A DNA stretch of 64,000 bases, from the NCBI GenBank assembly GCA_026545225.1, contig CM048848.1, forward strand, positions 16,481,353 to 16,545,352, written 5' to 3'. This document shows, one piece after another, positions 1-64,000 of this stretch. The position numbers and the translations under genes were made by a program. The notes beneath the pieces are model-generated. The model was not told the DNA's origin and ran no database searches. It saw only the letters and a list, made by a program, of their open reading frames with translations. This DNA is from Cornus controversa (taxonomy: Eukaryota > Streptophyta > Magnoliopsida > Cornales > Cornaceae). How positions within the stretch are numbered: the first letter of the stretch is position 1; the number at the start of each line of letters is the position of its first letter.

Positions 1-143
1 TGTTTTGATTTGAAATGCCCCATTCCTAGAGAAATTATCCCGTAATTAGAATCGTACATTGTTTTTTACCAAATTAGACCGTCAAGACATCAAAAAGAAA
101 CGACGAGCATGTCAATCCGATCTTCATCCAAGTTCGTTTGAGT
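1..143. repeat. Block A, alpha-type monomer
   Basis: Full-length alpha monomer. It is recognised by the GAAATGCCCCATTCC core, ATTATCCCGTAATTAGAATCG, a T run of variable length, and the GACGAGCATGTCAATCCGATC tail. The T run after CATTG differs in length between HOR classes (longest in the 1365 bp class), which makes block A useful for classifying units. Confidence 0.8.
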
Positions 144-284
144 TGTTATGAGTCGAAAAGAACAATTCCTTGCAAAAAAGAAGCATGACCACAACCGTAT
201 GATGCTTTGTGCTAGAATTGACCGTCTGGATGTCCAGAAGAATAGAGAATGACAACAACGGTTTCGAACTTGTTTCGTTTGACT
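144..284. repeat. Block B, beta-type monomer
   Basis: Full-length beta monomer with TTATGAGTCGAAAAGAACAATTCC, the CACAACCGTATGATGCTTTG core and a GAATGACAACAACGG tail. The 1022 bp class downstream often carries TTATTCTGAGTCG and a T6 run instead. The second B copy in 1365 bp units carries CCATAACCGTATGG, so the subtypes can be traced through recombinant units. Confidence 0.8.
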
Positions 285-370
285 TGTTTTGATTACAAAA
301 GTCCGAATCCAAGTGCAATCGTGCCATACTTAGAATTATACGTTACTTTATGCCAAATTCGACCGCGAGG
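285..370. repeat. Block C, shortened alpha-type monomer
   Basis: Alpha monomer of only about 86 bp. It starts like A, E and F, with AATCGTGCCATACTTAGAAT in the core, then joins the following beta block directly at CGAGGACGTCCTGAATCG. The usual ATGTC...CTTCATC tail is absent. The same shortening is seen in every HOR copy examined in the window, so it predates HOR amplification. Confidence 0.75.
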
Positions 371-515
371 ACGTCCTGAATCGAATAGAGTAATTCCTTG
401 CTGCACTTATGAATGATCACATCCGTATGGTGCTTTGTGCTAAATTCGACCATCTGGACATTTAAAAGAAATAATTAACAAGCTATCGATGATTTTAAAC
501 AAGTTTAGTTTCAGT
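371..515. repeat. Block D, beta-type monomer (site of both LTR insertions)
   Basis: Beta monomer with TGAATCGAATAGAGTAATTCC, the CGTATGGTGCTTTGTGC core and an ATCGATGATTTTAAAC tail. Some units have CACGCGATCGATG and others CACGCTATCGATG; the former creates a CGATCG site that marks one HOR class. In the D copies elsewhere, the solo LTR enters after ...TTCGACCA and the other element enters after ...GCACTCA, about 46 bp apart in satellite coordinates. Confidence 0.8.
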
Positions 516-739
516 TGTTCTGATTCAAAAACCCTATTCCTGGAGGAGTCGTGCCATAATCGGAATTGTACGTTTCTTTTTTCCAAATTAGACCATCAAA
601 GTGTCCAAAAGAAATGACGACCATGTCAATCCGAACTTCATCACAACCGTATGTTGCTGTGTTCCAAATTCGACCGTTTGGACATCTAAAGGAAACAATT
701 AGCAAGCTACCAACGATTTTAAACTTGTTTCATTTGAGT
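516..739. repeat. Blocks E and E', truncated alpha plus truncated beta
   Basis: E (516-640) is an alpha block missing its end. E' (641-739) is a beta block missing its start and entering at TCACAACCGTATG. The fused pair is about 224 bp instead of the expected 284 bp. The fusion is present in all full HOR units seen. Together with short block C it accounts for the HOR being about 1020 bp rather than 8 x 142 = 1136 bp. Confidence 0.75.
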
Positions 740-1022
740 TGTTTTGATTCGAAAACCCCATTGCAGGAGAACTCGTGCCATAATACGAATCGTACGTTGG
801 TTTTTCAAAATGAAACCGTCAAAGCGCCCCAAAGAAACGACGAGCATGTCGATCCGATCTTCATCTAGTTTTGTTTGAGCCATTATGATTCGAAAGAGCA
901 AGTCATTAGAGAAATCGTGCAACGTCACAACTGTATGGTCTTTTGTGACAGATTCTACTGTCTGAACATTTAACAGAAAGAGTTAGCACGCTATCAATGA
1001 TTTGAAATTGTTTCAGTTGGGT
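740..1022. repeat. Blocks F and G, full alpha-beta dimer
   Basis: F (740-880) is alpha with AAAACCCCATTGCAGGAG in this class. G (881-1022) is beta with CATTATGATTCGAAAGAGC. The FG dimer is about 283 bp and closest to the presumed ancestral two-monomer unit. It is missing from the 738 bp unit at 6476-7213. G contains a short dyad (GACAG...CTGTC, near 948-963) whose stem sequence varies between HOR classes while remaining able to pair. Confidence 0.75.
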
Positions 1023-2386
1023 TGTTTTGATTTGAAATGCCCCATTCGTAGAGAAATTATCCCGTAATTAGAATCGTACATTGTTTTTTTACCAAATTAG
1101 ACCGTCAAGACATCCAAAAGAAACGACGAGCATGTCAATCCGATCTTCATCCAAGTTTGTTTGAATTGTTATGAGTCGAAAAGAACAATTCCTTGCAAAA
1201 ATGAAGCATGACCACAACCGTATGATGCTTTGTGCTAGAATTGACCGTCTGGATGTCCAGAAGAATAGAGAATGACAACAACGGTTTCGAACTTGTTTCG
1301 TTTGACTTGTTTTGTTTCGAAAAGTCCGAATCCAAGTGAAATCGTGCCATACTTAGAATAATACGTTGCTTTATTCGAAATTCGACTGTGAGGACATCCT
1401 GAATCGAAAAGAGTAATTCCTTGCTGCACTCATGAATGATCACAACCGTATGGTGCTTTGTGCCAAATTCGACCATCTAGCCAACTAAAAGAAAAGTTTG
1501 TTTGAGTTGTTATGAGTCGAAAAGAACAATTCCTTGCAAAAATGAAGCATGACCATAACCGTATGGTGCTTTGTGCTAGAATTGACCGTTTGGATGTCCA
1601 GTAGAATAGAGAATGACAACAACGATTTCGAACTTGTTTCGTTTGACTTTTTTTGATTCGAAAAGTCTGAATCCAAGTGAAATCGTGCCATACTTAGAAT
1701 AATACGTTGCTTTATTCGAAATTCGACTGTGAGGACATCCTGAATCGAAAAGACTAATTCCTTGCTGCACTCACGAATCATCACAACCGTATGGTGCTTT
1801 GTGCCAAATTCGACCATCTGCACAACTAAAAGAAACAAGTAGCACGCTATCGATGATTTTAAACAAGTTTAGTTTGAGTTGTTCTGATTCAAAAACCCCA
1901 TTCCTAGAGAAGTCGTGCCATAATCAGAATCGAACATTACTTTTTTCCAAATTACACCATCAAAGTGTCCAAAAGAAATGACGACCACGTCAATCCGAAC
2001 TTCATCACAACCGTATGGTGCTTTGTTCCAAATTCGACCGTTTGGACATCTAAAGGAAACAATTAGCAAGCTACCAACGATTTTAAGCTTGTTTCATTTG
2101 AGTTGTTCTGATTCGAAAACCCCATTACAGGAGAACTCGTGCCATAATACGAATCGTACGTTGGTTTTTCGAAATTAAACCGTCAAAGCGCCCCAAAGAA
2201 ACGACGAGCACGTCAATCCGATCTTCATCTAGTTTTGTTTGAGCCATTATGATTCGAAAGAGCAAGTCATTAGAGAAATTGTGCAACGTCACAACCGTAT
2301 GGTCTTTCGTGACAGATTCTGCTGTCTGAACATTTAGCAGAAACAGTTAGCACGCTATCTATGATTTGAAATTGTTTCACTTGGGT
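1023..2386. repeat. 1365-class HOR unit with duplicated B-C-D
   Basis: Block order is A-B-C-D-B-C-D-E-E'-F-G. The second B-C-D begins near 1492, where CCAACTAAAAGAAA runs straight into AGTTTGTTTGAGTTG, so the first D lacks its last roughly 30 bases. The two internal copies are 341 bp apart and differ at marker sites: the second has CCATAACCG and TTGACTTTTTTTG. Eleven other units of this class start at 11620, 25025, 26390, 27755, 32186, 39676, 47176, 50586, 52973, 55360 and 57747. Confidence 0.85.
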
Positions 2387-5300
2387 TGTTTTGATTTGAA
2401 ATGCCCCATTCCTTGAGAAATTATCCCGTAATTAGAATCGTACACTGTTTTTCTACAAAATTGGACCGTCAAGACATCCGAAAGAAACGACGAGCATGTC
2501 AATCCGATCTTCATCCAAGTTTGTTTGAGTTATTCTGAGTCGAAAAGAACAATTTTTTCAAAAATCAAGCATGACCACAACCGTATGATGCTTTGTGCTA
2601 GAATTGACCGTCTGAATGTCCAGAAGAACAGAGAATGACAACAACGGTTTCGAACTTGTTTCGTTTGACTTATTTTGATTAGAAAAGTCCGAATCCAAGT
2701 GCAATCGTGACATACTTAGAATAATACGTTGCTTTATGCGAAATTCGACCGTGAGGACATCCTGAATTGAAAAGAGTAATTCCTTGCTGCACTCACGAAA
2801 GATCACAACCATATGGTGCTTTGTGCCAAATTCGACCATCTGCACAACTAAAAGAAACAAGTAGCACGCGATCGATGATTTTAAACAAGTTTAGTTTGAG
2901 TTGTTCTGATTCAAAAACCCCATTCCTAGAGAAGTCGTGCCATAATCAGAATCGAACATTACTTTTTTCCAAATTAGACCATCAAAGTGTCCAAAAGAAA
3001 TGACTACCATGTCAATCCGAACTTCGTCACAACCGTATGGTGCTTTGTTCCAAATTCGACCGTTTGGACATCTAAAGGAAACAATTAGCAAGCTACCAAC
3101 GATTTTAAGCTTTTTCATTTGAGTTGTTCTGATTCGAAAACCCCATTACAGGAGAACTCGTGCCATAATACGAATCGTACGTTGGTTTTTCGAAATTAAA
3201 CCGTCAAAGCGCCCCAAAGAAACGACGAGCATGTCGATCCGATCTTCATCTAGTTTTGTTTGAGCCATTATGATTCGAAAGAGCAAGTCATTAGAGAAAT
3301 TGTGCAACGTCACAACCGTATGGTCTTTCGTGACAGATTCTGCTGTCTGAACATTTAGCAGAAACAGTTAGCACGCTATCTATGATTTGAAATTGTTTCA
3401 CTTGGGTTGTTTTGATTTGAAATGCCCCATTCCTTGAGAAATTATCCCGTAATTAGAATCGTACACTGTTTTTCTACAAAATTGGACCGTCAAGACATCC
3501 GAAAGAAACGACGAGCATGTCAATTCGATCTTCATCCAAGTTTGTTTGAGTTATTCTGAGTCGAAAAGAACAATTTTTTCAAAAATCAAGCATGACCACA
3601 ACCGTATGATGCTTTGTGCTAGAATTGACCGTCTGGATGTCCAGAAGAATAGAGAATGACAACAACGGTTTCGAACTTGTTTCGTTTGACTTATTTTGAT
3701 TAGAAAAGTCCGAATCCAAGTGCAATCGTGACATACTTAGAATAATACGTTGCTTTATGCGAAATTCGACCGTGAGGACATCCTGAATTGAAAAGAGTAA
3801 TTCCTTGCTGCACTCACGAAAGATCACAACCATATGGTGCTTTGTGCCAAATTCGACCATCTGCACAACTAAAAGAAACAAGTAGCACGCGATCGATGAT
3901 TTTAAACAAGTTTAGTTTGAGTTATTCTGATTCAAAAACCCCATTCCTAGAGAAGTCGTGCCATAATCAGAATCGAACATTACTTTTTTCCAAATTAGAC
4001 CATCAAAGTGTCCAAAAGAAATGACGACCATGTCAATCCGAACTTCGTCACAACCGTATGGTGCTTTGTTCCAAATTCGACCGTTTGGACATCTAAAGGA
4101 AACAATTACCAAGCTACCAACGATTTTAAGCTTGTTTCATTTGAGTTGTTCTGATTCGAAAACCCCATTACAGGAGAACTCGTGCCATAATACGAATCGT
4201 ACGTTGGTTTTTCGAAATTAAACCGTCAAAGCGCCCCAAAGAAACGACGAGCATGTCGATCCGATCTTCATCTAGTTTTGTTTGAGCCATTATGATTCGA
4301 AAGAGCAAGTCATTAGAGAAATTGTGCAACGTCACAACCGTATGGTCTTTCGTGACAGATTCTGCTGTCTGAACATTTAGCAGAAACAGTTAACACGCTA
4401 TCTATGATTTGAAATTGTTTCACTTGGGTTGTTTTGATTTGAAATGCCCCATTCCTTGAGAAATTATCCCGTAATTAGAATCGTACACTGTTTTTCTACA
4501 AAATTGGACCGTCAAGACATCCGAAAGAAACGACGAGCATGTCAATCCGATCTTCATCCAAGTTTGTTTGAGTTATTCTGAGTCGAAAAGAACAATTTTT
4601 TCAAAAATCAAGCATGACCACAACCGTATGATGCTTTGTGCTAGAATTGACCGTCTGAATGTCCAGAAGAACAGAGAATGACAACAACGGTTTCGAACTT
4701 GTTTCGTTTGACTTATTTTGATTAGAAAAGTCCGAATCCAAGTGCAATCGTGACATACTTAGAATAATACGTTGCTTTATGCGAAATTCGACCGTGAGGA
4801 CATCCTGAATTGAAAAGAGTAATTCCTTGCTGCACTCACGAAAGATCACAACCATATGGTGCTTTGTGCCAAATTCGACCATCTGCACAACTAAAAGAAA
4901 CAAGTAGCACGCGATCGATGATTTTAAACAAGTTTAGTTTGAGTTATTCTGATTCAAAAACCCCATTCCTAGAGAAGTCGTGCCATAATCAGAATCGAAC
5001 ATTACTTTTTTCCAAATTAGACCATCAAAGTGTCCAAAAGAAATGACGACCATGTCAATCCGAACTTCGTCACAACCGTATGGTGCTTTGTTCCAAATTC
5101 GACCGTTTGGACATCTAAAGGAAACAATTAGCAAGCTACCAACGATTTTAAGCTTGTTTCATTTGAGTTGTTCTGATTCGAAAACCCCATTACAGGAGAA
5201 CTCGTGCCATAATACGAATCGTACGTTGGTTTTTCAAAATTAAACCGTCAAAGCGCCCCAAAGAAACGACGAGCATGTCGATCCGATCTTCATCTAGTTT

Positions 5301-5451
5301 TGTTTGAGCCATTATGATTCGAAAGAGCAAGTCATTAGAGAAATTGTGCAACGTCACAACCGTATGGTCTTTCGTGACAGATTCTGCTGTCTGAACATTT
5401 AGCAGAAACAGTTAGCACGCTATCTATGATTTGAAATTGTTTCACTTGGGT
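2387..5451. repeat. Run of three near-identical 1022 bp HOR units
   Basis: Units start at 2387, 3408 and 4430. They share class markers: CCATTCCTTGAG in A, a TTATTCTGAGTCG B block with a T6 run, TTTTGATTAGAAAAG in C, and CACGCGATCG in D. They differ from one another at only a few positions, showing recent homogenisation. Confidence 0.9.
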
Positions 5452-8400
5452 TGTTTTGATTTGAAATGCCCCATTCCTTGAGAAATTATCCCGTAATTAG
5501 AATCGTACACTGTTTTTCTACAAAATTGGACCGTCAAGACATCCGAAAGAAACGACGAGCATGTCAATCCGATCTTCATCCAAGTTTGTTTGAGTTGTTC
5601 TGAGTCGAAAAGAACAATTTCTTTCAAAAATCAAGCATGACCACAACCGTATGATGCTTTGTGCTAGAATTGACCGTCTCGATGTCCAGAAGAATAGAGA
5701 ATGACAACAACGGTTTCGAACTTGTTTCATTTGACTTGTTTTGATTACAAAAGTCCGAATCCAAGTGCAATCGTGCCATACTTAGAATTATACGTTACTT
5801 TATGCCAAATTCGACCGCGAGGACGTCCTGAATCGAATAGAGTAATTCCTTGCTACACTTATGAATGATCACATCCGTATGGTGCTTTGTGCTAAATTCG
5901 ACCATCTGGACATTTAAAAGAAATAATTAACAAGCTATCGATGATTTTAAACAAGTTTAGTTTCAATTGTTCTGATTCAAAAACCCTATTCCTGGAGGAG
6001 TCGTGCCATAATCGGAATTGTACGTTTCTTTTTTCCAAATTAGACCATCAAAGCGTCCAAAAGAAATGACGACCAAGTCACTCCGATATTCATCACAACC
6101 GCATGGTGCTTTGTTCCAAATTCGACCGTTTGGATATCTAAAGGAAACAATTAGCAAGCTACCAACGATTTTAAACTTGTTTTATTTGAGTTGTTTTGAT
6201 TCGAAAACCCCATTGCAGGAGAACTCGTGCCATAATACGAATCGTACGTTGCTTTTTTTAAAATTAAACAGTCAAAGCGTCCCAAAGAAACGACGAGCAT
6301 TTCGATCCGATCTTCATCTAATTTTGTTTGAGCCATTATGGTTCGAAAGAGCATGTCAGTAGAGAAATCGTGCAATGTCACAACCGTATGGTCTTTTGTG
6401 ACAGATTCTACTGTCTGAATATTTAACAGAAACAGTTAGCACGCTATCAATGATTTGAAATTATTTCACTTGGGTTATTTTGATTTGAAATGCCCCATTC
6501 CTAGAGAAATTATCCCATAATTAGAATCGTACATTGTTTTTTACCAAATTAGACCATCAAGACATCCAAAAGAAACGACGAGCATGTCAATCCTATCTTC
6601 ATCCAAGTTTATTTGAGTTGTTCTGAGTCGAAAAGAACAATTCCATGCAAAAATCAGGCATGACCACAACCGTATGATGCTTTGTGCTAGAATTGACCGT
6701 CTGGATGTCCAGAAGAATAGAGAATGACAACAACGATTTTGAACTTGTTTCGTTTGAGTTATTTTGATTCGAGAAGTCCGAATCCAAGTGAAATCATGCC
6801 ATACTTAGAATTATACGTTGCTTTATGCCAAATTCGATCGTGAGGACGTCCTGAATCGAAAAGAGTAATTCCTTGCTGTACTCACGAATGATCACAACCG
6901 TATGGGGCTTTGTGCCAAATTCGACCATCTGGACAACTAAAAGAAATAATTAGCAAGCTATCGATGATTTTAAACAAGTTTAGCTTGAGTTGTTCTGATT
7001 CAAAAACCCCATTCCAAGAGAAGTCGTGCCATAATTAGAATCGAACGTTACTTTTTTCCAAATTAGTCCATCAAACCGTCCAAAAGAAATGACGACCATG
7101 TCAATCCGATCTTCATCACAACCGTATGGTGCTTTGTTCCAAATTCGACCGTTTGGACATCTAAAGGAAACAATTAGCACGCTATCAATGATTTTAAATT
7201 ATTTTGTTTGGGTTGTTTTGATTTGAAATGCCCCATTCCTAGAGAAATTATCCCATAATTAGAATCGTACAATGCTTTTTACTAAATTAGAACGTCAAGA
7301 CATACAAAAGAAACGACGAGCATGTCAATCCGATCTTCATCCAAGTTTGTTTTGGTTGTTCTGAGTCGAAAAGAATAATTCAATGCAAAAATCATGCAAA
7401 ACCACAACCATATGGTGCTTTGTGCCATAATTGAACGTCTGGATGTCCAGAAGAATAGAGAATGACAACAACGGTTTTGAACTTGTTTCGTTTGACTTGT
7501 TTTGATTCGAAAAGTCTCAATCCAAGTGAAATCGTGCCATACTTAAAATTATACGTTGCTTTATGCCAAATTCGACCGTGAGGACGTCCTCAATCAAAAA
7601 GAGTAATTCCATGCTGCACTCATAAATGATCACATCCGTATGGTGCTATGTGCCAAATTCGACCATTTAGGCAACTAAAAGAAATAATTAGCAAGCTATC
7701 GATGATTTTAAACAAGTTTTGTTTGACTTGTTCTGATTCAAAAACCCCATTCCTGGAGGAATCGTGCCATAATCGGAATCGTACGTTTCTTTTTTCCAAA
7801 TTAGACCATCAAAGCGTCCAAAAGAAATGACGACCATGTCAATCCGATATTCATCATAACCGTATGGTGCTTTGTTCCGAATCCGACCGTTTGGACATCT
7901 AAAGGAAATAATTAGAAAGGTACCAACCATTTTAAACTTGTTGCATATGAGTTGTTTTGCTTCAAAAATCACATTCCAGGAGATGTCGTGCCATAATACG
8001 AATCGTATGTTGCTTTTTTCAAAATTAAACCGTCAAAGCGTGCCAAAGAAACGACGATCATGTCGATCCGATCTTCATCAAATTTCTTTTGTTTGACTTG
8101 TTTTGATTTGAAAAGTCCCATTTCAAGTGAAATCGTGCCATACTTAGAATTATACGTTACTTTATGCCAAATTCGACCGCGAGGATGTCCTGAATCGAAT
8201 AGAGTAATTCCTTGCTGCACTCATGAATGATCACATCCGTATGGTGCTTTGTGCTAAATTCGACCATCTGGACATTTAAAAGAAACAATTAACAAGCTAT
8301 CGATGATTTTAAACAAGTTTAGTTTCAGTTGTTCTGATTCAAAAACCCCATTCCTTGAGGAGTCGTGCCATAATCAGAATCATACGTTTCTTTTTTCCAA

Positions 8401-9575
8401 ATTAAACCATCAAAGCGTCCAAAAGAAATGACGACCATGTCAATCCGATCTTCATCACAACCGTATGGTGCTTTGTTCCAAATTCGACCGTTTGGACATC
8501 TAAAGGAAATAATTAGCAAGCTACCAACCAATTTAAACTTGTTTCGTTTGAGTTGTTTTGATTCAAAAACCACATTCCAGGAGAAGTCGTGCCATAATAC
8601 AAATCGTATGTTGCTTTTTTCGAAATTAAACCGTCAGAGCGTCCCAAAGAAACGATGAGCATGTCGATCCGATCTTCATACAAGTTTGTTTGAGTTGTTC
8701 TGAGTCGAAAAGAACAATTCCTTGCAAAAATCAGGCATGACCACAACTGTATGGTGCTTTGTGCTAGAATTGACTGTCTGGATGTCTAGATAAATAGAGA
8801 ATGACAACAACGGTTTTGAACTTGTTTCGTTTGACTTGTTTTGATTCAAAAAGTCCCAATCCAAGTGAAATCATGCCATACTTAGAATTATACGTTACTT
8901 TATGCAAAATTTGACCGTGAGGAGGTCCTGAATCGAAAAGAGTAATTCCTTGCTGCACTCATGAATAATCACAACCGTATGGTGCTTTGTGCCAAATTCG
9001 ACCATCTGGCCAACTAAAAGAAATAATTAGCAAGCTATCGATGATTTTAAACAAGTTTAGTTTGAGTTATTCTGATTAAAAAACCTTATTCTTGGAGGTG
9101 TCGTGCCATAATCAGAATCGTACGTTGCTTTTTTCCAAATTAGACCATCAAAGCGTCCAAAAGAAATGATGACCATATCAATCCGATGTTCATCACAACC
9201 GTATGGTGCTTTGTTCCAAATTCGACCCTTTGGACATCTAAAGAAAACAATTAGCAAGCTACCAACAATTTTAAACTTGTTTCATTTGAGTTGTTTTGAT
9301 TCGAAAATCCCATTGTAGGAGAACTAGTGCCATAACACGAATCGTACGTTGCTTTTTTCAAAATTAAACCGTCAAAGCGTCCCAAAGAAACGACGAGCAC
9401 TTCGATCCGATCTTCATCTAATTTTGTTTGAGCCATTATGGTTCGAAAGAGCATGTCAGTTGAGAAATCGTGCAATGTCACAACCGTATGGTCTTTTGTG
9501 ACAGATTCTACTGTCTGAACATTTAATAGAAACAGTTAGCACGCTATCAATGATTTGAAATTGTTTCACTTGGGT
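5452..9575. repeat. Divergent satellite island with irregular HORs
   Basis: Same satellite, but with many private substitutions. After a normal-length unit (5452-6475) comes a 738 bp unit lacking F-G (6476-7213). Then come A-B-C-D-E-F (7214 to about 8094), C-D-E-F (about 8095-8686) and B-C-D-E-F-G (about 8687-9575). The joins are F to C near 8095 and F to B near 8687. The sequence and structural divergence suggest an older portion that escaped homogenisation, although it lies inside the array. Confidence 0.85.
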
Positions 9576-12500
9576 TGTTTTGATTTGAAATGCCCCATTC
9601 CTAGAGAAATTATCCCATAATTAGAATCGTACATTGCTTTTTACCAAATTAGACCGTCAAGACATCCAAAAAAACGACGAGCATGTCAATCCGATCTTCA
9701 TCCAAGTTTGTTTGAGTTATTCTGAGTCGAAAAGAACAATTCCTTGCAAAAATCAAGCATGACCACGACCGTATGATGCTTTGTGCTAGAATGGACCGTC
9801 TGGATGTCTAGAAGAATAGGCAATGACAACAACGGTTTTGAACTTGTTTCGTTTGACTTATTTTGATTCGAAAAGTCCGAATCCAAGTGAAATCGTGCCA
9901 TACTTAGAATTATACGTTGCTTTATGCGAAATTCGACCGTGAGGACGACCTGAATCGAAAAGAGTAATTTCGTGCTGCAGTCATGAATAATCACAACCGT
10001 ATGGTGCTTTATGCTAAATTCGACCATCTGGATAACTAAACGAAACAATTAGCTAGCTATCGATGATTTTAAACAAGTTTATTTCGACTTGTTGGGATTC
10101 AAAAACCCCATTCCTGGAGAAGTCGTGCCACAATCAGAATTGTACGTTGCTTTTTTTTCAAATTAAACCATCAAAGCGTCCAAAAGAAATGACGACCATA
10201 TCAATCCGATTTTCATCGCAACCATATGGTGCTTTGTTCCAAATTCGACCGTTTGGACATGTAAACGAAACAATTAGCAAGCTACCAACGATTTTAAACT
10301 TGTTTCATTTGAGTTGTTTTGATTCAAAAACCCCATTGCAGGAGAACTCGTGACATAATACGAATCGTACATTGGTTTTTCGAAATTACACCGTCAAAGC
10401 GCCACAAAGAAATGACGAGCATGTCGATCCGATCTTCATCTAGTTTTGTTTGAGCCATTATGATTCGAAAGAGCAAGTCATTAGAGAAATCGTGCAACGT
10501 CACAACCGTATGGTCTTTTGTGACAGATTGTACTGTCTGAACATTTAACAGAAACAGTTAGCACGCTATCAATGATTTGAAATTGTTTCACTTGGGTTGT
10601 TTTGATTTGAAATGCCCCATTCCTAGAGAAATTATCCCGTAATTAGAATCGTACATTGTTTTTTACCAAATTAGACCGTCAAGACATCAAAAAGAAACGA
10701 CGAGCATGTCAATCCGATCTTCATCCAAGTTCGTTTGAGTTGTTATGAGTCGAAAAGAACAATTCCTTGCAAAAAAGAAGCATGACCACAACCGTATGAT
10801 GCTTTGTGCTAGAATTGACCGTCTGGATGTCCAGAAGAATAGAGAATGACAACAACGGTTTCGAACTTGTTTCGTTTGACTTGTTTTGATTACAAAAGTC
10901 CGAATCCAAGTGCAATCGTGCCATACTTAGAATTATACGTTACTTTATGCCAAATTCGACCGCGAGGACGTCCTGAATCGAATAGAGTAATTCCTTGCTG
11001 CACTTATGAATGATCACATCCGTATGGTGCTTTGTGCTAAATTCGACCATCTGGACATTTAAAAGAAATAATTAACAAGCTATCGATGATTTTAAACAAG
11101 TTTAGTTTCAGTTGTTCTGATTCAAAAACCCTATTCCTGGAGGAGTCGTGCCATAATCGGAATTGTACGTTTCTTTTTTCCAAATTAGACCATCAAAGTG
11201 TCCAAAAGAAATGACGACCATGTCAATCCGAACTTCATCACAACCGTATGTTGCTGTGTTCCAAATTCGACCGTTTGGACATCTAAAGGAAACAATTAGC
11301 AAGCTACCAACGATTTTAAACTTGTTTCATTTGAGTTGTTTTGATTCGAAAACCCCATTGCAGGAGAACTCGTGCCATAATACGAATCGTACGTTGGTTT
11401 TTCAAAATGAAACGGTCAAAGCGCCCCAAAGAAACGACGAGCATGTCGATCCGATCTTCATCTAGTTTTGTTTGAGCCATTATGATTCGAAAGAGCAAGT
11501 CATTAGAGAAATCGTGCAACGTCACAACTGTATGGTCTTTTCTGACAGATTCTACTGTCTGAACATTTAACAGAAAGAGTTAGCACGCTATCAATGATTT
11601 GAAATTGTTTCAGTTGGGTTGTTTTGATTTGAAATGCCCCATTCGTAGAGAAATTATCCCGTAATTAGAATCGTACATTGTTTTTTTACCAAATTAGACC
11701 GTCAAGACATCCAAAAGAAACGACGAGCATGTCAATCCGATCTTCATCCAAGTTTGTTTGAATTGTTATGAGTCGAAAAGAACAATTCCTTGCAAAAATG
11801 AAGCATGACCACAACCGTATGATGCTTTGTGCTAGAATTGACCGTCTGGATGTCCAGAAGAATAGAGAATGACAACAACGGTTTCGAACTTGTTTCGTTT
11901 GACTTGTTTTGTTTCGAAAAGTCCGAATCCAAGTGAAATCGTGCCATACTTAGAATAATACGTTGCTTTATTCGAAATTCGACTGTGAGGACATCCTGAA
12001 TCGAAAAGAGTAATTCCTTGCTGCACTCATGAATGATCACAACCGTATGGTGCTTTGTGCCAAATTCGACCATCTAGCCAACTAAAAGAAAAGTTTGTTT
12101 GAGTTGTTATGAGTCGAAAAGAACAATTCCTTGCAAAAATGAAGCATGACCATAACCGTATGGTGCTTTGTGCTAGAATTGACCATTTGGATGTCCAGTA
12201 GAATAGAGAATGACAACAACGGTTTCGAACTTGTTTCGTTTGACTTTTTTTGATTCGAAAAGTCTGAATCCAAGTGAAATCGTGCCATACTTAGAATAAT
12301 ACGTTGCTTTATTCGAAATTCGACTGTGAGGACATCCTGAATCGAAAAGACTAATTCCTTGCTGCACTCACGAATCATCACAACCGTATGGTGCTTTGTG
12401 CCAAATTCGACCATCTGCACAACTAAAAGAAACAAGTAGCACGCTATCGATGATTTTAAACAAGTTTAGTTTGAGTTGTTCTGATTCAAAAACCCCATTC

Positions 12501-15500
12501 CTAGAGAAGTCGTGCCATAATCAGAATCGAACATTACTTTTTTCCAAATTACACCATCAAAGTGTCCAAAAGAAATGACGACCACGTCAATCCGAACTTC
12601 ATCACAACCGTATGGTGCTTTGTTCCAAATTCGACCGTTTGGACATCTAAAGGAAACAATTAGCAAGCTACCAACGATTTTAAGCTTGTTTCATTTGAGT
12701 TGTTCTGATTCGAAAACCCCATTACAGGAGAACTCGTGCCATAATACGAATCGTACGTTGGTTTTTCGAAATTAAACCGTCAAAGCGCCCCAAAGAAACG
12801 ACGAGCATGTCAATCCGATCTTCATCTAGTTTTGTTTGAGCCATTATGATTCGAAAGAGCAAGTCATTAGAGAAATTGTGCAACGTCACAACCGTATGGT
12901 CTTTCGTGACAGATTCTGCTGTCTGAACATTTAGCAGAAACAGTTAGCACGCTATCTATGATTTGAAATTATTTCACTTGGGTTGTTTTGATTTGAAATG
13001 CCCCATTCCTTGAGAAATTATCCCGTAATTAGAATCGTACACTGTTTTTCTACAAAATTGGACCGTCAAGACATCCGAAAGAAACGACGAGCATGTCAAT
13101 CCGATCTTCATCCAAGTTTGTTTGAGTTATTCTGAGTCGAAAAGAACAATTTTTTCAAAAATCAAGCATGACCACAACCGTATGATGCTTTGTGCTAGAA
13201 TTGACCGTCTGAATGTCCAGAAGAACAGAGAATGACAACAACGGTTTCGAACTTGTTTCGTTTGACTTATTTTGATTAGAAAAGTCCGAATCCAAGTGCA
13301 ATCGTGACATACTTAGAATAATACGTTGCTTTATGCGAAATTCGACCGTGAGGACATCCTGAATTGAAAAGAGTAATTCCTTGCTGCACTCACGAAAGAT
13401 CACAACCATATGGTGCTTTGTGCCAAATTCGACCATCTGCACAACTAAAAGAAACAAGTAGCACGCGATCGATGATTTTAAACAAGTTTAGTTTGAGTTG
13501 TTCTGATTCAAAAACCCCATTCCTAGAGAAGTCGTGCCATAATCAGAATCGAACATTACTTTTTTCCAAATTAGACCATCAAAGTGTCCAAAAGAAATGA
13601 CTACCATGTCAATCCGAACTTCGTCACAACCGTATGGTGCTTTGTTCCAAATTCGACCGTTTGGACATCTAAAGAAAAGAATTAGCATGCTACCAACGAT
13701 TTTAAACTTGTTTCATTTGAGTTGTTTTGATTCGAAAACCCCATTGCAGGAGAACTCGTGCCATAATACGAATCGTACGTTGCTTTTTTCAAAATTAAAC
13801 CGTCAAAGCGTCCCAGAGAAACGACGAGCATGTCAATCCGATCTTCATCTAGTTTTGTTTGGGCCATTATGATTCGAAAGAGCAAGTCAATAGAGAAATC
13901 GTGCAACGTCACAACTGTATGGTCTTTTGTGACAGACTCTACAGTCTGAACATTTAACAGAAACAATTAGCACGTTATCAATGATTTGAAATTGTTTCCC
14001 TTGGGTTGTTTTGATTTGAAATGCCCCATTCCTTGAGAAATTATCCCATAATTAGAATCGTACACTGTTTTTCTACAAAATTGGACCGTCAAGACATCCG
14101 AAAGAAACGACGAGCATGTCAATCCGATCTTCATCCAAGTTTGTTTGAGTTATTCTGAGTCGAAAAGAACAATTTTTTCAAAAATCAAGCATGACCACAA
14201 CCGTATGATGTTTTGTGCTAGAATTGACCGTCTGGATGTCCAGAAGAATAGAGAATGACAACAACGGTTTTGAACTTGTTTCGTTTGACTTATTTTGATT
14301 CGAAAAGTCCGAATCCAAGTGAAATCGTGCCATACTTAGAATTATACGTTGCTTTATGCGAAATTCGACCGTGAGGACGACCTGAATCGAAAAGAGTAAT
14401 TTCGTGCTGCAGTCATGAATAATCACAACCGTATGGTGCTTTATGCTAAATTCGACCATCTGGATAACTAAACGAAACAATTAGCTAGCTATCGATGATT
14501 TTAAACAAGTTTATTTCGACTTGTTGGGATTCAAAAACCCCATTCCTGGAGAAGTCGTGCCACAATCAGAATTGTACGTTGCTTTTTTTTCAAATTAAAC
14601 CATCAAAGCGTCCAAAAGAAATGACGACCATATCAATCCGATTTTCATCGCAACCATATGGTGCTTTGTTCCAAATTCGACCGTTTGGACATGTAAACGA
14701 AACAATTAGCAAGCTACCAACGATTTTAAACTTGTTTCATTTGAGTTGTTTTGATTCAAAAACCCTATTGCAGGAGAACTCGTGCCATAATACGAATCGT
14801 ACATTGGTTTTTCGAAATTACACCGTCAAAGCGCCACAAAGAAATGACGAGCATGTCGATCCGATCTTCATCTAGTTTTGTTTGAGCCATTATGATTCGA
14901 AAGAGCAAGTCATTAGAGAAATCGTGCAACGTCACAACCGTATGGTCTTTTGTGACAGATTGTACTGTCTGAACATTTAACAGAAACAGTTAGCACGCTA
15001 TCAATGATTTGAAATTGTTTCACTTGGGTTGTTTTGATTTGAAATGCCCCATTCCTAGAGAAATTATCCCGTAATTAGAATCGTACATTGTTTTTTACCA
15101 AATTAGACCGTCAAGACATCAAAAAGAAACGACGAGCATGTCAATCCGATCTTCATCCAAGTTCGTTTGAGTTGTTATGAGTCGAAAAGAACAATTCCTT
15201 GCAAAAAAGAAGCATGACCACAACCGTATGATGCTTTGTGCTAGAATTGACCGTCTGGATGTCCAGAAGAATAGAGAATGACAACAACGGTTTCGAACTT
15301 GTTTCGTTTGACTTGTTTTGATTACAAAAGTCCGAATCCAAGTGCAATCGTGCCATACTTAGAATTATACGTTACTTTATGCCAAATTCGACCGCGAGGA
15401 CGTCCTGAATCGAATAGAGTAATTCCTTGCTGCACTTATGAATGATCACATCCGTATGGTGCTTTGTGCTAAATTCGACCATCTGGACATTTAAAAGAAA

Positions 15501-18500
15501 TAATTAACAAGCTATCGATGATTTTAAACAAGTTTAGTTTCAGTTGTTCTGATTCAAAAACCCTATTCCTGGAGGAGTCGTGCCATAATCGGAATTGTAC
15601 GTTTCTTTTTTCCAAATTAGACCATCAAAGTGTCCAAAAGAAATGACGACCATGTCAATCCGAACTTCATCACAACCGTATGTTGCTGTGTTCCAAATTC
15701 GACCGTTTGGACATCTAAAGGAAACAATTAGCAAGCTACCAACGATTTTAAACTTGTTTCATTTGAGTTGTTTTGATTCGAAAACCCCATTGCAGGAGAA
15801 CTCGTGCCATAATACGAATCGTACGTTGGTTTTTCAAAATGAAACCGTCAAAGCGCCCCAAAGAAACGACGAGCATGTCGATCCGATCTTCATCTAGTTT
15901 TGTTTGAGCCATTATGATTCGAAAGAGCAAGTCATTAGAGAAATCGTGCAACGTCACAACTGTATGGTCTTTTGTGACAGATTCTACTGTCTGAACATTT
16001 AACAGAAAGAGTTAGCACGCTATCAATGATTTGAAATTGTTTCAGTTGGGTTGTTTTGATTTGAAATGCCCCATTCCTTGAGAAATTATCCCGTAATTAG
16101 TATCGTACACTGTTTTTTTACCAAATTGGACCGTCAAGACATCCGAAAGAAACGACGAGCATGTCAATCCGATCTTCATCCAAGTTTGTTTGAGTTATTC
16201 TGAGTCGAAAAGAACAATTTTTTCAAAAATCAAGCATGACCATAACCGTATGGTGCTTTGTGCTAGAATTGACCGTTTGGATGTCCAGTAGAATAGAGAA
16301 TGACAACAACGGTTTCGAACTTGTTTCGTTTGACTTTTTTTGATTCGAAAAGTCTGAATCCAAGTGAAATCGTGCCATACTTAGAATAATACGTTGCTTT
16401 ATTCGAAATTCGACTGTGAGGACATCCTGAATCGAAAAGACTAATTCCTTGCTGCACTCACGAATCATCACAACCGTATGGTGCTTTGTGCCAAATTCGA
16501 CCATCTGCACAACTAAAAGAAACAAGTAGCACGCTATCGATGATTTTAAACAAGTTTAGTTTGAGTTGTTCTGATTCAAAAACCCCATTCCTAGAGAAGT
16601 CGTGCCATAATCAGAATCGAACATTACTTTTTTCCAAATTACACCATCAAAGTGTCCAAAAGAAATGACGACCACGTCAATCCGAACTTCATCACAATCG
16701 TATGGTGCTTTGTTCCAAATTCGACCGTTTGGACATCTAAAGGAAACAATTAGCAAGCTACCAACGATTTTAAGCTTGTTTCATTTGAGTTGTTCTGATT
16801 CGAAAACCCCATTACAGGAGAACTCGTGCCATAATACGAATCGTACGTTGGTTTTTCGAAATTAAACCGTCAAAGCGCCCCAAAGAAACGACGAGCATGT
16901 CGATCCGATCTTCATCTAGTTTTGTTTGAGCCATTATGATTCGAAAGAGCAAGTCATTAGAGAAATTGTGCAACGTCACAACCGTATGGTCTTTCGTGAC
17001 AGATTCTGCTGTCTGAACATTTAGCAGAAACAGTTAGCACGCTATCTATGATTTGAAATTGTTTCACTTGGGTTGTTTTGATTTGAAATGCCCCATTCCT
17101 TGAGAAATTATCCCGTAATTAGAATCGTACACTGTTTTTCTACAAAATTGGACCGTCAAGACATCCGAAAGAAACGACGAGCATGTCAATCCGATCTTCA
17201 TCCAAGTTTGTTTGAGTTATTCTGAGTCGAAAAGAACAATTTTTTCAAAAATCAAGCATGACCACAACCGTATGATGCTTTGTGCTTGAATTGACCGTCT
17301 GAATGTCCAGAAGAACAGAGAATGACAACAACGGTTTCGAACTTGTTTCGTTTGACTTATTTTGATTAGAAAAGTTCGAATCCAAGTGCAATCGTGACAT
17401 ACTTAGAATAATACGTTGCTTTATGCGAAATTCGACCGTGAGGACATCCTGAATTGAAAAGAGTAATTCCTTGCTGCACTCACGAAAGATCACAACCATA
17501 TGGTGCTTTGTGCCAAATTCGACCATCTGCACAACTAAAAGAAACAAGTAGCACGCGATCGATGATTTTAAACAAGTTTAGTTTGAGTTGTTCTGATTCA
17601 AAAACCCCATTCCTAGAGAAGTCGTGCCATAATCAGAATCGAACATTATTTTTTTCCAAATTAGACCATCAAAGTGTCCAAAAGAAATGACGACCATGTC
17701 AATCCGAACTTCGTCACAAACGTATGGTGCTTTGTTCCAAATTCGACCGTTTGGGCATCTAAAGGAAACAATTAGCAAGCTACCAACGATTTTAAGCTTG
17801 TTTCATTTGAGTTGTTCTGATTCGAAAACCCCATTACAGGAGAACTCGTGCCATAATACGAATCGTACGTTGGTTTTTCGAAATTAAACCGTCAAAGCGC
17901 CCCAAAGAAACGACGAGCATGTCGATCCGATCTTCATCTAGTTTTGTTTGAGCCATTATGATTCGAAAGAGCAAGTCATTAGAGAAATTGTGCAACGTCA
18001 CAACCGTATGGTCTTTCGTGACAGATTCTGCTGTCTGAACATTTAGCAGAAACAGTTAGCACGCTATCTATGATTTGAAATTGTTTCACTTGGGTTGTTT
18101 TGATTTGAAATGCCCCATTCCTTGAGAAATTATCCCGTAATTAGAATCGTACACTGTTTTTCTACAAAATTGGACCGTCAAGACATCCGAAAGAAACGAC
18201 GAGCATGTCAATCCGATCTTCATCCAAGTTTGTTTGAGTTATTCTGAGTCGAAAAGAACAATTTTTTCAAAAATCAAGCATGACCACAACCGTATGATGC
18301 TTTGTGCTAGAATTGACCGTCTGAATGTCCAGAAGAACAGAGAATGACAACAACGGTTTCGAACTTGTTTCGTTTGACTTATTTTGATTAGAAAAGTTCG
18401 AATCCAAGTGCAATCGTGACATACTTAGAATAATACGTTGCTTTATGCGAAATTCGACCGTGAGGACATCCTGAATTGAAAAGAGTAATTCCTTGCTGCA

Positions 18501-20592
18501 CTCACGAAAGATCACAACCATATGGTGCTTTGTGCCAAATTCGACCATCTGCACAACTAAAAGAAACAAGTAGCACGCGATCGATGATTTTAAACAAGTT
18601 TAGTTTGAGTTGTTCTGATTCAAAAACCCCATTCCTAGAGAAGTCGTGCCATAATCAGAATCGAACATTACTTTTTTCCAAATTAGACCATCAAAGTGTC
18701 CAAAAGAAATGACGACCATGTCAATCCGAACTTCGTCACAAACGTATGGTGCTTTGTTCCAAATTCGACCGTTTGGGCATCTAAAGGAAACAATTAGCAA
18801 GCTACCAACGATTTTAAGCTTGTTTCATTTGAGTTGTTCTGATTCGAAAACCCCATTACAGGAGAACTCGTGCCATAATACGAATCGTACGTTGGTTTTT
18901 CGAAATTAAACCGTCAAAGCGCCCCAAAGAAACGACGAGCATGTCGATCCGATCTTCATCTAGTTTTGTTTGAGCCATTATGATTCGAAAGAGCAAGTCA
19001 TTAGAGAAATTGTGCAACGTCACAACCGTATGGTCTTTCGTGACAGATTCTGCTGTCTGAACATTTAGCAGAAACAGTTAGCACGCTATCTATGATTTGA
19101 AATTGTTTCACTTGGGTTGTTTTGATTTGAAATGCCCCATTCCTTGAGAAATTATCCCGTAATTAGAATCGTACACTGTTTTTCTACAAAATTGGACCGT
19201 CAAGACATCCGAAAGAAACGACGAGCATGTCAATCCGATCTTCATCCAAGTTTGTTTGAGTTATTCTGAGTCGAAAAGAACAATTTTTTCAAAAATCAAG
19301 CATGACCACAACCGTATGATGCTTTGTGCTAGAATTGACCGTCTGAATGTCCAGAAGAACAGAGAATGACAACAACGGTTTCGAACTTGTTTCGTTTGAC
19401 TTATTTTGATTAGAAAAGTCCGAATCCAAGTGCAATCGTGACATACTTAGAATAATACGTTGCTTTATGCGAAATTCGACCGTGAGGACATCCTGAATTG
19501 AAAAGAGTAATTCCTTGCTGCACTCACGAAAGATCACAACCATATGGTGCTTTGTGCCAAATTCGACCATCTGCACAACTAAAAGAAACAAGTAGCACGC
19601 GATCGATGATTTTAAACAAGTTTAGTTTGAGTTGTTCTGATTCAAAAACCCCATTCCTAGAGAAGTCGTGCCATAATCAGAATCGAACATTACTTTTTTC
19701 CAAATTAGACCATCAAAGTGTCCAAAAGAAATGACTACCATGTCAATCCGAACTTCGTCACAACCGTATGGTGCTTTGTTCCAAATTCGACCGTTTGGAC
19801 ATCTAAAGAAAATAATTAGCATGCTACCAACGATTTTAAACTTGTTTCATTTGAGTTGTTTTGATTCGAAAACCCCATTGCAGGAGAACTCGTGCCATAA
19901 TACGAATCGTACGTTGCTTTTTTCAAAATTAAACCGTCAAAGCGTCCCAGAGAAACGACGAGCATGTCAATCCGATCTTCATCTAGTTTTGTTTGGGCCA
20001 TTATGATTCGAAAGAGCAAGTCAATAGAGAAATCGTGCAACGTCACAACTGTATGGTCTTTTGTGACAGACTCTACAGTCTGAACATTTAACAGAAACAA
20101 TTAGCACGTTATCAATGATTTGAAATTGTTTCCCTTGGATTGTTTTGATTTGAAATGCCCCGTTCCTAGAGAAATTATCCCGTAATTAGAATCGTACATT
20201 GCTTTTTACCAAATTGGACCGTCAAGACATCCAAAAGAAACGACGAGCATGTCAATTCGATCTTCATCCAAGTTTGTTTGAGTTGTTCTGAGTCGAAAAG
20301 AACAATTCCTTTCAAAAATCAAGCATGACCACAACCGTATGATGCTTTGTGCTAGAATTAACCGTCTGGATGTCCAGAAGAATAGAGAATGACAACAACG
20401 GTTTCGAACTTGTTTCGTTTGACTTGTTTTGATTAGAAAAGTCCGAATCCAAGTGCAATCGTGCCATACTTAGAATAATACGTTGCTTTACGCGAAATTC
20501 GACCGTGAGGACATCCTGAATTGAAAAGAGTAATTCCTTGCTGCACTCACGAAAGATCACAACCATATGGTGCTTTGTGCCAAATTCGACCA
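9576..20592. repeat. Satellite run, mostly 1022 bp HORs, up to the solo LTR
   Basis: Units start at 9576, 10598, 11620 (1364 bp), 12984, 14007, 15030, 16052, 17074, 18096, 19118 and 20140. Units 17074-20139 are near-identical 1022 bp copies. Unit 16052-17073 is a hybrid that switches from a 1022-class A/B into a 1365-class second B near 16240. 10598-13667 repeats 1-3070, and about 14272-16072 repeats about 9840-11640. The final unit is interrupted at 20592. Confidence 0.9.
20588..20592. repeat. Target-site duplication, left copy (GACCA)
   Basis: GACCA directly precedes the TG of the solo LTR and is repeated directly after its terminal CA at 24450-24454. A 5 bp duplication is what LTR-retrotransposon integrase produces. 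Confidence 0.9.
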
Positions 20593-21627
20593 TGTCACGC
20601 CCCGGTTTCCGACACCCGGTTAGGAGCGAGGGAAACGGGGGTGAATCCGTAATTTCACCTCAAGTTCCCACACCTTAATCTCATTTTAATCTATTCTATT
20701 GCGGAAGCATTCTATATGTACACCATTCAGGTGACATAAGATCATCAATGGCCCTTGCAAATGATTTTCACGAAAATCGGGCATGACCCATTCTAAATAA
20801 TCAGCCCCTGGTGTGATGTACCTGCTTTACAATTTATATGGACACTTCTGGGCACGTGTCCCCCCAGCATTTATATCTAAACAATAAAATGAACACTTCT
20901 GGGCCCGTGTCCCCCCCAAACTTTCTACAACATGCATAAAACAATCATAATTATACATGCCTCAGTCCTTGAATGTCCGTATTAAATCTATACATCACAT
21001 GAATGAAATACATCTGAAGGAACTGAATCACCATATTCGCTCCATACATCTAACCCAAATGTCCTAGTTATACATTAAATTCTAAAGAATTTAACTACTA
21101 CCTCTGCCACCGGTACTATGAGTCCTCTAACTGACTCCGTAATCAGCAATACCTGCAAAACCTGGGAGGGGGTGAGCTCAAAGGCCCAACAAGATAAGTA
21201 GAACCATACTATCATCGCAGCAGCAGGTCGATCCTCACATATTCTCAAAACTATACATGCACTTAAATATATCATAATATTTAAAGTCATGCCCCTCCTA
21301 ACATACATGAACCAATAATGCACATGGCAGTTTTAGCATTTATGAACATTTAAATCAACTATACATGACTTATGAAATCATTTACAACATGTTCAAGGCA
21401 GTACACATCCAACGTCATTATGTATAGAAAACATACATGAACAGAAGCATTTACATGAAGAATGTGAATCAAATACCACGTCACCTACTCAACAAGATCC
21501 ATTGAATCATGCATAAATGCACATGCTCATGCATTTTTACCCAAACATCCACATTTCTCAAATCATGCATGATGCTTCACATGAAGTGCAAATACATACG
21601 TATATAACTCACACCAAACTAATTCAT

Positions 21628-21758
21628 AAGGGGCTTTCTCATCACTCCAATAGTAAGGGTCTCTTCGGCACCCAAACTCTGCTTGTGCTTTATCGGGTTA
21701 CTAACCCGAAGGGAGCACCTCCTCTTGGCCAAGTTTTGGGTCTTTCACCCTAGGGGCC
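21628..21758 (-). promoter_or_regulatory. 131 bp invariant, hairpin-rich LTR block (solo LTR copy)
   Basis: The reverse complement is identical over 131 bases to 62027-62157 in the other LTR, whereas most of the two LTRs is clearly diverged. The sense strand holds GGGT-GAAAG-ACCC, the palindrome CTTGGCCAAG, a GTGCT...AGCAC stem enclosing CGGGTTA-G-TAACCCG, and a second GGGT...ACCC pair. It lies about 1.2 kb from the LTR 3' end and downstream of the putative promoter, so it would be in R/U5 RNA. The function is unknown; an RNA structure or regulatory role is inferred. Confidence 0.65.
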
Positions 21759-22493
21759 ATCCCCTTATCTTAATTTTCACACTCCTGCCCCAAAATCATA
21801 TATATAGTGCATATAAGCACACTCATGCACTTATCCACACCATGAATGCATTTTTGTCAAATCAATGCATTTTCCTTTCACCTCAAGATTGTCACAATGT
21901 CATCACACTCATATCATGGAAACCATCATGCTTATGCATTTTTCAAGAAAGTCATTTCTTTCATGCATAAATCTGTAAACACCACGTCTTCACGTTTTCA
22001 CCAATGAACACATTTCTCACAGAAATCATTCATAATCAGATTTGCACATTCACAACATATATATAGATGTCACTTCTTGCATATAATCACATATATACAT
22101 ATATTAGCACCAATATAATCATGCTTTCATTCCAATCATGCATTTACTACGAGCAACCAACATGCATTCTTACAACTATATACAATCACGCAAATACATA
22201 TATACATATACATATGTAACATGTCACCCATACAGGTAGTAAAAACATACAGGACAATTCACATATTTCATGCTTTTTCAATGCTCTTCTATGCTATAAT
22301 CAATTTAGCATGCATTTCTACAACTGCACCAAATATATAAACACATGTATATTTATGTATACTCAACTCCTGCATAAGAATCATATGAGCATGCAAGGCA
22401 ACATCTAGCTAAATATACATATATAATTTAGCATGCTTTACATGTCTCAATCTCTAAACATGCATATAACAATGTTCTAACCCTCCAAGCCCG

Positions 22494-22612
22494 CATATAT
22501 ATATAGATATATCTACCCACATATACAAGTGTCCTCACATCCCACATATATATATATATAAACACCTTTATATATATATATATATATACATATACACATA
22601 TATATATATATG
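22494..22612. repeat. AT/TA microsatellite cluster in solo LTR
   Basis: Several runs of alternating A and T separated by short unique spacers. This is low-complexity sequence within the LTR; no gene. Confidence 0.9.
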
Positions 22613-22849
22613 CAAACACCACATATGACCAAATTAAGAACATATGTAAAATTACTCAGCATATCTAAAATACATAGAGATAGAGGCAAGAATCAACTTG
22701 CCTTATGTCCCGTTTCGCCAAGTCCGCGCTTGCAAAGCGGTCCTCTTCCAAGTCCGGTCCAGTCCTGTGTCAAAACCCACCCAACTGATCCAACTGAACC
22801 TTCGTTTAAATTGACCCAATTCCAAGGTCCAATTCATTACTCTAAACTT

Positions 22850-23919
22850 GTTTCATAAACCATGCTTAGCCCACTTGCCCAATTTAATCAACTTGAGGCC
22901 CAATTCACATCAACCAAACCTAATATGGAAGCCCAACCCAGCTGAACTATCTACTGTCATGGGGCCAATTCCATTGATACCCAAACCATGAGAAATCTCC
23001 ACATGGCTGCCAAGGCCCCATAGCCGAACTCCATATACTCACTATCAACTATGATAGCCCATCAACCATGGTCACCCCCACCATCATCAACCCCAAGCAA
23101 AAACCATGCAAACCAGCCCATTGAAGCTCCATGAACAATTCACAGCCATTAATGGCTGACCAAAACATTATGAATCACCAAACACCCACCATCCCCTTGG
23201 TGGTGCACCAGCCCCTCTACGGCTAGGGCCATCACCATGAGCCATACAAGCTCAACCCGCACTGAGCTTTCTCAGCACCACCATCATCGGCCACCACCAA
23301 TAAGCCAAAATAGTCAACCGGACCACAATTTCCACAGCCAAATAGACCCACAACAGTGACCACTACGGGCTGTCCAAATCGAATCTCCAAGCTGCCAAAC
23401 CCAGCCATTATCCACCCAAACTGTGAGCTCCACCAGCTACCTCAAGCCACCATCATCAGCCGTCCATGGCTATTCCCACCACTAGGTACGGTGTCATCAC
23501 CAGCCACGGTCAGCCCGCCACCTACAGGAGCCGCAAGTCACAACTGAAGCCATGGGAAACCAGCCACGAACGGCCAGAACCAAGAAGACCCATCCGAGCC
23601 TCCATCGACCACCAACAGCCACCATGAACCGCTATTCAGCCACCGCCAGCGAACCCACAAACCAGCCGAGCTCAACCCCCGGCCGAACAGCGCCTCGTCG
23701 GCCGTGAACCCCCTGCCGGACGAGCGCACTAGCTGCCGGACAGACCCCCTTCGCGAACGGCTCGGCCGAACCGAGCTACCACGCGCTCACCTGCAACCAC
23801 CACCTTCAGCCGCTGCCACCAACCGTGGCTGGCCGTCGAGAGGCCCACGTCGGAGCAGCCGCCGGAGCACCGAAGCATCTCCTCTCTCCCTGATCTCGGC
23901 CCCTCTCTCTCTCCCCGAC
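22850..23919 (-). other. Strand-asymmetric low-complexity stretch of the solo LTR
   Basis: The + strand is strongly C- and A-rich (CCACCATCATC-like and CCAGCC-like runs) and poor in G, so the LTR sense strand is G/T-rich. The other LTR has a matching G/T-rich stretch at about 60310-61040 on its sense strand, so the asymmetry is a family trait. Short open frames here are compositional and resemble no protein known to me. Confidence 0.6.
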
Positions 23920-24017
23920 TTCTCCCTCTCTCTCTTCTTTTTCTTTTCTTTTTCTTTTTCCTTTTCTTTTCTTCTTTCTTTCTTTTCTTTTCTTTCTTTT
24001 TCTCTTTTCTTCTCTCA
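23920..24017 (-). repeat. Purine-rich tract of the LTR (CT-rich on + strand)
   Basis: About 100 bases almost entirely C and T on the + strand, i.e. A/G on the LTR sense strand. The counterpart in the other LTR is 60136-60310. In both copies it follows the putative TATA box by roughly 60-90 bases. Confidence 0.8.
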
Positions 24018-24079
24018 GCCGAATGTGGTCTTCTCTTATCTATACCACATGTTTCATCAACCACTCTCCTCCACACATA

Positions 24080-24086
24080 ATTTATA
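24080..24086 (-). promoter_or_regulatory. Putative LTR TATA box (TATAAAT)
   Basis: On the LTR sense strand, TATAAAT is followed after a few bases by GTGGAGGAGAG. The other LTR has TATATAA (60050-60056) followed by the same GTGGAGGAGAG at nearly the same spacing. The shared arrangement, about 0.36 kb (solo) and 0.53 kb (other copy) from the LTR start, suggests the U3 promoter. Nearby AT microsatellites make a chance TATA match possible. Confidence 0.4.
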
Positions 24087-24249
24087 CATACATACAAAAT
24101 CTAATATGTATATATGTATTATCACATGTGTGTATTACTAAACACTTGTACACATACACCCTATACACATGTATTCCTTTTTCCCACTCACATGTTTAAT
24201 AATACATGTGATAAAATTTATCTATATTCAAAAATAGATATACTTATCA

Positions 24250-24320
24250 TATATATATATATCTCCCATATATATATATAACTATAGCCTCCATCTTCAT
24301 ATGTATATATATATATAATT

Positions 24321-24359
<39 letters not shown>
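24250..24359. repeat. AT microsatellites near the sense-strand start of the solo LTR
   Basis: Three alternating AT runs, the longest being 24323-24359. These are simple repeats within U3. Confidence 0.9.
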
Positions 24360-24360
<1 letters not shown>

Positions 24361-24449
24361 CATATTTTCGAATTTTAATTTATTCGAAAAAAAAATCGGT
24401 CCGGTCCAAAATCACCCGGAACCGGTCAAAATTCATTCCGGTCCTTACA

Positions 24450-24454
24450 GACCA
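24450..24454. repeat. Target-site duplication, right copy (GACCA)
   Basis: Matches 20588-20592. The satellite continues in exact phase after it: removing the LTR and one GACCA restores a 1023 bp step between block A at 20140 and at 25025. Confidence 0.9.
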
Positions 24455-25024
24455 TCTGCACAACTAAAAGAAACAAGTAGCACGCGATCGATGATTTTAA
24501 ACAAGTTTAGTTTGAGTTGTTCTGATTCAAAAACCCCATTCCTAGAGAAGTCGTGCCATAATCAGAATCGAACATTACTTTTTTCCAAATTAGACCATCA
24601 AAGTGTCCAAAAGAAATGACGACCATGTCAATCCGAACTTCATCACAACCGTATGTTGCTGTGTTCCAAATTTGACCGTTTGGACATCTAAAGGAAACAA
24701 TTAGCAAGCTACCAACGATTTTAAACTTGTTTCATTTGAGTTGTTTTGATTCGAAAACCCCATTGCAGGAGAACTCGTGCCATAATACGAATCGTACGTT
24801 GGTTTTTCAAAATGAAACCGTCAAAGCGCCCCAAAGAAACGACGAGCATGTCGATCCGATCTTCATCTAGTTTTGTTTGAGCCATTATGATTCGAAAGAG
24901 CAAGTCATTAGAGAAATCGTGCAACGTCACAACCGTATGGTCTTTTGTGACAGATTCTACTGTCTGAACATTTAACAGAAAGAGTTAGCACGCTATCAAT
25001 GATTTGAAATTGTTTCAGTTGGGT

Positions 25025-28000
25025 TGTTTTGATTTGAAATGCCCCATTCCTAGAGAAATTATCCCGTAATTAGAATCGTACATTGTTTTTTTTACCAAAT
25101 TAGACCGTCAAGACATCCAAAAGAAACGACGAGCATGTCAATCCGATCTTCATCCAAGTTTGTTTGAATTGTTATGAGTCAAAAAGAACAATTCCTTGCA
25201 AAAATCAAGCATGACCACAACCGTATGATGCTTTGTGCTAGAATTGACCGTCTGGATGTCCAGAAGAATAGAGAATGACAACAACGGTTTCGAACTTGTT
25301 TCGTTTGACTTGTTTTGGTTCGAAAAGTCCGAATCCAAGTGAAATCGTGCCATACTTAGAATAATACGTTGCTTTATTCAAAATTCGACTGTGAGGACAT
25401 CCTGAATCGAAAAGAGTAATTCCTTGCTGCACTCATGAATGATCACAACCGTATGGTGCTTTGTGCCAAATTCGACCATCTAGCCAACTAAAAGAAAAGT
25501 TTGTTTGAGTTGTTATGAGTCGAAAAGAACAATTCCTTGCAAAAATGAAGCACGACCATAACCGTATGGTGCTTTCTGCTAGAATTGACCGTTTGGATGT
25601 CCAGTAGAATAGAGAATGACAACAACGGTTTCGAACTTGTTTCGTTTGACTTTTTTTGATTCGAAAAGTCTGAATCCAAATGAAATCGTGCCATACTTAG
25701 AATAATACGTTGCTTTATTCGAAATTCGACTGTGAGGACATCCTGAATCGAAAAGACTAATTCCTTGCTGCACTCACGAATCATCACAACCGTATGGTGC
25801 TTTGTGCCAAATTCGACCATCTGCACAACTAAAAGAAACAAGTAGCACGCTATCGATGATTTTAAACAAGTTTAGTTTGAGTTGTTCTGATTCAAAAACC
25901 CCATTCCTAGAGAAGTCGTGCCATAATCAGAATCGAACATTACTTTTTTCCAAATTACACCATCAAAGTGTCCAAAAGAAATGACGACCACGTCAATCCG
26001 AACTTCATCACAACCGTATGGTGCTTTGTTCCAAATTCGACCGTTTGGACATCTAAAGGAAACAATTAGCAAGCTACCAACGATTTTAAACTTGTTTCAT
26101 TTGAGTTGTTTTGATTCGAAAACCCCATTGCAGGAGAACTCGTGCCATAATACGAATCGTACGTTGGTTTTTCAAAATGAAACCGTCAAAGCGCCCCAAA
26201 GAAACGACGAGCATGTCGATCCGATCTTCATCTAGTTTTGTTTGAGCCATTATGATTCGAAAGAGCAAGTCATTAGAGAAATCGTGCAACGTCACAACCG
26301 TATGGTCTTTTGTGACAGATTCTACTGTCTGAACATTTAACAGAAAGAGTTAGCACGCTATCAATGATTTGAAATTGTTTCAGTTGGGTTGTTTTGATTT
26401 GAAATGCCCCATTCCTAGAGAAATTATCCCGTAATTAGAATCGTACATTGTTTTTTTTACCAAATTAGACCGTCAAGACATCCAAAAGAAACGACGAGCA
26501 TGTCAATCCGATCTTCATCCAAGTTTGTTTGAATTGTTATGAGTCGAAAAGAACAATTCCTTGCAAAAATCAAGCATGACCACAACCGTATGATGCTTTG
26601 TGCTAGAATTGACCGTCTGGATGTCCAGAAGAATAGAGAATGACAACAACGGTTTCGAACTTGTTTCGTTTGACTTGTTTTGGTTCGAAAAGTCCGAATC
26701 CAAGTGAAATCGTGCCATACTTAGAATAATACGTTGCTTTATTCAAAATTCGACTGTGAGGACATCCTGAATCGAAAAGAGTAATTCCTTGCTGCACTCA
26801 TGAATGATCACAACCGTATGGTGCTTTGTGCCAAATTCGACCATCTAGCCAACTAAAAGAAAAGTTTGTTTGAGTTGTTATGAGTCGAAAAGAACAATTC
26901 CTTGCAAAAATGAAGCACGACCATAACCGTATGGTGCTTTGTGCTAGAATTGACCGTTTGGATGTCCAGTAGAATAGAGAATGACAACAACGGTTTCGAA
27001 CTTGTTTCGTTTGACTTTTTTTGATTCGAAAAGTCTGAATCCAAATGAAATCGTGCCATACTTAGAATAATACGTTGCTTTATTCGAAATTCGACTGTGA
27101 GGACATCCTGAATCGAAAAGACTAATTCCTTGCTGCACTCACGAATCATCACAACCGTATGGTGCTTTGTGCCAAATTCGACCATCTGCACAACTAAAAG
27201 AAACAAGTAGCACGCTATCGATGATTTTAAACAAGTTTAGTTTGAGTTGTTCTGATTCAAAAACCCCATTCCTAGAGAAGTCGTGCCATAATCAGAATCG
27301 AACATTACTTTTTTCCAAATTACACCATCAAAGTGTCCAAAAGAAATGACGACCACGTCAATCCGAACTTCATCACAACCGTATGGTGCTTTGTTCCAAA
27401 TTCGACCGTTTGGACATCTAAAGGAAACAATTAGCAAGCTACCAACGATTTTAAACTTGTTTCATTTGAGTTGTTTTGATTCGAAAACCCCATTGCAGGA
27501 GAACTCGTGCCATAATACGAATCGTACGTTGGTTTTTCAAAATGAAACCGTCAAAGCGCCCCAAAGAAACGACGAGCATGTCGATCCGATCTTCATCTAG
27601 TTTTGTTTGAGCCATTATGATTCGAAAGAGCAAGTCATTAGAGAAATCGTGCAACGTCACAACCGTATGGTCTTTTGTGACAGATTCTACTGTCTGAACA
27701 TTTAACAGAAAGAGTTAGCACGCTATCAATGATTTGAAATTGTTTCAGTTGGGTTGTTTTGATTTGAAATGCCCCATTCCTAGAGAAATTATCCCGTAAT
27801 TAGAATCGTACATTGTTTTTTTTACCAAATTAGACCGTCAAGACATCCAAAAGAAACGACGAGCATGTCAATCCGATCTTCATCCAAGTTTGTTTGAATT
27901 GTTATGAGTCGAAAAGAACAATTCCTTGCAAAAATCAAGCATGACCACAACCGTATGATGCTTTGTGCTAGAATTGACCGTCTGGATGTCCAGAAGAATA

Positions 28001-29119
28001 GAGAATGACAACAACGGTTTCGAACTTGTTTCGTTTGACTTGTTTTGGTTCGAAAAGTCCGAATCCAAGTGAAATCGTGCCATACTTAGAATAATACGTT
28101 GCTTTATTCAAAATTCGACTGTGAGGACATCCTGAATCGAAAAGAGTAATTCCTTGCTGCACTCATGAATGATCACAACCGTATGGTGCTTTGTGCCAAA
28201 TTCGACCATCTAGCCAACTAAAAGAAAAGTTTGTTTGAGTTGTTATGAGTCGAAAAGAACAATTCCTTGCAAAAATGAAGCACGACCATAACCGTATGGT
28301 GCTTTCTGCTAGAATTGACCGTTTGGATGTCCAGTAGAATAGAGAATGACAACAACGGTTTCGAACTTGTTTCGTTTGACTTTTTTTGATTCGAAAAGTC
28401 TGAATCCAAGTGAAATCGTGCCATACTTAGAATAATACGTTGCTTTATTCGAAATTCGACTGTGAGGACATCCTGAATCGAAAAGACTAATTCCTTGCTG
28501 CACTCACGAATCATCACAACCGTATGGTGCTTTGTGCCAAATTCGACCATCTGCACAACTAAAAGAAACAAGTAGCACGCTATCGATGATTTTAAACAAG
28601 TTTAGTTTGAGTTGTTCTGATTCAAAAACCCCATTCCTAGAGAAGTCGTGCCATAATCAGAATCGAACATTACTTTTTTCCAAATTACACCATCAAAGTG
28701 TAAAAAAGAAATGACGACCACGTCAATCCGAACTTCATCACAACCGTATGGTGCTTTGTTCCAAATTCGACCGTTTGGACATCTAAAGGAAACAATTAGC
28801 AAGCTACCAACGATTTTAAGCTTGTTTCATTTGAGTTGTTCTGATTCGAAAACCCCATTACAGGAGAACTCGTGCCATAATACGAATCGTACGTTGGTTT
28901 TTCGAAATTAAACCGTCAAAGCGCCCCAAAGAAACGACGAGCATGTCGATCCGATCTTCATCTAGTTTTGTTTGAGCCATTATGATTCGAAAGAGCAAGT
29001 CATTAGAGAAATTGTGCAACGTCACAACCGTATGGTCTTTCGTGACAGATTCTGCTGTCTGAACATTTAGCAGAAACAGTTAGCACGCTATCTATGATTT
29101 GAAATTGTTTCACTTGGGT
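25025..29119. repeat. Three consecutive 1365 bp HOR units
   Basis: Units at 25025, 26390 and 27755 are exactly 1365 bp apart and nearly identical. They share TTTTGGTTCGAAAAG in the first C block and AAGCACGACCATAACC in the second B. This is the only place in the window where the long class forms a homogeneous run rather than alternating with the short class. Confidence 0.9.
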
Positions 29120-32100
29120 TGTTTTGATTTGAAATGCCCCATTCCTTGAGAAATTATCCCGTAATTAGAATCGTACACTGTTTTTCTACAAATTTGGACC
29201 GTCAAGACATCCGAAAGAAACGACGAGCATGTCAATCCGATCTTCATCCAAGTTTGTTTGAGTTATTCTGAGTCGAAAAGAACAATTTTTTCAAAAATCA
29301 AGCATGACCACAACCGTATGATGCTTTGTGCTAGAATTGACCGTCTGAATGTCCAGAAGAACAGATAATGACAACAACGGTTTCGAACTTGTTTCGTTTG
29401 ACTTATTTTGATTAGAAAAGTCCGAATCCAAGTGCAATCGTGACATACTTAGAATAATACGTTGCTTTATGCGAAATTCGACCGTGAGGACATCCTGAAT
29501 TGAAAAGAGTAATTCCTTGCTGCACTCACGAAAGATCACAACCATATGGTGCTTTGTGCCAAATTCGACCATCTGCACAACTAAAAGAAACAAGTAGCAC
29601 GCGATCGATGATTTTAAACAAGTTTAGTTTGAGTTGTTCTGATTCAAAAACCCCATTCCTAGAGAAGTCGTGCCATAATCAGAATCGAACATTACTTTTT
29701 TCCAAATTAGACCATCAAAGTGTCCAAAAGAAATGACGACCATGTCAATCCGAACTTCGTCACAACCGTATGGTGCTTTGTTCCAAATTCGACCGTTTGG
29801 ACATCTAAAGGAAACAATTAGCAAGCTACCAACGATTTTAAGCTTGTTTCATTTGAGTTGTTCTGATTCGAAAACCCCATTACAGGAGAACTCGTGCCAT
29901 AATACGAATCGTACGTTGGTTTTTCGAAATTAAACCGTCAAAGCGCCCCAAAGAAACGACGAGCATGTCGATCCGATCTTCATCTAGTTTTGTTTGAGCC
30001 ATTATGATTCGAAAGAGCAAGTCATTAGAGAAATTGTGCAACGTCACAACCGTATGGTCTTTCGTGACAGATTCTGCTGTCTGAACATTTAGCAAAAATA
30101 GTTAGCACGCTATCTATGATTTGAAATTGTTTCACTTGGGTTGTTTTGATTTGAAATGCCCCATTCCTTGAGAGATTATCCCGTAATTAGAATCGTACAC
30201 TGTTTTTCTACAAATTTGGACCGTCAAGACATCCGAAAGAAACGACGAGCATGTCAATCCGATCTTCATCCAAGTTTGTTTGAGTTATTCTGAGTCGAAA
30301 AGAACAATTTTTTCAAAAATCAAGCATGACCACAACCGTATGATGCTTTGTGCTAGAATTGACCGTCTGAATGTCCAGAAGAACAGAGAATGACAACAAC
30401 GGTTTCGAACTTGTTTCTTTTGACTTATTTTGATTAGAAAAGTCCGAATCCAAGTGCAATCGTGACATACTTAGAATAATACGTTGCTTTATGCGAAATT
30501 CGACCGTGAGGACATCCTGAATTGAAAAGAGTAATTCCTTGCTGCACTCACGAAAGATCACAACCATATGGTGCTTTGTGCCAAATTCGACCATCTGCAC
30601 AACTAAAAGAAACAAGTAGCACGCGATCGATGATTTTAAACAAGTTTAGTTTGAGTTGTTCTGATTCAAAAACCCCATTCCTAGAGAAGTCGTGCCATAA
30701 TCAGAATCGAACATTACTTTTTTCCAAATTAGACCATCAAAGTGTCCAAAAGAAATGACGACCATGTCAATCCGAACTTCGTCACAACCGTATGGTGCTT
30801 TGTTCCAAATTCGACCGTTTGGACATCTAAAGAAAATAATTAGCATGCTACCAACGATTTTAAACTTGTTTCATTTGAGTTGTTTTGATTCGAAAACCCC
30901 ATTGCAGGAGAACTCGTGCCATAATACGAATCGTACGTTGCTTTTTTCGAAATTAAACCGTCAAAGCGTCCCAGAGAAACGACGAGCATGTCAATCCGAT
31001 CTTCATCTAGTTTTGTTTGGGCCATTATGATTCGAAAGAGCAAGTCAATAGAGAAATCGTGCAACGTCACAACTGTATGGTCTTTTGTGACAGACTCTAC
31101 AGTCTGAACATTTAACAGAAACAATTAGCACGTTATCAATGATTTGAAATTGTTTCCCTTGGGTTGTTTTGATTTGAAATGCCCCGTTCCTAGAGAAATT
31201 ATCCCGTAATTAGAATCGTACATTGCTTTTTACCAAATTGGACCGTCAAGACATACAAAAGAAACGACGAGCATGTCAATCCGATCTTCATCCAAGTTTG
31301 TTTGAGTTGTTCTGAGTCGAAAAGAACAATTCCTTTCAAAAATCAACCATGCCACAACCGTATGATGCTTAGTGCTAGAATTAACCGTCTGGATGTCCAG
31401 AAGAATAGAGAATGACAACAATGGTTTCGAACTTGTTTCATTTGTCTTGTTTTGATTAGAAAAGTCCGAATCCAAGTGCAATCGTGCCATACTTAGAATA
31501 ATACGTTGCTTTATCCGAAATTCGACCGTGAGGACATCCTGAATTGAAAAGAGTAATTCCTTGCTGCACTCACGAAAGATCACAACCATATGGTGCTTTG
31601 TGCCAAATTCGACCATCTGCACAACTAAAAGAAACAAGTAGCACGCGATCGATGATTTTAAACAAGTTTAGTTTGAGTTGTTCTGATTCAAAAACCCCAT
31701 TCCTAGAGAAGTCGTGCCATAATCAGAATCGAACATTACTTTTTTCCAAATTAGACCATCAAAGTGTCCAAAAGAAATGACGACCATGTCAATCCGAACT
31801 TCATCACAACCGTATGTTGCTGTGTTCCAAATTCGACCGTTTGGACATCTAAAGGAAACAATTAGCAAGCTACCAACGATTTTAAACTTGTTTCATTTGA
31901 GTTGTTTTGATTCGAAAACCCCATTGCAGGAGAACTCGTGCCATAATACGAATCGTACGTTGGTTTTTCAAAATGAAACCGTCAAAGCGCCCCAAAGAAA
32001 CGACGAGCATGTTGATCCGATCTTCATCTAGTTTTGTTTGAGCCATTATGATTCGAAAGAGCAAGTCATTAGAGAAATCGTGCAACGTCACAACCGTATG

Positions 32101-34887
32101 GTCTTTTGTGACAGATTCTACTGTCTGAACATTTAACAGAAAGAGTTAGCACGCTATCAATGATTTGAAATTGTTTCAGTTGGGTTGTTTTGATTTGAAA
32201 TGCCCCATTCCTAGAGAAATTATCCCGTAATTAGAATCGTACATTGTTTTTTTTACCAAATTAGACCGTCAAGACATCCAAAAGAAACGACGAGCATGTC
32301 AATCCGATCTTCATCCAAGTTTGTTTGAATTGTTATGAGTCGAAAAGAACAATTCCTTGCAAAAATCAAGCATGACCACAACCGTATGATGCTTTGTGCT
32401 AGAATTGACCGTCTGGATGTCCAGAAGAATAGAGAATGACAACAACGGTTTCGAACTTGTTTCGTTTGACTTGTTTTGGTTCGAAAAGTCCGAATCCAAG
32501 TGAAATCGTGCCATACTTAGAATAATACGTTGCTTTATTCAAAATTCGACTGTGAGGACATCCTGAATCGAAAAGAGTAATTCCTTGCTGCACTCATGAA
32601 TGATCACAACCGTATGGTGCTTTGTGCCAAATTCGACCATCTAGCCAACTAAAAGAAAAGTTTGTTTGAGTTGTTATGAGTCGAAAAGAACAATTCCTTG
32701 CAAAAATGAAGCACGACCATAACCGTATGGTGCTTTGTGCTAGAATTGACCGTTTGGATGTCCAGTAGAATAGAGAATGACAACAACGGTTTCGAACTTG
32801 TTTCGTTTGACTTTTTTTGATTCGAAAAGTCTGAATCCAAATGAAATCGTGCCATACTTAGAATAATACGTTGCTTTATTCGAAATTCGACTGTGAGGAC
32901 ATCCTGAATCGAAAAGACTAATTCCTTGCTGCACTCACGAATCATCACAACCGTATGGTGCTTTGTGCCAAATTCGACCATCTGCACAACTAAAAGAAAC
33001 AAGTAGCACGCTATCGATGATTTTAAACAAGTTTAGTTTGAGTTGTTCTGATTCAAAAACCCCATTCCTAGAGAAGTCGTGCCATAATCAGAATCGAACA
33101 TTACTTTTTTCCAAATTACACCATCAAAGTGTCCAAAAGAAATGACGACCACGTCAATCCGAACTTCATCACAACCGTATGGTGCTTTGTTCCAAATTCG
33201 ACCGTTTGGACATCTAAAGGAAACAATTAGCAAGCTACCAACGATTTTAAGCTTGTTTCATTTGAGTTGTTCTGATTCGAAAACCCCATTACAGGAGAAC
33301 TCGTGCCATAATACGAATCGTACGTTGGTTTTTCGAAATTAAACCGTCAAAGCGCCCCAAAGAAACGACGAGCATGTCGATCCGATCTTCATCTAGTTTT
33401 GTTTGAGCCATTATGATTCGAAAGAGCAAGTCATTAGAGAAATTGTGCAACGTCACAACCGTATGGTCTTTCGTGACAGATTCTGCTGTCTGAACATTTA
33501 GCAAAAACAGTTAGCACGCTATCTATGATTTGAAATTGTTTCACTTGGGTTGTTTTGATTTGAAATGCCCCATTCCTTGAGAGATTATCCCGTAATTAGA
33601 ATCGTACACTGTTTTTCTACAAATTTGGACCGTCAAGACATCCGAAAGAAACGACGAGCATGTCAATCCGATCTTCATCCAAGTTTGTTTGAGTTATTCT
33701 GAGTCGAAAAGAACAATTTTTTCAAAAATCAAGCATGACCACAACCGTATGATGCTTTGTGCTAGAATTGACCGTCTGAATATCCAGAAGAACAGAGAAT
33801 GACAACAACGGTTTCGAACTTGTTTCGTTTGACTTATTTTGATTAGAAAAGTCCGAATCCAAGTGCAATCGTGACATACTTAGAATAATACGTTGCTTTA
33901 TGCGAAATTCGACCGTGAGGACATCCTGAATTGAAAAGAGTAATTCCTTGCTGCACTCACGAATCATCACAACCGTATGGTGCTTTGTGCCAAATTCGAC
34001 CATCTGCACAACTAAAAGAAACAAGTAGCACGCTATCGATGATTTTAAACAAGTTTAGTTTGAGTTGTTCTGATTCAAAAACCCCATTCCTAGAGAAGTC
34101 GTGCCATAATCAGAATCGAACATTACTTTTTTCCAAATTAGACCATCAAAGTGTCCAAAAGAAATGACGACCATGTCAATCCGAACTTCGTCACAACCGT
34201 ATGGTGCTTTGTTCCAAATTCGACCGTTTGGACATCTAAAGGAAACAATTAGCAAGCTACCAACGATTTTAAGCTTGTTTCATTTGAGTTGTTCTGATTC
34301 GAAAACCCCATTACAGGAGAACTCGTGCCATAATACGAATCGTACGTTGGTTTTTCGAAATTAAACCGTCAAAGCGCCCCAAAGAAACGACGAGCATGTC
34401 GATCCGATCTTCATCTAGTTTTGTTTGAGCCATTATGATTCGAAAGAGCAAGTCATTAGAGAAATTGTGCAACGTCACAACCGTATGGTCTTTCGTGACA
34501 GATTCTGCTGTCTGAACATTTAGCAAAAATAGTTAGCACGCTATCTATGATTTGAAATTGTTTCACTTGGGTTGTTTTGATTTGAAATGCCCCATTCCTT
34601 GAGAGATTATCCCGTAATTAGAATCGTACACTGTTTTTCTACAAATTTGGACCGTCAAGACATCCGAAAGAAACGACGAGCATGTCAATCCGATCTTCAT
34701 CCAAGTTTGTTTGAGTTATTCTGAGTCGAAAAGAACAATTTTTTCAAAAATCAAGCATGACCACAACCGTATGATGCTTTGTGCTAGAATTGACCGTCTG
34801 AATGTCCAGAAGAACGGAGAATGACAACAACGGTTTCGAACTTGTTTCTTTTGACTTATTTTGATTAGAAAAGTCCGAATCCAAGTG

Positions 34888-35225
34888 TAATCGTGCCATA
34901 CTTAGAATTATACGTGCTTTATGCTAAATTCGACCGTGAGGACATCCTGAATCGAAAAGAGTAATTGCATGCTGCACTCATGAATAATCACAACCGTATG
35001 GTCGTTTATGCCAAACTCGACCATCTGGCCAACTAAAAGAGACAATTAGCCAGCTATCGACGATTTTTAACAAGTTTAGTTTGAGTTGTTCGGATACAAA
35101 AATCCCATTCCTGGAGAAGTCGTGCCATAATCAGAATCGTACGTTGCTTTTGTCCAAATTAGACCATCAAAGCGTCCAAAAGAAATGACCACCATATAAA
35201 TCCGATCTTCATCACAACCGTATGG
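34888..35225. repeat. Relic patch of divergent satellite (blocks C-D-E)
   Basis: Within the otherwise near-identical unit 34573-35594, this stretch carries many private changes, such as GCATGCTGCACTCATGAATAATC and CGGATACAAAAATCCC. It resembles the divergent island, for example the AATAATCACAACCG and CATCTGGCCAACTAAAAG forms near 8965-9020. Both flanks return to the common sequence abruptly. It is either an unhomogenised remnant or a patch converted from an old copy. Confidence 0.8.
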
Positions 35226-37638
35226 TGCTTTGTTCCAAATTCGACCGTTTGGACATCTAAAGAAAATAATTAGCATGCTACCAACGATTTTAAACTTGTT
35301 TCATTTGAGTTGTTTTGATTCGAAAACCCCATTGCAGGAGAACTCGTGCCATAATACGAATCGTACGTTGCTTTTTTCGAAATTAAACCGTCAAAGCGTC
35401 CCAGAGAAACGACGAGCATGTCAATCCGATCTTCATCTAGTTTTGTTTGGGCCATTATGATTCGAAAGAGCAAGTCAATAGAGAAATCGTGCAACGTCAC
35501 AACTGTATGGTCTTTTGTGACAGACTCTACAGTCTGAACATTTAACAGAAACAATTAGCACGTTATCAATGATTTGAAATTGTTTCCCTTGGGTTGTTTT
35601 GATTTGAAATGCCCCGTTCCTAGAGAAATTATCCCGTAATTAGAATCGTACATTGCTTTTTACCAAATTGGACCGTCAAGACATCCAAAAGAAACGACGA
35701 GCATGTCAATCCGATCTTCATCCAAGTTTGTTTGAGTTGTTCTGAGTCGAAAAGAACAATTCCTTTCAAAAATCAACCATGCCACAACCGTATGATGCTT
35801 AGTGCTAGAATTAACCGTCTGGATGTCCAGAAGAATAGAGAATGACAACAACGGTTTCGAACTTGTTTCGTTTGACTTGTTTTGATTAGAAAAGTCCGAA
35901 TCCAAGTGCAATCGTGCCATACTTAGAATAATACGTTGCTTTATGCGAAATTCGACCGTGAGGACATCCTGAATTGAAAAGAGTAATTCCTTGCTGCACT
36001 CACGAACGATCACAACCATATGGTGCTTTGTGCCAAATTCGACCATCTGCACAACTAAAAGAAACAAGTAGCACGCGATCGATGATTTTAAACAAGTTTA
36101 GTTTGAGTTGTTCTGATTCAAAAACCCCATTCCTAGAGAAGTCGTGCCATAATCAGAATCGAACATTACTTTTTTCCAAATTAGACCATCAAAGTGTCCA
36201 AAAGAAATGACGACCATGTCAATCCGAACTTCATCACAACCGTATGTTGCTGTGTTCCAAATTAGACCGTTTGGACATCTAAAGGAAACAATTAGCAAGC
36301 TACCAACGGTTTTAAACTTGTTTCATTTGAGTTGTTTTGATTCGAAAACCCCATTGCAGGAGAACTCGTGCCATAATACGAATCGTACGTTGGTTTTTCA
36401 AAATGAAACCGTCAAAGCGCCCCAAAGAAACGACGAGCATGTCGATCCGATCTTCATCTAGTTTTGTTTGAGCCATTATGATTCGAAAGAGCAAGTCATT
36501 AGAGAAATCGTGCAACGTCACAACCGTATGGTCTTTTGTGACAGATTCTACTGTCTGAACATTTAACAGAAAGAGTTAGCACGCTATCAATGATTTGAAA
36601 TTGTTTCACTTGGGTTGTTTTGATTTGAAATGCCCCATTCCTTGAGAAATTATCCCGTAATTAGAATCGTACACTGTTTTTCTACAAAATTGGACCGTCA
36701 AGACATCCGAAAGAAACGACGAGCATGTCAATCCGATCTTCATCCAAGTTTGTTTGAGTTATTCTGAGTCGAAAAGAACAATTTTTTCAAAAATCAAGCA
36801 TGACCACAACCGTATGATGCTTTGTGCTAGAATTGACCGTCTGGATGTCCAGAAGAACAGAGAATGACAACAACGGTTTCGAACTTGTTTCGTTTGACTT
36901 ATTTTGATTAGAAAAGTCCGAATCCAAGTGCAATCGTGACATACTTAGAATAATACGTTGCTTTATGCGAAATTCGACCGTGAGGACATCCTGAATTGAA
37001 AAGAGTAATTCCTTGCTGCACTCATGAAAGATCACAACCATATGGTGCTTTGTGCCAAATTCGACCATCTGCACAACTAAAAGAAACAAGTAGCACGCGA
37101 TCGATGATTTTAAACAAGTTTAGTTTGAGTTGTTCTGATTCAAAAACCCCATTCCTAGAGAAGTCGTGCCATAATCAGAATCGAACATTACTTTTTTCCA
37201 AATTAGACCATCAAAGTGTCCAAAAGAAATGACGACCATGTCAATCCGAACTTCGTCACAACCGTATGGTGCTTTGTTCCAAATTCGACCGTTTGAACAT
37301 CTAAAGAAAATAATTAGCATGCTACCAACGATTTTAAACTTGTTTCATTTGAGTTGTTTTGATTCGAAAACTGCATTGCAGGAGAACTCGTGCCATAATA
37401 CGAATCGTACGTTGCTTTTTTCGAAATTAAACCGTCAAAGCGTCCCAGAGAAACGACGAGCATGTCAATCCGATCTTCATCTAGTTTTGTTTGGGCCATT
37501 ATGATTCGAAAGAGCAAGTCAATAGAGAAATCGTGCAACGTCACAACTGTATGGTCTTTTGTGACAGACTCTACAGTCTGAACATTTAACAGAAACAATT
37601 AGCACGTTATCAATGATTTGAAATTGTTTCCCTTGGGT

Positions 37639-39675
37639 TGTTTTGATTTGAAATGCCCCGTTCCTAGAGAAATTATCCCGTAATTACAATCGTACATTGC
37701 TTTTTACCAAATTGGACCGTCAAGACATCCAAAAGAAACGACGAGCATGTCAATCCGATCTTCATCCAAGTTTGTTTGAGTTGTTCTGAGTCGAAAAGAA
37801 CAATTCCTTTCAAAAATCAAGCATGGCCACAACCGTATGATGCTTTGTGCTAGAATTAACCGTCTGGATGTCCAGAAGAATAGAGAATGACAACAACGGT
37901 TTCGAACTTGTTTCGTTTGACTTGTTTTGATTAGAAAAGTCCGAATCCAAGTGCAATCGTGCCATACTTAGAATAATACGTTGCTTTATGCGAAATTCGA
38001 CCGTGAGGACATCCTGAATTGAAAAGAGTAATTCCTTGACTCACGAAAGATCACAACCATATGGTGCTTTGTGCCAAATTCGACCATCTGCACAACTAAA
38101 AGAAACAAGTAGCACGCGATCGATGATTTTAAACAAGTTTAGTTTGAGTTGTTCTGATTCAAAAACCCCATTCCTAGAGAAGTCGTGCCATAATCAGAAT
38201 CGAACATTACTTTTTTCCAAATTAGACCATCAAAGTGTCCAAAAGAAATGACGACCATGTCAATCCGAACTTCGTCACAACCGTATGGTGCTTTGTTCCA
38301 AATTCGACCGTTTGGACATCTAAAGAAAATAATTAGCATGCTACCAACGATTTTAAACTTGTTTCATTTGAGTTGTTTTGATTCGAAAACCCCATTGCAG
38401 GAGAACTCGTGCCATAATACGAATCGTACGTTACTTTTTTCGAAATTAAACCGTCAAAGCGTCCCAGAGAAACGACGAGCATGTCAATCCGATCTTCATC
38501 TAGTTTTGTTTGGGCCATTATGATTCGAAAGAGCAAGTCAATAGAGAAATCGTGCAACGTCACAACTGTATGGTCTTTTGTGACAGACTCTACAGTCTGA
38601 ACATTTAACAGAAACAATTAGCACGTTATCAATGATTTGAAATTGTTTCCCTTGGGTTGTTTTGATTTGAAATGCCCCGTTCCTAGAGAAATTATCCCGT
38701 AATTAGAATCGTACATTGCTTTTTACCAAATTGGACCGTCAAGACATCCAAAAGAAACGACGAGCATGTCAATCCGATCTTCATCCAAGTTTGTTTGAGT
38801 TGTTCTGAGTCGAAAAGAACAATTCCTTTCAAAAATCAAGCATGGCCACAACCGTATGATGCTTTGTGCTAGAATTAACCGTCTGGATGTCCAGAAGAAT
38901 AGAGAATGACAACAACGGTTTCGAACTTGTTTCGTTTGACTTGTTTTGATTAGAAAAGTCCGAATCCAAGTGCAATCGTGCCATACTTAGAATAATACGT
39001 TGCTTTATGCGAAATTCGACCGTGAGGACATCCTGAATTGAAAAGAGTAATTCCTTGACTCACGAAAGATCACAACCATATGGTGCTTTGTGCCAAATTC
39101 GACCATCTGCACAACTAAAAGAAACAAGTAGCACGCGATCGATGATTTTAAACAAGTTTAGTTTGAGTTGTTCTGATTCAAAAACCCCATTCCTAGAGAA
39201 GTCGTGCCATAATCAGAATCGAACATTACTTTTTTCCAAATTAGACCATCAAAGTGTCCAAAAGAAATGACGACCATGTCAATCCGAACTTCATCACAAC
39301 CGTATGTTGCTGTGTTCCAAATTCGACCGTTTGGACATCTAAAGGAAACAATTAGCAAGCTACCAACGATTTTAAACTTGTTTCATTTGAGTTGTTTTGA
39401 TTCGAAAACCCCATTGCAGGAGAACTCGTGCCATAATACGAATCGTACGTTGGTTTTTCAAAATGAAACCGTCAAAGCGCCCCAAAGAAACGACGAGCAT
39501 GTCGATCCGATCTTCATCTAGTTTTGTTTGAGCCATTATGATTCGAAAGAGCAAGTCATTAGAGAAATCGTGCAACGTCACAACCGTATGGTCTTTTGTG
39601 ACAGATTCTACTGTCTGAACATTTAACAGAAAGAGTTAGCACGCTATCAATGATTTGAAATTGTTTCAGTTGGGT
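37639..39675. repeat. Twin 1019/1018 bp HOR units sharing a 4 bp deletion
   Basis: Units at 37639 and 38658 both lack CTGC from TTGCTGCACTCACG in block D (reading TTGACTCACG near 38036 and 39055). No other unit in the window shows this. The shared private deletion marks a recent single-unit duplication or conversion. Confidence 0.85.
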
Positions 39676-41205
39676 TGTTTTGATTTGAAATGCCCCATTC
39701 CTAGAGAAATTATCCCGTAATTAGAATCGTACATTGTTTTTTTTACCAAATTAGACCGTCAAGACATCCAAAAGAAACGACGAGCATGTCAATCCGATCT
39801 TCATCCAAGTTTGTTTGAATTGTTATGAGTCGAAAAGAACAATTCCTTGCAAAAATGAAGCATGACCACAACCGTATGATGCTTTGTGCTAGAATTGACC
39901 GTCTGGATGTCCAGAAGAATAGAGAATGACAACAACGGTTTCGAACTTGTTTCGTTTGACTTGTTTTGTTTCGAAAAGTCCGAATCCAAGTGAAATCGTG
40001 CCATACTTAGAATAATACGTTGCTTTATTCGAAATTCGACTGTGAGGACATCCTGAATCGAAAAGAGTAATTCCTTGCTGCACTCATGAATGATCACAAC
40101 CGTATGGTGCTTTGTGCCAAATTCGACCATCTAGCCAACTAAAAGAAAAGTTTGTTTGAGTTGTTATGAGTCGAAAAGAACAATTCCTTGCAAAAATGAA
40201 GCACGACCATAACCGTATGGTGCTTTGTGCTAGAATTGACCGTTTGGATGTCCAGTAGAATAGAGAATGACAACAACGGTTTCGAACTTGTTTCGTTTGA
40301 CTTTTTTTGATTCGAAAAGTCTGAATCCAAGTGAAATCGTGCCATACTTAGAATAATACGTTGCTTTATTCGAAATTCGACTGTGAGGACATCCTGAATC
40401 GAAAAGACTAATTCCTTGCTGCACTCACGAATCATCACAACCGTATGGTGCTTTGTGCCAAATTCGACCATCTGCACAACTAAAAGAAACAAGTAGCACG
40501 CTATCGATGATTTTAAACAAGTTTAGTTTGAGTTGTTCTGATTCAAAAACCCCATTCCTAGAGAAGTCGTGCCATAATCAGAATCGAACATTACTTTTTT
40601 CCAAATTACACCATCAAAGTGTCCAAAAGAAATGACGACCACGTCAATCCGAACTTCATCACAACCGTATGGTGCTTTGTTCCAAATTCGACCGTTTGGA
40701 CATCTAAAGGAAACAATTAGCAAGCTACCAACGATTTTAAGCTTGTTTCATTTGAGTTGTTCTGATTCGAAAACCCCATTACAGGAGAACTCGTGCCATA
40801 ATACGAATCGTACGTTGGTTTTTCGAAATTAAACCGTCAAAGCGCCCCAAAGAAACGACGAGCATGTCGATCCGATCTTCATCTAGTTTTGTTTGAGCCA
40901 TTATGATTCGAAAGAGCAAGTCATTAGAGAAATTGTGCAACGTCACAACCGTATGGTCTCTCGTGACAGATTCTGCTGTCTGAACATTTAGCAGAAACAG
41001 TTAGCACGCTATCTATGATTTGAAATTGTTTCACTTGGGTTGTATTGATTTGAAATGCCCCATTCCTTGAGAAATTATCCCGTAATTAGAATCGTACACT
41101 ATTTTTCTACAAAATTGGACCGTCAAGACATCCGAAAGAAACGACGAGCATGTCAATCCGATCTTCATCCAAGTTTGTTTGAGTTATTCTGAGTCGAAAA
41201 GAACA

Positions 41206-44200
41206 ATTTTTTCAAAAATCAAGCATGACCACAACCGTATGATGCTTTGTGCTAGAATTGACCGTCTGAATGTCCAGAAGAACAGAGAATGACAACAACG
41301 GTTTCGAACTTGTTTCGTTTGACTTATTTTGATTAGAAAAGTCCGAATCCAAGTGCAATCGTGACATACTTAGAATAATACGTTGCTTTATGCGAAATTC
41401 GACCGTGAGGACATCCTGAATTGAAAAGAGTAATTCCTTGCTGCACTCACGAAAGATCACAACCATATGGTGCTTTGTGCCAAATTCAACCATCTGCACA
41501 ACTAAAAGAAACAAGTAGCACGCGATCGATGATTTTAAACAAGTTTAGTTTGAGTTGTTCTGATTCAAAAACCCCATTCCTAGAGAAGTCGTGCCATAAT
41601 CAGAATCGAACATTACTTTTTTCCAAATTAGACCATCAAAGTGTCCAAAAGAAATGACGACCATGTCAATCCGAACTTCGTCACAACCGTATGGTGCTTT
41701 GTTCCAAATTCGACCGTTTGGACATCTAAAGAAAATAATTAGCATGCTACCAACGATTTTAAACTTGTTTCATTTGAGTTGTTTTGATTCGAAAACCCCA
41801 TTGCAGGAGAACTCGTGCCATAATACGAATCGTACGTTGCTTTTTTCGAAATTAAACCGTCAAAGCGTCCCAGAGAAACGACGAGCATGTCAATCCGATC
41901 TTCATCTAGTTTTGTTTGGGCCATTATGATTCGAAAGAGCAAGTCAATAGAGAAATCGTGCAACGTCACAACTGTATGGTCTTTTGTGACAGACTCTACA
42001 GTCTGAACATTTAACAGAAACAATTAGCACGTTATCAATGATTTGAAATTGTTTCCCTTGGGTTGTTTTGATTTGAAATGCCCCGTTCCTAGAGAAATTA
42101 TCCCGTAATTAGAATCGTACATTGCTTTTTACCAAATTGGACCGTCAAGGCATCCAAAAGAAACGACGAGCATGTCAATCCGATCTTCATCCAAGTTTGT
42201 TTGAGTTGTTCTGAGTCGAAAAGAACAATTCCTTTCAAAAATCAAGCATGGCCACAACCGTATGATGCTTTGTGCTAGAATTAACCGTCTGGATGTCCAG
42301 AAGAATAGAGAATGACAACAACGGTTTCGAACTTGTTTCGTTTGACTTGTTTTGATTAGAAAAGTCCGAATCCAAGTGCAATCGTGCCATACTTAGAATA
42401 ATACGTTGCTTTATGCGAAATTCGACCGTGAGGACATCCTGAATTGAAAAGAGTAATTCCTTGCTGCACTCACGAAAGATCACAACCATATGGTGCTTTG
42501 TGCCAAATTCGACCATCTGCACAACTAAAAGAAACAAGTAGCACGCTATCGATGATTTTAAACAAGTTTAGTTTGAGTTGTTCTGATTCAAAAACCCCAT
42601 TCCTAGAGAAGTCGTGCCATAATCAGAATCGAACATTACTTTTTTCCAAATTAGACCATCAAAGTGTCCAAAAGAAATGACGACCATGTCAATCCGAACT
42701 TCATCACAACCGTATGTTGCTGTGTTCCAAATTAGACCGTTTGGACATCTAAAGGAAACAATTAGCAAGCTACCAACGGTTTTAAACTTGTTTCATTTGA
42801 GTTGTTTTGATTCGAAAACCCCATTGCAGGAGAACTCGTGCCATAATACGAATCGTACGTTGGTTTTTCAAAATGAAACCGTCAAAGCGCCCCAAAGAAA
42901 CGACGAGCATGTCGATCCGATCTTCATCTAGTTTTGTTTGAGCCATTATGATTCGAAAGAGCAAGTCATTAGAGAAATTGTGCAACGTCACAACCGTATG
43001 GTCTTTCGTGACAGATTCTGCTGTCTGAACATTTAGCAGAAACAGTTAGCACGCTATCTATGATTTGAAATTGTTTCACTTGGGTTGTTTTGATTTGAAA
43101 TGCCCCATTCCTTGAGAAATTATCCCGTAATTAGAATCGTACATTGTTTTTCTACAAAATTGGACCGTCAAGACATCCGAAAGAAACGACGAGCATGTCA
43201 ATCCGATCTTCATCCAAGTTTGTTTGAGTTATTCTGAGTCGAAAAGAACAATTTTTTCAAAAATCAAGCATGACCACAACCGTATGATGCTTTGTGCTAG
43301 AATTGACCGTCTGAATGTCCAGAAGAACAGAGAATGACAACAACGGTTTCGAACTTGTTTCGTTTGACTTATTTTGATTAGAAAAGTCCGAATCCAAGTG
43401 CAATCGTGACATACTTAGAATAATACGTTGCTTTATGCGAAATTCGACCGTGAGGACATCCTGAATTGAAAAGAGTAATTCCTTGCTGCACTCACGAAAG
43501 ATCACAACCATATGGTGCTTTGTGCCAAATTCGACCATCTGCACAACTAAAAGAAACAAGTAGCACGCGATCGATGATTTTAAACAAGTTTAGTTTGAGT
43601 TGTTCTGATTCAAAAACCCCATTCCTAGAGAAGTCGTGCCATAATCAGAATCGAACATTACTTTTTTCCAAATTAGACCATCAAAGTGTCCAAAAGAAAT
43701 GACGACCATGTCAATCCGAACTTCATCACAACCGTATGTTGCTGTGTTCCAAATTCGACCGTTTGGACATCTAAAGGAAACAATTAGCAAGCTACCAACG
43801 ATTTTAAACTTGTTTCATTTGAGTTGTTTTGATTCGAAAACCCCATTGCAGGAGAACTCGTGCCATAATACGAATCGTACGTTGGTTTTTCAAAATGAAA
43901 CCGTCAAAGCGCCCCAAAGAAACGACGAGCATGTCGATCCGATCTTCATCTAGTTTTGTTTGAGCCATTATGATTCGAAAGAGCAAGTCATTAGAGAAAT
44001 CGTGCAACGTCACAACCGTATGGTCTTTTGTGACAGATTCTACTGTCTGAACATTTAACAGAAAGAGTTAGCACGCTATCAATGATTTGAAATTGTTTTA
44101 GTTGGGTTGTTTTGATTTGAAATGCCCCATTCCTAGAGAAATTATCCCGTAATTAGAATCGTACATTGTTTTTTTTACCAAATTAGACCGTCAAGACATC

Positions 44201-47200
44201 CAAAAGAAACGACGAGCATGTCAATCCGATATTCATCCAAGTTTGTTTGAATTGTTATGAGTCGAAAAGAATAATTTTTTCAAAAATCAAGCATGACCAC
44301 AACCGTATGATGCTTTGTGCTAGAATTGACCGTCTGAATGTCCAGAAGAACAGAGAATGACAACAACGGTTTCGAACTTGTTTCGTTTGACTTATTTTGA
44401 TTAGAAAAGTCCGAATCCAAGTGCAATCGTGACATACTTAGAATAATACGTTGCTTTATGCGAAATTCGACCGTGAGGACATCCTGAATTGAAAAGAGTA
44501 ATTCCTTGCTGCACTCACGAAAGATCACAACCATATGGTGCTTTGTGCCAAATTCGACCATCTGCACAACTAAAAGAAACAAGTAGCACGCGATCGATGA
44601 TTTTAAACAAGTTTAGTTTGAGTTGTTCTGATTCAAAAACCCCATTCCTAGAGAAGTCGTGCCATAATCAGAATCGAACATTACTTTTTTCCAAATTAGA
44701 CCATCAAAGTGTCCAAAAGAAATGACGACCATGTCAATCCGAACTTCGTCACAACCGTATGGTGCTTTGTTCCAAATTCGACCGTTTGGACATCTAAAGA
44801 AAATAATTAGCATGCTACCAACGATTTTAAACTTGTTTCATTTGAGTTGTTTTGATTCGAAAACCCCATTGCAGGAGAACTCGTGCCATAATACGAATCG
44901 TACGTTGCTTTTTTCGAAATTAAACCGTCAAAGCGTCCCAGAGAAACGACGAGCATGTCAATCCGATCTTCATCTAGTTTTGTTTGGGCCATTATGATTC
45001 GAAAGAGCAAGTCAATAGAGAAATCGTGCAACGTCACAACTGTATGGTCTTTTGTGACAGACTCTACAGTCTGAACATTTAACAGAAACAATTAGCACGT
45101 TATCAATGATTTGAAATTGTTTCCCTTGGGTTGTTTTGATTTGAAATGCCCCGTTCCTAGAGAAATTATCCCGTAATTAGAATCGTACATTGCTTTTTAC
45201 CAAATTGGACCGTCAAGGCATCCAAAAGAAACGACGAGCATGTCAATCCGATCTTCATCCAAGTTTGTTTGAGTTGTTCTGAGTCGAAAAGAACAATTCC
45301 TTTCAAAAATCAAGCATGGCCACAACCGTATGATGCTTTGTGCTAGAATTAACCGTCTGGATGTCCAGAAGAATAGAGAATGACAACAACGGTTTCGAAC
45401 TTGTTTCGTTTGACTTGTTTTGATTAGAAAAGTCCGAATCCAAGTGCAATCGTGCCATACTTAGAATAATACGTTGCTTTATGCGAAATTCGACCGTGAG
45501 GACATCCTGAATTGAAAAGAGTAATTCCTTGCTGCACTCACGAAAGATCACAACCATATGGTGCTTTGTGCCAAATTCGACCATCTGCACAACTAAAAGA
45601 AACAAGTAGCACGCTATCGATGATTTTAAACAAGTTTAGTTTGAGTTGTTCTGATTCAAAAACCCCATTCCTAGAGAAGTCGTGCCATAATCAGAATCGA
45701 ACATTACTTTTTTCCAAATTAGACCATCAAAGTGTCCAAAAGAAATGACGACCATGTCAATCCGAACTTCATCACAACCGTATGTTGCTGTGTTCCAAAT
45801 TAGACCGTTTGGACATCTAAAGGAAACAATTAGCAAGCTACCAACGGTTTTAAACTTGTTTCATTTGAGTTGTTTTGATTCGAAAACCCCATTGCAGGAG
45901 AACTCGTGCCATAATACGAATCGTACGTTGGTTTTTCAAAATGAAACCGTCAAAGCGCCCCAAAGAAACGACGAGCATGTCGATCCGATCTTCATCTAGT
46001 TTTGTTTGAGCCATTATGATTCGAAAGAGCAAGTCATTAGAGAAATTGTGCAACGTCACAACCGTATGGTCTTTCGTGACAGATTCTGCTGTCTGAACAT
46101 TTAGCAGAAACAGTTAGCACGCTATCTATGATTTGAAATTGTTTCACTTGGGTTGTTTTGATTTGAAATGCCCCATTCCTTGAGAAATTATCCCGTAATT
46201 AGAATCGTACATTGTTTTTCTACAAAATTGGACCGTCAAGACATCCGAAAGAAACGACGAGCATGTCAATCCGATCTTCATCCAAGTTTGTTTGAGTTAT
46301 TCTGAGTCGAAAAGAACAATTTTTTCAAAAATCAAGCATGACCACAACCGTATGATGCTTTGTGCTAGAATTGACCGTCTGAATGTCCAGAAGAACAGAG
46401 AATGACAACAACGGTTTCGAACTTGTTTCGTTTGACTTATTTTGATTAGAAAAGTCCGAATCCAAGTGCAATCGTGACATACTTAGAATAATACGTTGCT
46501 TTATGCGAAATTCGACCGTGAGGACATCCTGAATTGAAAAGAGTAATTCCTTGCTGCACTCACGAAAGATCACAACCATATGGTGCTTTGTGCCAAATTC
46601 GACCATCTGCACAACTAAAAGAAACAAGTAGCACGCGATCGATGATTTTAAACAAGTTTAGTTTGAGTTGTTCTGATTCAAAAACCCCATTCCTAGAGAA
46701 GTCGTGCCATAATCAGAATCGAACATTACTTTTTTCCAAATTAGACCATCAAAGTGTCCAAAAGAAATGACGACCATGTCAATCCGAACTTCATCACAAC
46801 CGTATGTTGCTGTGTTCCAAATTCGACCGTTTGGACATCTAAAGGAAACAATTAGCAAGCTACCAACGATTTTAAACTTGTTTCATTTGAGTTGTTTTGA
46901 TTCGAAAACCCCATTGCAGGAGAACTCGTGCCATAATACGAATCGTACGTTGGTTTTTCAAAATGAAACCGTCAAAGCGCCCCAAAGAAACGACGAGCAT
47001 GTCGATCCGATCTTCATCTAGTTTTGTTTGAGCCATTATGATTCGAAAGAGCAAGTCATTAGAGAAATCGTGCAACGTCACAACCGTATGGTCTTTTGTG
47101 ACAGATTCTACTGTCTGAACATTTAACAGAAAGAGTTAGCACGCTATCAATGATTTGAAATTGTTTCAGTTGGGTTGTTTTGATTTGAAATGCCCCATTC

Positions 47201-47342
47201 CTAGAGAAATTATCCCGTAATTAGAATCGTACATTGTTTTTTTTACCAAATTAGACCGTCAAGACATCCAAAAGAAACGACGAGCATGTCAATCCGATAT
47301 TCATCCAAGTTTGTTTGAATTGTTATGAGTCGAAAAGAACAA
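41206..47342. repeat. Two tandem copies of a 3068 bp three-HOR segment
   Basis: About 41206-44274 and 44274-47342 match at an offset of 3068 bp. At about 44270-44280 a 1365-class A/B start (GAATTGTTATGAGTCG) switches within the shared GTCGAAAAGAA motif to a 1022-class B (T6 run, CAAAAATCAAGC). That is the join expected from unequal exchange between out-of-register B blocks. Confidence 0.75.
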
Positions 47343-50300
47343 TTCCTTGCAAAAATGAAGCATGACCACAACCGTATGATGCTTTGTGCTAGAATTGACC
47401 GTCTGGATGTCCAGAAGAATAGAGAATGACAACAACGGTTTCGAACTTGTTTCGTTTGACTTGTTTTGTTTCGAAAAGTCCGAATCCAAGTGAAATCGTG
47501 CCATACTTAGAATAATACGTTGCTTTATTCGAAATTCGACTGTGAGGACATCCTGAATCGAAAAGAGTAATTCCTTGCTGCACTCATGAATGATCACAAC
47601 CGTATGGTGCTTTGTGCCAAATTCGACCATCTAGCCAACTAAAAGAAAAGTTTGTTTGAGTTGTTATGAGTCGAAAAGAACAATTCCTTGCAAAAATGAA
47701 GCATGACCATAACCGTATGGTGCTTTGTGCTAGAATTGACCGTTTGGATGTCCAGTAGAATAGAGAATGACAACAACGGTTTCGAACTTGTTTCGTTTGA
47801 CTTTTTTTGATTCGAAAAGTCTGAATCCAAGTGAAATCGTGCCATACTTAGAATAATACGTTGCTTTATTCGAAATTCGACTGTGAGGACATCCTGAATC
47901 GAAAAGACTAATTCCTTGCTGCACTCACGAATCATCACAACCGTATGGTGCTTTGTGCCAAATTCGACCATCTGCACAACTAAAAGAAACAAGTAGCACG
48001 CTATCGATGATTTTAAACAAGTTTAGTTTGAGTTGTTCTGATTCAAAAACCCCATTCCTAGAGAAGTCGTGCCATAATCAGAATCGAACATTACTTTTTT
48101 CCAAATTACACCATCAAAGTGTCCAAAAGAAATGACGACCACGTCAATCCGAACTTCATCACAACCGTATGGTGCTTTGTTCCAAATTCGACCGTTTGGA
48201 CATCTAAAGGAAACAATTAGCAAGCTACCAACGATTTTAAGCTTGTTTCATTTGAGTTGTTCTGATTCGAAAACCCCATTACAGGAGAACTCGTGCCATA
48301 ATACGAATCGTACGTTGGTTTTTCGAAATTAAACCGTCAAAGCGCCCCAAAGAAACGACGAGCATGTCGATCCGATCTTCATCTAGTTTTGTTTGAGCCA
48401 TTATGATTCGAAAGAGCAAGTCATTAGAGAAATTGTGCAACGTCACAACCGTATGGTCTCTCGTGACAGATTCTGCTGTCTGAACATTTAGCAGAAACAG
48501 TTAGCACGCTATCTATGATTTGAAATTGTTTCACTTGGGTTGTTTTGATTTGAAATGCCCCATTCCTTGAGAAATTATCCCGTAATTAGAATCGTACACT
48601 GTTTTTCTACAAAATTGGACCGTCAAGACATCCGAAAGAAACGACGAGCATGTCAATCCGATCTTCATCCAAGTTTGTTTGAGTTATTCTGAGTCGAAAA
48701 GAACAATTTTTTCAAAAATCAAGCATGACCACAACCGTATGATGCTTTGTGCTAGAATTGACCGTCTGAATGTCCAGAAGAACAGAGAATGACAACAACG
48801 GTTTCGAACTTGTTTCGTTTGACTTATTTTGATTAGAAAAGTCCGAATCCAAGTGCAATCGTGACATACTTAGAATAATACGTTGCTTTATGCGAAATTC
48901 GACCGTGAGGACATCCTGAATTGAAAAGAGTAATTCCTTGCTGCACTCACGAAAGATCACAACCATATGGTGCTTTGTGCCAAATTCGACCATCTGCACA
49001 ACTAAAAGAAACAAGTAGCACGCGATCGATGATTTTAAACAAGTTTAGTTTGAGTTGTTCTGATTCAAAAACCCCATTCCTAGAGAAGTCGTGCCATAAT
49101 CAGAATCGAACATTACTTTTTTCCAAATTAGACCATCAAAGTGTCCAAAAGAAATGACGACCATGTCAATCCGAACTTCGTCACAACCGTATGGTGCTTT
49201 GTTCCAAATTCGACCGTTTGGACATCTAAAGAAAATAATTAGCATGCTACCAACGATTTTAAACTTGTTTCATTTGAGTTGTTTTGATTCGAAAACCCCA
49301 TTGCAGGAGAACTCGTGCCATAATACGAATCGTACGTTACTTTTTTCGAAATTAAACCGTCAAAGCGTCCCAGAGAAACGACGAGCATGTCAATCCGATC
49401 TTCATCTAGTTTTGTTTGGGCCATTATGATTCGAAAGAGCAAGTCAATAGAGAAATCGTGCAACGTCACAACTGTATGGTCTTTTGTGACAGACTCTACA
49501 GTCTGAACATTTAACAGAAACAATTAGCACGTTATCAATGATTTGAAATTGTTTCCCTTGGGTTGTTTTGATTTGAAATGCCCCGTTCCTAGAGAAATTA
49601 TCCCGTAATTAGAATCGTACATTGCTTTTTACCAAATTGGACCGTCAAGACATCCAAAAGAAACGACGAGCATGTCAATCCGATCTTCATCCAAGTTTGT
49701 TTGAGTTGTTCTGAGTCGAAAAGAACAATTCCTTTCAAAAATCAAGCATGGCCACAACCGTATGATGCTTTGTGCTAGAATTAACCGTCTGGATGTCCAG
49801 AAGAATAGAGAATGACAACAACGGTTTCGAACTTGTTTCGTTTGACTTGTTTTGATTAGAAAAGTCCGAATCCAAGTGCAATCGTGCCATACTTAGAATA
49901 ATACGTTGCTTTATGCGAAATTCGACCGTGAGGACATCCTGAATTGAAAAGAGTAATTCCTTGCTGCACTCACGAAAGATCACAACCATATGGTGCTTTG
50001 TGCCAAATTCGACCATCTGCACAACTAAAAGAAACAAGTAGCACGCGATCGATGATTTTAAACAAGTTTAGTTTGAGTTGTTCTGATTCAAAAACCCCAT
50101 TCCTAGAGAAGTCGTGCCATAATCAGAATCGAACATTACTTTTTTCCAAATTAGACCATCAAAGTGTCCAAAAGAAATGACGACCATGTCAATCCGAACT
50201 TCATCACAACCGTATGTTGCTGTGTTCCAAATTCGACCGTTTGGACATCTAAAGGAAACAATTAGCAAGCTACCAACGGTTTTAAACTTGTTTCATTTGA

Positions 50301-50585
50301 GTTGTTTTGATTCGAAAACCCCATTGCAGGAGAACTCGTGCCATAATACGAATCGTACGTTGGTTTTTCAAAATGAAACCGTCAAAGCGCCCCAAAGAAA
50401 CGACGAGCATGTCGATCCGATCTTCATCTAGTTTTGTTTGAGCCATTATGATTCGAAAGAGCAAGTCATTAGAGAAATCGTGCAACGTCACAACCGTATG
50501 GTCTTTTGTGACAGATTCTACTGTCTGAACATTTAACAGAAAGAGTTAGCACGCTATCAATGATTTGAAATTGTTTCAGTTGGGT

Positions 50586-53500
50586 TGTTTTGATTTGAAA
50601 TGCCCCATTCCTAGAGAAATTATCCCGTAATTAGAATCGTACATTGTTTTTTTTACCAAATTAGACCGTCAAGACATCCAAAAGAAACGACGAGCATGTC
50701 AATCCGATCTTCATCCAAGTTTGTTTGAATTGTTATGAGTCGAAAAGAACAATTCCTTGCAAAAATGAAGCATGACCACAACCGTATGATGCTTTGTGCT
50801 AGAATTGACCGTCTGGATGTCCAGAAGAATAGAGAATGACAACAACGATTTCGAACTTGTTTCGTTTGACTTGTTTTGTTTCGAAAAGTCCGAATCCAAG
50901 TGAAATCGTGCCATACTTAGAATAATACGTTGCTTTATTCGAAATTCGACTGTGAGGACATCCTGAATCGAAAAGAGTAATTCCTTGCTGCACTCATGAA
51001 TGATCACAACCGTATGGTGCTTTGTGCCAAATTCGACCATCTAGCCAACTAAAAGAAAAGTTTGTTTGAGTTGTTATGAGTCGAAAAGAACAATTCCTTG
51101 CAAAAATGAAGCACGACCATAACCGTATGGTGCTTTGTGCTAGAATTGACCGTTTGGATGTCCAGTAGAATAGAGAATGACAACAACGGTTTCGAACTTG
51201 TTTCGTTTGACTTTTTTTGATTCGAAAAGTCTGAATCCAAGTGAAATCGTGCCATACTTAGAATAATACGTTGCTTTATTCGAAATTCGACTGTGAGGAC
51301 ATCCTGAATCGAAAAGACTAATTCCTTGCTGCACTCACGAATCATCACAACCGTATGGTGCTTTGTGCCAAAGTCGACCATCTGCACAACTAAAAGAAAC
51401 AAGTAGCACGCTATCGATGATTTTAAACAAGTTTAGTTTGAGTTGTTCTGATTCAAAAACCCCATTCCTAGAGAAGTCGTGCCATAATCAGAATCGAACA
51501 TTACTTTTTTCCAAATTACACCATCAAAGTGTCCAAAAGAAATGACGACCACGTCAATCCGAACTTCATCACAACCGTATGGTGCTTTGTTCCAAATTCG
51601 ACCGTTTGGACATCTAAAGGAAACAATTAGCATGCTACCAACGATTTTAAACTTGTTTCATTTGAGTTGTTTTGATTCGAAAACCCCATTGCAGGAGAAC
51701 TCGTGCCATAATACGAATCGTACGTTGGTTTTTCGAAATTAAACCGTCAAAGCGCCCCAAAGAAACGACGAGCATGTCGATCCGATCTTCATCTAGTTTT
51801 GTTTGAGCCATTATGATTCGAAAGAGCAAGTCATTAGAGAAATTGTGCAACGTCACAACCGTATGGTCTTTCGTGACAGATTCTGCTGTCTGAACATTTA
51901 GCAGAAACAGTTAGCACGCTATCTATGATTTGAAATTGTTTCACTTGGGTTGTTTTGATTTGAAATGCCCCATTCCTTGAGAAATTATCCCGTAATTAGA
52001 ATCGTACATTGTTTTTCTACAAAATTGGACCGTCAAGACATCCGAAAGAAATGACGAGCATGTCAATCCGATCTTCATCCAAGTTTGTTTGAGTTATTCT
52101 GAGTCGAAAAGAACAATTTTTTCAAAAATCAAGCATGACCACAACCGTATGATGCTTTGTGCTAGAATTGACCGTCTGAATGTCCAGAAGAACAGAGAAT
52201 GACAACAACGGTTTCGAACTTGTTTCGTTTGACTTATTTTGATTAGAAAAGTCCGAATCCAAGTGCAATCGTGACATACTTAGAATAATACGTTGCTTTA
52301 TGCGAAATTCGACCGTGAGGACATCCTGAATTGAAAAGAGTAATTCCTTGCTGCACTCACGAAAGATCACAACCATATGGTGCTTTGTGCCAAATTCGAC
52401 CATCTGCACAACTAAAAGAAACAAGTAGCACGCGATCGATGATTTTAAACAAGTTTAGTTTGAGTTGTTCTGATTCAAAAACCCCATTCCTAGAGAAGTC
52501 GTGCCATAATCAGAATCGAACATTACTTTTTTCCAAATTACACCATCAAAGTGTCCAAAAGAAATGACGACCATGTCAATCCGAACTTCATCACAACCGT
52601 ATGTTGCTGTGTTCCAAATTCGACCGTTTGGACATCTAAAGGAAACAATTAGCAAGCTACCAACGATTTTAAACTTGTTTCATTTGAGTTGTTTTGATTC
52701 GAAAACCCCATTGCAGGAGAACTCGTGCCATAATACGAATCGTACGTTGGTTTTTCAAAATGAAACCGTCAAAGCGCCCCAAAGAAACGACGAGCATGTC
52801 GATCCGATCTTCATCTAGTTTTGTTTGAGCCATTATGATTCGAAAGAGCAAGTCATTAGAGAAATCGTGCAACGTCACAACCGTATGGTCTTTTGTGACA
52901 GATTCTACTGTCTGAACATTTAACAGAAAGAGTTAGCACGCTATCAATGATTTGAAATTGTTTCAGTTGGGTTGTTTTGATTTGAAATGCCCCATTCCTA
53001 GAGAAATTATCCCGTAATTAGAATCGTACATTGTTTTTTTTACCAAATTAGACCGTCAAGACATCCAAAAGAAACGACGAGCATGTCAATCCGATATTCA
53101 TCCAAGTTTGTTTGAATTGTTATGAGTCGAAAAGAACAATTCCTTGCAAAAATGAAGCATGACCACAACCGTATGATGCTTTGTGCTAGAATTGACCGTC
53201 TGGATGTCCAGAAGAATAGAGAATGACAACAACGGTTTCGAACTTGTTTCGTTTGACTTGTTTTGTTTCGAAAAGTCCGAATCCAAGTGAAATCGTGCCA
53301 TACTTAGAATAATACGTTGCTTTATTCGAAATTCGACTATGAGGACATCCTGAATCGAAAAGAGTAATTCCTTGCTGCACTCATGAATGATCACAACCGT
53401 ATGGTGCTTTGTGCCAAATTCGACCATCTAGCCAACTAAAAGAAAAGTTTGTTTGAGTTGTTATGAGTCGAAAAGAACAATTCCTTGCAAAAATGAAGCA

Positions 53501-56500
53501 TGACCATAACCGTATGGTGCTTTGTGCTAGAATTGACCGTTTGGATGTCCAGTAGAATAGAGAATGACAACAACGGTTTCGAACTTGTTTCGTTTGACTT
53601 TTTTTGATTCGAAAAGTCTGAATCCAAGTGAAATCGTGCCATACTTAGAATAATACGTTGCTTTATTCGAAATTCGACTGTGAGGACATCCTGAATCGAA
53701 AAGACTAATTCCTTGCTGCACTCACGAATCATCACAACCGTATGGTGCTTTGTGCCAAATTCGACCATCTGCACAACTAAAAGAAACAAGTAGCACGCTA
53801 TCGATGATTTTAAACAAGTTTAGTTTGAGTTGTTCTGATTCAAAAACCCCATTCCTAGAGAAGTCGTGCCATAATCAGAATCGAACATTACTTTTTTCCA
53901 AATTACACCATCAAAGTGTCCAAAAGAAATGACGACCACGTCAATCCGAACTTCATCACAACCGTATGGTGCTTTGTTCCAAATTCGACCGTTTGGACAT
54001 CTAAAGGAAACAATTAGCAAGCTACCAACGATTTTAAGCTTGTTTCATTTGAGTTGTTCTGATTCGAAAACCCCATTACAGGAGAACTCGTGCCATAATA
54101 CGAATCGTACGTTGGTTTTTCGAAATTAAACCGTCAAAGCGCCCCAAAGAAACGACGAGCATGTCGATCCGATCTTCATCTAGTTTTGTTTGAGCCATTA
54201 TGATTCGAAAGAGCAAGTCATTAGAGAAATTGTGCAACGTCACAACCGTATGGTCTTTCGTGACAGATTCTGCTGTCTGAACATTTAGCAGAAACAGTTA
54301 GCACGCTATCTATGATTTGAAATTGTTTCACTTGGGTTGTTTTGATTTGAAATGCCCCATTCCTTGAGAAATTATCCCGTAATTAGAATCGTACATTGTT
54401 TTTCTACAAAATTGGACCGTCAAGACATCCGAAAGAAACGACGAGCATGTCAATCCGATCTTCATCCAAGTTTGTTTGAGTTATTCTGAGTCGAAAAGAA
54501 CAATTTTTTCAAAAATCAAGCATGACCACAACCGTATGATGCTTTGTGCTAGAATTGACCGTCTGAATGTCCAGAAGAACAGAGAATGACAACAACGGTT
54601 TCGAACTTGTTTCGTTTGACTTATTTTGATTAGAAAAGTCCGAATCCAAGTGCAATCGTGACATACTTAGAATAATACGTTGCTTTATGCGAAATTCGAC
54701 CGTGAGGACATCCTGAATTGAAAAGAGTAATTCCTTGCTGCACTCACGAAAGATCACAACCATATGGTGCTTTGTGCCAAATTCGACCATCTGCACAACT
54801 AAAAGAAACAAGTAGCACGCGATCGATGATTTTAAACAAGTTTAGTTTCAGTTGTTCTGATTCAAAAACCCCATTCCTAGAGAAGTCGTGCCATAATCAG
54901 AATCGAACATTACTTTTTTCCAAATTACACCATCAAAGTGTCCAAAAGAAATGACGACCATGTCAATCCGAACTTCATCACAACCGTATGTTGCTGTGTT
55001 CCAAATTCGACCGTTTGGACATCTAAAGGAAACAATTAGCAAGCTACCAACGATTTTAAACTTGTTTCATTTGAGTTGTTTTGATTCGAAAACCCCATTG
55101 CAGGAGAACTCGTGCCATAATACGAATCGTACGTTGGTTTTTCAAAATGAAACCGTCAAAGCGCCCCAAAGAAACGACGAGCATGTCGATCCGATCTTCA
55201 TCTAGTTTTGTTTGAGCCATTATGATTCGAAAGAGCAAGTCATTAGAGAAATCGTGCAACGTCACAACCGTATGGTCTTTTGTGACAGATTCTACTGTCT
55301 GAACATTTAACAGAAAGAGTTAGCACGCTATCAATGATTTGAAATTGTTTTAGTTGGGTTGTTTTGATTTGAAATGCCCCATTCCTAGAGAAATTATCCC
55401 GTAATTAGAATCGTACATTGTTTTTTTTACCAAATTAGACCGTCAAGACATCCAAAAGAAACGACGAGCATGTCAATCCGATATTCATCCAAGTTTGTTT
55501 GAATTGTTATGAGTCGAAAAGAACAATTCCTTGCAAAAATGAAGCATGACCACAACCGTATGATGCTTTGTGCTAGAATTGACCGTCTAGATGTCCAGAA
55601 GAATAGAGAATGACAACAACGGTTTCGAACTTGTTTCGTTTGACTTGTTTTGTTTCGAAAAGTCCGAATCCAAGTGAAATCGTGCCATACTTAGAATAAT
55701 ACGTTGCTTTATTCGAAATTCGACTGTGAGGACATCCTGAATCGAAAAGAGTAATTCCTTGCTGCACTCATGAATGATCACAACCGTATGGTGCTTTGTG
55801 CCAAATTCGACCATCTAGCCAACTAAAAGAAAAGTTTGTTTGAGTTGTTATGAGTCGAAAAGAACAATTCCTTGCAAAAATGAAGCATGACCATAACTGT
55901 ATGGTGCTTTGTGCTACAATTGACCGTTTGGATGTCCAGTAGAATAGAGAATGACAACAACGGTTTCGAACTTGTTTCGTTTGACTTTTTTTGATTCGAA
56001 AAGTCTGAATCCAAGTGAAATCGTGCCATACTTAGAATAATACGTTGCTTTATTCGAAATTCGACTGTGAGGACATCCTGAATCGAAAAGACTAATTCCT
56101 TGCTGCACTCACGAATCATCACAACCGTATGGTGCTTTGTGCCAAATTCGACCATCTGCATAACTAAAAGAAACAAGTAGCACGCTATCGATGATTTTAA
56201 ACAAGTTTAGTTTGAGTTGTTCTGATTCAAAAACCCCATTCCTAGAGAAGTCGTGCCATAATCAGAATCGAACATTACTTTTTTCCAAATTACACCATCA
56301 AAGTGTCCAAAAGAAATGACGACCACGTCAATCCGAACTTCATCACAACCGTATGGTGCTTTGTTCCAAATTCGACCGTTTGGACATCTAAAGGAAACAA
56401 TTAGCAAGCTACCAACGATTTTAAGCTTGTTTCATTTGAGTTGTTCTGATTCGAAAACCCCATTACAGGAGAACTCGTGCCATAATACGAATCGTACGTT

Positions 56501-59500
56501 GGTTTTTCGAAATTAAACCGTCAAAGCGCCCCAAAGAAACGACGAGCATGTCGATCCGATCTTCATCTAGTTTTGTTTGAGCCATTATGATTCGACAGAG
56601 CAAGTCATTAGAGAAATTGTGCAACGTCACAACCGTATGGTCTCTCGTGACAGATTCTGCTGTCTGAACATTTAGCAGAAACAGTTAGCACGCTATCTAT
56701 GATTTGAAATTGTTTCACTTGGGTTGTTTTGATTTGAAATGCCCCATTCCTTGAGAAATTATCCCGTAATTAGAATCGTACACTGTTTTTCTACAAAATT
56801 GGACCGTCAAGACATCCGAAAGAAACGACGAGCATGTCAATCCGATCTTCATCCAAGTTTGTTTGAGTTATTCTGAGTCGAAAAGAACAATTTTTTCAAA
56901 AATCAAGCATGACCACAACCGTATGATGCTTTGTGCTAGAATTGACCGTCTGAATGTCCAGAAGAACAGAGAATGACAACAACGGTTTCGAACTTGTTTC
57001 GTTTGACTTATTTTGATTAGAAAAGTCCGAATCCAAGTGCAATCGTGACATACTTAGAATAATACGTTGCTTTATGCGAAATTCGACCGTGAGGACATCC
57101 TGAATTGAAAAGAGTAATTCCTTGCTGCACTCACGAAAGATCACAACCATATGGTGCTTTGTGCCAAATTCGACCATCTGCACAACTAAAAGAAACAAGT
57201 AGCACGCGATCGATGATTTTAAACAAGTTTAGTTTGAGTTGTTCTGATTCAAAAACCCCATTCCTAGAGAAGTCGTGCCATAATCAGAATCGAACATTAC
57301 TTTTTTCCAAATTAGACCATCAAAGTGTCCAAAAGAAATGACGACCATGTCAATCCGAACTTCATCACAACCGTATGTTGCTGTGTTCCAAATTCGACCG
57401 TTTGGACATCTAAAGGAAACAATTAGCAAGCTACCAACGATTTTAAACTTGTTTCATTTGAGTTGTTTTGATTCGAAAACCCCATTGCAGGAGAACTCGT
57501 GCCATAATACGAATCGTACGTTGGTTTTTCAAAATGAAACCGTCAAAGCGCCCCAAAGAAACGACGAGCATGTCGATCCGATCTTCATCTAGTTTTGTTT
57601 GAGCCATTATGATTCGAAAGAGCAAGTCATTAGAGAAATCGTGCAACGTCACAACCGTATGGTCTTTTGTGACAGATTCTACTGTCTGAACATTTAACAG
57701 AAAGAGTTAGCACGCTATCAATGATTTGAAATTGTTTCAGTTGGGTTGTTTTGATTTGAAATGCCCCATTCCTAGAGAAATTATCCCGTAATTAGAATCG
57801 TACATTGTTTTTTTTACCAAATTAGACCGTCAAGACATCCAAAAGAAACGACGAGCATGTCAATCCGATATTCATCCAAGTTTGTTTGAATTGTTATGAG
57901 TCGAAAAGAACAATTCCTTGCAAAAATGAAGCATGACCACAACCGTATGATGCTTTGTGCTAGAATTGACCGTCTGGATGTCCAGAAGAATAGAGAATGA
58001 CAACAACGGTTTCGAACTTGTTTCGTTTGACTTGTTTTGTTTCGAAAAGTCCGAATCCAAGTGAAATCGTGCCATACTTAGAATAATACGTTGCTTTATT
58101 CGAAATTCGACTGTGAGGACATCCTGAATCGAAAAGAGTAATTCCTTGCTGCACTCATGAATGATCACAACCGTATGGTGCTTTGTGCCAAATTCGACCA
58201 TCTAGCCAACTAAAAGAAAAGTTTGTTTGAGTTGTTATGAGTCGAAAAGAACAATTCCTTGCAAAAATGAAGCATGACCACAACCGTATGATGCTTTGTG
58301 CTAGAATTAACCGTCTGGATGTCCAGAAGAATAGAGAATGACAACAACGGTTTCGAACTTGTTTCGTTTGACTTGTTTTGATTAGAAAAGTCCGAATCCA
58401 AGTGCAATCGTGCCATACTTAGAATAATACGTTGCTTTATGCGAAATTCGACCGTGAGGACATCCTGAATTGAAAAGAGTAATTCCTTGCTGCACTCACG
58501 AAAGATCACAACCATATGGTGCTTTGTGCCAAATTCGACCATCTGCACAACTAAAAGAAACAAGTAGCACGCGATCGATGATTTTAAACAAGTTTAGTTT
58601 GAGTTGTTCTGATTCAAAAACCCCATTCCTAGAGAAGTCGTGCCATAATCAGAATCGAACATTACTTTTTTCCAAATTAGACCATCAAAGTGTCCAAAAG
58701 AAATGACGACCATGTCAATCCGAACTTCATCACAACCGTATGTTGCTGTGTTCCAAATTCGACCGTTTGGACATCTAAAGGAAACAATTAGCAAGCTACC
58801 AACGATTTTAAACTTGTTTCATTTGAGTTGTTTTGATTCGAAAACCCCATTGCAGGAGAACTCGTGCCATAATACGAATCGTACGTTGGTTTTTCAAAAT
58901 GAAACCGTCAAAGCGCCCCAAAGAAACGACGAGCATGTCGATCCGATCTTCATCTAGTTTTGTTTGAGCCATTATGATTCGAAAGAGCAAGTCATTAGAG
59001 AAATCGTGCAACGTCACAACCGTATGGTCTTTTGTGACAGATTCTACTGTCTGAACATTTAACAGAAAGAGTTAGCACGCTATCAATGATTTGAAATTGT
59101 TTCAGTTGGGTTGTTTTGATTTGAAATGCCCCATTCCTAGAGAAATTATCCCGTAATTAGAATCGTACATTGTTTTTTTTACCAAATTAGACCGTCAAGA
59201 CATCCAAAAGAAACGACGAGCATGTCAATCCGATATTCATCCAAGTTTGTTTGAATTGTTATGAGTCGAAAAGAACAATTCCTTGCAAAAATGAAGCATG
59301 ACCACAACCGTATGATGCTTTGTGCTAGAATTGACCGTCTGGATGTCCAGAAGAATAGAGAATGACAACAACGGTTTCGAACTTGTTTCGTTTGACTTGT
59401 TTTGTTTCGAAAAGTCCGAATCCAAGTGAAATCATGCCATACTTAGAATAATACGTTGCTTTATTCGAAATTCGACTGTGAGGACATCCTGAATCGAAAA

Positions 59501-59522
59501 GAGTAATTCCTTGCTGCACTCA
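50586..59522. repeat. 2387 bp super-HOR (1365 + 1022), three full copies and a partial fourth
   Basis: Block A steps from 50586 are 1365, 1022, 1365, 1022, 1365, 1022 and 1365 bp. Super-units therefore start at 50586, 52973, 55360 and 57747, each exactly 2387 bp apart. The fourth is truncated by the LTR insertion at 59523. Confidence 0.88.
59518..59522. repeat. Presumed left target-site duplication (ACTCA)
   Basis: These are the five satellite bases before the TG of the plus-strand LTR. The right-hand copy would lie outside the window, so the duplication cannot be confirmed here. Confidence 0.45.
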
Positions 59523-59575
59523 TGTAAGGATCGGGTTATTTTGACCGATTCCGGATTATTTTTGGACCGGATTAA

Positions 59576-59589
59576 TTTTTTTTTTTTTT
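59576..59589 (+). repeat. Poly-T run near LTR start
   Basis: Fourteen consecutive T. A shorter equivalent run exists at the matching place in the solo LTR. Confidence 0.9.
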
Positions 59590-59612
59590 CAAATAAATTG
59601 GCTTCGAAAATG

Positions 59613-59723
59613 CGGATATATATATATATATATACAGATAGATAGATGAAATTACATACATTTATACGGAGGTGAAGAAGATGGATACCTATATATATAT
59701 GGGATTATATATATAGTTGAAGG

Positions 59724-59754
<31 letters not shown>

Positions 59755-60017
59755 GACATGTGTATATTATATATATATATATATCGGGTGTATTTATATT
59801 TAATTATATATACTTATAGATACATATATATATTATATATATATGAGGAGAAGGGAGTGAGGTATTTATGAATATGTTATATAATTATATGCATATATAT
59901 GGGGGGAAAAGCCCAAATTGGACGGCTGTGAATGTGAAGGTATGTGTTTATTATATATATATATACATCTCATAGTTGGTGCACTAGTACTAGTTGTATG
60001 GCTGATATATTGTAGGG

Positions 60018-60056
<39 letters not shown>
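59613..60056. repeat. AT microsatellite cluster in U3 of the 5' LTR
   Basis: Repeated alternating AT runs (about 59613-59632, 59690-59850 and 60019-60056), separated by short unique stretches. The solo LTR has the same feature at its sense-strand start. Confidence 0.88.
60050..60056 (+). promoter_or_regulatory. Putative LTR TATA box (TATATAA)
   Basis: End of an AT run followed by TGAGTGGAGGAGAG. The solo LTR has TATAAAT before the same GTGGAGGAGAG. The shared context argues for the U3 promoter, but it abuts a microsatellite, so confidence is modest. Confidence 0.4.
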
Positions 60057-60057
<1 letters not shown>

Positions 60058-60135
60058 GAGTGGAGGAGAGTAATTCGTGGAAGTGTTGTGGTGCACAGGA
60101 GATGTAAGAAAAGTAAGAAGATATTTTTACTTTAT

Positions 60136-60310
60136 GAGAAGAAGAAGACCAAGAGTGGGTCAGCTGGCAGAGAAGAAAAAATAAAAGAAAAGAAAGAAGG
60201 AAGAGAGGGAAAACAGAGAGTTTTAGAGAGAGAAAGCTTGAGGTATAGAGAGAGAAGGATAGCTGCAAAGGAGAAAGAGAAAGGGGAAAGGAGAAGGAAG
60301 CCGAGAGTGG
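60136..60310 (+). repeat. Purine-rich tract of the 5' LTR
   Basis: About 175 bases dominated by A and G (GAGAAGAAGAAG, GAAAGAAGGAAGAGAGGG), matching in position and composition the 23920-24017 tract of the solo LTR. If the TATA assignment is right, it lies just inside the transcript. Confidence 0.75.
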
Positions 60311-61142
<832 letters not shown>

Positions 61143-62026
61143 TAGATAGTGTGTTGGGGCCTAGACTTTTGAATTGAATTGGGCTTCAAGGATGGACCAA
61201 TATTTAGAGAGTGGGCTGCCATTACATTTGATGTTGGATAATTGAGTGGGTTGGACCAGTACATGGGCTAGAAAATATTTGAGAGATTATTCTTATGAGT
61301 TGGTCTAGCTTGACTAGAAATTTGGACACATGATTTGAGTTTAACATTTGGACTGGGCCAGAAACTTAAAATAGGCCCAGTAGTTTTTAAGAGAAATAAA
61401 TGGTGGATTTGGTGTTGGGCTGGATCAGCATTGGGCTTGGGCCCAATCTCATTTAAAAATGGAGACTTTTCATCGACTTTGGATACTCGTGACCGTATAA
61501 CATAAATTTGACAAAGCAGTGGAAGGCGATCTTTTCAACCTTCTCGGGAATTGGAGATTTTTGGAGTTCTCACTCCAAATTGAGGTAGGGGTGCTAGACT
61601 CACTTCTACTTTGATCTTGTGGTCCCTTTCTAAATATCATAAGAGCTAGCTTTTGATTTCTTGAACCTAGGTCTATGTATATATATATATATATATGTAT
61701 ACCATGGTGATTTATACATGTATAAGTGTCCAACATGTTAGTTAAGGCTTATGCGTGGTATATATGTGCAAATGTGACTATAATGCTTTTGGTGAAAAAT
61801 GTGTTTGTTTGATGAAAACATGAAAAATATGATTTTCTAGCAAAATCCATGAACATAGTGATTTTCATGATGTGAGTGTGATAGCATTGTGACAATCTTG
61901 AGTTGGAAGGAAAATGCATTGATTTGATGAAAAAAATGCATGCAGTGTGTGACTATGTGCATTGGTGTGATTATATGCACTATATGATGATTTTGGGGCA
62001 TGAGTGTGAAATTAAGATAAGGGGAA

Positions 62027-62157
62027 GGCCCCTAGGGTGAAAGACCCAAAACTTGGCCAAGAGGAGGTGCTCCCTTCGGGTTAGTAACCCGATAAAGCAC
62101 AAGCAGAGTTTGGGTGCCGAAGAGACCCTTACTATTGGAGTGATGAGAAAGCCCCTT
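62027..62157 (+). promoter_or_regulatory. 131 bp invariant, hairpin-rich LTR block (5' LTR copy)
   Basis: Identical to the reverse complement of 21628-21758. Inverted repeats visible: GGGT 62035-62038 with ACCC 62044-62047; palindrome CTTGGCCAAG 62052-62061; GTGCT 62067-62071 with AGCAC 62096-62100, enclosing CGGGTTA 62077-62083 with TAACCCG 62085-62091; and GGGT 62112-62115 with ACCC 62125-62128. Flanking sequence from about 61840 to 62340 is also better conserved than the rest of the LTR. It would lie in the 5' leader of the element RNA, where retroelements keep dimerisation, packaging and translation signals. The role is inferred, not shown. Confidence 0.68.
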
Positions 62158-62844
62158 TGACGTGATTTGGTGTGAGTTATATATGTATATATATATAAGT
62201 TGCGACTTGTCCAATTTGATATGTATATATATATATAGACATATGTATTTGCATTTTATGTGAAGCATCATGCATGATTTGAAAAACGTGGATGTTTGGG
62301 TAAAAATGCATGAGCATGTGCATTCATGCATGGCTTACGGGTTAGAGTGGGGATGGGTGGATCATTTCTACTGAGCCGTTGAGATGCTCACCCCCTATAT
62401 ACAAATTTTTTTCAGATAAAGCATCACCGGAGGATGAGACTTAGAGTGCTAGAGTGATCGAAAGAATACTTTAGAATTTCTTTTGGATATAGTGTTATGA
62501 ATTGTATATTTGGCTATCCATGCCGGCATGTGGCATGTGGATTATATTGATCTGAGATTACAATTATATTGATGTAACTTATTTTTTTATATGGATCCAT
62601 GGACATTAGAAATGTGAGTTAGTGTTTATACATTGTGCAAAAACTTGTATAAGGATTATGAGAGTGTTGAGATATAAATTGATGATTTAGAGTATGTATG
62701 TTTTACGCTTCCGCATTGACTTAAGGGTTGAGACCTCGGCACGGTGATGGAATCTCCGGTGACCGAGGCTTTGATGTGTGATTTCACCCGTTCACACCCC
62801 TCTTCCTTCGCTCCTAACCGGGTGTCGAAAGTCGGGGCGTGACA

Positions 62845-64000
62845 ACATGGTATCAGAGCGTAACCGGGTTTGAATACCTATGGACGACGGGAAAGGGTTA
62901 AGCCACGTGTTGGATAGGAACGACTTGATGATTTTCGGATTGCTATTAGAGCATTAGGTTTGAAGACCTAGGGTATCATAGTTATAGGTTCGAATACCTA
63001 AGGACAGAGAGTAACGTATTGGTTTTAGAGATATACACTAACTGGTTGTTGTTTGAACGATAGGTTTGATTACCTTTTGACAATTTCGAAATGATTAGCT
63101 TGGTGTAAGTGATCATAATGAAAGAACAATGTGTTGGTGTGTGAAACTGATTTTCATTTGGTAATACTCCCAGAGTTGGTTGAGTTGAAACTCTTGACTT
63201 GATGTTGAGTCATGTTAGTGAGCAATTGAGAGAGAATGCAAAGAAGGTTGAGTGTTTGAATCCTTATGGATACTTAGGGGCTTATGTTACGTGGTTGATA
63301 AGTGTTATGTTAGGGTTGACCATTGAGACTGAAATAGGAGACGAGAGAGGCATGTTGTCGGAGTTGGGCTAGCTAGGAAAAATGGACTGATCAACCAATT
63401 TTTCTTAGATTAGTACTTCTCTTACAATCCGCCGACTCTCATGGGTGTTGAGTTGTCTCGTCCGAGTGACGAGGGATAAAGAACTAGTGATGGAATGATT
63501 TCAAGTGTGGACGACTTCCAATAGTAGAGAGGTCGAGTGTATTATCTTAGTTTCTAGCTCATGGACTAGGGTGTTGATAGAGTTACGTGCATCTCATTCA
63601 TTCATTCATTCATATGCATTTACTTGTGCTTGTGCCTTGGGGCTAGAGATGTCATCTTTGGAGTCACCATGGTCCATTGATACATCTATTGGGAATTGAG
63701 TTACCTTGATTTTTGGTTGGTTTTACTAGACTTGGATTACGGGATGTCGATTGGTGTTCGACTTTGAGTTACTAGATGTGACTAGTTTTGCTGCGATGAT
63801 TCTCAGTAGTGATATGAGAAAATAGCGTTGTTGTGATATGTGACGAGATAGTAAGAGTGTGACTTAAGGCACACTTGAAGGATTATAATTCATAATTTTG
63901 AAAGCTGAAATTGCTTGAGTGTGATGGTTGATTTGGAAAAGATTTGAAAATCTTGGTAAAGGTATGACTTGTTTGGCCTTAGTGTTGAAATGCACTGTTG
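62845..64000 (+). mobile_element. Start of the retroelement internal region (untranslated leader)
   Basis: After the LTR and primer-binding site the sequence is unique and non-satellite. I recognise no gag, protease, reverse transcriptase or integrase motif before the window ends, so this is best read as the long leader upstream of gag. It contains four related short motifs of the form TAGGTTTGAATACCTA (near 62866, 62955, 62984 and 63061). The rest of the element lies outside the window. Confidence 0.75.
62848..62859 (+). other. Primer-binding site for initiator tRNA-Met
   Basis: TGGTATCAGAGC, three bases after the LTR end. It is complementary to the 3' terminus of plant initiator tRNA-Met, including CCA. 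It fixes the element's orientation as plus and identifies 59523-62844 as the 5' LTR. This primer is used by Ty3/gypsy chromoviruses and also by several Ty1/copia lineages. Confidence 0.93.

What the first reader, a model, noticed from the sequence alone, without database searches (positions are those of the whole stretch)
62027..62157. 131 bp perfectly conserved, multi-hairpin block inside otherwise diverged LTRs
The sense strand here equals the reverse complement of 21628-21758 at every base, although the two LTRs differ in length and are visibly diverged over most of their length. The block contains GGGT-GAAAG-ACCC, the 10-base palindrome CTTGGCCAAG, a GTGCT/AGCAC stem enclosing CGGGTTA-G-TAACCCG, and another GGGT/ACCC pair. 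Hairpins next to a self-complementary palindrome in the 5' leader of a retroelement RNA recall the layout of dimerisation and packaging signals. It could also be a translation or polyadenylation element. Recent gene conversion between the copies is the main alternative.
Basis: partly seen in the sequence, partly recalled or inferred. Interest (0 to 1): 0.78.

Follow-up and report, generated by a model that had tools for sequence, protein, structure and literature searches.

The report
Conserved core in plant retrotransposon LTRs
A short stretch shared by two different jumping-gene remnants in this plant-like genome turns out to be the conserved core of a very large group of parasitic (protein-less) LTR retrotransposons, probably a signal in their RNA, although its exact job is not shown.

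Summary
The 131-bp identity is real, but it does not link the two LTRs of one element. One copy is in a 3,857-bp solo LTR (TSD TGGTC). The other is in the 3,322-bp 5' LTR of a young non-autonomous element (TSD ACTCA, LTRs 99.5% identical, 3.8-kb internal domain in which only a broken protease was recognised). Both lie in satellite DNA. The block is not confined to two copies: all 40 places scored in the window's own genome match at 100%, and a 27-base piece occurs exactly 1,028 times.

Six LTR representatives show two conserved arms (27/30 and 26/34 columns invariant) around a variable centre (18/40). Near flanks have 55% and 35% (60% and 57% without the solo LTR). The arms form an imperfect inverted repeat. 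RNAalifold gives one extended hairpin, but single folding prefers local hairpins in 7 of 10 alleles. Covariation is thin and neither strand is favoured. The identity of the two copies also reflects mosaic exchange between LTR subfamilies.

Best reading: a cis-acting RNA element of a LARD-like family, most likely packaging/dimerisation. That function is inferred.

The parts
59523..62844 (+). 5' LTR (3,322 bp) TGTAAGGATCGG...GGGGCGTGACA of the element that carries the block; TSD ACTCA at 59518-59522
   Evidence: the 3' LTR in L031:6649-9970 is 99.5% identical and is followed by ACTCA
62027..62157 (+). the 131-bp block (allele A)
62032..62061 (+). left conserved arm; 27 of 30 columns invariant in six LTR representatives
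62035..62047 (+). GGGT-GAAAG-ACCC local hairpin; in the alternative fold its arms pair with 62112-62115 and 62125-62128
62052..62061 (+). 10-base palindrome CTTGGCCAAG
   Evidence: exact in 8 of the 10 aligned alleles
62062..62101 (+). variable centre (18 of 40 columns invariant) with stem GTGCT/AGCAC and hairpin TCGG...CCGA, whose lower 4 pairs are kept
62102..62135 (+). right conserved arm (26 of 34 columns invariant), imperfect inverted repeat of the left arm
62848..62859 (+). primer-binding site TGGTATCAGAGC (initiator-Met-type, recalled); the same letters stand in the Cassandra search pattern of PMC7215508
63499..63696 (+). remnant of a retroviral-type aspartyl protease (RVP_2, 66 aa, broken) in the internal domain
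   Evidence: (29.5 bits, cut-off 20.3), tested on the overlapping locus L031:3500-3697
20593..24449 (-). solo LTR (3,857 bp) TGTAAGGACCGG...GGGGCGTGACA; TSD TGGTC at 24450-24454 and 20588-20592
21628..21758 (-). second copy of the 131-bp block, in the solo LTR

Best explanation
The block is the conserved core (about 62032-62135) of the LTR of a very large group of non-autonomous, LARD-like LTR retrotransposons. Shown: its left arm has more than a thousand exact copies; two arms that are inverted repeats of each other are nearly invariant across the LTR types compared while their near flanks and the centre have diverged; allele A is shared between LTR subfamilies as part of a mosaic. Inferred: the arms form an extended, internally looped hairpin in the element's RNA that can switch to local hairpins exposing the palindrome CTTGGCCAAG, and this is a cis signal read by the proteins of an autonomous partner. 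Packaging/dimerisation is most likely, because protein-less elements need little else in cis besides promoter, ends, primer-binding site and polypurine tract. Exchange by template switching between co-packaged RNAs would explain both the mosaic and the uniform core.
For: All 40 scored places identical over 131 bp (best-first); 1,028 exact copies of the 27-mer, control 0. In 30 loci taken by the LTR 3' end (of 40 matches), 29 hold the block: 14 identical, 6 with one difference, 9 divergent; some are tandem neighbours. Arms 90% and 76% invariant columns against 55% and 35% in the near flanks and 45% in the centre, six representatives including the solo LTR; without it the flanks have 60% and 57%. 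RNAalifold on 10 alleles chooses one extended hairpin of 24 pairs, 99.2% of cells paired, 2 pairs with two-sided changes, 20 of 500 shuffles as good; consensus energy z -3.2 against column shuffles, 2 of 300 as low. At the stem pair of alignment columns 45-76 the genome holds 8 copies with T-G (wobble, paired) and 1 with C-A (unpaired) in otherwise fixed sequence (two-sided p 0.04; pair picked after seeing the alignment). The element is young (LTRs 99.5% identical) and of six plus-strand frames of 45 aa or more only a broken protease was recognised.
Against: Few independent alleles (about five families), so covariation is weak; one of the two two-sided pairs rests on a decayed copy (L054), and the fold was derived from the same alignment on which it was counted. 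The minus strand gives a better consensus z (-4.1), so RNA strand is not shown and a DNA-level inverted repeat fits too. Single-allele folding is unremarkable (z -0.5 to -2.4 on the plus strand), and the local hairpins are more stable than the long-range fold in 7 of 10 alleles. The GGGT/ACCC letters serve both folds, so their conservation cannot choose between them. The upper half of the central hairpin breaks in families D and F. Between the window LTR and four other types the last 450 bp are more conserved than the block, though that sample was chosen through this end. In 39 decayed F copies C>T and G>A are about equal (94/1205 and 113/1599), with no sign of strand-specific selection. No transcript data, no autonomous partner found.
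Confidence: 0.4

Rival explanations
1. The core is a DNA-level element, such as a cluster of transcription-factor sites (palindromes CCTAGG, CTTGGCCAAG and the GGGT/ACCC repeats) in the U3 promoter shared by these LTRs.
For: Sequence conservation of the arms and the better inverted-repeat symmetry on the minus strand do not need RNA. The position of the transcription start is unknown.
Against: The arms can pair with each other over positions kept in 98-100% of cells, and variants in the centre keep the TCGG:CCGA and CGC:GCG stems, which a set of protein sites would not need. The block ends 687 bp from the LTR's 3' end, which may suggest R/U5 rather than U3, but this is only an inference.
Confidence: 0.25
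2. No function: allele A is identical only because it descends from a recent common source and was spread by recombination or conversion between LTR subfamilies.
For: Clear mosaic: the window LTR matches four C-F type LTRs at about 95% over its last 450 bp but matches the solo LTR mainly around the block. The 37 distinct flank pairs of exact blocks in hand (56 rows, some of them the same place fetched twice) fall into three flank classes, one of them (L009) with the look of a recombinant. F copies decay as if neutral.
Against: In the representative pair of the two main classes the flanks directly beside the identical 131 bp are 90% and 85% identical, and the identical run ends at the block edges on both sides (the pairs with L009 run on by 25 and 53 bases on one side). 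The arms are also conserved in divergent alleles C-F, where the centre is not.
Confidence: 0.2
3. A structured RNA element for export of unspliced element RNA from the nucleus, or for translation, comparable in layout to the MusD transport element.
For: A possible long imperfect hairpin with internal loops. Such elements exist in LTR elements: PMC12786077, passage on MusD MTE.
Against: No Rfam match on the block; no export or expression data; no intact coding frame was found in this copy, so a translation element would serve nothing here.
Confidence: 0.1

Closest known systems
LARDs (large retrotransposon derivatives) of plants
   Same: Very long LTRs, several-kb internal domain without recognised intact genes, primer-binding site present, numerous. 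[quoted passage not shown]
   Different: A broken protease remnant is present; the conserved core here lies in the LTR; sequence relation to the barley LARDs could not be tested.
Dimerisation/packaging signals of LTR retrotransposons (yeast Ty1 PAL sequences and pseudoknot; BARE1/BARE2)
   Same: Palindrome beside hairpins in an LTR element; the Gag-less BARE2 is said to keep dimerisation and packaging signals and is packaged by BARE1 (PMC3735527; PMC4974528; passages seen).
   Different: No sequence comparison was made; no proof that the block is in the packaged RNA; Ty1/BARE are Ty1/copia elements, whereas this one has an RVP_2 remnant and is probably Ty3/gypsy-like (inference).
Retrosat2 family (Ty3/gypsy with LTRs over 3.2 kb)
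   Same: LTR length class (PMC3485330, abstract and passages seen).
   Different: Retrosat2 has two ORFs, one for the enzymes of retrotransposition; no conserved LTR block of this kind was mentioned in the passages seen.

Membership tests
LARD (non-autonomous LTR retrotransposon) | Two near-identical LTRs with TSD and primer-binding site | tested here: met
   LTRs 99.5% identical, TSD ACTCA on both sides, PBS TGGTATCAGAGC 3 nt after the LTR
LARD (non-autonomous LTR retrotransposon) | Large internal domain without functional gag-pol | tested here: met
   About 3.8 kb internal; longest plus-strand frame 66 aa; of six frames of 45 aa or more only one has a Pfam match over its cut-off (RVP_2 remnant). 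Minus-strand frames up to 120 aa were not searched
LARD (non-autonomous LTR retrotransposon) | Mobilised by an autonomous partner | tested here: inconclusive
Retroelement packaging/dimerisation signal | Conserved RNA structure with covariation | tested here: inconclusive
   24-pair fold 99.2% kept, 2 two-sided changes, 20 of 500 shuffles as good; strand not resolved; local fold more stable in 7 of 10 alleles
Retroelement packaging/dimerisation signal | Located in the genomic RNA (R/U5 or leader) and bound by Gag | not testable with these tools
   no transcript or binding data
Known structured RNA family | Match to an Rfam model | tested here: not met
   No match over the block even at E up to 1

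The most novel reading that the evidence does not exclude
A bistable RNA element, an extended hairpin that can open into local hairpins and expose a 10-base palindrome, is the shared entry ticket of many protein-less retrotransposon subfamilies to one set of particles, and is passed between them by template switching while the rest of the LTR diverges.
Probability: 0.2. Interest if true: 0.65.

Novelty: new member of a known kind. Interest (0 to 1): 0.38.

Why it matters
[quoted passage not shown] A short conserved core with a thousand and more natural copies, in elements that have few genes left to conserve, would make such a signal directly testable. If it is only a recombination hitchhiker, it is a clear case of modular LTR evolution in a centromere-like satellite.

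Tried and rejected
Rfam scan of 59000-64000: eight weak hits below gathering scores, none on the block, most over TA/TG repeats. No tRNA in the window. A hammerhead core was considered by eye (TGATGAGAAAG near 62140) and dropped, because the stretch lies in the variable tail and lacks the recalled core. Exact block pieces are absent from viral contigs and genome contigs, as expected for plant DNA. A paper search for four exact letter strings found one unrelated paper, holding the LTR-end string by chance. A first global MAFFT profile of 30 loci was discarded: loci are not oriented and the block itself was misaligned; one search had the same orientation fault and was replaced. The idea that the 5' and 3' LTR of one element were compared was rejected (solo LTR with its own TSD). 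Search for an autonomous partner: no result; a gag-like piece in L053 (Retrotrans_gag, 20.5 bits, below the 24.1 cut-off) was not followed, nor were antisense frames of up to 218 aa in L063-L065. The joint change ACCC>ACCT with TTTG>TTTA seen in L054 and L094 was not weighed as evidence, since both changes are common decay in that old family; the count does include the L054 cell. L052 was aligned with the LTR representatives but left out of the column counts. Searches were partly waiting time for the busy machine.

Full report
OBSERVATION. The 131 bases at 62027-62157 are the exact reverse complement of 21628-21758 and the match cannot be extended by a single base. The window is a satellite array with about 341/1,022-bp spacing, interrupted twice. 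The first interruption is a solo LTR at 20593-24449 on the minus strand (3,857 bp, TSD TGGTC). The second is the start of a full element at 59523, whose 3,322-bp 5' LTR carries the block; its 3' LTR lies outside the window, is 99.5% identical and is followed by the same TSD, ACTCA. So the two copies come from two insertions. Over most of their length the two LTRs are about 50% identical in a forced alignment (57% over 3,014 aligned positions), but 61819-62332 aligns well, with flanks at 87.7% of aligned positions.

NOT A TWO-COPY EVENT. The window lies in an unnamed 771.7-Mb assembly (plant-like by its element types; no call names it). A search with the block gave 1,707 first-look candidates; 40 were scored and all 40 are 100% identical over 131 bp (best-first, so biased). 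To lessen that bias I searched with the LTR 3' end instead: of 40 matches 30 were cut out, and 29 of 30 hold the block, 14 identical, 6 with one difference, and 9 with 101-121 matching bases; some of these loci are tandem neighbours. A search with a flank of the solo LTR gave 12 cut loci of 40 matches: 9 identical, 3 with one difference. The exact 27-mer GGGTGAAAGACCCAAAACTTGGCCAAG occurs 475 + 553 = 1,028 times, its reversed control 0 times. Searches with two divergent alleles gave 2,428 and 1,362 first-look candidates, 40 scored each, at 97-100% and 87-100%.

WHAT THE ELEMENT IS. The internal domain is about 3.8 kb; its longest plus-strand frame is 66 aa, and of six pieces of 45 aa or more only one matches Pfam over its cut-off, an aspartyl-protease remnant (RVP_2, 29.5 bits, window 63499-63696); the 108-aa form in L034 scores 38.7 bits. 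Antisense frames up to 120 aa exist and were not searched. The primer site TGGTATCAGAGC follows the LTR by 3 bases. In 8-kb stretches at three divergent copies (L063-L065, the places of L042, L047 and L049) no sense frame reaches 120 aa, while antisense frames reach 218 aa. This is a LARD-like, non-autonomous element. No autonomous partner was found.

CONSERVATION AND MOSAIC. Comparing representatives of six LTR types (window, solo, L042, L047, L049, L054; L052 left out), the left arm 62032-62061 has 27 of 30 invariant columns, the right arm 62102-62135 has 26 of 34, the centre 18 of 40, the left near flank 132 of 242 and the right near flank 81 of 232. Without the solo LTR the arms and centre keep these numbers and the flanks have 145 of 242 and 132 of 232. 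The last 450 bp of the LTR have a mean pairwise identity of 93-94% among the window LTR and the four non-solo types, so there they beat the block, but only 44-54% between window and solo LTR; those four were chosen through this end. So the window LTR is a mosaic: its block segment goes with the solo type, its 3' part with the others. Among 56 rows of exact blocks with 400 bp on both sides (some the same place fetched twice; 37 distinct flank pairs) there are three flank classes, one of them (L009) with the look of a recombinant. In the representative pair of the two main classes the near flanks are 90% and 85% identical and the identical run stops at the block's edges. I read this as exchange plus constraint, but exchange alone is not excluded.

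STRUCTURE. Ten alleles out of 58 distinct rows (18, 40 fetched) were aligned by choice, one to three per family, families A and C-F being my labels. RNAalifold picks one extended hairpin: TAGGGT with ACCCTTA, ACCCAAAaCTTgGC with GCaGAGTTTGGGT, CGC with GCG, TCGG with CCGA. Of 240 cells 99.2% are paired; two pairs show two-sided changes, one of them only in the decayed L054; 20 of 500 shuffles reach these values. Against column shuffles that keep conservation classes, z is -3.2 on the plus strand (2 of 300 as low) and -4.1 on the minus strand (0 of 300), so the inverted repeat is real but the strand is open. The two GGGT/ACCC hairpins are kept in 100% and 97.5% of cells, and the upper part of the CGGGTTA hairpin is broken in families D and F. 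Local and long-range folds lie 0.2 to 6.3 kcal/mol apart; the local one is more stable in 7 of 10 alleles, the long-range one in 3. This allows, but does not show, a switch, and it speaks against the extended hairpin as the only fold. In fixed surroundings the genome has 8 copies with T-G and 1 with C-A at the stem pair of columns 45-76; equal numbers are expected by decay from C-G because both sides are CpG, p 0.04, or 0.07 without the one copy that also differs elsewhere. The pair was picked after seeing the alignment, and the counts of the two Watson-Crick forms did not complete. In 39 old F copies the changes are mainly C>T (94 of 1,205) and G>A (113 of 1,599), nearly strand-symmetric: neutral decay.

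MECHANISM. Shown: position, copy number, arm conservation, inverted-repeat symmetry, mosaic. Inferred: the block is in the RNA, folds, and is recognised by the proteins of a partner element. A protein-less element must keep in cis only promoter, ends, primer site, polypurine tract and packaging/dimerisation signals, and the palindrome beside hairpins fits the last, as PAL sequences are suggested to do in Ty1 (PMC4974528, passages). BARE2, which lacks Gag, is said to keep dimerisation and packaging signals and is packaged by BARE1 (PMC3735527, passages). LARDs and TRIMs are described as having well-conserved RNA structures (PMC7215508, passages). Rivals are a DNA-level promoter element, pure recombination history, and an export element like the MusD MTE (PMC12786077, passages).

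NOVELTY. A new member of a known kind. The four exact letter strings searched turned up only one unrelated paper in the held library; searches for Tekay/solo LTR/centromere, for LARD with packaging, dimerisation or conserved LTR regions, and for BARE/dimerisation showed no paper on such a core in the listed titles and abstract starts. Five papers were opened, all in passages only, one (PMC3485330) also in outline and abstract.

Noticed in passing
G000:C1:37658885-37704955, C3:5060317-5082139, C6:2162670-2182916 (place lists): Blocks or block flanks recur at regular 6.7-7.7-kb steps, seven in a row at C1, which points to tandem LTR-internal-LTR arrays like those described for Cassandra (PMC7215508).
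   Followed up: no
window 1-20587, 24455-59517: Satellite array with repeat steps of about 341 and 1,022 bp in a higher-order pattern; both LTR insertions lie in it, a centromere-like setting.
   Followed up: no
L053:243-719 (-): A 159-aa frame with a weak Retrotrans_gag match (20.5 bits, below cut-off) in the internal domain of one divergent copy.
   Followed up: partly
G000:C4:20073280-20083297: Two exact blocks 9.9 kb apart: internal domain estimated at about 6 kb from the LTR lengths, long enough for gag-pol; could be the autonomous partner.
   Followed up: partly
window 62525-62550, 62738-62761, 62802-62826: Runs of 24-26 invariant bases near the LTR 3' end in five LTR types; the stretch TCGCTCCTAACCGGGTGTC is shared with the solo LTR too.
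   Followed up: no
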